From Picocystis sp. L7 (lineage: Eukaryota; Chlorophyta; Picocystophyceae; Picocystales; Picocystaceae): a DNA stretch of 64,000 nt. The notes beneath the pieces were generated by a model that made no database searches, was not told the origin of the DNA, and saw nothing but the letters and a program-made list of their open reading frames with translations. The DNA lies in assembly GCA_020975725.1 (NCBI GenBank), contig QXJR01000029.1, positions 372,001 through 436,000 of the forward strand, in the 5' to 3' direction. Position 1 is the stretch's first letter, and each line of letters starts with the position of its first letter. This document shows positions 1 through 64,000 of this stretch, in pieces. The position numbers were made by a program, and so were the translations under genes.

Positions 1-2
1 CT

Positions 3-1376
3 GCCTCGAAGATGCTGATGGACCAGGAAAATTATGCGGCCATTGAAAGTGAAATGGTTTTCTTGGGAGTTGTCGGAATAAAGGATCCACCTCGCGCCGA
101 AGTTGCGGCAGCAGTCAAAGATTGCCAAAGCGCAGGTATTCGTCTATTTGTAATAACAGGGGACAACAAGCTGACCGCCGAGTCCATATGTAGGAGTATC
201 AACGTGTTTGATCCTACTGAGGACTTGGAAGGGAAATCGATCGTGGGTAGGGATTTTATGAGCCTTAATGAGGAAGATCGGTTATCATTTGTAAGCGGTA
301 CCGGATCTCGAGTATTTTCAAGGGCAGAGCCTGTGCACAAGCAGGAAATTGTCAAACTCTTGCAGAAATCTGGAAATGTGGTTGCCATGACAGGGGATGG
401 TGTCAACGATGCTCCTGCATTGAAGATGGCAGATATTGGAGTTGCTATGGGGATCAGCGGGACCGAGGTGGCCAAAGGCGCTGCAGATATGGTTCTTGCG
501 GATGACAACTTCAGTACTATTGTGGCAGCTGTGGCGGAAGGTAGGGCTATTTACCAGAACATGCAATCTTTCATCAGGTACCTGATTTCATCCAATATTG
601 GCGAAGTGCTAGGAATATTCATTACTTCTGGCCTCGGAATGCCTTCGATGTTCAGCCCAGTTCAGCTGCTCTGGGTGAATTTGGTGACAGATGGGCCTCC
701 AGCAACAGCACTTTCTTTTAATCCGGCAGAGCCAGGGCTGATGAAGCTCAAACCTCGTCAACGCAGTGATCCGTTTGTGAACAAAAAGACCCTTGCTAGA
801 TACTTGGCAGTTGGTGGGTATATGGGATTCGCATGTGCTTTTGTATTTGTTGGCTGGTATGTGTGGCCAAACAATCCTTTGTTTCTCTCCGGATTGCAGC
901 ATGATGGACATAGCACGGTCACATTTTATGAAATAACCAATTGGGCCAAATGCTCGTCGTCCCTGTCGGTTGATGGGAGGTGGGCAGACTTTGCAGGAGG
1001 CCAGTACGTGGATGGGACTGGGAAACTATATGATTACACGGGGCCCATGGCATGCAGTTACTTGGAAGAAGGTAGAGCGAAAGCTTCCACCTTGGCCTTA
1101 TCAGTTCTCGTCTGCTCGGAGCTATTTAATTCTTTCAACGCCTTATCTGAAAGATCATCCATACTTACAGTTAAGCCTTGGTCAAACAAGTGGCTGCTAG
1201 CTTCGGTCCTGGGTGCCCTCGGACTTCACCTATCGATTCTGTACATACCGCCACTGACCAGGATTTTTGGCACTGTACCCTTGAATTGGCATGAGTGGAT
1301 CACGGTCCTTGCACTCTCTGCCCCCATCATACTAGTTGAGGAGGGAATGAAGCTGTTAGTGCGCAAGAAGGATTGA
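3..1376 (+). CDS. SERCA-type P-type Ca2+-ATPase, C-terminal part (5' end outside window)
   Basis: The reading frame is open from the window edge, so only the last ~457 residues are present. It pumps Ca2+ into the ER using ATP. The visible part begins in the nucleotide-binding/phosphorylation region and keeps the ITGDN and TGDGVNDAPALK hinge motifs that bind Mg-ATP. The M5 segment with SSNIGEVLG and the M6 segment with NLVTDGPPATAL follow; the E, N, T and D here match Ca2+-ligand positions of type IIA pumps. Further membrane segments run to the end. The short tail ends RKKD, a basic ER-like tail but not an exact KKXX signal. It converges on the CUB/EGF gene with only 27 bp between stop codons, so the two 3' UTRs probably overlap. 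The class is clear; the exact paralogue is not. Confidence 0.93.
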   Translation, partial: ASKMLMDQENYAAIESEMVFLGVVGIKDPPRAEVAAAVKDCQSAGIRLFVITGDNKLTAESICRSINVFDPTEDLEGKSIVGRDFMSLNEEDRLSFVSGTGSRVFSRAEPVHKQEIVKLLQKSGNVVAMTGDGVNDAPALKMADIGVAMGISGTEVAKGAADMVLADDNFSTIVAAVAEGRAIYQNMQSFIRYLISSNIGEVLGIFITSGLGMPSMFSPVQLLWVNLVTDGPPATALSFNPAEPGLMKLKPRQRSDPFVNKKTLARYLAVGGYMGFACAFVFVGWYVWPNNPLFLSGLQHDGHSTVTFYEITNWAKCSSSLSVDGRWADFAGGQYVDGTGKLYDYTGPMACSYLEEGRAKASTLALSVLVCSELFNSFNALSERSSILTVKPWSNKWLLASVLGALGLHLSILYIPPLTRIFGTVPLNWHEWITVLALSAPIILVEEGMKLLVRKKD

Positions 1377-1403
1377 GTATCCTGCGGATTCGCAGTTTGC
1401 CAA

Positions 1404-4400
1404 TCATGGACCTTGTGGAGAAACTGGGTTGTGCTTGTCTTCTAAATGCTGCAGGGCTGCCACCTTCTTCTTCTTTGAAATGAAGAAGAACGTCAAGGTC
1501 CCTACAATCGCAACCGCTGCAATGCAACCAACAACCATTCCAGCAATTTCTCCCCCTGAAAGACCGCTGCTGCCACTGCTAGTGCCCTCACTTGATCCAT
1601 CAAGCTGGGCTGGATTTTGCACCTGTGGATTGTTGTTGCCTTCTTCTATGTCCCCCTCTTCAGTAGAGCCCGGTACGAATACAATGTCTAAGAACTTCGA
1701 AGTCGATTGGTTAACACTGTCTGTGGCAGTGACAACCAACCGTATTATCTCCAATGCACCGACATGTGGTGCACTGACGCGTATGGTCTGAGAGGACTCG
1801 TCCAGGGAAATGTATCCCTTCATCTCCTCCGGTAATCCTAGCAATTCGAGCCGAACATCATCTCCATTCTCGCTGAAAGTCTTCAGAGGTATTTGGGTCT
1901 CATCGCCGCTCGCAACGTGCACCTCTTGTCTTGGGAACTCCAAAAACTCTGGGGGACGTAGAGGGCGCTCACACCCCCGGCCAGTATATGCTCCTATGCA
2001 ATCACATTGAGGCTCGTCAAGTTGAGAATCAAGCACACACTCTCCTTGACCCGAACAAACTTCAGTGAAATCGCTGTTTAGCCCAGGGCATGCAAGCTCA
2101 CAATTTTCCCCAAAATGCCCAAAGGCACACTCAGTACACGAGTCCACATCTTCGCATACATACTGGCCCATCGAAATGATCACCTCGTCGTCATAAGGTG
2201 CTTGAAGGTCGTTGCTACCCAGCATGGCCAAGAGCTTGTTTCCTACATAAACACCTGTGGTGAGGGTTGGTATGTGTATCTGGCTTGTATCGATTCCTGC
2301 ACCAGCAGCGACATTCAACAAAGTCCATGAATTGTGTGCATCTGCATTCACAATAATTGCAGCAATGGCCCCAGCGTCCTCGCAATTTTTAGTCTTGGTG
2401 CTGAAAGTGCACCCACCCCTTGCTAGCAAACAGACATTTCCCACCATATCTTCTGCATTCAGCAAGGGGGCACATCCTTGGAAATCAATGGGAGGATCCT
2501 CTGATTCAATATCCGGGTCGTACTCATACAACAACGGAAAATCTTCGTAAACTCCTGAATACGCCTGGCTGTAGTTTGTGTCTTGAAATTTCCCGGCAAA
2601 CTTGTGCATATGCCCGGCCAGGTAGTGGTACGCCGTGGTGGCACTAGCTGCTTCTGTAAGGCCTACCTTCACGACTCCTTCCACCGCACCATATGCAGGC
2701 AGAGGGTAAGTCTGATCTCTGCCTTTCCAGAAGTAGCAGCTTTTACCACCTTCTTGCATTTTCCCGCATTGGCCATAATCAACTTCTCCGATGGGTCCGT
2801 CATGGATGTTCCCCGCCATGGTATCATAGCTGTAACTCCACTCGAACGGACCCCTTTGCTCTACCATTTCGTTGCTGCCCGGATCGAGAACTTCGTACGA
2901 ATCACTGCTGCCCATTGCTTTCAAGAAGTAAGTCCCTGTGTCAAATTCGCATTGATTGCTATCGCTCCTTCGCCCAGAAGGCTTCAGGCTTGCCATGATG
3001 GCCGATCCTGCAGGCAGAGGACGTAGTGCATTCTCACGCACGTAGATTTCGATGAAATGAACTCCTGATCCCAGATTCGGCACTACCATTGCCTTCGCAC
3101 CGGCTTCTGCATGATCATAACTTGCAGAGTCTCCAATCCAGGGCAGTTCTGCCCGTTTATGATAGATGGTGGTGCCATCAAAAGGCCTGCCTGATGGATC
3201 CAAGACATGGACCTCTAGCGATTGTCCAGCGCATGTAACGGGAATGGAGAAATACAACGCCTTCCGCGGGTACAAATCCTCTTTGGTATGGAAGGTGGAA
3301 GCGTTGTCGATTTGCACAACATTAGCCGAGCAATCTTCCAATAAGAAGCCATCTTCACACATACATTGTCCTGACTGAGTATTGCAAGCCCCATGCCCAC
3401 TGCAATTTGGATCAGCACACGCGACCTCGTCCTGCTTTGCATATGCGTTGAGCGTGTAGTGCACCGTTTGGCGTCCAAAGGCCCTGTTATGCACAGCGAT
3501 ATACCATCTACCTGCTGGCACCATTTCCATACCTGAAGCTCGGTTGCCTGCATGGTAGCTATTCGTGGTTAGACCCTCCTTTACAACCACACGGTGAAGT
3601 GTCTTGTAATCGGCATGTACAGGATGACTAATGATGTCGTACTCTCGCTGGCACGCCGAAGCAGGGTTGCACCAGCTTGGAAGCCGGTCCTTCGCGAGCA
3701 ATAGCAATCCTTCTCCTTCGTCATAGAACGGTTGGCTAACTTCCACAACCAAAGATGCAGTCCCGTTTTGCACGTCTACGTGGAAGTAGTCGAAGTGCCC
3801 CCCACGAATAATTCCAGACCGTCGCACGGTTGCCGGCCACGTTGCAAGAGATAGGTGCACGGGTTGTATAGCACAGTCAGGTCCAAAAAAGTTCTCATCA
3901 CACGTGCAAGATGGAGCATCCTGTCCACAGGACCCGTGTCCAGAACAACCTCCGTAACACGGGATTTGATTTGTTGAGTTACTTACCCTTGCAATCAAAC
4001 TGTAGGTCATCAAGCTTTCATCACCACCTGCAGTCACAGCCTGGCTCAAACTCTGCATGGATGATGTGTGCCTTGCAGCAAAAGCACCGTTGTGAACAGA
4101 GACAAAGTACCTTCCAGGCGTGGCCCTGAATGCCAAACGATGAACAAACTGGGTGAAGCATTCTGTGCCGGCACAAAAGTATGACGAATCATCGTGTATA
4201 ACCAGCACATCTTCTTCGTTCACCAATTGACCACTTGCGCTTAATTTTGGCACGCCTTGTGCTGAAACAAATAAGTAGGGGAAAGCTTCTTCTTCTTGTT
4301 TGATGAGTTCGAGAACTACAGCCGTCGTTGTGAGTATGTCAAGTCTGTAATATTGCCAATGTCCCAAGCCCAATACCTCGTGCATGGGCACATTCAGATG

Positions 4401-6317
4401 AAGAAGAGGGGCTGTGTTCTGGCAAAAGTCACCAACCCATGACTGTGCAGCATCACTACGACAGGTGCACTTTCCATCCTCACCGCATTGCCCGTGGTTT
4501 CCACAATTGAAAGGGCATGGTGTTGCATTTGGCTCTACCCAAGAGACCATGATGGCATACTGGAGCTTCTCCTGGGAAAGACTGTGATGGTTGTGGACAG
4601 CTATGTAAAATCGCTCAACAGGCTCACGCTGCTGCCTTTCATCATAATACCTGTATTCTGGATAAATCATCATGGAGGAGTAGTCTAGCCGGGGCCCACG
4701 TGTTCCATCCGCACTATAGCTCAGGACAGGACCATACCCTCCAACATCACAGGAAAGGGTGTCATAGGGTCCGTTGCCTTGAGTATCCTTACAGAGCACT
4801 TCTGGCGATGGCAGTCCATCCCTTTCCTTGGTCAGGTATATACGAGGCTCTGCCAAGGGAGAGTTAGAATACGCAATCTCTATAGCTATGCTCTGATTCT
4901 TCGGCGCGTTCTCTGGAATGTCAATGTAGTAATAGTCCCAACCACCAATGGGTAGGGGCTCAGGGAGGAATGCATTATTTATATCCAGCAAAGTAGCAAG
5001 GTCCCGGCACGAGTCTCCAAGAAACAAATGATCCTCCCCCTCGGTGGAACAGTTGCATGCATTGACAAGGGGCGTGCTTCCCTTCGCGCTTGAACATGTG
5101 CCCTTCTCGGAGCAATCAAAAGAGCAGATTGGTTCTTCAGCTTCTTCCAGTTGGACGACCAATTCAAAATCAAACGCATGCACAGCACCAGTCATGCCAG
5201 AATACATGTTGGGCGCATTCAAAACGCCCACAATCCATGTACCCGGTGTCAACCGTGGCATTGATCCTGCAGCCGTTCTATCATGCCCTGTCCCGACATA
5301 CACGGAGTGATGATCCCGATTGGTCAAGGACGACTCATAGTCCTTCATGGAGAAAAAGGTGTATGTTGGCAAAGCAGACATCCTGGTGATTGCATGAGGG
5401 AAAGGAGCATAGCGATCAAGTAAAGTAGTTCCTCCCATTTCGAAATCCGCGACTGGGTCATTAGTTAACAGCTTGTTAATGGACGCCGTTCCCATGAATG
5501 ATTCGGCCGCCTCTTCAGGACTCCACCAACATCCGGGATAATCCCCGCATTCTCCTGGTCTTTGCATTTTGTATTGATACATGTTTGGTTCGTTTCTTGA
5601 AGCACCGGTGGCATTACCTAACAGAAGTGTTGGCCTGATAAATCCTTCAGCTTGAACCACCGCAAGCTCAACCAGCATATTCATTTGCTGTCCATCAGGT
5701 ACTTCCACCTGGAAGTATTTGATATTTTCCCTGTCCCCAACACCCACTTGATCGGAGATTTTTTGTCCTGGTACCAGCTCAGATGCATGGATGGAACAGT
5801 CTGCTCCGTAGTGTCCACGAGGACACTCACACAGCCCTCGCACACACCTAGCCCCAGAAGCTCCACGGCAGTTCTTGTAGCATTGTTCTCCAGCAAGGTA
5901 GAGGATATCGAATCCATCGTCCATGGCATGTCCAGTTCCGGAAACGAATTGTAGCTCGATGTGCGGCGCTTCCACACGAACCGCCATGGGAGTGGGCAGC
6001 ATCCCAGTGTACAGGCCTAGAGCCTCTTGTTCCCCAGATGCTTGGGTGCGCACAAACAAGTAGTCTCGGTTGGTGGCTATTTTAAACTTCTCGAAGACAA
6101 GCGTGATACTCCGAAAGTCGCCAGCTGGGCGGACATGCCACGTGCAATTGCTGCCAGGCAGGTAGCTCTCACCGTCGCCGCTTCCGTCGGCCACGCGTCC
6201 CACCGGTGCGGTCAGGACGCTGGGTTCCCTTCCTTGCACCGTGCAGTGCGTGGAACATCTCACAGACGCGCACAAGACCGCCAAAAGTAGCGTCGAACGA
6301 AGCGACATGTGCGCCAT
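1404..6317 (-). CDS. Giant type I surface protein: CUB, EGF repeats, PA domain, one TM segment
   Basis: A 1637-residue single-exon protein. I chose the ATG at 6317 because it is followed directly by a signal peptide (MSLRSTLLLAVLCASVRC). A CUB domain covers about residues 20-150. Next come a long ectodomain with at least five EGF-like modules (for example CSGHGSCG and CSGHGACN patterns) separated by repeated ~200-residue beta-rich spacers, then a protease-associated (PA) domain near residue 1300, another EGF-like module and a cadherin-like/Ig-like fold. Near the C-terminus is one hydrophobic helix (GGEIAGMVVGCIAAVAIVG...) with a KKKK stop-transfer and a ~25-residue cytosolic tail. It is probably a cell-surface adhesion or receptor protein. 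No enzyme domain is seen. The domain calls rest on motif reading; function is inferred. Confidence 0.88.
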   Translation of the reverse strand: MAHMSLRSTLLLAVLCASVRCSTHCTVQGREPSVLTAPVGRVADGSGDGESYLPGSNCTWHVRPAGDFRSITLVFEKFKIATNRDYLFVRTQASGEQEALGLYTGMLPTPMAVRVEAPHIELQFVSGTGHAMDDGFDILYLAGEQCYKNCRGASGARCVRGLCECPRGHYGADCSIHASELVPGQKISDQVGVGDRENIKYFQVEVPDGQQMNMLVELAVVQAEGFIRPTLLLGNATGASRNEPNMYQYKMQRPGECGDYPGCWWSPEEAAESFMGTASINKLLTNDPVADFEMGGTTLLDRYAPFPHAITRMSALPTYTFFSMKDYESSLTNRDHHSVYVGTGHDRTAAGSMPRLTPGTWIVGVLNAPNMYSGMTGAVHAFDFELVVQLEEAEEPICSFDCSEKGTCSSAKGSTPLVNACNCSTEGEDHLFLGDSCRDLATLLDINNAFLPEPLPIGGWDYYYIDIPENAPKNQSIAIEIAYSNSPLAEPRIYLTKERDGLPSPEVLCKDTQGNGPYDTLSCDVGGYGPVLSYSADGTRGPRLDYSSMMIYPEYRYYDERQQREPVERFYIAVHNHHSLSQEKLQYAIMVSWVEPNATPCPFNCGNHGQCGEDGKCTCRSDAAQSWVGDFCQNTAPLLHLNVPMHEVLGLGHWQYYRLDILTTTAVVLELIKQEEEAFPYLFVSAQGVPKLSASGQLVNEEDVLVIHDDSSYFCAGTECFTQFVHRLAFRATPGRYFVSVHNGAFAARHTSSMQSLSQAVTAGGDESLMTYSLIARVSNSTNQIPCYGGCSGHGSCGQDAPSCTCDENFFGPDCAIQPVHLSLATWPATVRRSGIIRGGHFDYFHVDVQNGTASLVVEVSQPFYDEGEGLLLLAKDRLPSWCNPASACQREYDIISHPVHADYKTLHRVVVKEGLTTNSYHAGNRASGMEMVPAGRWYIAVHNRAFGRQTVHYTLNAYAKQDEVACADPNCSGHGACNTQSGQCMCEDGFLLEDCSANVVQIDNASTFHTKEDLYPRKALYFSIPVTCAGQSLEVHVLDPSGRPFDGTTIYHKRAELPWIGDSASYDHAEAGAKAMVVPNLGSGVHFIEIYVRENALRPLPAGSAIMASLKPSGRRSDSNQCEFDTGTYFLKAMGSSDSYEVLDPGSNEMVEQRGPFEWSYSYDTMAGNIHDGPIGEVDYGQCGKMQEGGKSCYFWKGRDQTYPLPAYGAVEGVVKVGLTEAASATTAYHYLAGHMHKFAGKFQDTNYSQAYSGVYEDFPLLYEYDPDIESEDPPIDFQGCAPLLNAEDMVGNVCLLARGGCTFSTKTKNCEDAGAIAAIIVNADAHNSWTLLNVAAGAGIDTSQIHIPTLTTGVYVGNKLLAMLGSNDLQAPYDDEVIISMGQYVCEDVDSCTECAFGHFGENCELACPGLNSDFTEVCSGQGECVLDSQLDEPQCDCIGAYTGRGCERPLRPPEFLEFPRQEVHVASGDETQIPLKTFSENGDDVRLELLGLPEEMKGYISLDESSQTIRVSAPHVGALEIIRLVVTATDSVNQSTSKFLDIVFVPGSTEEGDIEEGNNNPQVQNPAQLDGSSEGTSSGSSGLSGGEIAGMVVGCIAAVAIVGTLTFFFISKKKKVAALQHLEDKHNPVSPQGP

Positions 6318-7804
6318 TGCGACGTCGACGAACGTCGAAGTGGCGACCTCTGGCGACACCCACGTGATCCCGAATCAAAAGCTATCGATCGATTGTTCCT
6401 AGATATCGAAGTCGATTTCGAGATCTTGGGGAGACAAGTATCGATCGGAGGTTCGTCTCCGACGAGGGAGGGGAACGAGTTCGAACCTGGATGGACCCGG
6501 GATCTCTCCTTTCAAAGCACACCTTTGAAACCGGTAGAGACCCGGTAGATCCCGGAGGAACACCGGGGCGAAAAGAGTTCGGATCCGTCCCTGGCCTCCA
6601 CGCGCCCGGCATTGAATGGGACGAAGGGTCAACTCTTTCTGGGGGAATGTCCGGTTTTCGATCCATGAGCCGACGAGGAAGGATCGGGTAGGTAAGCCCC
6701 GTCGTCCCTCGGACATGGTACGAACTCCATTGTATCAGAAGGAACTTGAGGTCGGTGTTGTTGCACAAACACATGCATGAAGACCCTGCTGATCATGGGA
6801 TAAGTCAAGGAGGGCCTATAAACACCCATGTGTGGATCCATTCCACCCAATCCGGGTGGTGTGTAGAGAGCCACTGGGTCGGCCAAGGTACAATGAAGGT
6901 AAATGGCAACCGTACAGCCCGCTCGTGTCAGGACATGTGGAGAGGTGGCTACCTGATCCAAATATCAGCTTTTGGAGGCCGCTAGAATAGTGACGGATCA
7001 TCCCAAGGCAAGAATTGGCCATCCATTCGAGCAAATCCTCGGTGACGGCCAAGAAAAAATTTAAAGCAGGTCAAGTGTCCACGCATTGCCTGTGTCGTAA
7101 TTCCACGGCTTGCACAGCAGCCTTTACATGAAGCGGCAATGCAATTTGCAAGCAGTAGCTTTCCTCCCACCGAACTCCTCGATTCTCATGGTTGACAAAC
7201 TTCAAGCCAGGTGGTTGTACGTGTGAAGAAGGTAAACCGACATTGCAATGCCATCACAGGCTTGTGTCGATTGACTATCGCGGCCATACTCTCACTCCGT
7301 ACATCCACAATAACTGCAGGATATGCAGTCATCGGTATAATGGATGTCAAGTGGTAGATATCCTCAAGCAAATCCTGAGACATGTGACCTAGATTTTTGG
7401 CAACTTTCAAAGCAACAGATGTGCCAGTCTAGTGCATCGTAGAAGGAGAGCGGTTGCCAGAGCATGCGAATCTGGTTGGCACGGGCAAATAACGGAAGCA
7501 CCTGAAGCAGCACTGAAAGATGGTGAGGTACGATGCAAGGAGGTTGTTCGCGACAGAGGAACAGGAACATGCATGTTGAGGCAAAGATGCCATGCAAAGG
7601 TTTCACGTGCGGGAAGCATGAACGTACAGAAGCCAGGATCAAGACCTTCTCTTTGCGGTCCCTGCATCGATATATTGGCAGCTGCGGATGCAGCATGGTG
7701 ATTGAGTGGTGTGTACAAAAGATGCCGGATACGTAAAATTCCATTATTGCCGGTACGAGGCTGTGATTGCCGGAAGCCAGTGTCGGTCTCCACCAACGCG
7801 GGCA
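6318..7804. other. Intergenic, about 1.5 kb
   Basis: It lies between the start of the CUB/EGF gene and the stop of the cyclophilin gene, both on the minus strand. I see short overlapping open frames in several phases but none with a recognisable motif, start context or splice pattern. It should hold the CUB/EGF promoter and the cyclophilin 3' UTR. Confidence 0.5.
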
Positions 7805-8626
7805 TCAAGTCCCTTGGGAATCATCCAGGATGCCACAGTCAGTGATCACGATGGACTGCAGTGGAGCATTCCAGGCGTTCCGCGCACCAGAGGCCCTCGA
7901 ATCACCCAAAAACGTGGCCAATGCGTTGAACTTTTGGATATTTTCGGAGGGAGTGTTCCTGGGGACCTTGACGATGTCTGCGACCACGGGCATGCCCTCC
8001 ATCACGCGTCCGAACACCAGGTTTTCCCCATCCAACTGCAGGGCCGGTCCTGGTCCTGTGGTGATGAGGAACTCCACGTTCCTGTATCCTCTGGATGTCT
8101 TGGTCCGTACATCGTCATCGTTGGCACCGATGGCCAAGGACAAGGTCCCAGGACGTAGATGGCTCAGTCGGAACGCTTCCATGGACACGGTTTCTGGATT
8201 GTCCGTCACTTTGGGTCCTTCTATCTTTCCAAACTTGGCACTTCCTTGCCTGCCCAGCAGCACATACTCTCCCGGTATGATCTTGGACACGGTGGATCCG
8301 ACGTATCCTGCACCGGTTTCCCTTTCCTTCACCATGGCCACGAAGTTCTGCACGGTCTTCGGCGCACATTCACCGTACAGTCCCAGCACCACGCGTCCCA
8401 TGCTTCTCACCTCGTCTGCACCGCACAGAGCCGACTTGTCTCCCAGCTTGCGTTCGTTGCGCAACAGGTTCGGACACCGGCCGAAGTCCAGGTACACGCG
8501 ATGGGTGATGGTGCACGTGGACGCGTCCGTCGCACGCGCCAGGCGTCGCGGGACCACCTGCGTCGCAGACATGGCCAGCAGGACGCGCCTGCGCGTCGAG
8601 GAGGCGTCCACGCGCGCCGAAGACAT
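7805..8626 (-). CDS. Plastid (thylakoid-lumen type) cyclophilin-like protein, CYP28/CYP26-2 class
   Basis: 273 residues from the ATG at 8626, the first in frame after the MED10 stop. The N-terminus is rich in Arg, Ser and Ala and carries STRRRVLLAMSA, a twin-arginine-like lumen-targeting feature. From about residue 45 it reads as a cyclophilin of the divergent plastid class (THRVYLDFGRCPNLLRN, then MGRVVLGLYGECAPKTVQNF, GTLSLA, LDGENLVFGRVMEGM). The usual active-site segment FHRIIPNFMLQGG is replaced by VSKIIPGEYVLLG, so the catalytic Arg is missing. It is probably a chaperone or assembly factor rather than an active prolyl isomerase. It lies 164 bp downstream of MED10 in the same direction. 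Confidence 0.82.
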   Translation of the reverse strand: MSSARVDASSTRRRVLLAMSATQVVPRRLARATDASTCTITHRVYLDFGRCPNLLRNERKLGDKSALCGADEVRSMGRVVLGLYGECAPKTVQNFVAMVKERETGAGYVGSTVSKIIPGEYVLLGRQGSAKFGKIEGPKVTDNPETVSMEAFRLSHLRPGTLSLAIGANDDDVRTKTSRGYRNVEFLITTGPGPALQLDGENLVFGRVMEGMPVVADIVKVPRNTPSENIQKFNALATFLGDSRASGARNAWNAPLQSIVITDCGILDDSQGT

Positions 8627-8790
8627 CGCGAAGACCCGCGCGCGACGCGGACGGACGAGCTCGGATGCGTCGCAATGGCGAGGTTTCGAGCGACCAGGCG
8701 CACGTGTTCGAAGGAGGGAGCGCTTGGTCGCGTGCGCAGGAGGTCGTCGAGTGCAACTGCGGTTTATTCTCGTGCGTGCAGATGCGCGAG

Positions 8791-9168
8791 TCACTTGGAA
8801 GAGGATCGCGTGTGTCCTCGCTTGGCGTCGAGGTAGGCCTGGTGCGTGCGTGGATACTCCTTCTCCGCCTCTTCCAGCAGCGCGTCTCGCAGCGATTCCA
8901 TGGCCACTCGTTTCCCCTTCCCTCTCTGCGCTTGCAGGATCCAATGCACCGTGCTTTCTGCAGGATCGCGTCCTTCGTCCACCGCTGCGATGGCCGCTTC
9001 CGACACCTCCTCCGTCATGGCGTCGCATCCTTCCACCAGCTCGCGAAGGGACTTCAGCAGCACCTGGGCTTCCTTCCCACGCGCCATGCGACCTCGTGCC
9101 ATGGATTCCTGCGCCTCGGAACAAGCGCGGATCGCCTTGTTCAGCGCCGCATCCGCATCGCGCGCCAT
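8791..9168 (-). CDS. MED10: Mediator complex subunit 10
   Basis: 125 residues from the ATG at 9168. Mediator bridges transcription factors and RNA polymerase II in the nucleus; MED10 sits in the middle module. The signature is the segment AAVDEGRDPAESTVHWILQA followed by SLRDALLEEAEKEYP, which matches the family pattern of VDEGRNP, a short linker, then FRxxLLEEL-eeyP. The N-terminal half is helical (ALNKAIRACSEAQESMARG). The length agrees with the short MED10 of algae and animals. In-frame sequence upstream of the ATG is low in family similarity and is treated as leader. Confidence 0.85.
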   Translation of the reverse strand: MARDADAALNKAIRACSEAQESMARGRMARGKEAQVLLKSLRELVEGCDAMTEEVSEAAIAAVDEGRDPAESTVHWILQAQRGKGKRVAMESLRDALLEEAEKEYPRTHQAYLDAKRGHTRSSSK

Positions 9169-9946
9169 CACGCGCGTGTCGACCCCCACGTCTCCATGCC
9201 CATCCCCAAGGGATTCGATGGGAAGGCATCCTCCCTTTCGAAAGGGAATCGCCTTGGGGTTCCATCGAAGGAGACGTCGGGTTGGGGTCCGGGGTCGAGG
9301 AACAAGCGGCCAGGAGGGGAAGGGAGGGTGTGTGGACACACAAGGAGAGGTGGTGGGCCAAGAAAGATCGGGGAAGGAATTCCATCCGGGACAAGCATGC
9401 ACACCCAAAGCCCTGGTGTTTTCCCACACCATAGGAACTCATCCCATCGTTTCTTCCGGCCTGCTTGGCAAAGGATGGAAACCAGAACGATGGGTGCATC
9501 GACCGTCCTAACGCTCTTGTCCTCACGGCAATTCCCCTCCTAATTCCAAGCGGTGGTGAGCTCAACCGACCCGCGAAACTTGCTTCACAGCGAGAAGGAC
9601 CAGGATATCCAAGGAAAACGAAGGAAGCTGGCCACGTGTTCTTTTGTCTTTCCTCCAAAGCTCCCTCCTGTCCCAAAAGGACCGGCCCCAGGCAGTCGTG
9701 GCGTAAAGGTCGGAGGTAGCTGGAAATTCGAACCTGGCTTCGCACCTAAACAAGGCCATCTCCCCGCCGTGTATGTCATCTCTTTAAAGGTAGAAACAGA
9801 CATGTTGCAGAGAACAAAGTGGGAGGTTCAACGGTTCGAAACCGGGACCAGTGCCCCGTCTCTTGTACATCCATAAAGAGAGCATTGACATGCCGGCGGA
9901 TACGGGCGTGTATGTTGCTATGTATTTGTTGTGAGTCACCAGAAGT
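9169..9946. other. Intergenic, about 0.8 kb
   Basis: It holds the MED10 promoter side and the 3' UTR of the coiled-coil gene. A 14-bp palindrome (ccctttcgaaaggg) lies close upstream of MED10 near 9234-9247. No gene is recognised. Confidence 0.5.
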
Positions 9947-11986
9947 TCAATGGCGAGACCGAAACAGCCATGACCGCTTCTTCTTTGGTTGCGGTGAAGG
10001 TGGGCCACCAGAGCTCGATGGCAAGTTCAAGTACACAGGAACACCGCTCACACAGACCCTGCCCAGCAATACCAACCAGTGTGCATTGGCTAAAAACTCC
10101 GAGGCTGTAAGGAGATGCTTCTTTGCTTCTAGGTCCATGCATTCCCAGGCAACCACAAGCCAGACCAAGCTAGATAGTAACTTGTGTCGCAGGTCTTTGG
10201 ATTTCGCAATCTCTCGAATGACCGAGTCGGCGATGGACCAGTTTCCACCACTGCGCTGTTCTCCTGACATTTCAACAATGATTGCTTTTAGCTTCAAGAA
10301 TGATACCTTGAACGTATGCTCCCTATCTGCAGTGCTACTAATGGTTGTAGAAATGGTCCGGATGACATCCAGCCTCGTTTCGTCTACATGAATCACCTCC
10401 CCCTTCAGAAAAGCTATGGCAGTCTCGATGGCACAGAGAGGAAGGGCGCTGTTGGGCAAATCCAATGTGTGCTTCAAGTCGGCGACTAGTGATTCCTTAA
10501 GCTCTATGGTGTACTTCTCTTGCACAAGTGGATCTGCTACCTCGGGCTCCTTGTACTGAAATATATCCCCCCCTTCTGGATTGTACGCCATTCCAAGGCT
10601 TGTGATAAGGTCCCTTGGGGATTGTTCTCTGGATCTTCTTTCCCCAAAAAGAGAATCGCTTTCCTTCTGTCCACTGCATTCGACGATCGCGGCAGACCTG
10701 GTTTCGTAACTGGTACTGTAAAGAGTACCTTTCACTTCAACCAATCCCTCATGGATGGCTCGGAGGACTGACAATGAGTGGCGAAGAACCGTTCTTGCGG
10801 AGGAGTCTGCAGGAGGGGAGAATGCTAAATCTAGGCTACCCAGTGATTGATGAGGCAGCTTGGAACCTGCTCCAATTTCTTGCCCCGTAGAAGCGCTGCA
10901 TCTTAGGTCCACCACATCTCCCACCAATGCTTGAAGTGTGCTTTTGAATTCAGTATAGTGTCTGTCTTCCCATGCTTCTTTATCATGTGCCTTGCCTTCG
11001 TCGCACAAAGCAGTCGATGCATCAAAACCTTGATAAGCGCTGCAGTAATCAGAGTCCATAACTTGTTCGTTTGCGGCATCATTCGCCAATCTTTCAGCAG
11101 AGGAGGAAACAGTTGAAGAGTTCAGTTCATCAACTTTCCTTAACAAGTCCTCATTTTGACTCTCTTTGTTTGCATGAAGGGCATTGGTGGTTGGCTGTCT
11201 CCTGCGTGTTTCATGTTCTGGACCATTAAAGCCCAGCTCCGGTATCCCTTCGCCAGCAACGTTGCTGCCTATTTTGGCATTCAGTTCCTTGCAAGGCTGT
11301 CGAAAAGGCCCTTCAACTTCTCCAGCAGAATTCGCTGGAGATTCTACGTTGGTTGTGCATTTGTTCTCGATCGAGTTCCGGCTACAGGATCTCAGCTCAA
11401 AGGTGAGCCTTGCAAGTTGCCTCTCAATCTTTGCTTTCTCCTCCTCCAAGACTCGGTTTTGTGCTTCTGATGCTTCCAACTTCTCCGCAGCAGCATCCAC
11501 AGCCACTGGTCGCGTTTCCTGCCTTTTCATTACCTCTATCACTCGTTGTGCCTCCTTCCTACATCTCTCTGCCTCCTCTTGTGCGGCTTTCAGTCCTTCC
11601 TGCATCTTTCTTTCTTCTAGCTTTGCTTCTTCCCACCTTTGCTTCCACTTGGAGGATTCTTCCAAGGCCGGCAATGCGTTTTGCTTCTCTTGGTCGAGAC
11701 AAGCTCGTAGGACCTCCAGCTGCCTCTTGAGGTCTTCCATTTCGCACCTCTCCGATTTTCTGGCGTCCAGCAGTCTGCCGTGTCTTCTTTTCAGTTCTTC
11801 GAGTATCACATTCACCATCGGACGGTTTTCGAACATCAGCTGCGCCATGGCCATGAGTCCTTCCTGCCGACTGTCGGCAATCCCGAGGCGCTCCTGCACC
11901 TCTTCCACCAGCGCTTCGAAACTCATCCTGGCGCACCGTTCCTCCGCCTGGGCCATGAGCATGCTCGAGTGCGTCCCCTCCGACAT
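9947..11986 (-). CDS. Coiled-coil protein of unknown function
   Basis: 679 residues from the ATG at 11986 (MSEGTHSSMLMAQ). I do not recognise the family. Residues ~65-215 form a long Glu/Lys/Arg/Gln-rich heptad region typical of a parallel coiled coil, with Leu, Met and Ala at core positions and many Cys. The middle (about 230-400) is polar and probably disordered. The last ~250 residues are more hydrophobic and helical and could be a folded domain. There is no signal peptide or membrane segment. A structural, scaffold or basal-body role is possible but not shown. Confidence 0.75.
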   Translation of the reverse strand: MSEGTHSSMLMAQAEERCARMSFEALVEEVQERLGIADSRQEGLMAMAQLMFENRPMVNVILEELKRRHGRLLDARKSERCEMEDLKRQLEVLRACLDQEKQNALPALEESSKWKQRWEEAKLEERKMQEGLKAAQEEAERCRKEAQRVIEVMKRQETRPVAVDAAAEKLEASEAQNRVLEEEKAKIERQLARLTFELRSCSRNSIENKCTTNVESPANSAGEVEGPFRQPCKELNAKIGSNVAGEGIPELGFNGPEHETRRRQPTTNALHANKESQNEDLLRKVDELNSSTVSSSAERLANDAANEQVMDSDYCSAYQGFDASTALCDEGKAHDKEAWEDRHYTEFKSTLQALVGDVVDLRCSASTGQEIGAGSKLPHQSLGSLDLAFSPPADSSARTVLRHSLSVLRAIHEGLVEVKGTLYSTSYETRSAAIVECSGQKESDSLFGERRSREQSPRDLITSLGMAYNPEGGDIFQYKEPEVADPLVQEKYTIELKESLVADLKHTLDLPNSALPLCAIETAIAFLKGEVIHVDETRLDVIRTISTTISSTADREHTFKVSFLKLKAIIVEMSGEQRSGGNWSIADSVIREIAKSKDLRHKLLSSLVWLVVAWECMDLEAKKHLLTASEFLANAHWLVLLGRVCVSGVPVYLNLPSSSGGPPSPQPKKKRSWLFRSRH

Positions 11987-12648
11987 CGCAGTCGACGTCG
12001 ACACCAGCTCCACGCGCTTTCTTCGACGTGGTCAAGCGAAGCGCTTCCCTTCGACTGCCTACCACCAAGCGTTTCGAATTCCTTGTAAATCTTCCTGCCC
12101 GTTGGGGCGAACGGATGAACCCCGGGGCGTGAACCGACACAACGCCCCACACAACGGGGACGATTGGGATCGGGGGGATGGGGACTCGCCAGGGGACGGG
12201 GTGCCTCCACCTGGTGCGAAGAAATGGAGAAGAGGGGAGAGCGCCGGAGGCAAGGTCGTGCTGGAATCAGAAACCGTCCGTTGTGCACGTGCTGAAGAAG
12301 TGCAAGAAGTTTCGCGCCGGATGGGAGGAAGAAACGCGAGCTGCTCCAACGCTCGAAACGGCACCGGATGGATGCAAAGATATGTCGTTTCCCACCGTGC
12401 CCTACTACAAGAGCACCTCAGCTGCTCCGAGGAGATCGTTCCTTTGCATTTCTATAGGGGTGCCTTTACTTTATTTACGGAACCTCCGAACCAACCCAAA
12501 CTCCCCACGTGGGGAGTTTGGGGTGCGAGAACGGAAAGGTTGACAAGAGAGCTGCTGGAATGAGCGGTCCTGCAATGCTCAAACCGTGCTTCAGCCGTGC
12601 GGCTTGCCCAGTGAATGCGCCTGTGCCGTTGGTTGAGAATGAACAATC
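11987..12648. other. Intergenic with a long palindrome
   Basis: About 660 bp between the coiled-coil gene start and the TsaD stop. Apart from the 28-bp palindrome listed separately, I find only overlapping short frames without family features. Confidence 0.5.
12495..12522. promoter_or_regulatory. 28-bp perfect palindrome centred on CACGTG
   Basis: The half-site CCCAAACTCCCCAC at 12495-12508 is followed immediately by its exact reverse complement. The centre is CACGTG, the core bound by bHLH and bZIP factors (G-box/E-box). It sits about 510 bp upstream of the coiled-coil gene start and about 130 bp beyond the TsaD stop. It could be a protein-binding site or a hairpin in the coiled-coil gene's upstream region. 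Confidence 0.6.
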
Positions 12649-13938
12649 TCAAGATGCATGCGCGACGCCTGTCAGTGGTGGGAACAACCGTTTCTTCTTC
12701 ATTCCTCGACTGACCGTATCCTCTCCCACCCTAGGATGCCTCTCGCCCAAAGGCCATCGAGGACGGACATCCACCCATTCATCCTCCACGATAGAATCTG
12801 GTTCTGGTGGAGCATCGTGCAAGCCTAGTTGGAATCGTTCCAATCCTGCCCAGGCCACCATCACCCCATTGTCTGTGCAGAACTTGGGAGGAGGGCAGCA
12901 AAATTCAAAGCCAGCCTCACTGGCAATTTTTTTCAGTGAACGCCGTACCACTTGGTTGGAGGCAACTCCACCTGCCACAACCATGTGCTTTATGCTTGGA
13001 TCGATCTCCTTGGCCCAAACGGCAGCCCTCTGCGTGCGTTCAGCCAGATGCTCCACTGCCACGCGTTGGAAAGAGGCAGCAATGTCTGCCCTCACTTTCT
13101 TGTTTTCCTTGGACGGAGGTTCGTCCTTCAGTTCTGCTTCTATGCACAACCTCACTGCCGTCTTGAGTCCTGCATAGGACACGTCACAATTCTTGCGTTT
13201 TTGCAGTGGGCGAGAGAACCTGTATTTCTTAGGGTCCCCCTCCAAAGCAAGTGCCTCCAATGCAGGTCCTCCTCCTCCTCCCACCGGCAGTCCCAACATG
13301 CGGGCCACTTTGTCGTATGCTTCTCCAAGCGCATCGTCGATGGTCGTACCAATCTGCTGGTATTCACCGATGCCCTGCGCGAGCATCATGAGGTTGTGTC
13401 CCCCGGACACCAACAGCGCCAAGAAGGGGAAGTCTGGCTTGGCTTCTCCGCTCGCATCCTCACATCTCGCAATGAGCGCGTGTGCTTCCATATGGTGGAC
13501 AGGAACAATGGGTATTCTGTTGGCTGCTGCGATGGCACGTGCCTGACGAACACCCACCGCCAAGCAGAGCGCCAGTCCTGGTCCCACCGTGACCGCCACT
13601 GCATCCAATTCCGACGCCTTCATCTGGGCTTGTTCGAGCGCTTGTTCCACGGCCTTTCCGAGGGCGTTGCAGTGGGCTTGTTCTGCAGCACGTGGCATCA
13701 CTCCTCCGTATCCTGCGTGTACGTCTCGCTGTGTCACGAGCACTTGTCCAAGCACTTTTCCTCGTTCGTCCACCACGGCCACGCCGGTGTCGTCGCAGCT
13801 GGTCTCGATGCCCATGACCCTGCTTCTTCGGACACCCGTTGACCTGATGGAGGTGTCCTGCACGCGAGAAGGCGGAGAGGCCATCGCCAGAAAGAAGGAT
13901 GCACGTGCGCCGACGCGCAGCCGACGCACGATGGCCAT
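12649..13938 (-). CDS. Organellar tRNA N6-adenosine threonylcarbamoyltransferase (Qri7/OSGEPL1/TsaD type)
   Basis: 429 residues from the ATG at 13938. It transfers the threonylcarbamoyl group to A37 of ANN-reading tRNAs, making t6A. The first ~40 residues are basic and Ser/Ala-rich with no acidic residues (MAIVRRLRVGARASFFLAMA...), which fits mitochondrial or plastid import. The core starts at GIETSCDDT and keeps the metal-binding HHMEAH, the LLVSGGHN and GTTIDDALGEAYDKVAR nucleotide segments, and the late VAGGVASN and CTDNGVMVAW motifs. The family assignment is firm; which organelle is inferred. Confidence 0.93.
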   Translation of the reverse strand: MAIVRRLRVGARASFFLAMASPPSRVQDTSIRSTGVRRSRVMGIETSCDDTGVAVVDERGKVLGQVLVTQRDVHAGYGGVMPRAAEQAHCNALGKAVEQALEQAQMKASELDAVAVTVGPGLALCLAVGVRQARAIAAANRIPIVPVHHMEAHALIARCEDASGEAKPDFPFLALLVSGGHNLMMLAQGIGEYQQIGTTIDDALGEAYDKVARMLGLPVGGGGGPALEALALEGDPKKYRFSRPLQKRKNCDVSYAGLKTAVRLCIEAELKDEPPSKENKKVRADIAASFQRVAVEHLAERTQRAAVWAKEIDPSIKHMVVAGGVASNQVVRRSLKKIASEAGFEFCCPPPKFCTDNGVMVAWAGLERFQLGLHDAPPEPDSIVEDEWVDVRPRWPLGERHPRVGEDTVSRGMKKKRLFPPLTGVAHAS

Positions 13939-14726
13939 GGAGTGTCGAAATTCCCCTTCCTATTCGAACTTAACTTTGGACCGACATTTCCTTTCAACCG
14001 GGGAGGAAAAGGAGGTGTTGAAAGGGGAGAAAGGCACCTCGATTCCTTCCCGAATGGTAAGATCGAAGAGGAAAGGGAGGTCGATGGCTCGATGGCATAG
14101 GACGTGGATGGGCTGGGAGACAGGAACCGTGGGATGGAGGAGCAACGATGCGCATCCAATACGTGAGTACATAAACCAAGGACGTAGAAAACCGGTGGTA
14201 AATCTTCTGCAAGGTTTGCAGGAGTCGTGGAACGGCCACCTGATCAATCGTTCCTATCGGTGCTGTTCCTTGCACCAGCCACAGGGAAGCAGAAGAGGAT
14301 CCACGGGAGTTGGTGCGGTGGTGCGCTTGCCTTGCCTGCGAAAATGGCAACACAGCGACTGTCTACCAAGGCGAACAGCAAGACACACTTTGCTGAGCCT
14401 TAAGTTTCGGAACCTGCGAGCGCGAATCCTCGAAGAAATGCACCAGGGGCGGTCGCGGCCGCCAAGGAAAAGCTCTTTTCCCAACCAGTGAACCGTTCCC
14501 GGCCAATAGACGGAAAAGCACCATTATTGTTCGACCAAAAAGAAGAAGCTTCTCCTTATCTTGCTCGAAAATGATCTTGTTGAATCGAAAAGCAATGCAT
14601 CAGCAAATAACCCATGTTTGTCTCAAACATCCAACGTCAAAGGCATCTGTCCTCGGGTTTATTCCACGGAACCCAAAGCATATCCAACAGTGCATGATCA
14701 TGAATCAGTGCAAAACAGGGCACTGC
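13939..14726. other. Intergenic, about 0.8 kb
   Basis: It lies between the TsaD start and the WDR33/Pfs2 stop on the minus strand. It should hold the TsaD promoter and Pfs2 3' UTR. No gene, tRNA or repeat is recognised. Confidence 0.5.
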
Positions 14727-16442
14727 TCAATTTCTCGGGCGTTTGTTGTTGGGTGGCACTCCCGAAGGGGGTGGCATCGGGTGCATGTGAGGATTGCCGG
14801 GAGTGGCATTACCATGCTGCGGCACGGGGTGCATCGGTGGACCCGGCGGTTGCATATGCATCTGCTGCCCACCTCTCATGTCGTGCATTGGGGGAGGGCC
14901 AGGTGGACCCGGCAGTGTCCTCTCGTCCTCGTTCGCAACTCGATTGTTCATTGTTTGTTGCCCCGGCTGGCCTGAATACCCTCTACCTGATCGATCCCTA
15001 TGCTCCCCATGGCCGCTTCTTCTATCGCTGCCGTACCTCTGCCCTTCCTCTCTAGTATTGTTACGTTCGAATTCAAAGCCCCCGTGCCTGAAGGCAGTCT
15101 TCCCACCTCGCCCAATGCCTGGTATATGCTCTCTCTCGGGGCGCCTACTCAAACCACCCATTTCCCTAGCTTCCTCGATGGTACTAGGTCCCATATCTTG
15201 CTTTGCCAACTTGTTGCGATCTTTCCATGTGTCTCCAGGCCGAGGGCGGCACCAGAACTTAGTTGTGTTGTCTGTGCTACCGGTACAAAGGATATGGCCA
15301 AGGGGGTGCCAATCCATTGTCCAGACAGCCGACTCGTGTGCACTTTCTATTTCTGCCTGCGGTGTTTCCAGGTCAAGCAACCAGAAGATAATTGTCCCAT
15401 CGTAGCTTGCGGACGTGAATAGATCTTCATGGAAAGGATGCCAGATGGCAGCGGTGATGTCCTTCTCGTGACCTTTGAAAGATCTCAATTCTTTGTTCAT
15501 CCTGATGTCAAACACACGCAGCAACTGATCGCGTGAAGCTGTAAGCAATAACCTGCCACTCTTGTTCCATCTGGTTGCCGTCACTGTGTTTTTGTGTCCT
15601 TGGAGCGTCGCCACTGACTTCCCAGACTTCACGTCCCAAAGCTTCACCAGCGAATCCTTGCTCCCCGAAGCAAGCAAAGCCTTGTGTGGGTGCCATTCTA
15701 GACACTTGACATCACCGCCATGTTCAGTCAGCACTAGCTCGGTGTAGCAGCGTGCAAAGTCCCAGATTTTCACCGTGACATCATCTGATCCTGAGGCAAA
15801 CTTCAGGTCCGAGGGCGCAAATGAAAGCCCACGCAGTGCTTCTTTGTGGGCCTTTTCTTTGATCTTCACATTGTTCAAGCTAGTCTGCCAATATTTGATC
15901 GTGCCTTTATCGTCCCCGGAAACCAGCCAGTTGGCATTGTGGGACCAAGACATCGCCCTCACTGCCGTTTCATGGGCCTGCAAGATGGTTTCGAAGTTGA
16001 AACACATCCCGTTCCAGAGCGTGAATTCTCCTGTTTGCGAACCCGTCTGCAGCCTATGACCGTCCGGAGTCCAACGCACAACGTTCACTGCACACCTCAT
16101 CTTGTTGGTACTGACATGGACGAATTTGGTGGTGAAGTTGGAGGCTGGTTGATGTAGGAAGCCTTCCGGTGGGAGCAGTTCCATCGCATCTGCTCGTATG
16201 GGCATCACCGTGCGCACGTCTCGTTGAGCTCTAAGCCAAAGGCGCTGCTGCAACAAGTTCACCACTCCTCCCATGTAGTCCACCGTCCTGCGGTTCACGC
16301 TCTTCCTCGCCGTTTGCTCTGTGCGTTTCGAGGCCGTTTTACGTCGGTCAGCCTCGTTCTTTCGCGACAGCGACGGATCCGTTCGATCCACCGTCGATTC
16401 GACACGTACGTAAACCGGTCGAGGCTGCAGCTGCGGTCCCAT
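14727..16442 (-). CDS. WD40 pre-mRNA 3'-end processing factor (WDR33/Pfs2/FY)
   Basis: About 571 residues from the ATG at 16442 ([10 protein letters not shown]). WDR33/Pfs2 is the WD40 subunit of the cleavage and polyadenylation factor that helps recognise the poly(A) signal. The conserved N-terminal lead [20 protein letters not shown] is present, followed by [20 protein letters not shown] and seven WD repeats (for example [25 protein letters not shown]) up to about residue 420. The tail is rich in Gly, Pro, His and Met ([10 protein letters not shown]), as in FY/WDR33. Frame continues open upstream, so the exact start could be a little earlier. It is divergent from SSNA1. Confidence 0.93.
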
Positions 16443-16918
16443 CGGGCGCGTGCGATCCCTCCATCGTGCTTGCTTTGTCGCATGCCTCGTCGCACTCTCT
16501 CCGTCCCAGCCAAACCCTAAGGCGCAAAACTCCTCGACGGCATACGACAAAGCGAAACCCCCCGGAAAGAGGTACATGCCCATGGAAAGGGCATCGAGGC
16601 AGCTAACCGAAGAGGAACGTCCGATGCCGGATTCCTCGATGAGAACGGCGTTTTGATCGGGGAATGGTTGACCCGAAGCTTCGCCGTGCCATCGGGACTC
16701 GAGCCCGGGTTCGATCGGGGGGGTTTGGGTCGATCTCTTTCGCCCCGCCGGAGCGATCCCCGTTGCTTTCGACCCACCCCACCCGCCACAACCGTCCACC
16801 TGCACGGTTATCGACCATATCGGCTGAAGAACCGATGTGGGGGCGACCCGACCCCAGTGGTATGTCCTCGTTGTGAAGACGGACCGTCGCAGAATCACCA
16901 AGAGCTGGTGGTGAAGGA
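16443..16918. promoter_or_regulatory. Divergent promoter region between Pfs2 and SSNA1
   Basis: 476 bp lie between two start codons pointing away from each other. No specific factor site is assigned. Confidence 0.5.
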
Positions 16919-17365
16919 ATGGGTGTGCACGACAGCAGCCTGGAAGGATACTGCCAAGATCTGGTGCAAAGTAGGTGCACACACAACGGATACCATGCCT
17001 GTGCATCTGCTGTGCGATGGTGGATGACAGGACGGCGTGGTTACGAACCACCGGGATGGACAGGAGTTGACCGCGTGCCCCTGGGCGCAGGTATCGAAGC
17101 ACTGAGAAAGAAGAAAGAAATCATGGTCCGAAAGATAAAGAAGGACGAAGGAGAAAAGCACAAGATGGAGCTTGAGTCCGGTGAGCTTACCCGTCGCTTA
17201 AACGAGTTGGAAGAGGGCTTGGAAAGTCACAGGAAGGCCGTTCAAGGATGTGATGAAGCCATCCGTCAAGCCGAGAGTGCATACCAAAACATATTGGAAA
17301 GCTCCCACGATCTTCTTTCGAGTATCAAAAAGGAGAATGAAAGGCTTGGAAGTATCAAAGAATAG
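16919..17365 (+). CDS. SSNA1: SSNA1/DIP13 (NA14) microtubule and basal-body coiled-coil protein, two exons
   Basis: Exons 16919-16970 and 17091-17365 give 108 residues. The 120-nt intron (GTAGGT...CGCAG, TTGAC at 17067-17071) is a multiple of three with no stop, so unspliced sequence also reads through. Splicing joins [10 protein letters not shown] to [10 protein letters not shown], restoring the family's N-terminal pattern (human [20 protein letters not shown]). Downstream, [21 protein letters not shown] matches the family C-terminal half ([23 protein letters not shown]). SSNA1/DIP13 binds microtubules and localises to centrioles, basal bodies and axonemes, so its presence suggests cilia at some life stage. 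It converges on the AAA ATPase, with 40 bp between the stops. Confidence 0.9.
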
Positions 17366-17405
17366 GTTGTAAGGAAAACGAGCTGGTTCAAAGATGGGCA
17401 TACCT

Positions 17406-18941
17406 TTATTTCCGGAAGTGCGCCCCCGAACCAGGAGCGCTTGCGCGCCGCTGGACTGCGGATTCTTCGTACTCTGCTGCAGAAGGCAGCGTCCCCTCGG
17501 TCACCATGCCTCTAATGACTTTGGATGCCCATCTGCGCTCTGCGTTTTCACATAAATCGCGAAGATCACGCCCAGACATGCCTTCTGTGAGACCAGCAAG
17601 CCTGCGAATCTCCTCTTCATTGAGTTGTCGTGCAAATGATACGAGAATCTTTGACCTTGTTACTTCGTCTGGGAGCCCAAAGTGGACGATGCTATCAAAG
17701 CGTGAAGTAAGTGCTGGGTCCAGGTCCTCCTTTCTGTTTGTAGCAGCAATGACAACACTCCGCTTGTCCTTCACAAAACCGTCCAAGTGACGCAAAAGCA
17801 CCCCCAGCTGCCTGCGCGTGACCTCGTGGAGCTCTGATGACCTGCTCGTAGCAAGAGAGTCAATCTCATCAAGAAATAGGAGGCAGCCCTGAGAGCTTTT
17901 GCCGATGGTTTCTGCACTCTTCAAGGCCTCCGAGAGCTGCTTCTCTGCTTCCCCATAAAACTTGGAGCCGAGGGCTTCCAGGGGAATGTACACAAGCGGA
18001 ACAAATGCCTGGCCTGCAATTGCTCTAGCGCTGGTTGTCTTCCCTGTGCCAGGAGGACCTTCGAACAGAATGGCACGGGGGCGGTTGGATTCGTACTTCT
18101 TCCTTGTACCACGGGCAATTTTCTCGTACACATCTGGCCTGGTTAGGGAAAGGAGTACAGTGTCTTCAATTTCCCGTTTCTGTTCATCGTATCCTGCAAG
18201 TTGCTCCCATATGTCCTTTCCCTCTGTCGTGGACTTCACATAGTAAACCTGTGCACCAAGCTTCTCCAGTTTATTTTTGGCCTCGTTCGCTGCCTGGTCT
18301 TCGAACATGGGCTCTTCCTCCGTGTCCTCCGGTATTTCAGGTGGCTTTCTTTCTCGCGGTACAGGATTCCGGTGGATCCTGGGTTCACGGTGCTGCGGGA
18401 AGGCCTTTTCCCGCAATATGCGCGCACATACTTCCTTCATGAGCTGGATATCTTCTTCTGTGAACACCGTTGGAGTCATGAACTCGATCTCTGGCGGCCC
18501 TTCGCCGATGAGCGGGACGAATACAGTTGCTGAGAGCATACTTTTACCTTCTGCATCGCTTTCTCTCGGGGCGAGTGTGAAGTGCCTGGCCACATGGCTG
18601 CTGTAGGCCTGGACTTCCAAGGGTTGATCGTGCATGTGTGCCAGCTTGGCGATGACATCAATCACCAGAGACGAGAGGTCCTGTCCCTGTTCCAATTCCA
18701 TGCGCACGGCCAGCTGTTTCCCTCGTTTCAGGAACTTCGGTTCAGGCACTTGGCCCAGTCTTCCTGTTTCCGCCTGCATCCCTTCCCAGGTCTTTCCGAC
18801 GCTCTGTTTGGCTTCATCCAGCGAGTAGGTCCTTTTCTCGGGAGGTGTCCCTTCCTCTCTGCACCAGGTGCATCCTATCCCATCGCACGCGGCCACAACA
18901 GCTGCGTATCGCGTCGCCAATCGCGACCAACCAGCTCGCAT
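17406..18941 (-). CDS. AAA ATPase, single AAA module, probable organelle-targeted
   Basis: 511 residues from the ATG at 18941. The N-terminus MRAGWSRLATRYAAVVAA is basic and amphipathic, like a mitochondrial presequence. Residues ~50-230 are an N-domain of unclear family. The AAA domain follows: Walker A GPPGTGKTT, Walker B CLLFLDEIDS, sensor-1 VVIAATNRKEDLD and arginine-finger area ALTSRFD. The C-terminal lid includes GLTEGMSGRDLRDLCENAER. The overall AAA style resembles the meiotic-clade/MSP1-like group, but the N-domain does not let me name the orthologue. Partners and substrate are unknown. Confidence 0.85.
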   Translation of the reverse strand: MRAGWSRLATRYAAVVAACDGIGCTWCREEGTPPEKRTYSLDEAKQSVGKTWEGMQAETGRLGQVPEPKFLKRGKQLAVRMELEQGQDLSSLVIDVIAKLAHMHDQPLEVQAYSSHVARHFTLAPRESDAEGKSMLSATVFVPLIGEGPPEIEFMTPTVFTEEDIQLMKEVCARILREKAFPQHREPRIHRNPVPRERKPPEIPEDTEEEPMFEDQAANEAKNKLEKLGAQVYYVKSTTEGKDIWEQLAGYDEQKREIEDTVLLSLTRPDVYEKIARGTRKKYESNRPRAILFEGPPGTGKTTSARAIAGQAFVPLVYIPLEALGSKFYGEAEKQLSEALKSAETIGKSSQGCLLFLDEIDSLATSRSSELHEVTRRQLGVLLRHLDGFVKDKRSVVIAATNRKEDLDPALTSRFDSIVHFGLPDEVTRSKILVSFARQLNEEEIRRLAGLTEGMSGRDLRDLCENAERRWASKVIRGMVTEGTLPSAAEYEESAVQRRASAPGSGAHFRK

Positions 18942-19091
18942 GGCTGTGCATCCACTCACCACCAGTCTTGGAACCTCATCCCTTCTCCGGTCAATACCTT
19001 CCTTTCAACCTGGGAAGTCTCGGTGCACCCAAGGCTTAACCCAGGTGAAAGTGTGGGTCGATTCCGAAGCTCGAAGACCGACGCGTCGGCT

Positions 19092-19393
19092 ATGGCGAAC
19101 GTGAGGCGCGACTTTCCGAGGGGTTTGGAAAGCGTGGAGGACGCGTGGCTGACCGAGGACGGAACGAACAGGGAGTGGAACCGCCCAGCGCGGGTCGCTA
19201 CCTCCTGGGATGCGCGGTGATGCTCTGTGGCGTGGTGCGTCCCGAAGGACGGACATAAGGTCGACTCGAAGGCAACGAAGGTCGAACATGAAGCTGACTC
19301 CGAACGTGGACGAAGCAGGTGTTTCCCCTCGCGTACCTGATGCTCAAGCACCGGAAGAGTATCTCCTTCCTCAGCAGCCAGTACAAGGCGTAA
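19092..19393 (+). CDS. Small two-exon gene model, 58 residues, unknown
   Basis: Proposed exons 19092-19193 and 19319-19393 encode MANVRRDFPRGLESVEDAWL... joined to VFPLAYLMLKHRKS...QYKA. The acceptor is strong: CTGAC at 19294-19298, then CAG at 19316-19318, matching other introns here. The donor (GTCGCT) is weak, so the exon 1 boundary is uncertain. The product is small and basic with a short hydrophobic stretch, possibly a mitochondrial membrane-complex subunit. It is divergent from the AAA ATPase, with 150 bp between the starts. Confidence 0.4.
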
Positions 19394-19920
19394 GGGAAGG
19401 TGCGAGGACGAAAGGACGCCAACCCAACGCCCGGTTGGTGAGCAGTAGCGGTGCACAGGAACGGGAAGGAGCCATCATGGGCTAAAAGCGATGCAACGGA
19501 TCAGGGAAATCGAGGGATTGGACACCCGCCTACGTGGTCGTCGGTTGAAGCTACCGTTCGTGACACGGATGCGTGGGATGCCACGAGTGTCGTTCGATGA
19601 TTGTCACGACAAGGAAGTGTGTCCCAGAGGATCTGACCTTGCAACCTGTCTGCTGCGCACTTGGGCCAACAAGACTGTTCAGGTAACCAAAAGCACATGT
19701 CACGAACACACTTTCTGGCAAGCAACAATCCTTCCCACATTCCCGATTTAGTTCAGCGCATCCAAAAGGAAAAGCCTGCGTCCAACACACACACCCTCCA
19801 CCTGTGCATCCCAGGGCTCGCTCCCTCCCCGACGTTTCCCTGACATCGTCCCTGATACCCCACCTTGTCCGCCACAAAAGAGGAATGCCAATCGGGGTCA
19901 TTCCGATCGGACCCGGGTTT
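19394..19920. other. Intergenic, about 0.5 kb
   Basis: No gene is recognised. An A-run (aaaa) near 19876-19880 would read as a T-run about 40-45 nt past the tRNA-Leu 3' end and could serve as its Pol III terminator. Confidence 0.4.
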
Positions 19921-19999
19921 GACAGCAGCAGGATTCGAACCTGCGCCCTTTCGGACCAGCGCCTGAAGCTGGCGCCTTAGACCGCTCGGCCATGCTGTC
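19921..19999 (-). tRNA. tRNA-Leu, anticodon CAG
   Basis: Read on the minus strand, the 7-bp acceptor stem GACAGCA/TGCTGTC pairs perfectly. The D arm lies in GCCGAGCGGTCTAAGGC, and the anticodon stem is CCAGC/GCTGG around loop TTCAGGC, giving anticodon CAG (reads CUG, Leu). A class II variable arm follows, then the T arm GCAGG-TTCGAAT-CCTGC. Internal A-box (TGGCCGAGCGG) and B-box (GGTTCGAATCC) sequences for Pol III are intact. No intron is present and no CCA is encoded. Confidence 0.96.
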
Positions 20000-20345
20000 A
20001 CACAGTACACAGTGGTAGCTATGGGAAATTCTAAACTATTGATACCTCGGGTTTCGTGTCGAACGCATTCGTTTCCGACGCCTCCGTTTCGCACCTGTGC
20101 GACGCACTTGCGCGCCACAGGAGACGCAGGACGGCCGTGAAGGTCGATTCTCCATCGTTGCAGAGGTCGTGGAACGCCTTGGATGCACGTGCGAAGCGAG
20201 GGTTCCCAACAAGGGCGTGCAAGCCGTTCGAATTACTGTGGCACGTCCGTCGTCGGTGGCGAGGACCGAGCTCCTCCTGGCCATCGCACGATCTCAACGG
20301 CTTTCGTTCGTTCTTGCGAGCACCAAGGATCACCAGACGCGCGTT

Positions 20346-20741
20346 TCAGCGTTCGGATGGGTCGTTCCGACCACTTGCGACGCGCACCAGCTTCGGGATG
20401 GCGATGGCGAGCGCACTTCCCAGCAAGGTTCCATCAGTGAAACCAACCCAGTACGTTCCCCAGTTCCTTCCTTGCAATCCGAATTGCTTCTCCAACCACA
20501 TCTCCAAACGTCGCAAGCCCACCTGCTGAGACAGATCCTGCAATGGACGCGGCACTTCCCACGACGAGGACGTCAAAGGTACCTCTGGTTGCGACGAAGC
20601 AACGGAAGGAAGCACGCCGCAGCTCGTCCACCACAGCAGAGGAGCAGCTGCAACCGCACGACGCGAAGTTGCACGTGGACGTGGTGCAACGGAAGTGGAC
20701 AGAGACGCCGGGACGTTGGACCTGACGCAGCCGCGTGCCAT
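20346..20741 (-). CDS. Hypothetical protein with plastid-transit-like N-terminus
   Basis: 131 residues from the ATG at 20741 (MARGCVRSNVPASLST). I do not recognise the family. The first ~50 residues are rich in Ser, Ala and Arg with almost no acidic residues, like a chloroplast transit peptide. A short hydrophobic patch (APLLWWTSCGVLPSVASS) follows and could be lumenal or membrane targeting. The remainder (LRRLEMWLEKQFGLQGRNWG... FTDGTLLGSALAIAIP) contains one possible membrane helix. Low-complexity composition means the frame could be spurious, but the targeting-plus-helix arrangement is typical of small plastid proteins. Confidence 0.45.
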   Translation of the reverse strand: MARGCVRSNVPASLSTSVAPRPRATSRRAVAAAPLLWWTSCGVLPSVASSQPEVPLTSSSWEVPRPLQDLSQQVGLRRLEMWLEKQFGLQGRNWGTYWVGFTDGTLLGSALAIAIPKLVRVASGRNDPSER

Positions 20742-21251
20742 CGTGCACCTGCCGGTCGCGTGCAGGGGAGAGGCAATGGTCCACGGATAAGCAACAGACA
20801 TTGCACCATCAGGATGAAGTGCCAGCACTAGCCCACATCTCGCGAAGGACAGACGAAGCAGGACATGCAAGAGGCAATCCCGATCGATCATGCAGGAATC
20901 CAAGGGAGAGCAAAAGCAGAGACAGCTTCATCGAAAGCCTGTGAAAGTTCCTCCACGGCCGTCACACGCGGCGTACAAGGAGAATGCCTAGGGCAAGTGT
21001 CGTTTTCTTACATATTGTCTCGGCATTGTTTGGGTAGAACAATGTAGAATCCATGGAACAAGCACACTCAGGAAAAAGGCTTCCGCAAGCCATGCAACCG
21101 AAACCAGCGCTAGGGGTATGACCATGCAAAATGTTCTTGTCGCTATTCTACGCTGCGACATTTTCGCTTCGACCATCCAACACGTTTGATCAGCATTCAG
21201 GAATCATTGCATCTTCAGTGCTAGATGCGATCGCAGAAGAACCAGGTCCTT
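20742..21251. other. Intergenic, about 0.5 kb
   Basis: No recognisable gene or repeat. It lies upstream of the hypothetical plastid protein and downstream of the secreted Cys-rich gene at 21252. Confidence 0.45.
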
Positions 21252-21566
21252 TCAACGGTAGACGCAACAACCGCATGTGTCACTCGTACCCAACCTGACC
21301 TCTGCCTTGCAAAGGTACGGGAAGTAACGATAGAACCCTGAGGCAAGCTTCTTGCATTCTCCCTTGCCATCGACGCAAGCGTATTCCAGCTCGCTTCCGA
21401 CGAGGTTGCTGTCCACGAGCTTGTCTTTTTCGAGGGCACAAGGGGCATCCACCGTGTTCTCGCAAGTGGCTGTGGGTTCGTAGATCCTCGTGTCGTGGTC
21501 GCTTCCTGCTCGAACCACGAAGAACCACATCGTCAGGAACGCCAGGAAGCTCTCCTTCGTCCTCAT
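21252..21566 (-). CDS. Secreted Cys-rich protein A
   Basis: 104 residues from the ATG at 21566. A hydrophobic signal peptide (ESFLAFLTMWFFVVRAGS) is followed by a small domain with seven Cys. The C-terminal half contains the motif SGFYRYFPYLC and ends CGCCVYR. The same ending pattern (GGFYRY...C...GCGCCVY) occurs in the protein at 27873-28193 on the same strand, so the two form a small family. I recognise no named family. The product is probably disulfide-bonded and extracellular or in the secretory system. Confidence 0.72.
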   Translation of the reverse strand: MRTKESFLAFLTMWFFVVRAGSDHDTRIYEPTATCENTVDAPCALEKDKLVDSNLVGSELEYACVDGKGECKKLASGFYRYFPYLCKAEVRLGTSDTCGCCVYR

Positions 21567-23307
21567 GATGCTCGTAGCACGCCACAGACTGTCCTCGTTT
21601 CACTCACCGCCTCCCCCTCGTTGCACGACCTCGGTGCCGATACGTGTCGAACCGTCGGAAGGCTCGTCTGCCTCGGACGGTCCGGCTCGTACGTTCGGTT
21701 CCATCGGGCACGAAAATTCCTTCTGAACCCGATCGACGTCCCTTTCGAACCCGTCCTTGGGGCGTGGATTCGGATCGTTCCTCCCTCGTTCCCCTCTCCA
21801 ACGAGGGACCCTCGTGGATCGAAGCCCTTCGCATCGGACCGTACACGTGTGAACCTTCGGGCTGGGCTTCGAATCTCTTCTTCCTCGCACGCATCGGATT
21901 CTGTCGATCCGACGCTTCCAGGCTTCGTCCAGGCCACGTGTCCTCTTGGACGCAGACCACCCAGCCGAAGAGAGGCCAGGATGCAGATCCGACACGTCGC
22001 CGAATCTTCGGGAGATCCGCCTCCTCGTCTCGGAAGCCCTTCGATTGGCGTCGCGGGCCTGGCCCCCTCGATGCACGCGACGCCGAATCCATGCCGATCC
22101 CGGGGCAGATGCGAAGCCACGTCATCGTGACGTGGCGTGGGGGCATCCTAGCGTCCGATGGGACCGACTCTGATCCATGGGAGGGCGACGTTCCCATCGG
22201 AACGTTGTGTACACGTGGCACGCATCCACGCCGTATCGGATCGGAGAATGGACACGTCATCAGTGGAACGAGCATCGATTGATGCGCGGTCGAGGTGACG
22301 TTTCGTGTCAATAGCTTGCAGTGGAAGGAGAGGATGTGAGCAACGTTGGCGGTGCAGCGCGTGGTGGACGGGCGAATGCATCCCGTGTTGGGGATGCTAG
22401 GTGGTTCGTGAAGCGCAAAGAAATGAAGCGGCTAGGGATCGCGGGTCTGTCCAAACACGGACACTTACATCATGGAACGTCCAAGCAAGTTGCCCGAATG
22501 TCGAAGGTGCGCACCTACTTTGGCATGCGGTGGATGTCCAACCGCTGCTTCCGCAAGCACCTCACTCAAAGTTCAATGGGCGACAGGTGATATCCTGTTT
22601 GTTTCACCAAACGAATGACACGAGGATGCCTATCCGCACAGTGGGTAGTGGGGCATGAAGGAATGGCATCGTGCGGTGAAATGGGTTTCGGATGGCGAAA
22701 GAGAAGGCAACCAATGAGCTGAAAAGCACTCTCCACGTGGGCAAGGAGTGATGGAACGGACGGAGCGAGACCTCGGTAGGAGCTACATACCATCAGTTTC
22801 GTCCACGCCCCTTGCCACAAGCAGCCCTCCACCCAACTGGGTGGACCTTGAAAGTCTTTCCGACGACGCTTTGGCTTGAGAATCGTTCTCCACGTCCGAG
22901 AAATAGCGAATGCATCGTACGTGGTTCTTCCGAGCATCGTTGCCATGGGCCATGCAAACAATAGGGACAAGACGGCCGACCACGAGGGTGTATACGGCTA
23001 GATTGGAGTGTTGTCAAGGGTTCAATGTTCGATTTTGACCATGCTTTTCCGACTTTTGCCAATGGCTTGTCCGATGCGATTGCTAACACGCGCCCACCTT
23101 CGTAAGCATGCAAGGATCTCCCAAGCCGTCCCTGGCTCTCCCTCCGCGCTTGGATGCACGCGCCGCTCATTCCCCCTCCGAAATTAACCATCGTGTTAAC
23201 TTCCACCCCGCTGCACCTGGGTGCTCGGATGTCGGCAACGTTCAGGTGTCGGCTGCGACGAATTCGCGCTTGCATCTGCTTCCATCGGCACCTCCTATCG
23301 GAGAGAG
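21567..23307. other. Long intergenic stretch, about 1.7 kb
   Basis: The largest gap in the left half. Long open frames on both strands around 21,500-22,300 overlap each other completely, are Arg/Ser/Pro-rich and show no motif, so I treat them as composition effects. It should include the promoters of Cys-rich protein A (minus) and DDX24 (plus). Confidence 0.5.
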
Positions 23308-25377
23308 ATGACACGTGGCAAGAATGCCGGTCGAAAGAAGGTGCAGAAGACCGAGAAGGCGTGGAGGAAGGTGCCGCTTCCATTGGACCGACAGGTGGAA
23401 CATGGTGGGTTCCTGGGACTGGAGGTGTTCGACGGCAGCTTGGCGGACTGGACAGCGTCCAAAGCCAACGAACCGATCCAAGTGGCTGCAGAAATAGTCC
23501 GAGAAGAAGATTTCAAAGAAGATGAACCACCTGAAGGCTTGGATGCAGGCGACGTAGAGGAGGTGGACGACGAGGAAAACGACGTAGGGAGGCCAGAAAT
23601 CGAGCCTGGAGTAGCAGCAGCGGACGTAGATGTCTCCGGCAATGCATGGGAGACTTATCTGCTGGACAAAAGAATCCAGAGAGCTCTCCTTAACCAAGGA
23701 TTTGTCAAACCCACGAAAGTACAGGAAGAGTGTCTTCCAGCTGCCATCCAAGAATCCAGAGATGTGGTCGGTGCAGCAGAGACGGGGTCTGGGAAGACGC
23801 TAGCGTTTGGCTTGCCTATCCTGAACAGGATCCTGCAGGATCTTCCTTCGAAAGCCAAGGGAGAGAAAAAAATCAGAGCCCTCATCTTGACCCCCACAAG
23901 AGAATTGGCCATTCAGGTGCATAACATGATCGAGGTGATTGCCAAGCCATGCAGGATTCGCGTGGTACCTGTCGTGGGAGGCATGGCAGTGCAAAAGCAA
24001 GAAAGACTACTGAGGACACGACCAGAGATTGTAGTAGGCACGCCTGGACGCCTCTGGGCTTTGATGGAAGGAGGGGAAGAACACCTGAATGACTTTGAGG
24101 AACTTGCTTTCCTTGTTGTAGACGAAGCAGATAGGATGGTGGAGAAGGGACACTTTGAGGAGCTGTACAGCATTCTTGAAAAAGTGCCGTTTGCCGGAAG
24201 ATCGAAGGGAGTTGGGGAGGGCGGTACTGCTGATGCATCCTCTGGACCGGAACTACAGACCTTTGTGTTTTCGGCGACACTCACCCTACCCCCACATTTG
24301 AGGGGAGGAAAACGTCGGCCCAAGCAGAAAAAGAACGCTTCGCCAATTGTTGCTATCTTGGGGAAGATCAAATTCCGTCCCAAGGCAAAGATTGTTGACC
24401 TGACGAACAAAAAAATTACTGCTGAAGGATTGAAGGAGTGTTTCGTAGAGTGCACAGAGGTGCAGAGGGACGAGTTCCTATACTACCTGCTTGCCAAACA
24501 CGGAGGGCAGACGCTGGTATTTTGCAATGCAATTTCATCTATCAGAAGACTCACTTCAATTCTCAAGCTTTTAGGGATGCCGGTTGGGGGGCTGCATGCT
24601 AACCTGCAGCAGAGGCAGCGTTTGAAGGTGCTTGATAGATTCACCAAGAAGCAGATTAGCGTTTTGGTGGCCACGGATGTGGCTGCTAGGGGGCTCGACA
24701 TAGATGGGGTCGCAACAGTCATCCACTATCAGATCCCCAAGTCAGTTGATGCCTATGTTCACAGGGCGGGGCGGACAGCTAGGGCCTCGAGAGAAGGTTT
24801 GAGCATCATCTTGGCGGCTCCCTCTCAACGCAAGGAATTTCTATCCCTCTGTAAAGGTCTAGGAGAAGATGCCCTGGAGCCGTTCCCCATTGATGCAACA
24901 GTGTTGCCCGCAGTCCACGAGCGCGTTAAGTTGGCACTTCAGATTGACGAGGTAGAGCGCATGGCAGCATCCGAAAAGTCGAAAGTCAGCTGGTTCGAAC
25001 GCAATGCAGAGGCACTTGGAATAGAGCTCGACGAGGACGAACTACCAAAAAAAAAGCAAGAAGGGGATGCAAGGTCCAAGATGGGTGCTAGGAAGTCGCA
25101 ATTGCCCAAGCTGAAACAAACACTAGCCAATCTTCTAGCTGAACCGCTTGGAAGATCCTTTGACACCAAGTTCTTGACTAGGAACGGCGAAGAATCCTGG
25201 AAAACAATTGAAACTGCAGAGAAGGTCCGGCAAGGCCGTGCTGCATTTGCCAAGCTGGAGAACGCAAAGACGAGCAAGAAGAAGAAAAGGAAAACTGCTT
25301 CCGCAGGTTCTACTTTCGTCTACGGCAGGGAGGGAGCCGATGCCCTCCAAGTGGCAAAACAAGCAAAGACTGAATAA
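23308..25377 (+). CDS. DEAD-box RNA helicase, DDX24/Mak5 type
   Basis: 689 residues from the ATG at 23308 (MTRGKNAGRKK). Mak5/DDX24 acts in the nucleolus in 60S ribosomal subunit assembly. The family lead AWRKVPLPLDRQ...GGFLGLEVF is at the N-terminus. Motifs in order: Q region (LLNQGFVKPTKVQ), I AAETGSGKT, Ia TPTRELAIQ, Ib TPGRL, II VDEADRM (a DEAD box written DEAD), III SATLT, V ATDVAARGLDI, VI HRAGRTARA. The lysine-rich C-terminus (KKKKRKTA) fits nucleolar targeting. The frame is open upstream of 23308, but that sequence lacks family similarity. It is convergent with the NDR kinase, stops 87 bp apart. Confidence 0.93.
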   Translation: MTRGKNAGRKKVQKTEKAWRKVPLPLDRQVEHGGFLGLEVFDGSLADWTASKANEPIQVAAEIVREEDFKEDEPPEGLDAGDVEEVDDEENDVGRPEIEPGVAAADVDVSGNAWETYLLDKRIQRALLNQGFVKPTKVQEECLPAAIQESRDVVGAAETGSGKTLAFGLPILNRILQDLPSKAKGEKKIRALILTPTRELAIQVHNMIEVIAKPCRIRVVPVVGGMAVQKQERLLRTRPEIVVGTPGRLWALMEGGEEHLNDFEELAFLVVDEADRMVEKGHFEELYSILEKVPFAGRSKGVGEGGTADASSGPELQTFVFSATLTLPPHLRGGKRRPKQKKNASPIVAILGKIKFRPKAKIVDLTNKKITAEGLKECFVECTEVQRDEFLYYLLAKHGGQTLVFCNAISSIRRLTSILKLLGMPVGGLHANLQQRQRLKVLDRFTKKQISVLVATDVAARGLDIDGVATVIHYQIPKSVDAYVHRAGRTARASREGLSIILAAPSQRKEFLSLCKGLGEDALEPFPIDATVLPAVHERVKLALQIDEVERMAASEKSKVSWFERNAEALGIELDEDELPKKKQEGDARSKMGARKSQLPKLKQTLANLLAEPLGRSFDTKFLTRNGEESWKTIETAEKVRQGRAAFAKLENAKTSKKKKRKTASAGSTFVYGREGADALQVAKQAKTE

Positions 25378-25464
25378 ATCCTGGGAATCGACGCAGACCC
25401 TTTTATTATCTACAAACGTTGGTGCAATGGCGATGTTTTGGTGCCTGTTGACTTGATGCATTTG

Positions 25465-26946
25465 CTACCTTTGCTCCACTTGGTCCTCGTCGTTGCTTTT
25501 GCCCCGGCTGTACCACTGCTCCTGGAGCTGCTTCAGAGATGGCCTTTGGGTTTGCTTCTTCTTCACTTCTTTGTCTACAACTTCCATGTTCTTGAACGTA
25601 TACCCCAAGAAGTTGATGTCCTTCCTCCAATGCCTCTTGTTCTGCGGGGGATGACCCTCTGAGTCGGACTCTTCGAAGGACTCAAAGTTGCTTGTGTCGA
25701 GCTCGTTGTTCGGATCGCAGGTGGGCACATAGGCTGCCGGGCCATCATAGATGTGATCCCAATCGATTCCTTTGAAGAAGGAGTGCTGTTTGATTTCCTG
25801 CACACTTTTGGTCCCCAATCGGTTGTCGACGTCGCAGAGGAGTCGGCCGATGAGGTCCTTGGCATCTTCACTCATAGGCACATCGTTCGGAAACTTGAGG
25901 TACGTCTTCCAGTTGACAATTTTTCGACAGGTTCCCATAGGATCATCGGCATAGAAAGGCGGGTAGCCAGCCAGCATTTCGAAGAGAATGGCTCCTACAG
26001 ACCACCAATCACACTCCATGCCGTATCCCTTCTTGAGCAAGACCTCTGGGGCGATGTAATCGGGGGTACCTACAGTGGAGAAGGCCAATGCCCTCCTGTT
26101 CTGTTTCCATCTTTGAACTTCCTGCTTGCCTTTATGGCTGGGTTCCCAGGAGGTCCCTTCTCCTTCTGTCTTGGCGCTTGCGTCTAGGTGCATCGCCAAA
26201 GCCACATCCTTGGCCTCTTCGCCTTCGTACAGAGGTGGCAGTTCAGGTTGGTCCACCGGCTTGCAGAGCCCAAAATCGGACAGCTTGAGGTGTCCTTCAC
26301 GATCCAGCAGGAGATTGTCTGGTTTGATGTCACGGTGGATGTAGTGGTTCTGATGCACGTATTCGATGGCCAGCACGGTTTCGGCGATGTAGAATTTGGC
26401 CACTTGTTCTTCTAGCGTGTCTTTGCGCATGAGGAGTGTCATGAGGTCTCCCCCGGGAAGGTATTCCATGACCAAGTACAGGCACTCTGCGTCTTGGAAG
26501 GAGCACACCAGTTGGACCACGTGCCTGGAATGGCAGGTGCTGGCCAACAAGTTCCTTTCCGCCTTGACATGTTCCACCTGTCCTCTCCGCAACATGTCTG
26601 CCTTTCGCAGCTTCTTCATGGCGTACACTGCACTGGTGGCTTTCTCTCGACAGAGTCGCACTTCTCCAAAGGCTCCTTTTCCAATCAGTGCCAAAGGTTC
26701 GAAGTCGTCGGCTTTGATTTTCTGCCGATGGAGTCGGTTCCGTTGCGATTCTTGACGTGCCCAAGCTTGCATCCGCTCTCGCACCTGTCCTTCCGACGCG
26801 CCTTGAAGGCGCAGTTCCTCCTCCAGCCGTTTCAGGCGAGCCACACGATCCGCCTCCCGCTCCTGACGCGTGCGGTAGAGCTCTTCGATGTACCATTGCG
26901 CTGCTTGCGCGCGACGACGCGTCTGGTCCGACGCGCCTTCCGCCAT
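25465..26946 (-). CDS. NDR/LATS-class AGC protein kinase
   Basis: 493 residues from the ATG at 26946. NDR kinases, with a MOB co-activator, regulate cell polarity and division. Residues 1-75 are the basic helical MOB-binding region ([19 protein letters not shown] ... [18 protein letters not shown]). The kinase follows: [15 protein letters not shown] lysine, [18 protein letters not shown], and APE in [10 protein letters not shown]. Between DFG and APE is an insert of about 60 residues, as NDR kinases have, with the activation-loop Ser in [10 protein letters not shown]. The AGC C-tail ends with the hydrophobic motif FLGYTFKN, whose Thr is the likely Hippo/Ste20 phosphorylation site. Confidence 0.94.
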
Positions 26947-27872
26947 CGCCGAACGTGTGCCGACGAGGATCCAGATCCACCTGAAAGGGAGAATTTGGGG
27001 GGGCATGGACCACCATCCCAAGGTATGGACCACGCCCCAACACAACCATGTACAAGGCACCTGGTGGGACACATGGGGTGAGCCCGTCCATCCATCCCGA
27101 GCAAAGGCGGTCCCATGGAAAAAAGTGGCGCAAACAAGGAGATGGAACGCGACCACGCGAGGAGCAGAACGAATGGTAGGGTTTGAACCATCCACTTCGG
27201 AAAAGGAGGACAGTGCACAAGCGCTCCGGTTCCTGCAGAGCGAACGGATGAGTCTGCAGAATGAACCAAGCACCACAAGTGGAAAGAATCGGCCAAGCAG
27301 CGAGGGCACAGGTGAAAACGCACGCCATCGGCCATGTGGAAGGTAGAAATGAGGAAGGGAAGAACAACCACGAATGTATGCAGCAATGCCAAACCCAGGT
27401 CCACTCGTTCCAGGAGGAGGCGTTCCTGCGCGTGAACACGGGAATTGCCGGCTTACTTGTCCCATACGTCAACACCTTGCGCTAGGTTTTCTGGTTGGTG
27501 TTTAGAATTCTTTCCCAACACCTGCACGGTTCCCAAGAGAGGGTGTGGCCGAACGCTTCACCCGGAACAACCTGATCGAATGAAAGTTCGTGTCTTGTCA
27601 CACCCGCTGGCTACATACATACTGGCATGGCAGGACGAACATGCACGCAAGGTTTAAAACGATCCAGAGAAAGCGGCGCGCTTTTCTTTTGTGGGCCGTC
27701 TCTCAAGTGGTTGGCAAGAAAAGATTACATGCTGCCGGTCAAGCAGTATTCCGTCTCAAGCCAAAGCTTCAGGCCAATCTTCGCCCTTCATGCAAATCTG
27801 CAAGCCATCTACCCTTTACGATCACGCCACATTGGAGCAAAGAGAGCCGGGATGCAGTGGATCCACACGTTC
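26947..27872. other. Intergenic, about 0.9 kb
   Basis: Upstream of the NDR kinase and downstream of Cys-rich protein B. The kinase frame stays open for about 500 bp upstream, but with Trp/Cys/Pro-rich sequence unlike any kinase N-terminus. No gene is recognised. Confidence 0.5.
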
Positions 27873-28193
27873 TCAGCGCGGGGCGTAGACGCAGCATCCG
27901 CATCCTTCGATGCTGTTCCTGCAGAAGTTCTTCCGATACCTGTAGAATCCTCCCACGGCCTTCCTTCTGCAATGATTCTCCACGAGCTCACAGGTGGCCT
28001 TGAGTTTCCTCTGCGTCCTTCCCTCCAGCGTGTTCCGTAGCCTCCGGCATCCACCATCCGGTTGGTTGATCTGCAGCCCATTCTCGTTACACGTGAGTGC
28101 CTTGACTGGGCTGGGATCTTGGGCCCATCCCGTGGACCACATGGCCATGGCCATCAGCAGCACCAGAAACACCAGCAGCCCGTGCCTATCCAT
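27873..28193 (-). CDS. Secreted Cys-rich protein B
   Basis: 106 residues from the ATG at 28193. The signal peptide is clear (HGLLVFLVLLMAMAMWSTGWAQ). Seven Cys follow, in a basic domain that ends GGFYRYRKNFCRNS, then GCGCCVYAPR. Together with the protein at 21252-21566 it defines a family by near-equal length, signal peptide, spacing of the C-terminal Cys cluster and the FYRY motif. I cannot name the family; a secreted peptide, defence or wall role is possible. Confidence 0.72.
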   Translation of the reverse strand: MDRHGLLVFLVLLMAMAMWSTGWAQDPSPVKALTCNENGLQINQPDGGCRRLRNTLEGRTQRKLKATCELVENHCRRKAVGGFYRYRKNFCRNSIEGCGCCVYAPR

Positions 28194-29154
28194 GGTTTCT
28201 TCGTTTCTGTTTGGACGCCATCCTGCGATCTTCCCGGCAGTTGCGTACGGTCTTGCGACACGTACGTCCCCGCCAGGTACACGTGTCCATCCCATCCGGG
28301 ACACGTGGCCACCGATTCGCCCCGGGGCGATCCCCCCCGTTCGCATGGGGTACGGTTGCCACGTGGACCCGATACGGATCGAGGGTCCCTGGCCTTGGGG
28401 GGGGGGAGATCCTGGTACAAGAACAAGGAGAGAGGGATGGAAGGATCGGCGGACCTGGACACCATCGGTTCGGAGTCGACGCAACACAACGCATTCTTCG
28501 CTGGAAAAAGCAGCAGGGATGGCCAAAGGGAACGTCCAACCGTGGTAAAATTAGGTCACAAACGCCGCAAGGAACGCTCCAGGCCGCTGAGGCTATGCCG
28601 TAAAGGCGTGCCTCTTGACCTCGCGATGCACAGTAAGAACCAAGCAGGAACGGAAGCAGTCGCGCGCTTCGGTGTCTTGCTTCTACTTTTCTGCCGACAT
28701 ATGCCACTGCCCAGACCACAAGACCAAGGGAAAGGCGCATCCTCGGTTGTGGCTGAGAAGTACGCAAGGGCCCTGCAGCAAGATAGCGCATCCGCACCTG
28801 CAATAGCTGCCACCTGCAGCCAACAGAAGAAGATCGTTTTTCTTCAGCAGGCGGTTGCATTGGAGGGACTGCTACCAATTCAACAAGGGTCAACAGCATG
28901 ATTGCCTGGATCTGGCATGGAGCTCCATGGGAACGTCGCACTGGCGATGGCCTCTCTGGACCGAACGGTAAAAGGGACGATCCGTCTCTCTTCACCTTGC
29001 CTCTTCTTCGGTGCTCTGAATCGGAAGCAAGATCTTTCTGCAGTAGCATTCTTGTACTGTTTGCACATTGCTTCCCCCGGGACTCCACAACTCTGAACAC
29101 CTAGCCTTGGTTTGATCGTTCCAACCGAATGTTGGAGGGTGCACAGGATGTCCT
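28194..29154. other. Intergenic, about 1 kb
   Basis: It lies between the start of Cys-rich protein B and the TPK stop. Frames here are discontinuous and show no recognised domain. Confidence 0.45.
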
Positions 29155-30029
29155 TTACTCGCAACAGCCATCGCATCTTAGTTCGGACGTCCAGAGGAGG
29201 GGTCCGTCCGCATCGACGGTCACAATTTTTCCGTCCAGCTTGTTGCACGAGCTCACGAGGCCTCCGAATTTCAGGACGTGTTTTTCCTTGTTGAGGTTCC
29301 AGACCAGTCCGGTGGTGTTGGCTCTGGTTTCAGCACTGCCCAGAGGGATGAGGCCACAGGTGGGCCCTTCGCATTGCTCGTCGATGTCGATGGTTGTCGT
29401 TCCTTCCTCGAGGAGCATGGCCAGGCTGCAGTTGTCCAAGAGCACCAGGTCCATGTCCCGATATTGATACAAGATGTTGAGGTGGCCGAGGACGTGGTCC
29501 AACCTTCCTCCGAAGGCGCCCACCACGGCCACGGTGTATTCCTTCGTCCTCCATCCTTTTCTTTCCATCTCTTCCTTGACGAACGCAAGGCTCTTCATGA
29601 GGTCGGTGCTGTCCTGGTCGTCCGATTGATCCAACACGTGCACGTCTCTTTGTCGGTAGTATCGTTTCACGTCTTCCCGGATGGAGTCCAGATCCCCCAC
29701 GACGGCGTCGGGAAGCACCTCTTCTCGCGCCTCCGTTTTGCTTTTCGATCGCACGGACACTTCTTCGGGTCCGTCGTAGATCCGATTGGCAGCTCCGTCC
29801 GCCAGGACGCGCAATTCCGCTGACGCGTTGCATTCCCGTCGTCGTCGACACGTGGACGCGAGTCAGCCTCCTTCTTCCCGATCCTCACGCCTCTTCCAGG
29901 TCCCTTCCGCGCACCGTTCCACCACAGGCGCCTCGTCCACCTCGACAAGGGTCGATTGAGCACCACCAGAGCCGTCTTGCGCTCCTTCTCTCCGCGCAAG
30001 AGCCCGCGTGCGCCGCGCCGATGCGCCAT
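29155..30029 (-). CDS. Thiamine pyrophosphokinase, two exons
   Basis: Exon 1 30029-29915 and exon 2 29819-29155 encode 259 residues. The 95-nt intron runs GTGCGC...GTCAG with CTGAC at 29862-29866. It transfers pyrophosphate from ATP to thiamine, making the cofactor TPP. Splicing joins VVLNRPLSRWTRRLWWN to AELRVLADGAANRIYD, restoring the family pattern (human LLILNQPL...[20 protein letters not shown]). Downstream are VVGDLDSIR, DQDSTDLMKSL, GAFGGRLDHVLGHLN, the GLIPLGSAETRANTTGLVWN thiamine-site segment and the PLLWTSEL end. Read unspliced, the gene would lack its N-terminus. It shares a 234-bp divergent promoter with the helicase. Confidence 0.92.
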
Positions 30030-30263
30030 AGCCAACCCGTTGTGGATCCCACAACCGATCTTTCACCCGGTTACCGTCCCCACAACGGTTCCCCCGGGCC
30101 TGGTCCCCATACCCGTATACACATACCGTTATCGCCCTCGCATCCGTCCGGTCGGGTGTGGGGCCAGGGCCAGCCCTCCCCATCCCAGAGGACCCCTCGG
30201 GGATCCTCCGGTGGGATTCGGTTGTGAAGTGGTTGTGAGGTTGGCGTCCCTTTCCTGGCGGTG
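30030..30263. promoter_or_regulatory. Divergent promoter between TPK and helicase genes
   Basis: 234 bp separate the two outward-facing start codons. A short GC-rich inverted pair (ccccgagg-like elements around 30180-30210) is visible, but no named element is assigned. Confidence 0.4.
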
Positions 30264-33257
30264 ATGGCGCACGTCGAAGCGCGCTTCTGTGCGCTTGGCG
30301 ATGGCCCTTCGTGGACGACGGCGCATCGTGGAGGACGTGTGGGATCACTGGCAACCGCAAGACGCAGGTCGGAAGGGAAAGAAGGGAAAGGAAGGCGCCT
30401 TGCGACGCGTGCAAGTGCACGTGATCCTTCCGAAGCGAGGCAGGAGCGATGGGAAGCGCTGCTGATGCGCAGCCGAGAAAGAGCGAGGGAAAAAGAGGTC
30501 CTGAAGGCTGCCACGGATCCAAAGAAGCGTCAGGAAAGCACGGGATCGAACAGAAAGGAAGACGAGCGCACACGACGAGAGGAAGCCAAACAACTGCGAA
30601 GAGAAGTGCTGGAGAAGCTGCGCGATGCAGACGCGTACTCGTGCTTCGCAGCGCTCAGGAGCCTCTCGGGAAGCTCTGCACGCGAAGAACATTACATCAG
30701 CCATGGAAAGTGGGACGAAGACGGATTGAGACACGACCTGAGACTGGCCTTGCGAAGAGCCGACGCCGACAAGCTGCGTGCAATGACCCACGATCCCAAG
30801 AGCGCGCACGTGGAAGAGGAAGCGAAGCTGGACCCACGAACGCTGATGCAGCTGCGAAGCGCAAGCCGAGCCGCCCGTGGCGACGCCCAGTTCCGAAACG
30901 CTGCCCAGGAGTTCGACGCCGAGAGGCGGGCCCAAGCCAGGAGGGAGGAACTGGAGAAGGAAGAAGCAGAAGCGCTGAGAAGCAGAGGAAGCAGGCTAGC
31001 AGGAAGACCTGGATTCAGTAACACAGCAATGGCCGATGCCATGGAAGAAGCGCTGCGAAAGAGGAGGGCCAGGAACCTGGCCGCACTGGAGCTTGAGCGA
31101 GCGGAAGAGAAAGACGCGCAAGCCAGAGAACAGCAACAATGGCCCCTCAAAAAGCTACAGAACAATGGACTGGTGCTTGCAGGTATCAAAGCACGTGTGA
31201 AGGGACAGCTTTTCAGGGAAGCCGTCGTGGAGCTGAGCTTGCCCGGCGGGGCAGATCTCCCCTACCACAAGTTCCTCCAAGGAGACAACGTGGCCTTGCG
31301 TCCATTTGGAGGGAAGCTCAACAGGCCGAAGACTGGGCTGCATCGTGGCTGGACGCTTGATAAAGGGATGAGTGTAGATATAGAAAATCAGGGGAGCCTC
31401 TGGGAGGACGGAGCCAAGGACGAACTGGTCGTGGAAGGCATCGTCTTGGAAGTGAAGGCCAAGATCCTACAAGTGACCGTGCCGACCGGATTTGCCAGGG
31501 AACTCAGTCTCATACCAGCTGGGACACTGTGGAGGCTTGATAGAGGTTCAGATTCTGCGACGTACCGTCGAGCTGTGGATGCGGTGCAGCGCTTGGGAGC
31601 TCCGAGGACTGGATCAGATGGAGAAAAGAACATCCAGCTCATTCTTGCAGCAGATGAGGAGTTCCCTGATCTGTGTGGACCGGCCAGAGCAGCTGCCAAA
31701 ACACCTATCATTCCTTCCATTGCCCAAGCTGGCTGGAAGGAAAAGGCCGTGAAATGCCTTTCGGCACTCGAACTGAACCACTCACAGAAGTCTGCGGTTC
31801 AAGCTGCTCTAAATGCTAGTATGACGTTGTGGCAAGGTCCTCCAGGAACAGGAAAAACGAGGACATTGCTTGGTTTTATTGAGGTGGTGTGTGGCCTTCA
31901 GACAGCAGGCCCTGTTCTTGCAAGCAGCGGTACGAATGCAGCGGTGGACAATATCGTGGAGGGGTTGCTTGCAAGAGGCATAGACGTGCTTCGCATGGGC
32001 CAGCCAGCTAAAATCAGGGCGAGCGTCAGGCAGGCATCTCTCGAGGCCCGTATTGCACAAACCAATGCCGGAAGAGAGGCCATGAAGCTGCGAAACGAGG
32101 CGGAATTCAACATCTTCAAGGCCATGAGAACAAGCCAAGAAGAGAGTGTCAACCTTGAAGCCCAAGCACGGGATTTAAATGCTCGTGCTCAATCCCTGGA
32201 GCAAGCAGCAGCCAAGGAGGTCCTTGAAACAGTCCAAGTGGTTGCCGCAACATGTGCGGGTGCGGGTGAATCAAGGTTGATGCACCACAACTTCAAGATT
32301 GTAGTCCTGGACGAAGCAACCCAGGCCACCGAACCACAGACTCTGATACCTCTGACGAAAGGGGCGGAATGTGTCGTGATGGCAGGCGATCCAAGGCAGC
32401 TACCTCCCACTGTCACTTCTCAAGCTGCACTAGAAGCTGGTTTGGGGGAGACATTGTTTGAGAAGATCCAGCGCATTGGTTTAGAACCACATTTGCTGGA
32501 CACGCAATATCGTATGCACTCATCCATCCAGGCTTTTCCATCCATGCAGTTTTATGGAGGGCAGTTGAAGAGTGGCATCCTAGATGCAGATCGTCCTCCT
32601 CCTCGTGGTTTTCCATGGCCGAACAAGAGTATGCCAGTGTGCTTTGTGAATTGCTCCCTGGGAGAAGAGAAGCACGCAGAGGGTGGAACATCATACCAAA
32701 ATGTTCAAGAAGCAAAGCTGGTGGTGACGATACTCAACCAGATGATTCAGGAAGGGGTGTCTAGAGAACCCAGGGGGGCAGCCATTTTGACTCCTTACGC
32801 AGGACAGGTGCGGCTCTTGAAAGCCGTCGCTTCCAGCATGGAAGAGTTTTCTGCGGTCGAGATATCTTCCATCGATGGATATCAAGGGCGCGAAACAGAA
32901 GTTGTACTTTTCTCTGCAGTACGATCCAACAAACGAAATGCCGTAGGATTCCTTGCCGACGCTCGTAGACTGAATGTGGCTATTACTCGGGCGAAACGTG
33001 GGCTTGTTGTTGTTGGAAACAAGGCAACACTACGGAGCGACCAGACATGGTCTGCTTGGCTCGACTGGGTCGAATGCAATGGTCTTCAGCTGGAGGAGGG
33101 GAGGTTCAACGGCCGAACAATCAGTTACCATGGACCTTCGTATTCCTTGATTGAGCTGCAGGCAATGGCCCGGAGACACAAAATACGTGGGTTTTCCAAG
33201 CTAAGGAAGGGGGAGCTGCTGGAATTGTTGAAGACGGTAGAGGAGCAAACAGATTGA
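30264..33257 (+). CDS. UPF1/SMUBP2-like SF1 helicase with C-terminal SAP/Rho-N-like domain, probably plastid
   Basis: 997 residues from the ATG at 30264. The first ~60 residues are basic and Ala/Ser-rich, compatible with organelle import, followed by a ~250-residue charged helical region. The helicase core has LELNHSQKSAVQAAL, Walker A GPPGTGKTRT, ASSGTNAAVDN, Walker B VVLDEATQ, GDPRQLPPTV, DTQYRMHSSI, ISSIDGYQGRE and NVAITRAKRGL. The extreme C-terminus YSLIELQAMARRHKIRGFSKL...ELLELLK is a SAP/Rho-N-like nucleic-acid-binding module often seen in plastid proteins. Plants have a plastid-predicted SMUBP2-like helicase of comparable build. Substrate (RNA or DNA) is unknown. Confidence 0.9.
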   Translation: MAHVEARFCALGDGPSWTTAHRGGRVGSLATARRRSEGKEGKGRRLATRASARDPSEARQERWEALLMRSRERAREKEVLKAATDPKKRQESTGSNRKEDERTRREEAKQLRREVLEKLRDADAYSCFAALRSLSGSSAREEHYISHGKWDEDGLRHDLRLALRRADADKLRAMTHDPKSAHVEEEAKLDPRTLMQLRSASRAARGDAQFRNAAQEFDAERRAQARREELEKEEAEALRSRGSRLAGRPGFSNTAMADAMEEALRKRRARNLAALELERAEEKDAQAREQQQWPLKKLQNNGLVLAGIKARVKGQLFREAVVELSLPGGADLPYHKFLQGDNVALRPFGGKLNRPKTGLHRGWTLDKGMSVDIENQGSLWEDGAKDELVVEGIVLEVKAKILQVTVPTGFARELSLIPAGTLWRLDRGSDSATYRRAVDAVQRLGAPRTGSDGEKNIQLILAADEEFPDLCGPARAAAKTPIIPSIAQAGWKEKAVKCLSALELNHSQKSAVQAALNASMTLWQGPPGTGKTRTLLGFIEVVCGLQTAGPVLASSGTNAAVDNIVEGLLARGIDVLRMGQPAKIRASVRQASLEARIAQTNAGREAMKLRNEAEFNIFKAMRTSQEESVNLEAQARDLNARAQSLEQAAAKEVLETVQVVAATCAGAGESRLMHHNFKIVVLDEATQATEPQTLIPLTKGAECVVMAGDPRQLPPTVTSQAALEAGLGETLFEKIQRIGLEPHLLDTQYRMHSSIQAFPSMQFYGGQLKSGILDADRPPPRGFPWPNKSMPVCFVNCSLGEEKHAEGGTSYQNVQEAKLVVTILNQMIQEGVSREPRGAAILTPYAGQVRLLKAVASSMEEFSAVEISSIDGYQGRETEVVLFSAVRSNKRNAVGFLADARRLNVAITRAKRGLVVVGNKATLRSDQTWSAWLDWVECNGLQLEEGRFNGRTISYHGPSYSLIELQAMARRHKIRGFSKLRKGELLELLKTVEEQTD

Positions 33258-33341
33258 CTCCCTGCCCAGATGATCAATTGATAGCGACGTATGGGCATGA
33301 CTACGCGTTTACAAATAAACTTATTTACCGGAGACCGAATA

Positions 33342-33352
33342 CGGGGACACTT
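33342..33352 (+). repeat. Left terminal inverted repeat core
   Basis: CGGGGACACTT directly after TA at 33340-33341. It pairs with the right end at 35814-35824, with three mismatches in eleven positions. Confidence 0.65.
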
Positions 33353-33535
33353 TGATACATCGACCGTAGACTCGATAGATACGTATCCGATCGATCGAAG
33401 GATGAGTGCCAGAGGCATGTACTCCTTGGTTCCATGCATTCAAAACGTAGCGCTCCTCTCGTGCGGAAGTTCTTTTGCCACGCAACGTTGGATTCGCAAT
33501 CCACGAAGACAACCGTTCGCAAGGGCCTCCTTGTC

Positions 33536-34201
33536 CAAATGCGATGTGATGATCGAGACGGTTCGCGCTCTCGCGTCGAGCGATCCGTTCGTGTCTGTAC
33601 GAAAGATACGAACTTGGATCCACTAGACGCTCGGAACTCTCGAATCCCATGAACTCGTTCGAAAAGCCTTCAAGAAGAAAGGTTGGACGAAGAAGAAAGC
33701 CAAACCTGATTTCTGAGCCGTCGAACCGTGTCGACACGCGGGCCAGGCGCTCTTGCAAACACGAGATGCGTAGTTCTCAGAAGAGCAACCTTTCGTGTCC
33801 ATGGACAAGAGCTCTTTTGGAAGAAACGGGATAAGCACGAGGGGTCATGCTCCCTTGGGAAAGACTCGATCAAGACGGAGAAAACGTCCAGTCGCGACCA
33901 CGAGGTCGCACCACACGACCACATCCTCCGACACGAAACTAAAGAAGGTTCGTACGAGACGGAGTCTTTTGGTTTGTTTCTGAATCGTCGGGAATTGGAC
34001 AAGGGTACGGTTGGACTCCTCGACAGCGCGAAGTTTCGTCGTTCGAAAGTCGCGCACCAAATCGCTATGGAGAAAGGGTGGACGGTTTTGTTGATGCCGC
34101 CGTATTTCCCATGGTTCAGCCTCATCGAAGGTGTGTTTTCGATCGTGAAGAGGCATTACAATGACTTCCAAGACGTGGAAGAAATCTTTCGATCCGTATG
34201 A
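33536..34201 (+). pseudogene. Tc1/mariner-type DD34E transposase remnant
   Basis: It would cut and join the terminal repeats. Similarity begins around 33,540 (SSDPFVSVRKIRTWIH, part of the helix-turn-helix region) and runs to the stop after 34,200. The catalytic segments are VSMDKSSFGRN (first Asp, 33804-33806), VGLLDSAKFRRS (second Asp, 34022-34024) and LMPPYFPWFSLIEGVFSIVKR (Glu, 34127-34129). The second Asp and the Glu are 34 residues apart, giving a DD34E signature. The usual PDLNPIE becomes PWFSLIE. The N-terminal part, first Asp and C-terminal part lie in different frames and there is an in-frame stop, so it is inactive. Confidence 0.85.
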
Positions 34202-34302
34202 AAGAAGCACCTACATGCCTTCTTGTAGCAAAGTTTGTCCATGGGATGCATGGCAGAGACGTAAGAATTTGCTCATGAGAAGTTGAGGGGACTTCCTTTC
34301 AC

Positions 34303-35663
34303 ATGGAGCCTGACGACCTCTCGGAGTCATCGGTCCACAAAAAGCGAAAACACGTGAATCGCATTCAAAGGATCAAAGGTCAGAAGACCGTGCAAGAAAC
34401 CGTTCTCAAGTGCGCATCGGGTGGGTTGCTTCGCAGGGATGGCCTGTGTAACAACAACTTCATGCGGGTCGTTCAAAGCCGGGTTAGCGCATACTCGAAC
34501 CGCATGCATTTGACTAGAGCGTGTTTGAACCTGTTGCTTCGGAAAATCTTTCACGGCATAGTCACACATGATTTGGGCGACCGAAAGGTGCCCAATGTGT
34601 TCGATCAAACATTTCTTCACCAATTGATGTTGAGTGTGAGTAGGAGGCACAAACCGCCCACGAAATTTGTCGCGCTCCACCAAAGCCACCCCAATCCGTG
34701 CGCCACGGTCGACGCATGCAAACAGTACGCGGGCGATAGTAGCCTTTACTCGTTTGGTGCCGTCAAGTACTTGACCAATCTCAAAACCCACCACATGGCG
34801 GAATTGAAGCGTAGGATCAAACAGTGGATATATTCATCTGCGTTCAAGAAGCGATTGGCAAGGACGTCCCCTTCCTCAGAACACCAAAACGCGACCAAGG
34901 TATTGCCATTGTTGTACCATTTGCACAGCTGGCTCCTTCCGGACGATTCTTGCATCGTTGTCAATGCCATGCCTTTAGATCTGGCATCGGAGAATCGAAC
35001 TTAGAAATGGATCCTCGGGGAAGCTGCCTCGTTGAAGAAGATATAGTTTGTGGAGCCATCATCCTTGCAAGGGATGGTCAAGGGCGCGTGCTTTATCAAC
35101 CATCACCTCGAAACTGAGTTGCTTGCTCCCTTACTCGACCTCGCACCCCTCTTTTGAATCCAAAACCAATTTGCGAAGTTGACACTAACGTCTTGTGCGA
35201 GGTGCTTCGTGAGCTAGGATGGACGAGCGCCGACCACGCCTTGCTTGTCAAATTCTTCATCGCATGCGAACAACTATTGGAAAGGCTAAGACGTTGAAAG
35301 TTTCCTATGGCTCGGCAAAGTTTGCACCTAGTGGAAGAGGCAAGGTTTGCGTGCCGACAAGACGTGCCTTTAAGGAATGTGCATGTAGTTTCCAAAGTGC
35401 ACCACGGACGAGTTTTGGACGGCGGTCGTCCATCACGGAATGCTCGCATTTATAGAAGTGGTCAGAAGATACGACACGATACGTTGGGTCCAAGCTTGCA
35501 ATGGTGTTGTCATACCAACCAAACGAAATGCAACTTTGTCAATCGGGATCACAGCACCGCGATCGACATATGGAATTGCATGCGCCAAAAGCAATCCGTT
35601 ATTCTGTGTGGGTCAAAGGGAGATACGGTACAAATATGGATCGGACGTTGGATACCCAACTGA
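34303..35663 (+). pseudogene. Fanzor (eukaryotic TnpB-like RNA-guided nuclease) remnant
   Basis: An intact 233-codon block (34303-35004) encodes the N-terminal helical part (RVSAYSNRMHLTRACLNLLL, FDQTFLHQLMLSVSRRH). Further pieces continue in the other two frames: LEMDPRGS (34.99-35.02 kb, RuvC-I-like Asp), SYGSAKFAPSGRGKVCVPTRRAFKECA (split here: YGSAKF at 35306-35323, then PTRRAFKECA), TDEFWTAVVHHG at 35404 onward (RuvC-II-like Glu), and a Cys pair followed by VNRDHSTAIDIW at 35538 onward (RuvC-III Asp). This order of RuvC-I, RuvC-II, zinc ribbon and RuvC-III is that of Fanzor/TnpB proteins. At least two frame changes and early stops make it inactive. I recognise it by motif order, not by database search. 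Confidence 0.8.
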
Positions 35664-35813
35664 AACGAATGCCATGGGATAAGGAACGGAAGCGAGGAGG
35701 GGCTTTCCCGACGTGAGGTCCACAATGAAGGAACGTCGAACCAAAGGCCTGCAGGTTTTGGGAAACGCGTGCACAATTCCTCTTCATTCCATATTCGAAT
35801 GATCAAGGGGCGG
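35664..35813 (+). other. Element 3' non-coding segment; possible guide-RNA (omega RNA) region
   Basis: About 150 bp between the last Fanzor-like codons and the right terminal repeat. In Fanzor and TnpB elements the guide RNA is made from the 3' end of the nuclease gene up to the element end, with the guide taken from flanking DNA. That role here is inferred from position only; I did not establish a fold. Confidence 0.35.
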
Positions 35814-35824
35814 AGGTGTCCCAT
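35814..35824 (-). repeat. Right terminal inverted repeat core
   Basis: Read on the minus strand it is ATGGGACACCT, matching the left end; it is followed outward by TA at 35825-35826. Confidence 0.65.
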
Positions 35825-35967
35825 TATTCCCTTGGTCGAGTGTATTTACTCAAATCTTGCTTCCTCCAGAAGCACATGGCATTTTCATCCCTCCCCTGAG
35901 CCTTCTTCGTGCGAGCAGCCTTGCAAACTACAGAACGATCCTGCTGGGTATCCAAACCAGTTTCGTT

Positions 35968-38900
35968 CTACAAAAGGAATGCTCCCTTCACCAGTCCTTC
36001 ACCTAGTGCAAGCATTTCTGAGACTAGTTCGGAAACATCAGTCGCAGCCTTGACCTCCTCGGGGGATGTCCTGGTAAGCTTACTTGTGTCGTTCTCCTTG
36101 CCTGGAAGAAACGCTTTCGCCTTCCATTTTATGCCAATGGTGCAACCCCCGTATTCATCCACGAATATGTAGCAAAAGGTAGAGAACCGATCCCTTAGGA
36201 GAGAAACATACCTTTTCACAGGATCAAAGCCAATGAGCAGTGCATTAAGAGCGCCATCCCTTCCGGCATGTAACAACCTTTCGGCTTTCATGTGCATTGC
36301 TGCCCTTGCCTGCTTCCGTGGTTTGGCAAAGTCAGCCTCCAACAAGCTAGCACGCTCCTGTTGTGGCAAAAGTGCATATGCCGGGCAGAGACTTTGCTGG
36401 GGCGCTTTCAGTGCTTCTTGCCGCAGCACCAGGACAACATCGTTGCCAGCCTGGGAAGAAACAAACAAGGACTTCCATTTAGATGGGTTGACCTCCACGG
36501 CATTGTACATGTCCACAATTTTCAAAAACGTTGTCCTAGCAAGCTCCCTGGCCTTATTGAGCACCTCTTTACAAGGGTGAGATGCTGTCCATCTTTTCCC
36601 TTGAACATCGTCCGGGAGGATTATACACATAGGAGGGCCAGTGCCCTGCTTCCGGGCACGATCGAATTGCATCATGGACAAATCAATGGAGGATTTAGTC
36701 ATTTCTGCATTCAAATCAACCAGAAGCGGTTGGCTGTTCCATGGGTGCGTGCTAAGAAGCTCCAGGAATCTACAGAAGCCAGCAACGCGTGTTGCTGGCG
36801 CCTGACACACATACGGCCTGGTGAAACAACTAGCAACAAGGAGCTCCACTGCTTCATCTTTGATATGTCCAGAGAGCATATGACCCGCGATCCAGCGCTT
36901 GGCCAGACGTACGGCAGGCGCAAACTCAGGCTGTTCGTCCACAAGTACTGCCAAGACACTGTAGTGTTTATTTCTTATTTGGAAGTTTGATGCTTCTGTC
37001 CCTGCTGAAGGCTCCTGCCCCCCTTGTGGGTCAAGTGTTAAACGGAAAGCAAAACCTTCAAACAGTACATCCACAAAGCTCTCTGACGAAATGCTATCTA
37101 TCCCCATGTCAGTGGACAGGCGCTCAGCAATTTGCAACAGGAAGGCGGATCGGGCCTTTGCCGCAGCTTCTGGATGAGCTGGCCATCGCCCAGACCCTTC
37201 CAGCACTACGTGCACCTCTGTTGGATCAATGCACAGAGGAATCATTTCCTCTTGATTTCTACGCTTTCTGCTTCTACTCGACAAGCTACCATTGGAGTTG
37301 TGTGCTTCCGACTCGTCCCAATTTCTCATTCCTAACAATTCATGCCTGTTGGTGGGAAAGGCTTGCAAGATATGCATTGAGGGGGGCAACATCAGGACGC
37401 CAGATACTCGCAAAGGCAACCCCTCTATCCGGCGCAGCACATGGGACAAGCGATCGCCTACCAGCGCAACTTCTCGCGGATCCACCTGCCCCTTGTTTAC
37501 ACAGGGATTTCCTCCTTCTACGCTTGCCATTCGGACAGGCTTTGAAACAGACTCCTCCAAGACCCCGTCCAACGCATTCCCCACAGCGGCACACTGGATC
37601 CCAGGAAAGGCCCGGCGCAAAGCTGCCTTTGCCATGCGAGAAGGGCATCTGTGACGTTCCCAGTCTTTCTGTGCCCAAACAACTGCTTCACACACTGTTC
37701 CATTTGCAAATCGGCGCAACGAGGCTCTGGGTCCGTGTCGCTCTCTGAAAGCCTTTGCCAGCTCGGTCTGACTTGCCTTGGGTCCCATCTCCACTCTTGC
37801 AAAGGCTAGTTTAGGATCCAGCACCACACCCACAGTGATGGTTCCTCTGCGGTGATGAGCGTGATCTCTTCCTATTGCCCGCACAATTTTGGCACGTTGA
37901 CCGAGCGCCACCCGGACTACATGCTCCACTGCATCTTCCATGGCCCTGGATATTCCTTGATCATACAGCAGGTTCTCGTCTATCTCCTCTTCGTCGGGAA
38001 TCTGGTTCTCGTCCTCTTCCTTTCTGACCGGATCGTCTACATCATCCACAGCATCCTGCCTATTTTCATCGTAGACCTGCTCTTCCAAGGTTGCACTGTT
38101 CTTTGGACTCATCCTTAAATGGTGATCCTCCGAAGGTATACCGATTCGAAGTAACAGATCGAACCTTGTGACCGGATGCACTTTCCCGCTCGCAAACGCT
38201 GCATCCACGACGTCGACAGACTGTTGGGCCACCAGATGGCTGTCTAACAGGGCAAGCCCACACTCGGATAGATATCCCGCATAGGAAACTGCACTAGGAG
38301 AAGCGCATTCGCAAGGCTGGAGTAGGGACGTCCTATCCTCTGCATTGGTTGTGCGTCCGCGTTTGGACAGGGGGTCCTCTTCCCTTCCACTGGTTTGTGC
38401 ATTGGCACCTTCTGGGCGATCCCAAGGGGCAATTACAGGAGGAGCGGTACCTTCCCATGCTCCTTTTCCTCTTTCTGCGAATCCCTTCATCGCTGCACGC
38501 GCCACTTGCAAAGCATTTGGCCTCGCATCGACACATTCGGCTGCAATTCTCAGCGCTTCTCTTCGGAATGCATCCCAGGGCAGGGCATCTCGGCCTTCAC
38601 ATGCGCCTGCTCGAACCGCCCAGCGCGACAGGAGCGCTCCTGCATGCCTTCCTAGTTCTCCTGCAACTCCTATCGCTTCTTTTTCGGCTTCGAAGCATCG
38701 CAATGCGTTCGCGTCGCACGCCATGGCGGCTCTGCACCTCGGCCACGCCTCGTCGGGACGGGCATTCCATCGCCTCCGCCATCCTTCTTGCGCTCTCATT
38801 CTCGCCTTGTTCGCGTCCACGGATCCTTCCTGCGGTCTGAAGACCACGTCTACGTTGGAATGTCGCATGGTGAGGCGCAATGCACGTCCTCTCGTGCCAC

Positions 38901-39243
38901 ATCCGCCGACGATGGCGGTCGGTACGTCGGTCAGGTGCGTCTGGAGCGCCTCGAAAGCTTTCCTGCGCGCTCGGAAGTACCTCCCATCAAGGTAATCTTT
39001 GCCTCGAAACGCGCTCTTCGGCATGGAAACGACCAGTGTGGCGCAGAACGCATCGCTTGCTTCGGTGGACGCGTCGATTCGCAGCCTTCGGACGTCGGTG
39101 GGAACGGTTCGTGCGTCTCCAGTCGTCCTCCACGCGTCCAAGGCGCGTTCCACCGACTCGAGAGCCTCCTGCACGTCCTTCTCCCGCATCGAGGCGTCCT
39201 TCAGGAGCTCCAAAGCGCGCTCTTTCGCCATCGTTTCCGCCAT
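35968..39243 (-). CDS. Nucleolar protein 6 (NOL6/Nrap/Utp22), small-subunit processome
   Basis: 1091 residues from the ATG at 39243. NOL6/Utp22 is a structural component of the UTP-C part of the SSU processome that folds and processes pre-18S rRNA in the nucleolus. The N-terminal region has the family segment KSAFRGKDYLDGRYFRARRK, then tandem degenerate nucleotidyltransferase-like and helical domains. The C-terminal half shows AVRLAKRWIAGHMLSGHI, ELLVASCFTRPY, GFCRFLELLSTHPWNSQPLL and GPPMCIILPDD, all typical of Nrap. Length matches the usual 1000-1250. Nucleotidyltransferase active residues are not conserved in this family. It is divergent from the 169-residue gene at 39522. Confidence 0.9.
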   Translation of the reverse strand: MAETMAKERALELLKDASMREKDVQEALESVERALDAWRTTGDARTVPTDVRRLRIDASTEASDAFCATLVVSMPKSAFRGKDYLDGRYFRARRKAFEALQTHLTDVPTAIVGGCGTRGRALRLTMRHSNVDVVFRPQEGSVDANKARMRAQEGWRRRWNARPDEAWPRCRAAMACDANALRCFEAEKEAIGVAGELGRHAGALLSRWAVRAGACEGRDALPWDAFRREALRIAAECVDARPNALQVARAAMKGFAERGKGAWEGTAPPVIAPWDRPEGANAQTSGREEDPLSKRGRTTNAEDRTSLLQPCECASPSAVSYAGYLSECGLALLDSHLVAQQSVDVVDAAFASGKVHPVTRFDLLLRIGIPSEDHHLRMSPKNSATLEEQVYDENRQDAVDDVDDPVRKEEDENQIPDEEEIDENLLYDQGISRAMEDAVEHVVRVALGQRAKIVRAIGRDHAHHRRGTITVGVVLDPKLAFARVEMGPKASQTELAKAFRERHGPRASLRRFANGTVCEAVVWAQKDWERHRCPSRMAKAALRRAFPGIQCAAVGNALDGVLEESVSKPVRMASVEGGNPCVNKGQVDPREVALVGDRLSHVLRRIEGLPLRVSGVLMLPPSMHILQAFPTNRHELLGMRNWDESEAHNSNGSLSSRSRKRRNQEEMIPLCIDPTEVHVVLEGSGRWPAHPEAAAKARSAFLLQIAERLSTDMGIDSISSESFVDVLFEGFAFRLTLDPQGGQEPSAGTEASNFQIRNKHYSVLAVLVDEQPEFAPAVRLAKRWIAGHMLSGHIKDEAVELLVASCFTRPYVCQAPATRVAGFCRFLELLSTHPWNSQPLLVDLNAEMTKSSIDLSMMQFDRARKQGTGPPMCIILPDDVQGKRWTASHPCKEVLNKARELARTTFLKIVDMYNAVEVNPSKWKSLFVSSQAGNDVVLVLRQEALKAPQQSLCPAYALLPQQERASLLEADFAKPRKQARAAMHMKAERLLHAGRDGALNALLIGFDPVKRYVSLLRDRFSTFCYIFVDEYGGCTIGIKWKAKAFLPGKENDTSKLTRTSPEEVKAATDVSELVSEMLALGEGLVKGAFLL

Positions 39244-39270
39244 CGCGCCGCCACCACCACGCTCGCCTTC

Positions 39271-39310
39271 GACTTAACTCCTTCCCTTACATTCGTCTCC
39301 AAGGAGGGGG
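39271..39310 (+). repeat. 40-bp direct repeat, copy 1
   Basis: Begins GACTTAACTCCTTCCC and ends AAGGAGGGGG. It is identical to 39339-39378, with a 68-bp period. Each copy contains CTCC...GGAG, a small self-complementary element. Confidence 0.85.
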
Positions 39311-39338
39311 GAGTCGGGGCTGCTGCTGAGGAAAGGTG

Positions 39339-39378
39339 GACTTAACTCCTTCCCTTACATTCGTCTCCAAGGAGGGGG
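39339..39378 (+). repeat. 40-bp direct repeat, copy 2
   Basis: Exact second copy of 39271-39310 in the same orientation, 144 bp before the start codon at 39522. Confidence 0.85.
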
Positions 39379-39521
39379 AATGGGTGCTGCTGCAACCATC
39401 ACCCCAGTTGGGCTTAACTTGGAGGATAAATCTCCAGGGCTGCTGGGTCTGAGGGGAGGGGAGGGTCGGTGAACACGAGTAAAAATAGGAACCGGTTGGC
39501 GGGAGACCGACGAAAGCGACG

Positions 39522-40031
39522 ATGGATGCGAGAGAGGTGGCACGCGCGGTGCGTGCGTTCGCGTCCTTCGCGGCCTCCTGCGCGGCACTGGCGTTCGTGA
39601 TGGCGTTGCTGTCCCCCTTGGCCCTGTGGAAGGCATCCAAGGTCGCACACGAGGCCAAGAACGAAGGAAACGGATGGGTCCAGGAAGAGAAACCTTGGCA
39701 CGAAACGAACTGGGCGAAAGAAGGCGAAAGGGTGGATGAAGCAGCGCAAGAGGAAGTTCCCAAGACGCCAGACATCTTGGAAGGGATAGGGAAACAGGTG
39801 GACCTCGATGAGGAGCTCCAGCAGGTCAAGTTTTGGAACAACTTCGAAGTGGAAAGGAACGACCCCGACACACTTGCGAGCTTCGAGGTCGGATCAACCG
39901 TCAAGAAAAACATGAGGGTGCTGTTGGGAGAGTCGAGGAAGCACCAAAAGGCAACACCCGCTGCTCAGGAGGTTTCTTACCACGAATTGCTTCAGGCCAT
40001 GGGGCTCCCAACCTTCCGGACCTCCGAATGA
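39522..40031 (+). CDS. Small single-pass membrane protein, unknown
   Basis: 169 residues from the ATG at 39522. A short cationic N-terminus is followed by one hydrophobic helix (AFASFAASCAALAFVMALLSPLALW, residues ~12-36). The remainder is polar and charged: EKPWHETNWAKEGERVDEAA, then DLDEELQQVKFWNNFEVERND. This looks like an N-terminal anchor with a soluble helical tail, for example in mitochondria or ER. No family is recognised. Sharing a promoter region with NOL6 does not itself indicate function. Confidence 0.65.
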   Translation: MDAREVARAVRAFASFAASCAALAFVMALLSPLALWKASKVAHEAKNEGNGWVQEEKPWHETNWAKEGERVDEAAQEEVPKTPDILEGIGKQVDLDEELQQVKFWNNFEVERNDPDTLASFEVGSTVKKNMRVLLGESRKHQKATPAAQEVSYHELLQAMGLPTFRTSE

Positions 40032-40573
40032 ACATCCTACTTCATGCCTGGGCATGCGAACAGGAAAGATCGGTGGGGGGGCGTTTGGAGGGGAAACGTG
40101 GTTCCAGCTCCGAACTTGCTCTCTTTGTACATATATCGCCCACCCAACCCTGGGAATAATCGGTCGTTTTCATCGTACGTCTTCTTTGGTTGGTTGTTGG
40201 TCCACGAATCGTTGGTGGAGCGTGCGGCACGGAGCGACATGCATATGCATCTTCGCTTGTTGGCCAGGTACGTTCCCCTTTGTTCCCTTGAACCTTCCCA
40301 GGATGTGTCTTTCTGTCAGCCACGTTCAAGACCGTTCGAGGTCGTAGCCTGATTCTCCACTTCTGTTGGGGCCCTGAATTCTTCCTGCAGGACGCGGTCT
40401 CTCGAGTCCCTGTCGAGCACGATCCCCCTGGCTTCCCTTTCAAGGTTCCCTTTCAACCGTTTCAGCCATCCGGTGGCGTTCCCGTTTCCCACCCATCCGT
40501 TCCCCCCTTTCTCCCGCCCCTGGAGCACCCTCGTCCCCCCCTTCCGGATCCGTTCGGGGATGGCTAGGATCGA
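40032..40573. other. Intergenic upstream of HemB
   Basis: About 540 bp with no recognised gene; it should hold the 3' UTR of the small membrane-protein gene and the HemB promoter. Confidence 0.45.
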
Positions 40574-40640
40574 CTCCCGTCTCAGATCCTCCCCCACGCA
40601 ATGGATGGGGGAGGCTGTACGGCAGGATCTGAGACGGGAG
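40574..40640 (+). promoter_or_regulatory. Strong nested hairpin upstream of the HemB start
   Basis: CTCCCGTCTCAGATC at 40574-40588 pairs perfectly with GATCTGAGACGGGAG at 40626-40640. Inside it, CTCCCCCA at 40589-40596 pairs with TGGGGGAG at 40606-40613 around a nine-base loop. A 12-nt bulge lies on the 3' side only. The structure ends 90 bp before the preferred ATG at 40731, so it is probably in the mRNA leader. A 15+8 bp stem would be very stable and could affect translation. It might instead be a small transposon relic or lie inside an N-terminal coding extension. Confidence 0.7.
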
Positions 40641-40730
40641 ATGGGGGACCGACGTCGGCCCGTCCGGTGGTGTCGAGGAAGACCACCAGCCAGGTGCCGA
40701 GTGTTGGCGGTTTGGTACGTGAAAAGCACC

Positions 40731-41849
40731 ATGGTATCGATGAAAAGTCGCATCGTGGCTGTGGCCGAACCACCCCTCCAAACCAAGAACAAATGGAGGC
40801 GTCCTGCACCTCCACCAGGCACCCCTGCGCCGCACCCCCAGGTGCTGCCTTCCAGGCCAAGGAGGAACCGGAAGAATCCAGCCATTAGGGAAGCGTTCGC
40901 AGAGACGCAGATCTCGCCGGCCAACCTCATATTGCCCAAGTTCATACACGATGGAGAGGAAGACGTACCCATCGGAGCCATGCCTGGATGCAACCGGGTG
41001 GGATGGAAAACAGGACTGATCCGAGACGTCCAAGAAGCCATGGCAAGAGGAGTGAATCAAGTGGTGCTCTTTCCAAAGACACCAGAACACCTCAAGACTG
41101 TGACGGGAGAAGAGAGCTTCAACCCAGATGGACTCGCACAAAGAGCCATCAAACTGCTCAAGGACACCTTCGGAGACCAAGTGTACGTGTACACCGACGT
41201 GGCCCTCGACCCCTACTCGTGCGACGGACACGATGGAATCGTGAGAGACGACGGCGTCATCCTCAACGACGAAACCGTCGAATACCTCTGCAGACAGGCC
41301 GTGTCCCAGGCCGAAGCTGGTGCCGATTGCGTCAGTCCTTCCGACATGATGGACGGACGCGTCGGTGCCATCCGAAGGGCACTGGATCAAGAAGGGCACA
41401 GCGAAGTCTCCATCATGTCCTACACAGCCAAGTACGCCTCAGCATTCTACGGACCCTTCCGGGAAGCCTTGGCCAGTGCGCCCAGACCGGGGGCGGAAGG
41501 ACGCGTCATCCCGCCCAATAAGAAGACCTACCAGATGAACCCAGCCAACTGGAGAGAAGCCATCCGAGAATGCAAGGCCGACGAGGCCGAAGGAGCAGAC
41601 ATCATGATGGTCAAGCCAGGCCTGCCGTACCTGGACATCATCCGCATCCTGAGAGACAACTCGACCCTCCCCATCGCAGCGTACATGGTCTCCGGCGAAT
41701 ACTCCATGCTGAAAGCTGCCGCTGCTGCTGGATTCCTGGACGAACGTGAAACGGTGATGGAATCTCTACTTTCGTTGAGAAGGGCCGGTGCAGACCTGAT
41801 CCTCACCTATTCCGCCACCGATGCAGCGGCATGGATGGACGAGATGTAA
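40731..41849 (+). CDS. hemB: Delta-aminolevulinic acid dehydratase (porphobilinogen synthase), plant type
   Basis: 372 residues from the ATG at 40731, which has a good start context (caccATGG). It condenses two ALA molecules into porphobilinogen, an early step of heme and chlorophyll synthesis in the plastid. Conserved parts are RPRRNRKNPAIREAF, SPANLILPKFIHDGEED, GAMPGCNRVGW, the metal site DVALDPYSCDGHDG (Asp-rich Mg2+ type, not the animal Cys zinc site), SPSDMMDGRVGAIR, and the Schiff-base lysines in SYTAKYASAFYGPFREA and MMVKPGLPYLD. The frame is open about 260 bp upstream, so a longer transit peptide or an upstream exon is possible. The hairpin at 40574-40640 lies in that leader. Confidence 0.95.
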   Translation: MVSMKSRIVAVAEPPLQTKNKWRRPAPPPGTPAPHPQVLPSRPRRNRKNPAIREAFAETQISPANLILPKFIHDGEEDVPIGAMPGCNRVGWKTGLIRDVQEAMARGVNQVVLFPKTPEHLKTVTGEESFNPDGLAQRAIKLLKDTFGDQVYVYTDVALDPYSCDGHDGIVRDDGVILNDETVEYLCRQAVSQAEAGADCVSPSDMMDGRVGAIRRALDQEGHSEVSIMSYTAKYASAFYGPFREALASAPRPGAEGRVIPPNKKTYQMNPANWREAIRECKADEAEGADIMMVKPGLPYLDIIRILRDNSTLPIAAYMVSGEYSMLKAAAAAGFLDERETVMESLLSLRRAGADLILTYSATDAAAWMDEM

Positions 41850-42895
41850 TATTCCAGTGGGCGGTGTCGAAGATTCCTCCTTCCCTGCCCGGTGGTGTTG
41901 ACTTTTCATGCTTGCAGAGCTGGCTGTGCATCCCCTCGTACAAGGCGTCTTCTCACAAAACTCGAACGCTTCCTTCGCCTGGAAGATGTACGCCACTTAT
42001 CAGTTGGAGGGGCAACGGCTCGATCAGAGCTGGACGTAGTGAATCTTGAACAAGCGGGCTTGCTTGCTGTGCCCGCCCTGCAATCCCCGGATAGTTTTTG
42101 CCTCTTTATCCTTGCCCACAAGGCAGCAGATGGTGTTTGATGTCGCCTACTGGACCTCAGCCTATCGCTTTCCTGGGCGGGGCGAGGATACAGGTTCGAT
42201 TTACCGGTCTTCTGGTTGGGGGACCGGATGCCCTATGCAAGCTTTTTGGGATCCGGGGTGCCACTCTCTGACAGGGTCGTCGATCCCATCCATTCCATGG
42301 ATAGCTGGACCATTCTGATCTCCGTCTTCCACGGTGCTGCTCCGATCACGTCCCGGTGCAACCAAGCATCAGACTCTCGGATGGAGTATTCTGCGGCCCA
42401 CCATGGATCGGTCCAACACATGAGTTGTGTTCTTTGCTCGGTGGAGGCGACCCCGTTCCATCCCGTCCACCTTTTCCATCCCCTTCTCCCTGGCTTTTCC
42501 CAGGATTGGAGCCCCTCTACCTTCCTTCCTCACAAGAACACAGGGTCGTCCCGCAACCGATCGAGATCTCGTTGCGAACTCTCGATATCTTTTCGGGGGC
42601 GTGTCCATGGCCGTGGAACAGGCGCATTTCGACGTGAAAGGAACGTGGACAAGCGCGCATTCCGCACCGTCTGTACGCCATGGCCGGACGTGCGCGCGTC
42701 ATGCGACAGGTCCGTGCGATCGAGAAGGTGCTGCAGTGTACCTGGAACCCGCCTGGGCGATCTCGGAGGGGTCGGCGCGCGTGCGGTGGAGGAAATGGAG
42801 CGGACGTGGCGCATCGGTAGGGTTTGTGAAGAGGTCGTGCTGACGCACATGGCTGCGGTGCGATGCAGGCGATGGCCCTCTGTCGCACACGTGGC
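41850..42895. other. Intergenic, about 1 kb
   Basis: It holds the HemB 3' UTR and the promoter of the next gene. An ATG in good context near 42,679 (MAGRARVMRQVRAIEKVLQ) opens a short basic frame that could be an unrecognised exon or presequence; I could not connect it to anything. Confidence 0.4.
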
Positions 42896-43597
42896 ATGAG
42901 TACGGACGTTAAAGAAGGTAGGTGGGAGCTCCCGTAGAGCTGCGAGGACGAAGGTGCTCCTTGCGACGCAAAGACCTCCAAGCTGACTCTAAAGGAAACG
43001 GATGGACCACATCCAGACTTCGTGGTGAAAACATTTCGAGAGCACCAGGCCAAGGTAGAAGGCATGATGAACGCGCTAAAGAACATGGACGTGCCATGGG
43101 GGAGCGCCGACGAGTCCAAGGTGAAGAAATTCGTCCGTGACATGGATGCGGCCAGGAAGAAGGTGGGAGTGCCCAGCATGACTTCCCAGATGGATGCCTA
43201 TCTTGGTGCCACCATGAACTACGCTGGGGGAAATGTACGCTCTTTCTTGGTCGAAGCCAACAACAGGCGGGAAGAGCTAGGAATCGTAGACAACTTGGGT
43301 GCGCATCAGGCCCTCATGGCTGCATTGGACAAGGTGGAGAAGACCATTGGGAGACCGCTCATGAAGAGCGATAAGGAGGGGATGAAGCTGTTCCGTGAGC
43401 AGACCCGTGCATTGAAAAAGAAACACAAGCTGGATGCGCCAGGTTTGGAAGAAAAGGCGAAGATGGACTCTGCCAAGGCCATGTTGGATGAAATCAAGAC
43501 GAAGATGGAAGAAGAACTCGAGATCATCAAGAGAAGGGACGAGCTGGAAGACGTGAACTTTGATTTGGCCAAGCTGAAGCTGCGGAAATCTGACTGA
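42896..43597 (+). CDS. Helix-rich protein of unknown function, two exons
   Basis: Exons 42896-42917 and 43017-43597 give 200 residues (MSTDVKE joined to DFVVKTFREHQAK). The 99-nt intron runs GTAGGT...TCCAG with CTGAC at 42983-42987; its donor matches that of SSNA1. The protein is almost wholly alpha-helical and Lys/Glu/Met-rich: an N-terminal bundle, a middle segment (MDAYLGATMNYAGGNVRSFLVEANN) and a C-terminal coiled coil (KTKMEEELEIIKRRDELEDVNFDLAKLKLRK). No family is recognised. No signal peptide or membrane segment is seen. Confidence 0.7.
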
Positions 43598-43789
43598 GCT
43601 GTCCACAGCGTGGCTAGTGCTTGCGTCCTGTAGCAATTCCCCATTTTTTCGTGTCAAGAACTGATTCCGCTCCTTCTCGTGGTTGTTATAGCCGTATGGT
43701 CCAGTCTCGGTCTCTGTCGGATAAATACGAGGAAGGTCTGTGTACGATCTTCTTGGAACATCGTCCACGGCGTAGGCCGGGAACATTGG

Positions 43790-44317
43790 TTATGCGTCCA
43801 GCTGTTCCAGGTACTTTCGTACGGCAACCTTGCTGTCCGGACACACCTTTTCTTCCTGCAGCAGCTTCTTCACTTGGTTCAAGTCCATGAACTGTCCGCT
43901 TTCCACCTCACTCTCTTGCAGCACGAATGGCCCGTCGTACACGCACTTGAACGTCCTTCCCCATACACGCGTGACTTCGTCTTGATAAAGGAAGTCGAAG
44001 AGCGCTTCCATCTCGACTCCTCGAATCCCCATCTCTTCTTCCACTTCCCGTTTCGCGTTCGCTTCATAGGTCTCGCCGCTTCCCACCACACCACCAGGTG
44101 CAGGATCGTAGTGCGAAGGATAGGTCTCCTTGAAGGACACGCGCCGTTGCACGAAGAGTTCGCCATTGGAATGGAACACCAGGACGAAGGAACAGCGATG
44201 GAGGAGGTTGTCTTGACGCACCACCCTGCGAGGAACTTCACGTCGCACCACCACGTTGCGCTCGTCCACCACGTCCACGAGCTCCTCAGGACGCTGCACG
44301 GCGTGGGTGTCGGCCAT
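43790..44317 (-). CDS. Nudix hydrolase
   Basis: 175 residues from the ATG at 44317 (MADTHAVQRPEELVDVVDE). Nudix enzymes hydrolyse nucleoside diphosphates linked to another group. The Nudix box at about residues 75-98 fits GX5EX7REUXEEXGU, with GGVVGSGETYEANAKR then EVEEEMGI. The lead DVVDERNVVVRREVPRRVV and FVLVFHSNGELFVQRR resemble the YfcD/isopentenyl-isomerase-like Nudix group. No targeting peptide is evident. The substrate cannot be told from sequence. Confidence 0.88.
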   Translation of the reverse strand: MADTHAVQRPEELVDVVDERNVVVRREVPRRVVRQDNLLHRCSFVLVFHSNGELFVQRRVSFKETYPSHYDPAPGGVVGSGETYEANAKREVEEEMGIRGVEMEALFDFLYQDEVTRVWGRTFKCVYDGPFVLQESEVESGQFMDLNQVKKLLQEEKVCPDSKVAVRKYLEQLDA

Positions 44318-44851
44318 GTTGCACCTGGTCGCCCAGCGGCGATGCAAGGAAGGACGTGCAGGCGCCTGGAAGTGTCCCGCCAGAACGGTCATTGATGATC
44401 TGGTCGAATTGACGGTGAAAAGCCATGGCTTGTACAACCATCCACGTGGATGCAAACTTCACCTCCTGCGTCCATTCGTTCATCCAGATGCACCGAAAAG
44501 ACAAAGGAGAGCACCTGAAAGCGCAAAACTGTGGGTACAAAGGAGATCGTTGTTTATTTCAACCGGGGGATGCAAGACCGAGCACCGAACTGAACTCACG
44601 TGCGCCATCCCAATAACCACGCTATACCAACGAAACTGCCACGTGTCTGACATCGACCATCTCCTCAATGCTCTTAGCGGTCAGACCTACGCCATCGTAT
44701 ACCACCATGAATGTTCCATCTGTGTTGATCTCCACCACCTTGCCTGGGCACTGCCCACCCGTCAAAGGAAAGTCGACGAATACTTACCCATGCACCTTTA
44801 CGCATGTCAGACTCACAGGTTCAACACGTAGACGAATTAGCTTGGCCAAAT
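44318..44851. other. Intergenic, about 0.5 kb
   Basis: It lies between the Nudix start and the stop of the Tudor-like gene. Nothing recognised. Confidence 0.45.
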
Positions 44852-46045
44852 TTACGTACGGGATCTGGTTCTCTTGAGTGGACCACGTGTGGGCATCTTG
44901 ATCTTAATCTTCTTCAAGGACCTCGTAGCTTCCATTTCCTGCTCAGTTACGGCTTGCTCCTGCACCTGCTGATGCTTCCTCTTCCTTCCAGGTTTGCGTG
45001 CAGTTTCTCCTGTAGGATGCGGAACGCTCGGCAGGCGCTCTGTTTCCGAAGCTCCCTGTACCTTTCCCTCTTTCTGTATGGTTCTTTTTCTTCCCTTCTT
45101 GATAGGCTGAGCAGGCTCTTCTTGCTTCTCTGCTCGTGCATCGTTCCTGGGTCTCCGACTTGCACGTTTGTCATAATCTGCCCCAGTACCTTCTTCTTGC
45201 TCTATCCGCGGCATAGCAACACACTCGGGAGCCTCCTCCACTGGATCCTCTGCCGCGCCTTCTTCTGCTACATCTGCAGGTATACCAGCTTCGCTATTCC
45301 AGGCGATTTCTTGGTTTTTGACGATGTCCTCCAATTCCAGCTCTTCACTTTCCCCAGTTTCATATAAGACCATGGCAATACGCTTTCTTGCGTTCACTTC
45401 GAGTACTTCCACCCTGTACCAAGCACCTTCGTCCGGCCAGAACAGCAGCAGCTGTTTCCCGACGAGATTTTTGCGGATATCTTTCAATTTGAGCATCAGG
45501 GACTTGTCGGGTACTTCAGGTTGATTGGAGTAGACAGGCAAATTTTCCCTCAGCTCTGGCTTTCCCTCAACCTGATTTGGTGCTGGAGCGTCTTCTTTTC
45601 TTCCAACACCATGCTCCCTTGGGGAGCTAACAACCGCGGCGGGAACCTCCTCCACTTGTGCCTGCGGTTTCTGTTGTTCTTTTTCTTTCCCTTCGACCGG
45701 TTGTGGAGTTGCATCCGGCAGCGGAGGCGGGAGAGGGACGTGAATGCCGGCATCTTCCGGCACGTTCCAGGAGACACCCGCTTCCTGCGCGGCACGCAGG
45801 GCCCTCGAACAATAGGTGGTGGCTTCTCGTTCCGTCCTTTGCAGCTTTTGTTTCGCTTTGGGCAGGCTCGGAAGCCTGGTCTCGGTGTCTCCTTCGTCTT
45901 CCGCTGGCATCATGTCGTCCAGTTGCCTCCTGATTCTCCTCTCCTCTTCGAAGATCTTCCTGCGGTCCAGCGGCGGAAGGGAGAGCTGGACGTCTTCTTT
46001 TGGCATCAGGAGCTTCTCCGGGTCCTTCCAAAACTCCCACAGCAT
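44852..46045 (-). CDS. Tudor-like-domain protein, probably nuclear
   Basis: 397 residues from the ATG at 46045 (MLWEFWKDPEKLL). A Tudor-like barrel sits near residues 205-265: NLVGKQLLLFWPDEGAWYRV followed by VLEVNARKRIAMVLYETGES and ELELEDIV. This is the pattern of domains that bind methylated Lys or Arg. The N-terminal third is charged and helical. The C-terminal third is basic with several nuclear-localisation-like clusters (KKGRKRT, RKPGRKRKH, LKRTRSR). It could be a chromatin reader or cohesin/Pds5-like accessory protein. The frame extends about 270 bp upstream, but that sequence looks non-coding. Confidence 0.72.
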   Translation of the reverse strand: MLWEFWKDPEKLLMPKEDVQLSLPPLDRRKIFEEERRIRRQLDDMMPAEDEGDTETRLPSLPKAKQKLQRTEREATTYCSRALRAAQEAGVSWNVPEDAGIHVPLPPPLPDATPQPVEGKEKEQQKPQAQVEEVPAAVVSSPREHGVGRKEDAPAPNQVEGKPELRENLPVYSNQPEVPDKSLMLKLKDIRKNLVGKQLLLFWPDEGAWYRVEVLEVNARKRIAMVLYETGESEELELEDIVKNQEIAWNSEAGIPADVAEEGAAEDPVEEAPECVAMPRIEQEEGTGADYDKRASRRPRNDARAEKQEEPAQPIKKGRKRTIQKEGKVQGASETERLPSVPHPTGETARKPGRKRKHQQVQEQAVTEQEMEATRSLKKIKIKMPTRGPLKRTRSRT

Positions 46046-47265
46046 TTTCGCCTGGCGTCTGTGTCGTGCATTCGCCTTGGGATCGCGAAGCACGGACGGT
46101 GTCCCTTGCGTGCATCGACACACCGCCAAGCAGGTGTATGGACACGCCACGTGGAAAGCCATCCACAAACCTCTGGTTTCCCGTCCACGATTCCTACCCC
46201 CGTCGCCCAGTTTCGCTCCTGGATTCTCGTTCCGAGGCAAGAGACGGACTCGTGCGACGTGATGCGGCCAAGTGCGCGATCTCGAAGCACGAAGAATGGC
46301 GCCCTCTCCGCCCAAACCCTAGCCGATCCCCCAGGGGACTCGGAGGGTTGTGACCTTGCCTCCAAGAACCCGACCCACAGAGTTGTGAAACGTGTCGAGG
46401 TGGGGGTCGAACCAAGCACCTTCCTTCCAAACCAAGATGGGCGGGTTCGGATAGGTCGTGGGGACGTGTACACGGACGAACCCAGGTCCTGCAATGCATG
46501 TGATGCTCCTCGACAATGGCACGTGTTAATGCTGACGCGGATGCGCACGCCAAGGGAAAGGTTTCGAACTTCGAGCGGATGCAATTCACTATGCCCGGTG
46601 CTTGTCGAGTGCCATCGCGGAAGCAGCCCGAAGAAGGTGCGACCTTGCATGAACGACTTCGATTGGACGTGGCTGTGCGGTCCAGAGATCGATCGTGAGT
46701 CGAGGAATGGACGAGTCCGGACCAAGGGGTGCAAAACGCTTTGTTCTTGTTATTACAACCCATTAGGCACGTGTACCCCATCGTACACGTCAAGGCGTCT
46801 TGTTTCGTCCCTTTGTCTCGCCCTTCACCCTTCCACATGGACGGAGGAGAATCAGCGGACACCTCGTATCCAGGTCAAGGCACGGGAGGACGTATGGAAG
46901 GCTTTCGTAGGGCTCCCCAAGGTTTCCACCTTGACGGTTGGGGACGGTGTTACCGTCACGTACCCAAGGGAATGCCATCTCACGCGGACCCGATCTCCTT
47001 CGGAGGACCTCGCCCGGACATCTACGCCTTACGCCTGGCCGTGCTTCTTCGTCAAAGACGAATGCACCCGTCCATCCATGCTCTACCTCGCCAACCCTTG
47101 CTTCAACGCACGTGGGTCCGTCGACCCTCCACGAAACCCCCCGATTGCTACAGGGGCGGTAGAAAGGGGTCGCCCTGGACCTCCCCCCGAGCTGGGAGGG
47201 GTTGGTGCCTCACTTTTAACCTTGTACGTGTGGTTAACCCTACCACAACGACCGCCAGGAAGGCG
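46046..47265. promoter_or_regulatory. Divergent promoter region, about 1.2 kb
   Basis: It separates the Tudor-like gene (minus) from the phosphate translocator (plus). Both flanking frames run into it without conserved sequence. I find no gene or named element. Confidence 0.4.
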
Positions 47266-48564
47266 ATGTCGGTGGCGATGAAGGCGTGGACCGCAGCTGC
47301 GACGACACGCACGCGTCCTGGAGCGAAGGAAAAGGGCAAGGGATGCGTGAAGAGGGTGCAGACACGTCCCAGGATCGCGACCAAGGCGGCTGCGGACGCG
47401 GGTGGGGTGCAAGTGCAGACCCAGACCAACCACAGGCAGGTCCTCAAAGCACTAGTGGTGGTCCGTAGAAGCTGGAGAAAAGTGCAGGAAGGGATCGTGC
47501 TGGGGACGCTTTTCGGATCCTGGTACGTCTTCAACATCGCCTTCAACATCTACAACAAGCAAGCCTTGCAAGTGTTCCCCTATCCGGCCACCTGCACCGC
47601 AGCACACGTGGCCGTGGGGGCCTTGGTCATGCTATTCCTCTGGTCCACGAACATCAAGAAGAAGCCCGGACGCATTTCCAAATCCACCTGGACCGCCGTG
47701 TGGCCCCTGGCCTTCCTTCACTCGGCGGGATTCCTGACCACCAACATCTCGCTGGGGTCGGTGGCGGTGTCCTTCACACACACCATCAAAGCCTTGGAAC
47801 CCTTCTTCTCGGTCATGCTCTCGTGGTCGTTCCTTGGCACAATGCCCAGCCCAGCGGTCGTAGCGTCGCTCTTGCCCATCGTAGGCGGAGTGGTATTGGC
47901 TTCGGTTTCGGAAGCTTCCTTCAATTGGACAGGATTCGTCAGTGCAATGGGATCGAATCTTGCCTTTCAATCGAGGAACGTCCTCAGCAAAAGATACATG
48001 CAAGCGGCTTCGCTCGATTCGTCAGAAATGGGTGGAGAAAATTGCGAAGCCCTGGACAACCTCAATCTCTTTGCGGTCATGACCATGTGTGCAACATTGA
48101 TCCTCTTTCCCGCCGCAATGCTTTTGGAAGGATTCAAATTCTTGCCGGGCACGGTCACTCCAAAGCTACTGTGGCAGATCTTTGCGGCAGGCCTCTGCCG
48201 GGCGGGGGACGTCTTGGTCTCTTACCTCATCCTGAGCCGGGTGTCGCCAGTCACCCATTCGGTAGGCAATTGCATCAAGCGCGTGGCGGTGATCGTCATC
48301 TCCATCATATTCTTCAAGACGAACATGAACTTGATGAGCAAGGTGGGAACAAGCATCGCATTGGCTGGGGTGGGGGTGTACACATTCACGCTGAATCAGG
48401 TCAAGGCACGAAAATCCCGGGCGGTTGCCACGGTGAGCACGGCTCCATACGTGCGGAAGGAGCCTACGCGCCCACCTTCACCGCCTCCCAAGCAGGCAGG
48501 AGCGCGGGAGCCAGAAGTTTTGCAGAGCGAGCTAGAGTTGGGCGATGACGGCGCAGGAATCTGA
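47266..48564 (+). CDS. Plastid phosphate/triose-phosphate translocator family (TPT)
   Basis: 432 residues from the ATG at 47266. TPT-family carriers in the inner plastid envelope exchange triose phosphate or related sugar phosphates for Pi. The first ~60 residues (MSVAMKAWTAAATTRTRPGA...) form a basic transit-like leader without a signal peptide, as in primary plastids. The carrier domain then shows WYVFNIAFNIYNKQALQVFP, TCTAAHVAVGAL, FLHSAGFLTTNISLGSVAVS, FTHTIKALEPFFSVMLSW, LAFQSRNVLSKRYM and SVGNCIKRVAVIVISIIFF, with about eight to ten helices. The KR pair near the end is the substrate-binding signature. The tail is Pro-rich and acidic. Substrate preference is not determined. Confidence 0.92.
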   Translation: MSVAMKAWTAAATTRTRPGAKEKGKGCVKRVQTRPRIATKAAADAGGVQVQTQTNHRQVLKALVVVRRSWRKVQEGIVLGTLFGSWYVFNIAFNIYNKQALQVFPYPATCTAAHVAVGALVMLFLWSTNIKKKPGRISKSTWTAVWPLAFLHSAGFLTTNISLGSVAVSFTHTIKALEPFFSVMLSWSFLGTMPSPAVVASLLPIVGGVVLASVSEASFNWTGFVSAMGSNLAFQSRNVLSKRYMQAASLDSSEMGGENCEALDNLNLFAVMTMCATLILFPAAMLLEGFKFLPGTVTPKLLWQIFAAGLCRAGDVLVSYLILSRVSPVTHSVGNCIKRVAVIVISIIFFKTNMNLMSKVGTSIALAGVGVYTFTLNQVKARKSRAVATVSTAPYVRKEPTRPPSPPPKQAGAREPEVLQSELELGDDGAGI

Positions 48565-49153
48565 TTGGACGGTTTGGGTTTGGGTTCATCTCTGCCTCTT
48601 CATCCGCTACAGCAGGGTGTAGCATTTGGAAGGGGTGTTTCCTGGTAGCCCCGGGCGAGTGCATTCCACCACCCGTGGGTCCAAGGGTGCCCGCTGGTAT
48701 TCTGCAAGGGCAACGTTGAAGATCTGCCATCCAGTTGTGCATGCCTCGTTCCTCCCTCGGACGGGGGAGGGGGAGGCTGGATCCATGCCTGCACCGTTCT
48801 CCCTGAATAAACCGTCGATTCTCTTGGATCCACATCACTGCCCACCTTCACCCCCTCTCCCCACCCCACGAGGCTTGCTGCAGCCCATCCTCGTTGTCCC
48901 TCCCTCGGACCCCCGAGGGAGACACGTGGGACTTCCCTTCTGTCCCCGGTTCGCGACCCCTACGAACCCGGGATGGCTCCGGTCTAGACCCGGTTGCGAT
49001 CCGGTTCGAACCGGGACGAACCCGAAGTCCGAGGGAGGGGAACGAAGCGCACCAAGCGTCGGCCCACACGACGATGCGCCTCAGAATCGTCTTCGCCACG
49101 CACGAGTGCGCGCGCTCGGGATCAAGAGAAGGACAGGAACGTCGCAAGAGAGG
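48565..49153. other. Intergenic, about 0.6 kb
   Basis: It contains AATAAA at 48804-48809, a likely poly(A) signal for the translocator. It should include the promoter of the GEG-repeat gene. Confidence 0.45.
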
Positions 49154-49893
49154 ATGGTGGGATTCAGCAAGATGTGCGTGCTGGCCGGAGTGGTAGCCAT
49201 GGCGACCTTCGGCCTGGCCCAAGAGCCCAACACCGAGTCCGGAGAAGGGACGTTCACCATCGGAAGCGAAGGTACATGCACCGGAGAAGGAACCTTTCAA
49301 GGAGCTGGCATCTTCGAAGGAACCGGAGAGTTCCTCGCCGAAGAAGGAACCTTCGAAGGCGAGGGGGACTTCAGCGGAACCGGCACTTTCCGAGGTACGA
49401 GGAATCGACGTGACGGTTGATGTGACCGCCCCTGCGACGGAGTTTATCGTGTAGTCTTAGAACAAACGACTGATCTGTACACGCGTCAAACGTAGGTACC
49501 GGAATGTGCTCTGGCGAAGGCACCTTCGAAACCGTTGGCGAAGGAGCCACGTTCTCTGGCGATGGTACAATCCTGACCCGGGACAACGTAGGCACCATCT
49601 CTTTGCCTCTCGGAACGTTCACCGGATCCGGGAAGTTTGAAGGAACCAATATCACGTACGTCGGACCTGGCCAGTTCCTTGGCATGGGCACTGGAGAGGG
49701 GCTGTTCAGGTTCATCGGCAATGGAACTTGCAACGGAGAGTTCAGGGCCTTCGGATCGGTCACGTTCGAAGGAACAGGCAGCATGATTGGAATCGGCAGC
49801 TTCATTGGCGAAGGAGAGTTCCAGGAAGGGAGTGGCGAATTCATCGGCGAAGGAGAGTGCACAGGGTTGGACGTTGAGTTGGAGGCAAGCTGA
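49154..49893 (+). CDS. Secreted GEG/GTG-repeat protein, two exons
   Basis: Exons 49154-49394 and 49496-49893 give 212 residues. The 101-nt intron runs GTACGA...CGTAG with CTGAT at 49470-49474. A signal peptide (MCVLAGVVAMATFGLAQ) is followed by continuous short repeats of roughly six residues, such as GEGTF, GTGEF, GEGDF, GTGTF, GSGKF and GIGSF, with a few Cys. Regular Gly and aromatic spacing suggests a stacked beta structure (beta-helix or beta-roll), somewhat like MORN repeats but secreted. I know no named match. Possible roles are wall or scale matrix, adhesion or ice/mineral interaction; none is shown. Confidence 0.8.
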
Positions 49894-50036
49894 GTCGAAA
49901 CGAAGTCCACGCCCTTGCACCATGTAGCAACGCTGATGGGAGGTTGATTAGAACAAGACATGTTATCAACCATCCACTAGCACACGGCGATAATAGGTGT
50001 ACCTTTTATTACTCCAGCTATTCCCTCCCCACCGTC

Positions 50037-51252
50037 CTACTTTTGACCAAAAACAGCTTGGTCCCCTAGCTCTTGTCCCGCCAACCCTTCTTTGATAGCA
50101 CTGTCGAAGAATGACTCCAACGTGTCTGTCCCATAGCTTGGAGTCGAGGAAGCGTCGTACTCCCCCGTACTGGGGTCCAACAGGAGCATGCTTTCTGCTG
50201 CATAGTACCTCCCGATCCGCCCAAATTCTGCAGAGTCCTTCAATGCAGGAAAAACTTTGGCCAGAGAATCAAAGATCCCAATGACCCCATCCATCAGCCC
50301 GATGGGCACGCGTATGAACTTCGGATCCTTGCCCAGCAGCCGAAAGAGCATTTCCCCTTGGTCGAGGGCAGTCAATGCCTCATCGGGTCCTCCAATGGGC
50401 AGGACCTTGTTCTGCTTGTCTTCGTCCGTGATACAATCTGCCATAAACTTGGCAAGGTCTCTTTCGCTGATGGGTTTACATGCGGCCAGTTTTCCGTCTC
50501 CAAACATCACGTAAGGGCCGCCTTTCTTGACGCTCTCCACCTGCCCCGCCAGCGATTTGAAGAAGGCCGTGGGTCGTACGATGCTATAGGTGAGTCCGGA
50601 TTCCATGAGCTCCTCTTCGAACTTGAGTTTGGCCTTCTGAAACTCCAGCAATGGTTTCTGGACGCAGATGGCGGACAGGAGCACGAACTTGGACGCACCA
50701 CACGCCTTACCAACGTCCAGTGCGTTTTTGGTGGCCTGGTAGTCAATCTTCCAGGAATCTTCGATCCCTCCGGTGCGGCTTGCAAGGCAGGAGACCACCA
50801 CGTCGACCTTTCCTTCCACGCATCCTTTCTTTCGCAGGGAATCTGCGTCGCAGACGTCTCCAAACCTCACCTCTGCACCTTCGAATTCCTTCTGTACGTC
50901 TTCCATGCTCAGCTTGCCGCCGATCCCGCTCTTTTCCCTGGCAAAGGCCACGACTTGGTACCCGCGATCGACGAGCTCTTTGACCACGAACTTCCCGATG
51001 TATCCGGTGGATCCCACCACGAGCACCCTTCGTCACGCCGTCTCGACCGCGTCAGCTTCCTTCTTCGTCGGTCTTCGCTGGCACGTCCCCTTTCGGCCCA
51101 TCCACGCACCTCGTGTTCGCGGGTTCCGTCCTCATAGCGGCTTCGGGGCTTCCTGCACGCACGCAGCCTCTCCTTCCTTCCCTCCTCCACGCCTTCGCGA
51201 CCTTCCCGGTCGTCCGTTTCGCGGCCATTGCGGTGCGCATCATCGTCGGCAT
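50037..51252 (-). CDS. DVR: Divinyl chlorophyllide a 8-vinyl-reductase, two exons
   Basis: Exon 1 51252-51110 and exon 2 51027-50037 encode 377 residues. The 82-nt intron runs GTGCGT...CGAAG with CTGAC at 51051-51055. It reduces the 8-vinyl group of divinyl chlorophyllide in plastid chlorophyll synthesis. Splicing produces [21 protein letters not shown], the Rossmann NADPH-binding start of plant-type DVR; exon 2 alone would lack an ATG and has a stop just upstream. Further motifs are [61 protein letters not shown] and [11 protein letters not shown]. Exon 1 is a basic transit-like leader; starts at 51252, 51243 or 51228 are all possible. Confidence 0.92.
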
Positions 51253-52395
51253 CGCCGATGGAGGAGGAAGCTCGAGAGGTCCAGAGGGATCCCTGAGCCG
51301 CCCCAGGACCCCATCCATCGCCTCAAACCCGCCCCTTGGGTGGCTGCGAACCCCCACAGGGAGGGAGGAATTGAGACGATGGGATCCAGGATGAGGGGGA
51401 TCTCCTCTCCCCACCCACCCATGGGTGGATGGATGGATGGGGTTCGATCGGGGAGGACAGAAGGGAGTCGGTGCGGTTTCGAAAAGGAAACGGGGACGGG
51501 TCGATTGGAAGGAAGAGATCCGGATCGGGAAGCCCGGACCATCGAGAAAACGTGGAACGGGTGTGCAGGAGAGGAGGACGAGCAGTTGCTCCTGGTGCGT
51601 GGAGAAAGCGCACGATGGAAAAGGGCCGTGAGCGGACCGAACGCGATTTCCGGGAGGCGTGGACGAGGACGGGATTCGATCCGAGGCGTCCACGCGTTGG
51701 AAAGTGGACGAACAGACGGGGGTGGATCGCAATCCACCCACGTGCGCGTCGGGCTCCCGGTTCTGTTTCCGTCCTGCATCCATCCATCCGCGGAATCCTT
51801 CCCTTCGATGTCGGAGACGTCCTCCCGTTCCTCGGATCCGTCGTCCTTCCGTTCCTTCGTGCACGTCTCGTCGCCGTCGCGGTCGACGTTCCCTTCCCAG
51901 CCTGTCCGCCAGCCACGTCCGAAAGGGGCCTCCCCACCGGACCATCGGTGGATCTCGATGGGAGATCCCCTCCTTCTCCCCGATCAAGCCCTCCCTTTCG
52001 ATCCCTTTCCTTCCTTCGACCCCGTCTGCATCCCGGGGGACCGTTGCCCCTCCCTTGGCTCCACCCACCCGACCCAGGGTGGACCTCCTCCCGCGACCCG
52101 CGGAGGATCTCCCACCCGCGACGCTGCGATTCCTCGGCGGTGGAGGGATTCCCACGTCGGGGGAGGTCCCAGGTCCAGGGTGGAAGGGAGTGTTTCGACA
52201 TCGACGGTGCGAGTGCACCAGACACTTCGCGTCTCCATCACGTGCACGAAGCGTCGTGGTAACGTCCGCCATGGACGCGCACGTGCGCAGTCCCAGGCCG
52301 CACGGTGGGTGGAGAAGGACGAGCGAGAGTAGGGAGAGGTCCACGGGACGGCAGAGCTGACGCGTGAGGCGCGAAACGCAGCGGGGAAACGGGTG
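51253..52395. promoter_or_regulatory. Divergent region between DVR and the WD40-like gene
   Basis: About 1.1 kb. Very long overlapping open frames exist on both strands, but they are Arg/Pro/Ser/Gly-rich and featureless. TGGATGGA-type tetranucleotide runs occur near 51,410-51,440. No gene is recognised. Confidence 0.45.
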
Positions 52396-53745
52396 ATGGG
52401 CGTGCCAGCCGAGAGCAGGCGCAGGAGACCCTTGGAATGGGACGAAGAGGAGCTGTCCACGGCGCAGAAGCTGGCCCGGAGGGAGTGCGACTGGAAAGGA
52501 AGGCTCCGAAGGAACGGAACCCACGTGCGCGAGAAGCTCCGAAACTTCGGACTCCAACAGGAATACGACACCCACGACCCCAGCGGACACGAAATGCTCG
52601 AGCTGCCTTTCCTGAAGAAACGATCCAGGATCGTGGAGATTGTGGCCGCCAACGACCTGGTGTTTGCACTGGCCCATTCCGGCGTGTGCGTGGTCTTCCA
52701 CAGGACCACCAACAAGAGGGTGTGCTACCTCAACGTCCACAAGGACGAGGTCATACGATCCCTCTTCTACAACAAGAGCTGCAACGCCGTCATCACCGTG
52801 TCCGTCTATGCATCGGAGAACTACTCCTCCCTCAAGTGCAGGAGCGTGCCGGTCGAGTTCATCCGCAGGGGACAGCCCGATGCGGGATTCCCACTCTTCG
52901 AATCCGAGTCCTTGAAATGGCCCGGATTCGTGGAGTTCGACGACGTGAACGGCAAGGTGCTCACGTTCAGCGCGCTCGACTCCATCTACAAGGTCTTCGA
53001 TCTCAAGAACTACAACCTGCTCTTCGAGATCCGGGACAGCAGGGTCCAGGAAATCAAGATCAGCCCGGGCATCATGTTGCTCATCTTCGAGAGGATGGCC
53101 AACCATGTCCCTTTGAAAATATTGTCCATAGAGGACGGCACGGAGCTGAAGGCGTTCAATCACCTTCTCCACAGGAACAAGAAGATCGATTTCATCGAGC
53201 AGTTCAACGAGAAGCTCCTGGTCAAGCAGGAGAACGAGAACCTGCAGATACTGGATGTTTTGAGCGGAAAGGTCACGGAGGTGAACCGCACGGAATTCAT
53301 GACCCCGTCTGCCTTTATCTTTTTGTACGAGAACCAGCTCTTCCTGACCTTCCGAGAGAGCACGGTGGGGGTTTGGAACTTCAAGGGAGAGCTGGTCACC
53401 AGCTTCGAGGACCACCTCCTGTGGCATCCGGATTGCAACACCAACAACATATACATCAACACCGGGCAGGACATGATCATCTCCTACTGCAGGAGCGGGG
53501 ACGGGGAGCACGATCGACTTCGTCGGGCGTACGGACGTGGCTGCAAGGCTCCCGGTTCCATCAACGTCAGCAACATACTCACGGGCAAGTGCTTGGCCAA
53601 GATCCGGGCACCGGAGGGGGGGAGCGAGGCGGACGTTCGCGCACAGCAGGCGTTGGAGGAGGTCACTGCACTGTTTTACGACGAGGAGAGGAACGAGGTG
53701 CTCACGGGGAATAAGATGGGTGTGGTCCATGTGTGGACCAATTGA
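52396..53745 (+). CDS. WD40-like beta-propeller protein, conserved, function unknown
   Basis: 449 residues from the ATG at 52396 (MGVPAESRRRRPLEWDEEEL). After a charged helical lead, the protein is a degenerate propeller: IVEIVAANDLVFALAHSGVC, VCYLNVHKDEVIRSLFYN, VNGKVLTFSALDSIYKVFDL, GVWNFKGELVTSFEDHLLW and finally NKMGVVHVWTN. It looks like a conserved single-copy WD40-like protein of plants and algae, but I cannot name it. No targeting signal is seen. The last coding part overlaps nothing on the opposite strand that I accept as real. Confidence 0.82.
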   Translation: MGVPAESRRRRPLEWDEEELSTAQKLARRECDWKGRLRRNGTHVREKLRNFGLQQEYDTHDPSGHEMLELPFLKKRSRIVEIVAANDLVFALAHSGVCVVFHRTTNKRVCYLNVHKDEVIRSLFYNKSCNAVITVSVYASENYSSLKCRSVPVEFIRRGQPDAGFPLFESESLKWPGFVEFDDVNGKVLTFSALDSIYKVFDLKNYNLLFEIRDSRVQEIKISPGIMLLIFERMANHVPLKILSIEDGTELKAFNHLLHRNKKIDFIEQFNEKLLVKQENENLQILDVLSGKVTEVNRTEFMTPSAFIFLYENQLFLTFRESTVGVWNFKGELVTSFEDHLLWHPDCNTNNIYINTGQDMIISYCRSGDGEHDRLRRAYGRGCKAPGSINVSNILTGKCLAKIRAPEGGSEADVRAQQALEEVTALFYDEERNEVLTGNKMGVVHVWTN

Positions 53746-53846
53746 ACGCACGAGGGAGAGGAGGGGTGGGACGGGATCCATCCCGGGCTCCTTCCTCCCG
53801 TCACTGCATCCTTGCTTCGGCGACCGAATACAACCAACGTTGACTG

Positions 53847-53870
53847 CATCCATCCATCCATCCATCCATC
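53847..53870 (+). repeat. (CATC)6 microsatellite
   Basis: Six perfect CATC units just 3' of the WD40-like gene, between TTGAC and a CCGCAG that may form an intron 3' end. Confidence 0.85.
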
Positions 53871-54031
53871 CCTCCGCAGTATCGCGGTTCTTGCCTCCAT
53901 CTGCGCCTGCCTCCCTTCCCCAATCCTCCTCCTCTTGCGTGTATGTGGACGCGATGGATCGCCTGTGCCAATCCCGAGTGGGCGTGGAGCGAGGAGGGAT
54001 GCACGTTTGTGTCGGGTCCCCATTCGAATCG

Positions 54032-54724
54032 ATGCGTACAGCCATGGTCGACCGTCGGACACGCGTGGAAGCGCTGTACCAGGAGCTTCGGATGGGTTCG
54101 GGATACATGCACGTGCCAGAGGTCTGGCCCAAGGAACTGCACGCACGTCTGGTCCGAGATGCGACGCCTGTTCGTACTCCACGCGCCTCCAACCTGGTGC
54201 TGGTGGACGTGCGCGAGAGAGACGAGCGGAAGGTGTCCCGTCTCCATCGCTGTGCCGTGTCGCGGGAGGAATGCATGGAGATGCTGCAAGACGGACAGCT
54301 CCAGGATCGAGAAGTGGTCGCCTACTGCACGGTCGGACATCGAAGCGGTTGGTTCGCATCCAGGCTGCGTGCACGTGGCGTGGATGCCAAGAACCTCGCT
54401 GGTTCTGCGTTGCTTTGGACGCACGAAGGATACCCATTGGTGGACGAACACGATCAAGAGACCCGCCAGGTGCACGTCTATTCCAAGGACTGGTCCCTCG
54501 AAGCAGAAGGATACCAACCGGTGTGGTACACGCGTGCACCGACCTTGCAGGTCGCCTTTCGTGAAATCAAAGAGAGGATGAAGGACGTGTGGCGCAAGCT
54601 CGCCTCCCGAAGGACGCCTCCCAGGCGCGTCCAAGGAGCGGATGCAACAGACCGTGCCGAAGAAGGAGCGGAGGTGGAAGTCGTCCAAGAGGACGCAGAC
54701 GAAGAAGGTTCCGACACCACCTGA
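54032..54724 (+). CDS. Rhodanese-domain protein
   Basis: 230 residues from the ATG at 54032 (a second ATG at 54044 has a stronger context). The rhodanese domain runs from NLVLVDVRERDERKVS to the active-site loop VAYCTVGHRSG (Cys about residue 99), then ASRLRARGVDAKNLAGSALLW. The active Cys is kept, so sulfur transfer is possible. The C-terminal tail is charged and disordered with an acidic end. The open frame upstream includes a splice-acceptor-like segment (TTGAC...CCGCAG near 53,840-53,878), so an upstream exon with a targeting peptide may exist. It is convergent with the gene at 54817. Confidence 0.78.
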   Translation: MRTAMVDRRTRVEALYQELRMGSGYMHVPEVWPKELHARLVRDATPVRTPRASNLVLVDVRERDERKVSRLHRCAVSREECMEMLQDGQLQDREVVAYCTVGHRSGWFASRLRARGVDAKNLAGSALLWTHEGYPLVDEHDQETRQVHVYSKDWSLEAEGYQPVWYTRAPTLQVAFREIKERMKDVWRKLASRRTPPRRVQGADATDRAEEGAEVEVVQEDADEEGSDTT

Positions 54725-54816
54725 CGTCCACCTTCGTGGTGCGGGAACGCACGAATGCCACTGCTCAAGGACATGGCAGGACGCTCTGGATCAAGCCTTC
54801 CTCTTCGTGCTGTCCT

Positions 54817-55539
54817 TCACAGCTGCCTGGCGAGGCTTCCTGCCAGCAGCATCATCTCCGGACAGAGCTCGGCGGTGGCACGTGCGTCGAGTGCGTAGAG
54901 CGCCTTGGCGGCTTCTTTCTTGGTTTCTTCGCTCGCGTGTTTGGCGCAGTGTCCCAAGACGTCGCACATCGGACGCATCAGCTCCGTGTCGACGGGTATG
55001 GCGCCTCCTTCCGTTCGTAGGTCGAAGGACCACGGGAAGGATTCCACGTCTCCAAGCAAGGATTCCATTCGATCCAACACGTCGTTCTGTTCGTCCCAGG
55101 CGTCTCCTGGTTCTTCCATGGACGCATGTGCAGCCCACGGGCATCCTGCACATGCGATCTTCCAGAAGGTGCGACAAGCCAGGCGCAAGTGTGCGTCTTC
55201 GTGGTGGTGGAGGAACAGCGCGAAGGAACGGATCCCGCCCGCCGCAAGGGAGGACCTCCCGTGCACGTCGCCTTTCGCAGGTTCCGGATCGGTTTCGAAC
55301 CCGTCTCCACGTGCGTTGGGCACGCGTGGGCGCGGTGGCGCCAATCGTTTCGCAGCACGTGCAGCTGCACGCAGCAACGCTTCGAGGTGCGGTTCGTCTC
55401 GTGTGGCGATCCCTCCTCTGAACCTCGCCAGGTGCGCGGCTGCTGCCGAACAGGCCATCCTCGAAGCCCAGGCCCGCTCCGACAGATCCTCCGATTCGCA
55501 GGCCAGTGCAGCACGCGATGCCAAATCCTTCGTCTCCAT
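54817..55539 (-). CDS. Helical (possibly ARM/HEAT-like) protein, unknown
   Basis: 240 residues from the ATG at 55539 (METKDLASRAALA). Rich in Ala, Leu and charged residues with repeated helical pairs (WASRMACSAAAAHLARF, HLEALLRAAARAAKRLAP, HLRLACRTFWKIACAG, MRPMCDVLGHCAKHASEETKKEAAKALYAL), which suggests an alpha-solenoid. No family motif is recognised. The start codon is 40 bp from a 390-bp GA/CT minisatellite, which must lie in its leader or core promoter. Convergent with the rhodanese gene (stops 93 bp apart). Confidence 0.6.
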   Translation of the reverse strand: METKDLASRAALACESEDLSERAWASRMACSAAAAHLARFRGGIATRDEPHLEALLRAAARAAKRLAPPRPRVPNARGDGFETDPEPAKGDVHGRSSLAAGGIRSFALFLHHHEDAHLRLACRTFWKIACAGCPWAAHASMEEPGDAWDEQNDVLDRMESLLGDVESFPWSFDLRTEGGAIPVDTELMRPMCDVLGHCAKHASEETKKEAAKALYALDARATAELCPEMMLLAGSLARQL

Positions 55540-55578
55540 CACCGTCGCCTTCCCATGCCACAACGCCACCAAAATGCC

Positions 55579-55972
55579 TCCCTCTCTCTGTTCCCTCTAT
55601 GCCTGTTCCCTCTATGTCTGTTCCATCTCTGTCTCTGTTCCCTCTCTCTGTCTGTTCCCTCTATGCCTCTGTTCCATCTCTCTCTGTTCCCTCTATGCCT
55701 GTTCACTCTCTGTCTCTGTTCCCTCTCTCTCTGTTCCCTCTATGCCTGTTCCCTCTCTGTTCCCTCTCTGTCTGTTCCCTCTCTGTCTCTGTTCCCTCTC
55801 TGTCTGTTCCCTCTCTGTCTCTGTTCCCTCTCTCTGTCTGTTCCCTCTCTGTCTCTGTTCCCTCTCTCTGTCTGTTCCCTCTCTGTCTCTGTTCCCTCTC
55901 TCTGTCTGTTCCCTCTATGTCTGTTCCCTCTCTGTCTCTGTTCCCTCTCTGTCTCTGTTCCCTCTCCCCTTG
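55579..55972. repeat. CT/GA-rich minisatellite
   Basis: About 390 bp built from variants of TGTTCCCTCTCTGTC and TGTTCCCTCTATGCC with CT-dinucleotide length changes. The plus strand has almost no A outside TAT; the minus strand is GAGA-rich. Unit lengths vary by 2-6 bp, typical of slippage. It sits immediately upstream of the gene starting at 55539. Confidence 0.95.
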
Positions 55973-56429
55973 TCTCCTCCACCCACATCCTCTCGCTCAC
56001 GTCCTCTCCGTTCCCTACCTTTCTCAAGGAATCTCCCCCCCCCTCACTGCCTCTCAGAGACGCCCTCCCGGCTTCCCGCACCCCGTCCCGGCTTCATGCC
56101 ACCAGGGCCAATGGGAAGCTGCTTGCCCGCCCACCCTGCCTCAATCAACCCCCTCTGGGACTCGGTCTGCAGGGAAGGGGATGGAGCAACACCGATGCAA
56201 CGGAGGAAAAGGGAAATTGCACGTGCAGATGGAGAGAAGAGGAACCAGCCAAGGAGAAAGCAGGATACCAAGCGGTAGGGAAAGATCCCAAGCAAGGCAG
56301 AATCGCCAAAGGGACGAAAGATTCATGGAAGAGAACGTTTACACCAGTGGTAGGAAACACTGCCGTGGGCTACATGCATGCGATGGAAAGGAACGGTGGA
56401 TCGGTCGATGAAAACAACCGAAAACACAA
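55973..56429. other. Intergenic, about 0.45 kb
   Basis: Between the minisatellite and the stop of the next minus-strand gene. Nothing recognised. Confidence 0.45.
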
Positions 56430-56964
56430 TCACTCATCCTCCTTGAATTCTTCCATGTCCTGGAGCTCGTCACCAGGACGTCCCCACGTGCCTTTGCCAC
56501 CCCCGCCTCCTTTCTTCGGACTACCGTCACGTCCAGTGGCTGGCGACACGGAATCGAAGACGAGGGTCGGAACAAGGGAACGAAACGAATCCGCGATCGT
56601 GTCAGAAAACAACTCGACCCGTCGCGAAGCCGTCTCTCCGACACGTCCAACGCCCAGGAACACGACGCTCCCAGCCGCATCCAACGACGAGATCGCTAGA
56701 CACAGGACGTGCGAAGCGTAGGAACGCGTTCCTGTCCTCTCGATCTCGAGGCCGGCCCTCCCTCGATCGACCACGCTCGTCCACGGACCGTTGGTCCCTC
56801 CGACACGACGGTCGGCTTCCTCCTCGTCCCTCCGACGCCTCTCCGCAGCACGCACCGGATCGCCTGTCCTTCCTTTCGTCGGACTTCCTCCGAACGTGTT
56901 CTGCAGAGCTCCTGCGTCGCTCCATGTGGTATTTGGCGCTTGCTTCTGCGTCGCGAGTGGCCAT
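56430..56964 (-). CDS. Possible Alba-like small basic protein; start and exon structure uncertain
   Basis: The C-terminal reading (stop at 56430) is convincing: ERTGTRSYASHVLCLAISSL then GSVVFLGVGRVGETASRR and VELFSDTIAD. This follows the Alba-fold spacing of a YxxxV helix, V-x-L-x-G-x-G-R strand turn and A...E helix. A Gly-rich and acidic tail (KKGGGGGKGTWG ... MEEFKEDE) follows. The best ATG (56964, MATRDAEASAKYHMERR) is in a different frame, so an unplaced intron or another exon is needed. Alba proteins bind RNA or DNA; that role is tentative. It could also be an unrelated small protein. Confidence 0.4.
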
Positions 56965-58117
56965 CGTGGTCGCGAAACTCGAGTGTCGGAATCACGTCTT
57001 CCGTGCCACGTGGACTCTGAAGATATCGATAGGAATCCATAAGATATCGATGCACATCGAGACCCACCGAGAAGCCTCCCGAAGCCCACGATCCTCTGCG
57101 TGAATGGGAACGGTTGAAGCATTCTCCTGGGGATCGTCGGTACGTCCCGGGTCACTGGGGAATCGAACGTGGAGGAATCCCCGTCCCATCGTTCCTTGGC
57201 GAGTTTCGTCGCCATCGAGGACAGGGTCCATCCATGTATGCGCCAGCCACTGTTCAAGCTGGTTCTGTTGCTCGACCGTGTGCATTCAAACCCTTTGGAT
57301 CGCTCCAGACCTGGGAAGCAGTCAAGTGGTGCGGGGGGAAACACCGTTGTAATCACGCTTGTCGGTCATCAATGGACCATGGAATGCCGTTGATGCTGGA
57401 ACGGCGTAGGCACGTAATTCTAAGGATTGGCCCAAGGTCCCCCCTAGGAAGCAATTCCTTCGTTTGCACCGAATGGCTGGGTGAAAAGGAATTGCTTCGA
57501 ACGGATGTCCGGCATAGGCATTGTAGCCCGTCCACGCATGCGAACAGTATGTTGAAATGAGTGGATCCTTCTTCACACCGGGGGCCATGCATACCTCATT
57601 CGCACCATTTATTGCGAACGTCCTTTCTTGGTGGGATTGCCTGGTGGATGCTTGAGGGTTTCAAGCCATGGCCTTGCCTTGCTATTTTTGCTTTGGTAGC
57701 GCCAAGGGGTGGGATACGTACTGATTCTTCCATGCATTTTTGCTTGTATTTTCCGAATCGTTCGCCCATCGTTCCTACCCCACAATCTTGTGCTCGTTTA
57801 CGGCGCCATAGACGCCTTGTTCCCCACGTGATTGTTTCCCACGTGCACGGCGTGGCATCCCCATCCGTCCCATGTCCAAGGGAACGTTCGCACGGCGCAC
57901 GTGGTCACGCGACGACCTCCGTGGTATGCATGCGTGGCATGGGGAGAGCTCGTATGGCGAAGGTGCCATTCCTTCCACCTTGCCTGGTCGCCATTTACAT
58001 CCACTCCATGTGTGGAGATGGGTGGTGGGTTGTCATCCCATGTCCCCACCTGGGCCTGGGTCCATCCCCAGCACTCGACTTGCCATCCAAAGGACGTCCA
58101 TGCCGTCCATCCATGCG
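56965..58117. other. Intergenic, about 1.15 kb
   Basis: Apart from the inverted repeat at 57448-57498 I find only short frames. It separates a minus-strand gene from the plus-strand NUP50-like gene, so it should be a divergent promoter region. Confidence 0.45.
57448..57498. repeat. Inverted repeat, 13-bp perfect arms
   Basis: GAAGCAATTCCTT at 57448-57460 and AAGGAATTGCTTC at 57486-57498, separated by 25 bp. It could form a hairpin in RNA or be a paired protein-binding site. Confidence 0.7.
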
Positions 58118-58735
58118 ATGGGGAACGAGAACGGCGCATCGGAAGAAGCGAACTACGCGCGAAGCATGAGGGCGTTGAACGCCCAGTTCGCGTCCTGGGT
58201 GTCCAGGCAGAAGGACAGGGCACCGTGCGCCTCGTGGGAAGCAGGAGTGGCGGATTACCTGCGACACGCGAAGAAGCTGGAGGCGCACCGTCGGCCCACG
58301 TCCAACGAGGAGGCGCAGGAAGAGCAAGGCAGGAGCAAGAAACGAACGCGCGTGGATGGAGGCGGATCGGAGGATGGGGAAGAGGACGAGAAGACGTCCT
58401 TCTCGGCCAAATGCAAGGTGTTCTTCCGCGAAGAAGGAGAATGGGCCACACGTGGCGTGGGATACTTGTCCCTGCGCACCTCAGCTTCGGATCCAAACGC
58501 GTCGCGACTCGTGTTCCGCACCGAAGCAGGAAAGGTGCTGCTGAATGCCAGGCTCTACCGCGGACTCAAGGCCAAGTTGCAAGACAAAAGCGTGGTGCTG
58601 GTGTTGTACGTGGTGGAGGAAGGACAAGGCGAAACTGGTGGACAACCTCAGTCCAAACAGACCCTGGTCCGATTGGGCAAAGTGGAGATGGCCAAGGAAT
58701 TGCACGAAGCCATCGAAAAACACACGCCTCAATGA
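58118..58735 (+). CDS. NUP50-like Ran-binding-domain protein
   Basis: 205 residues from the ATG at 58118 (MGNENGASEEANYARSM). NUP50-type proteins act at the nuclear pore in Ran-dependent import. The N-terminal half has LNAQFASWVSRQKDRAPCAS and WEAGVADYLRHAKKLEA, like the helical NUP50 segment with a single-copy short linker. The C-terminal half is a Ran-binding (RanBD/PH-fold) domain: AKCKVFFREEGEWATRGVGY, SRLVFRTEAGKVLLNARLYR and KVEMAKELHEAIEKHTP. It lacks the FG-repeat expansions of animal NUP50. Convergent with the EDM2-like gene. Confidence 0.8.
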   Translation: MGNENGASEEANYARSMRALNAQFASWVSRQKDRAPCASWEAGVADYLRHAKKLEAHRRPTSNEEAQEEQGRSKKRTRVDGGGSEDGEEDEKTSFSAKCKVFFREEGEWATRGVGYLSLRTSASDPNASRLVFRTEAGKVLLNARLYRGLKAKLQDKSVVLVLYVVEEGQGETGGQPQSKQTLVRLGKVEMAKELHEAIEKHTPQ

Positions 58736-59021
58736 AACGCGAGGATGCGCTTTGACACCGCAAAAAAAAAGCATTAAAGGAGGGACGGGGAAAGGAAAGA
58801 CACAATGGACGCCGGGGGTGGTGGTGGAGATGGCTTCTCTATCGACAGCCGCCATTCCATCCACACGCGACCATGCGCATATGCATCGAAATTTCCCTCG
58901 CATCTGCAATCAGGTTTATAGATTGACGCGACGTTGGGAGAAAAAGCAACCTCTGTGTAATTGCACGTGCTCGGTTTGGGGAAACGATGGGCAGGTGGTG
59001 AATTGTCACGAAAGGCGTTGA

Positions 59022-62000
59022 TTAGACAACAGGTAGGAACTCCCACGTGCTGGTCTGGAAGAGCGGCAGATCAGCGCGCTTCATGATGCGCAGAACCAAA
59101 GCATCAGACTCTGTAGATACTCCGCTGCTCCTGCACAAGCTCATGTTGGATGTTTCTTCAGAGTCATCGTTTGTACCGAACCCAACCCCGTTCTCGTATG
59201 TGACCACGTACCCATGCGGTATGATGGATGCACGTTTAGCGATGATCACCAGTAGTCGGGGGCGGAATCGAGCCGCATGCTTGATATAAAGATCTGCCAC
59301 CATGACGTCTTGGAGCGGGGGGCAAAAACCAACGACCAGCCGCTCCCCCGGCACCTTCAAGCTGCCGACAACAACCTCTAGCCAATTACATTGGTGGTGT
59401 TTCTGTCTGTGACTGTGCTTGATCTTCCTGGCACTAAAGGAGAGAAATTGGACCTCATGCATGCCTGCATCACGGGTCAGATCAATCATGGCCTCGTGGT
59501 ACTCGTTTGTCTTGCAGTTGAAGTCTAGTACCACGTCATCAGGTCGCAAGATATCCCGCAGCATCATGCAGACCCGCTTAGGTGGGAAGGAAAGAGAAGC
59601 CTTAGTATGGGTATGGCCGAGGGAGTTGGGTGTGCGTAAAGATGGAGCGTATCCCTGGCTTGTGCTAGGTTCTGCATGACCTGCGGTATCCGTTTTGTGC
59701 ATTTCTTGAACAGGTGGTTTGCCAGTGCTATGTGCCTGTGAATATGGTCCGGTTGCCGAGTCAAGCGATGGTCTCTTCAAAGCATCTTCATGAACGTTTG
59801 CTTGCTTTTGTGCATCTGGAGCAGGATCATTTTGAGAGGAATGCTTCTTGCTCTTTCCCTGGACTACAGATTCATCTCGGGGGTGCTGCTTGAGTTGGTC
59901 GCTTGGCATACCGTCTTCCTGATTCTTCTGTTCCCCATTGGTATTGCATGTAGCAAGCGTGTTGTCTTCCTGTGCAAATCTCTTTGATGTCCGAAGGTCT
60001 TCTTCATCGGCTTTTTCCTCTCCAGAAACCATACAATCAAAAAACTTTGCCATTCTCATGACGCTTGGCCCTTGCCTTGGTGTAGACGCTGCCATGGGCG
60101 GTCCGCTGGGATCGCTCCTGTTTCTCTTCCTTCGCTGACTTGCCTTGGAAGAGCTCCTGCAAACGCCATCAGGTAAAACTGCTTCCTCTTGCAAATGCTG
60201 ATGGGCAAGCAAATCTTCTGGTCCATCGCGTATCCTGTTCACAGCGCTTGGATGGGTATCGGCGTCGTTTCTTTTCTCAAGTAGAGATGGATCCTTCGTT
60301 GGTAGAGGTGCTTCCATGACTATCTTGTTTCTATCACGTTGTTGGTCGGGTTGCTTTTCCCAGCTTTTGGAAGTCTCTACCCCGCAGCCAGTTGGCCCTC
60401 TCCTTGTATTGACGACTGGAAGTACTTCCAATCCTCCACCTGAATGTACTGCTGGGATCTTGTCATGGACATCCTGCTTTGGTTCCCCAGCATTCTCCGC
60501 CTGGTCCTTCTCAATTTGTTCACAAACTTGGTTTGTTTCCTTGGGAGCGTTCAATTCTGACGTAGAACTTTGATGGAAAGCTCCTTCAGTGTCAAAACCA
60601 GGTTCGTTGTTTCTGGTAGCCTCGGGGGATTTCTTCATACCACTGGGTTTTCCTTCCTTGGCCGAGGTACCGGCATCGGAAAGGCATTTCAATTTTACAC
60701 TGGCCTGGCCAGAGGAACCAGATTTCACATGAGCCGTATTGGCTGGGTTATGTGGAAATGAGCCATCCGCTTTTGCAGCCATCAGGTTTGCGGCGACCAG
60801 CTGGGGCTCGTCCTTGGCAACTTGCACAGGGTCCTCACCTGCACTCTTTTCTAAGCTTCCTTGTGCAATTCCAATAGATCCAGCCATGTTTGGAGTGGAT
60901 CTCTTGCCGGCAATGCCCTCTCCACCAGTAGCAGCTGATGCACCGCCGCCAATATCTGTTGACCTTGCTCCCAGAGCCGCACCAGACCAATTTTGAGGTT
61001 TGGTATCACGGCAAAATTTTGTCATGTTCGAAACCATTGCACTGCCAGTGATATGAGCCTGCGTTCCTTCTTGAATGGTTAAACTTCCAGATTTCTTCTG
61101 TGGGTGACAAACCTTTTCCTCCTCCGGGGACAACGGCGGTCTTGCTATATCTGAATCAGCAACATCTTTCAAATTGATTCCCTGCGCTGCACAATGTTCA
61201 TGGTCTGCAGCACTGCTGTTGCAAGCCCAATCTGGAGTAATGACCTTGACACCGGCTGAGTCCAAAGGAACATCGCCCCGCTCATCCAGCTTGTCTCTAA
61301 TCTCCGTAGCTCCCAATTGTACAGAAAAAGAGTGGAGCTTGTTTTGTGTGGTGGACCCTCTCCCAATCTTTACCTCACGAGCTGCCTGGTGTCCAGATAC
61401 TCTTTCGTTGGATTCAAGGACCTGGTGGCGATTGCCACGTGGTCCCTCGCCATCAAGGGGATTTTTCGCCTCGTTTGGCTCCGGATCAACTTGGCAAGGA
61501 CTTGCAGGAAAAGCCACAGCATTCGCAGCTGAGGCTTTCCTGTCACTTATTTCAGGTGATGCCTTTTGCTCCCGCAAAACTTCGTTCTCAAAGCCAGCCC
61601 TGCTTCGCGAAGCACCCGTTGCATGCACTTGGCGTGCCAATCCAGGGTCAGCTTCACTGCTGCGATGAATGGAAAGGCTACCGCTCGCAAATCCAGGCAG
61701 TGTTTCAGATCCTGCTGCAGTTTCACCATCCTGGCTCATTTTCCCATCACCATCCGATTTCGAATCCCCTCTATTCACTTCTGAATGCTCTCTGTCCTGT
61801 GAAGTAATCTTAGCTGCAACATCCTTCTCATCATGCTTCTTAGCTTGATGGCTTGGTACTGTACCGGCACTTAGCAAACGTTGCTCTGCCTGGGCATGTT
61901 CTCCTGCTTTGACAGGTTCTACTCCTGTCACTTTCGACCTTGTACAATCAACAGCCTGAATGTTGCTTGGGATAGGGGGAAAGTTGTGCCCCTTGCCTGA

Positions 62001-63734
62001 CTCAGCAGATGCCTTGGTGGACCTGGTAGGTTGTTCGGTTTTCATCGTACCTTGCTGTCCAGGCAAGTTGGCAAAAATATTCATCAGAATCCCTTTCCTA
62101 TCCCGTTTTGTTTGGCTGTGATGAGTTTTTTCTCCACCAGTCTGCTTTGCAAGGAGGCCTTCACTAGGAGCATGCACGTTTCCTCCATGCGGCACCTCCA
62201 AAGGTAGCTTTCTCTCCATGCTATCACTCTTGTGCGCCGCATTATTTTCTGGCAGCGATGCAGCGTTTTCACAATCTTCAGGCCCGTGTTGATTGTCGTT
62301 GTCTACCCCTTTCCCGAGGATTGCCCCATCAAGGCTAGGCTTATCACCCACTATGAGCCCATTCACCTTCCCTTCGACTTCTGTTTGACGTGCACCTTTC
62401 GCAGCTTTGGACTGGCTGGTTTCTTGTGCTGCCTTTTGTGGCTTGCTTTCGAGATGCAAACTGCGTGTCTTCGCCTCTCCCTTGTGAATAGCATCCAAGG
62501 GATCTTGGGTGGAAGCATCTACCATGCCGTTTGGGGAAATCCTGAGGACTTTGTTTTCTTGATCCAGTTTCTTGGCCCTTGTCCTTCTTGTTGAGGGGGG
62601 CAAATCTCTTTCCACACGTTTTTTTCTCTCAACTGCCTCCCTTTCATCGTCCACATGGCTTATAGGCTGAGCGAAGACATCCTTCCCATGAGTGGCTGTG
62701 GCACGGTTCTGTTCCGGCACCTCCAAGGCTTCACAACCACGTCCATCGGTTACCTGTACCACATCTGCATCCACTTTCAACACCAATGGCATTTCAAGTT
62801 CCATTTCTTTTCTCCTTTTGTACTCGTGCACAAGCATTGTCTTCTGGAATTGCTTCTCATTCCACAGTTTCAGTAGTTCCTTGCTGAATAGGGGAGTCTT
62901 ATCTGGGGTGAAGCAGCCTACCTCGATCGTGTGTTGCGAACAATACAGGAGAGAAGTTTCCACTTCGGATGTTCCATTCCTGGTCCAGTTTCTGGACCAG
63001 ACCCTTCTTGGTTGATGTCCGCCTTTCTTTGGACACCTCCCCCCTGTCTGGCAGCCACAGTACTGGGTGGGGCATTCCTTGGGTAGGTGCGCTTCATGGA
63101 AGGATTGAAGGCACAGAACGCACGGTACGAGTTCTCCTAGTCCCCCTCCGGTCGCCACCCATCCTCCATTGGATTTCTTCGTCCATTGCACGGGTTCGCC
63201 GTGTCCCTTCTGTCCACAGGCTGCACAGGTGTGCGAAGGACATACAAACTTCCCTTGCTCCATGGATTCGGCCCTCTCTCCGACGCATTCTGGATGGAAG
63301 AACCTCCCACATCCTTTCTCTTTGCATTGGAAGACGTCTTTTCCTTCCAATCCTTCTCTTTTGCACACGAAGCAGTTCTGCCTGCCGGTGATGCAGTTCG
63401 GACAGGTAAAGATGTAGGTGGCGAGCCTCTTCTTGGCCTTTGTGTTGAGTTTCAGGGGATTGCAATCCGCTTCGATGTGGAAGGCACGCATGCACCTCCC
63501 ACCTTCACAGACGACGACTCCTCCACCGTCGTCGCAGGCAGCACATACGGAACTGTATTCTTCGTCCATCGCCTCCCAGGGACCTTCGTGCTGCGCTCCA
63601 CCGCGCCTTCCAGGTCCTTCCATCGACGCTTCTGGATCCTGTCCATCCTTCACAGCCTTCTTGTGCAGCATTCCACCCTTTTTCGCCGCGGAAGGCGCCC
63701 TTTGGACGCGTCCAGGCGCGCTTTGGTCCGCCAT
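59022..63734 (-). CDS. EDM2-like PHD-finger protein with degenerate methyltransferase-like C-terminus
   Basis: 1570 residues from the ATG at 63734. Residues ~60-290 hold tandem PHD-type zinc modules (CAACDDGGGVVVCEG, CPNCITGRQNCFVCKREG, CGRFFHPECVGE, CPSHTCAACGQKGHG). A long disordered middle (about 300-1330) is rich in Lys, Ser, Gln and Glu. The last ~180 residues resemble the EDM2 C-terminal methyltransferase-like fold: DDVVLDFNCKTNEYHEAMID, then RLVVGFCPPLQDVMVADLYI and FRPRLLVIIAKRASIIPHGY. The NPPF motif of active enzymes is replaced by CPPL, so activity is doubtful. Plant EDM2 is a chromatin factor affecting alternative polyadenylation and transposon-linked heterochromatin. The role here is inferred. 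Confidence 0.82.
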   Translation of the reverse strand: MADQSAPGRVQRAPSAAKKGGMLHKKAVKDGQDPEASMEGPGRRGGAQHEGPWEAMDEEYSSVCAACDDGGGVVVCEGGRCMRAFHIEADCNPLKLNTKAKKRLATYIFTCPNCITGRQNCFVCKREGLEGKDVFQCKEKGCGRFFHPECVGERAESMEQGKFVCPSHTCAACGQKGHGEPVQWTKKSNGGWVATGGGLGELVPCVLCLQSFHEAHLPKECPTQYCGCQTGGRCPKKGGHQPRRVWSRNWTRNGTSEVETSLLYCSQHTIEVGCFTPDKTPLFSKELLKLWNEKQFQKTMLVHEYKRRKEMELEMPLVLKVDADVVQVTDGRGCEALEVPEQNRATATHGKDVFAQPISHVDDEREAVERKKRVERDLPPSTRRTRAKKLDQENKVLRISPNGMVDASTQDPLDAIHKGEAKTRSLHLESKPQKAAQETSQSKAAKGARQTEVEGKVNGLIVGDKPSLDGAILGKGVDNDNQHGPEDCENAASLPENNAAHKSDSMERKLPLEVPHGGNVHAPSEGLLAKQTGGEKTHHSQTKRDRKGILMNIFANLPGQQGTMKTEQPTRSTKASAESGKGHNFPPIPSNIQAVDCTRSKVTGVEPVKAGEHAQAEQRLLSAGTVPSHQAKKHDEKDVAAKITSQDREHSEVNRGDSKSDGDGKMSQDGETAAGSETLPGFASGSLSIHRSSEADPGLARQVHATGASRSRAGFENEVLREQKASPEISDRKASAANAVAFPASPCQVDPEPNEAKNPLDGEGPRGNRHQVLESNERVSGHQAAREVKIGRGSTTQNKLHSFSVQLGATEIRDKLDERGDVPLDSAGVKVITPDWACNSSAADHEHCAAQGINLKDVADSDIARPPLSPEEEKVCHPQKKSGSLTIQEGTQAHITGSAMVSNMTKFCRDTKPQNWSGAALGARSTDIGGGASAATGGEGIAGKRSTPNMAGSIGIAQGSLEKSAGEDPVQVAKDEPQLVAANLMAAKADGSFPHNPANTAHVKSGSSGQASVKLKCLSDAGTSAKEGKPSGMKKSPEATRNNEPGFDTEGAFHQSSTSELNAPKETNQVCEQIEKDQAENAGEPKQDVHDKIPAVHSGGGLEVLPVVNTRRGPTGCGVETSKSWEKQPDQQRDRNKIVMEAPLPTKDPSLLEKRNDADTHPSAVNRIRDGPEDLLAHQHLQEEAVLPDGVCRSSSKASQRRKRNRSDPSGPPMAASTPRQGPSVMRMAKFFDCMVSGEEKADEEDLRTSKRFAQEDNTLATCNTNGEQKNQEDGMPSDQLKQHPRDESVVQGKSKKHSSQNDPAPDAQKQANVHEDALKRPSLDSATGPYSQAHSTGKPPVQEMHKTDTAGHAEPSTSQGYAPSLRTPNSLGHTHTKASLSFPPKRVCMMLRDILRPDDVVLDFNCKTNEYHEAMIDLTRDAGMHEVQFLSFSARKIKHSHRQKHHQCNWLEVVVGSLKVPGERLVVGFCPPLQDVMVADLYIKHAARFRPRLLVIIAKRASIIPHGYVVTYENGVGFGTNDDSEETSNMSLCRSSGVSTESDALVLRIMKRADLPLFQTSTWEFLPVV

Positions 63735-64000
63735 AGCCCAGTGCGCTCTGTCGCACCGACCCTCCTCGTCCAGGCTGGTGGGTGGACCCGTACTCGATAT
63801 CTCGAAGAAAGATCTCGATCATGACATCGCGATTTCTCCCTTTCACCTGTGTTCTTCTGAGCCGGGGACGCGGGGGGGTCGGGGAACAGGCTGTCCGGGG
63901 CGGTTAATTCTTTCGAAAACTCGGCAGGCAGGGCTGGCAGGGGAGGGCCATGGCCGACAGGTGGGAAGGAGGGGAAGGTTCCTGGGATCGGATCATGGAC
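63735..64000. other. Upstream of the EDM2-like gene to window end
   Basis: 266 bp; no gene recognised. GC-rich blocks (gggacgcgggggggtcgggg) lie near 63,865-63,885. Confidence 0.45.

Follow-up and report, generated by a model that had tools for sequence, protein, structure and literature searches.

A decayed Tc1/mariner-superfamily transposon carrying a variant Fanzor1 gene in the genome of Picocystis sp. L7

What is the 2.5-kb element that sits between a helicase gene and a convergent Nrap gene in the green alga Picocystis sp. L7? The window analyzed here is a stretch of 64,000 nucleotides (contig QXJR01000029.1, positions 372,001 to 436,000) with a GC content of 49-60% per 2-kb block. The last codon of the helicase gene, for which AAA_11 and AAA_12 were matched while the SMUBP-2 domain stayed below its cut-off, ends at 33,254, and the Nrap open reading frame ends at 35,968. 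The original prediction took the DNA in between for a Mariner-type transposon with a Fanzor gene, and a DDE_3 match, intact Fanzor relatives and shared ends support this view. We consider the element very probably to be a dead transposon of the Tc1/mariner superfamily with a DD34E transposase, TA as target and imperfect inverted repeats of about 28 bp, whose second gene encoded a nuclease of the Fanzor1 lineage from a subclade without zinc finger; working elements would have been moved by the transposase, and the Fanzor would most likely have been a DNA cutter guided by an RNA from the right end. The features of the window copy are:

33328..35842, + strand: entire decayed Tc1/mariner-Fanzor element (ends aligned across the family, TAs read)
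33,326-33,327 and 35,843-35,844: flanking TA dinucleotides (left one placed by analogy, alternative 33,322-33,323)
33328..33355, no strand: left terminal inverted repeat with little conservation in its outer part (9 left ends aligned)
33795..33818, + strand: VSMDKSSF, probably the motif of the first catalytic Asp of the transposase; its frame differs from that of the remaining gene
33923..34183, + strand: transposase remnant with DDE_3 match, D and E 34 residues apart (PF13358, E 6.6e-9)
34303..35001, + strand: Fanzor gene, N-terminal part, with an open frame beginning at the ATG 34,303 (tblastn with P0004, 4.5e-56, P0006 and P0020)
35181..35231, + strand: surroundings of the deletion that took the RuvC-I stretch (~520 bp compared with copy L024)
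35231..35421, + strand: RuvC-II region (YGSAKF, 35,306-35,323) and glutamate motif TDEFWT (35,404-35,421) in a shifted frame
35496..35660, + strand: RuvC-III region, from LQWCCH (Cys pair, 35,496-35,513) through FVNRDHS (35,535-35,555) to the stop at 35,661-35,663
35664..35842, + strand: conserved non-coding right-end segment, candidate place of an omega RNA (alignment A3)
35815..35842, no strand: right terminal inverted repeat, strongly conserved (14 right ends aligned)

The borders lie further out than the predicted ends 33342..35824, and the TA dinucleotides read there as flanks fall inside the repeat. At the right, the family alignment runs about 18 bp further and conservation stops at the border TA, which stands at the edge of conservation in 13 of 14 aligned right ends and is followed by a CACTCGG-like sequence. 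Among the nine aligned left ends the inner repeat is clear, while the outer part is variable and the border not sharply defined; thus 33,326-33,327 is the best placement only. That the two ends resemble each other inversely was rightly noted, but in the window copy taken alone the resemblance is weak (49 of 2000 shuffles score equally high), so that the terminal inverted repeats are established by the family alignment of the ends. Judged from these alignments, the repeats appear imperfect and about 28 bp long, with TA as the probable target site.

The transposase remnant was correctly recognized. The piece 33,710-34,198 matches DDE_3 with 36.2 bits, above the cut-off of 28.6, and exactly 34 residues separate the D codon at 34,022 from the E codon at 34,127. 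The motif VSMDKSSF, which we take to be the D1 motif, lies in another frame, and the gene is consequently frameshifted; the frame 33,774-33,980 also matches the copies L021 and L022. A Pfam search with the piece 33,356-33,649, a broken region of uncertain frame where a helix-turn-helix DNA-binding domain would be expected, gave no hit, and a PDB sequence search with the transposase piece returned a single weak hit, an aspartic protease, which we ascribe to chance. With a DDE_3 transposase, DD34E spacing, border TAs and terminal inverted repeats, the element belongs to the Tc1/mariner superfamily. DD34E is closer to Tc1 than to mariner proper; the name 'Mariner' is correct in the superfamily sense.

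We assign the second gene to Fanzor1, as a variant lineage. In the window copy it matches intact Fanzor-like proteins with E-values down to 4e-56 and 5e-32, the homology of its N-terminal part extends without change of frame, but interrupted by stops, to about 35,181, and the stretches around YGSAKF, TDEFWT and FVNRDHS, motifs that had been named in advance, align to the intact relatives. The predicted Cys pair is present as LQWCCH, yet it does not form a CxxC zinc finger. The proposed RuvC-I motif MDPRG (35,007-35,021) has to be rejected: it lies in frame 0 while the Fanzor gene runs in frame 1, within the N-terminal half and upstream of where the relatives carry their DPG. No RuvC-I match was found within the window copy, and element positions 1899 and 1904, adjacent here, are about 520 bp apart in L024; thus the true RuvC-I stretch has been deleted. 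According to the original prediction, the lack of a Fanzor/TnpB profile hit in any frame would refute a Fanzor. Pfam, searched with seven pieces of the window, indeed provided no family for the second gene, and a genome search with PF07282 (the TnpB/Fanzor zinc ribbon) found seven places, none in the window family. However, the intact Fanzor-like relatives match solved Fanzor1 proteins (profile match 1.9e-16), and their predicted fold does so as well. At the level of single sequences, a PDB search with the N-terminal part of the window gene gave no match and one with the relative P0001 a single weak Fanzor match (0.028).

How these relatives differ from known Fanzors becomes visible in an alignment of 31 of them (A2), which was built from 39 proteins after removal of P0003 and seven short sequences. 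Apparently intact with 589-689 residues are 28 of the 31. DPGR is present in 30, the exception P0004 reading VPVG, and IDPGR occurs in the window-family copies L027 and L029; in full-length relatives the DPG stands at about residue 345-400, in one at 445. The shifted catalytic glutamate, within E-F/Y-R-[ST]-[ST], was likewise found in 30 of 31 (P0004 ends upstream of it), and all 30 relatives that have the segment possess the RD motif with the final aspartate. These 30 relatives, with 37-49% identity to the reference row, have no CxxC between the shifted glutamate and the final aspartate, whereas the solved Fanzor1 proteins SpuFz, PpFz and GtFz (PDB 8gkh, 9cf0 and 9cer) all show zinc-finger cysteines there. 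With these three the relatives share a predicted fold over about 480-530 residues; for GtFz an Asn is described as third catalytic residue (PMC11423790). The other Fanzor1 lineage of the genome, P0002 and its relatives, has at least two CxxC in 96 of 104 examined proteins, these being the ones of more than 600 residues with both motifs found among 120 listed of 1186. An unrooted tree, computed with a quick method from 28 of the 30 zinc-finger-less proteins (>560 residues) and 21 proteins of the other lineage (49 rows), separates both groups by one very long branch with support 100. A search of viral contigs with profile A2 delivered one distant locus, L049, with 22% identity.

Whether such proteins count as Fanzors depends on the definition. 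The motif of 2013 requires a C4 zinc finger between [TS][TS] and RD (PMC3627910), which the relatives lack. The fingerprint of 2023 consists of DPG in RuvC-I and the shifted catalytic glutamate, and the same source speaks of a zinc finger in 'many' Fanzors (PMC10711439); the relatives carry both residues and the predicted Fanzor1 fold. Being no Fanzors under the former but Fanzors under the latter and by fold, they are filed here as a variant Fanzor1 lineage. Searches that demand the C4 motif would miss them; the regular expression given in PMC10711439 is an example. In the literature searched, which covered few subscription papers, we found no report of a zinc-finger-less Fanzor clade.

How might such an element have worked? 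The transposase would have cut and pasted it at TA, acting on the end repeats, in cis for some copies and in trans for those without transposase. The Fanzor would most likely have been guided by an RNA made from the right end and have cut DNA that matches this RNA; plausible targets are the donor site after excision and the allele without element, where repair from a copy-bearing sister could have restored or added a copy. Guidance, cutting and the benefit to transposition are suggested by analogy: for TnpB a model of cutting at the donor site has been described, and its extension to Fanzor has been considered possible (PMC10432273). Against this reading stands that no intact copy was found and that the window copy lacks RuvC-I. 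Alternatively, the zinc-finger-less protein, in the same element, was no longer an RNA-guided cutter and had another role, e.g., in regulation of transposition; a methyltransferase role has been proposed by Bao and Jurka (PMC3627910). The missing CxxC in all 30 relatives with the segment would fit this, as would the right end, where the omega RNA is only a candidate. Downstream of the Fanzor stop the mean column identity is 82% (A3, 14 copies), and RNAalifold draws hairpins there with a whole-fold covariation term of +0.76. In two tested hairpins the share of paired cells, 90.3% and 92.9%, greatly exceeds that of slid versions, while 36 and 47 of 500 shuffles reached their covariation scores; the structure tests thus provided no convincing covariation. 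However, the retention of DPG, shifted glutamate and final aspartate at 37-49% identity and a predicted fold matching Fanzor1 nucleases both argue against a loss of cutting, and we regard the alternative role as unlikely. A guided nuclease remains our preferred reading.

Do the two genes belong to one element at all? A DNA search of the 20.5-Mb host genome yielded at least 33 matches, which we assigned by eye to 17 loci; such counts are lower bounds. Domains were called on the element strand at E <= 1e-3. The Fanzor N-terminal part was detected in 16 of the 17 loci, RuvC-II/III in 14 and RuvC-I in 11, the DE part of the transposase in six: the window copy, from which the query came, L021, L022, L023, L026 and L030a. 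Transposase and Fanzor were detected together only in these six, in the same order throughout, and both ends are common to two-gene and one-gene copies, as the original prediction had required of genomic copies. L021 and L022 are 96.7% identical across 2,166 bp covering both genes, and no match of at least 60 bp was found in the flanks examined outside the element; thus both genes most likely moved as one unit. Both copies are located on G000:C2, 44 kb apart and in opposite orientation, and their identity falls to 86% in the left-most ~109 bp, a contrast that gene conversion or a mosaic history would explain as readily as simple transposition.

One might instead envision two unrelated fossils, in which case a separate Fanzor element landed by chance beside a mariner remnant. 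The transposase DE part was, after all, not detected in 11 of 17 loci, and L028 and L031, neither with a transposase match, are 81% identical end to end (2,281 columns) and thus form a Fanzor-only subfamily; with the right end of L028 as query, eight places were found, each an already known family locus. However, the common ends, the constant gene order in six loci and above all the presence of both genes within different flanks in L021 and L022 largely refute this scenario, which we judge highly improbable. Even less credible is that the second gene encodes a TnpB or Cas12-like protein gained from bacteria and not a Fanzor.

A single element that carried both genes and then decayed is thus what the family points to. 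The expected decayed family exists with its 17 loci, but the intact relatives with both genes open that were hoped for were not found in the genome searches, one of which covered 72 of 92 candidates. Nine copies were checked across the RuvC part: read in the L029 frame, every one contains one or more stops, and all eight copies other than L029 have indels relative to it. The sole fully open Fanzor gene that we found, on C8 with 674 aa, belongs to a different lineage. Differences between copies are in excess at third positions (0.283 vs. 0.219 and 0.214; 4 disjoint pairs, p 3.6e-5, one pooled table), so the Fanzor gene was under selection before decay; the youngest pair, L027 and L029, displays no such excess. 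Just upstream of the window-family copy in L026 lies, on the opposite strand, a decayed relative of the C8 Fanzor P0002 (L026:1033-1978, minus strand). In addition, part of copy L029 is identical to P0003, a EukProt protein with the label Pavlova lutheri, and residues 115-402 of P0001 are 100% identical to a EukProt protein with the same label. The published genome of Diacronema (Pavlova) lutheri, with 43.5 Mb and 73% GC, fits neither the size nor the GC content found here, although the same paper cites an earlier estimate of 20.7 Mb for a Diacronema species (PMC8379373); for P0003, a wrong label or a mixed sample is therefore conceivable. A search with Nrap gave four hits, three with 98, 72 and 70% identity and one, with 24%, to a protein of the haptophyte Chrysotila carterae.

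A related lineage in the same genome comprises much shorter elements, of which 15 copies, the query counted, cover at least 686 of 704 query bases:

G000 C1, C2, C6, C8, C9, C12, C14, C19, C20 and C25; L051-L057: reduced copies of about 0.7 kb, with five probable parents that carry Fanzor matches

Besides a left and a right end, the seven copies that were read retain the last ~130 codons of a zinc-finger-less Fanzor. The right-end consensus, TACACTCGG, is exact in two of six aligned ends and resembles that of the window family. The reduced elements did not match the window family at the DNA level (E 1e-3) and are consequently tied to it only via the protein clade and the similar right ends. 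Five more loci match the query only from base 129 onward; all carry long Fanzor matches with stops and therefore look like parents of the ~0.7-kb elements. Six short copies gave no third-position signal (identity 0.744, 0.776 and 0.745), thus the reduced elements spread as DNA, not as genes. Retention of the 3' end would fit a guide RNA overlapping the end of the gene.

Taken as a series, these copies suggest a large Fanzor1 lineage that lacks the zinc finger of all solved Fanzor1 proteins, has a whole catalytic triad and is carried by Tc1/mariner elements; these would have lost the transposase first and later the greater part of the Fanzor gene, of which the 3' end remained together with the right terminus. 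We put this forward tentatively, as quite possible but slightly short of probable. If the proteins were active RNA-guided nucleases, the zinc finger would be dispensable for guided cutting and the part retained in reduced copies would mark the guide-RNA region; the proteins offer a ready test of the zinc finger's role.

Mariner-Fanzor elements as such are known since 2013, and the added value lies in the zinc-finger-less lineage and the reduction series. The present family adds another Tc1/mariner element with a former Fanzor cargo, here in many copies, and one compact genome preserves two-gene, Fanzor-only and, in the related lineage, strongly shortened copies as fossils. Bao and Jurka (2013, PMC3627910) described Fanzor1 in the Tc/mariner elements PGv-1, PUl-1, PUl-4 and HMa-1, with inverted repeats and border TA as here. 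PGv-1 and PUl-1 combine a Mariner-like transposase with Fanzor1 like the window element, and PUl-4 has only a Fanzor between the same kind of ends, as in our Fanzor-only copies. Compared with this group by description, ours is a 17-locus family, no intact member of which was found, from a zinc-finger-less subclade. CMe-1A of Cyanidioschyzon merolae likewise has Fanzor1 in a ~3-kb element with many diverged copies, and its shorter partner TE-N2_CMe, which shares part of the element, recalls the reduced copies; it differs in that no inverted repeats and no class are given for it and that the shared part is the 5' end (PMC3627910). The Fanzor 'ghost loci' of Spizellomyces retain the guide-RNA part and have lost the protein gene (PMC10432273), whereas the comparable reduced copies here have a set size (~0.7 kb), retain the last ~130 codons and possess only a candidate guide RNA.

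Besides this family, the genome harbors other elements of both kinds. The second Fanzor1 lineage, with C4 zinc finger, has 73 genome matches; its copy L044 (G000:C8:292427-294448) is one open 674-residue frame, and L045 (G000:C2:49328-51346) shares 86% protein identity with it, contains 5 stops and is directly preceded by a DDE_3 transposase remnant. A third kind, the decayed TnpB-like genes of L043, L046, L047 and L048 with motifs like HTSKTCGCCG, perhaps represents Fanzor2; while L047 and L048 gave no DNA match, L043 is in parts 72-83% identical to L046 and L047. An odd feature of the genome is tandem arrays of near-identical transposase genes. They were found head to tail on C12, C16, C5, C13 and in L050, with units that contain open DDE_3 frames of 381 or 443 residues: 18 matches at about 2,821-bp spacing in G000:C12:24884-73270, nine at 2,466 bp in C16:557270-577201, and in L050 two unit parts that are 100% identical across 1,817 bp.
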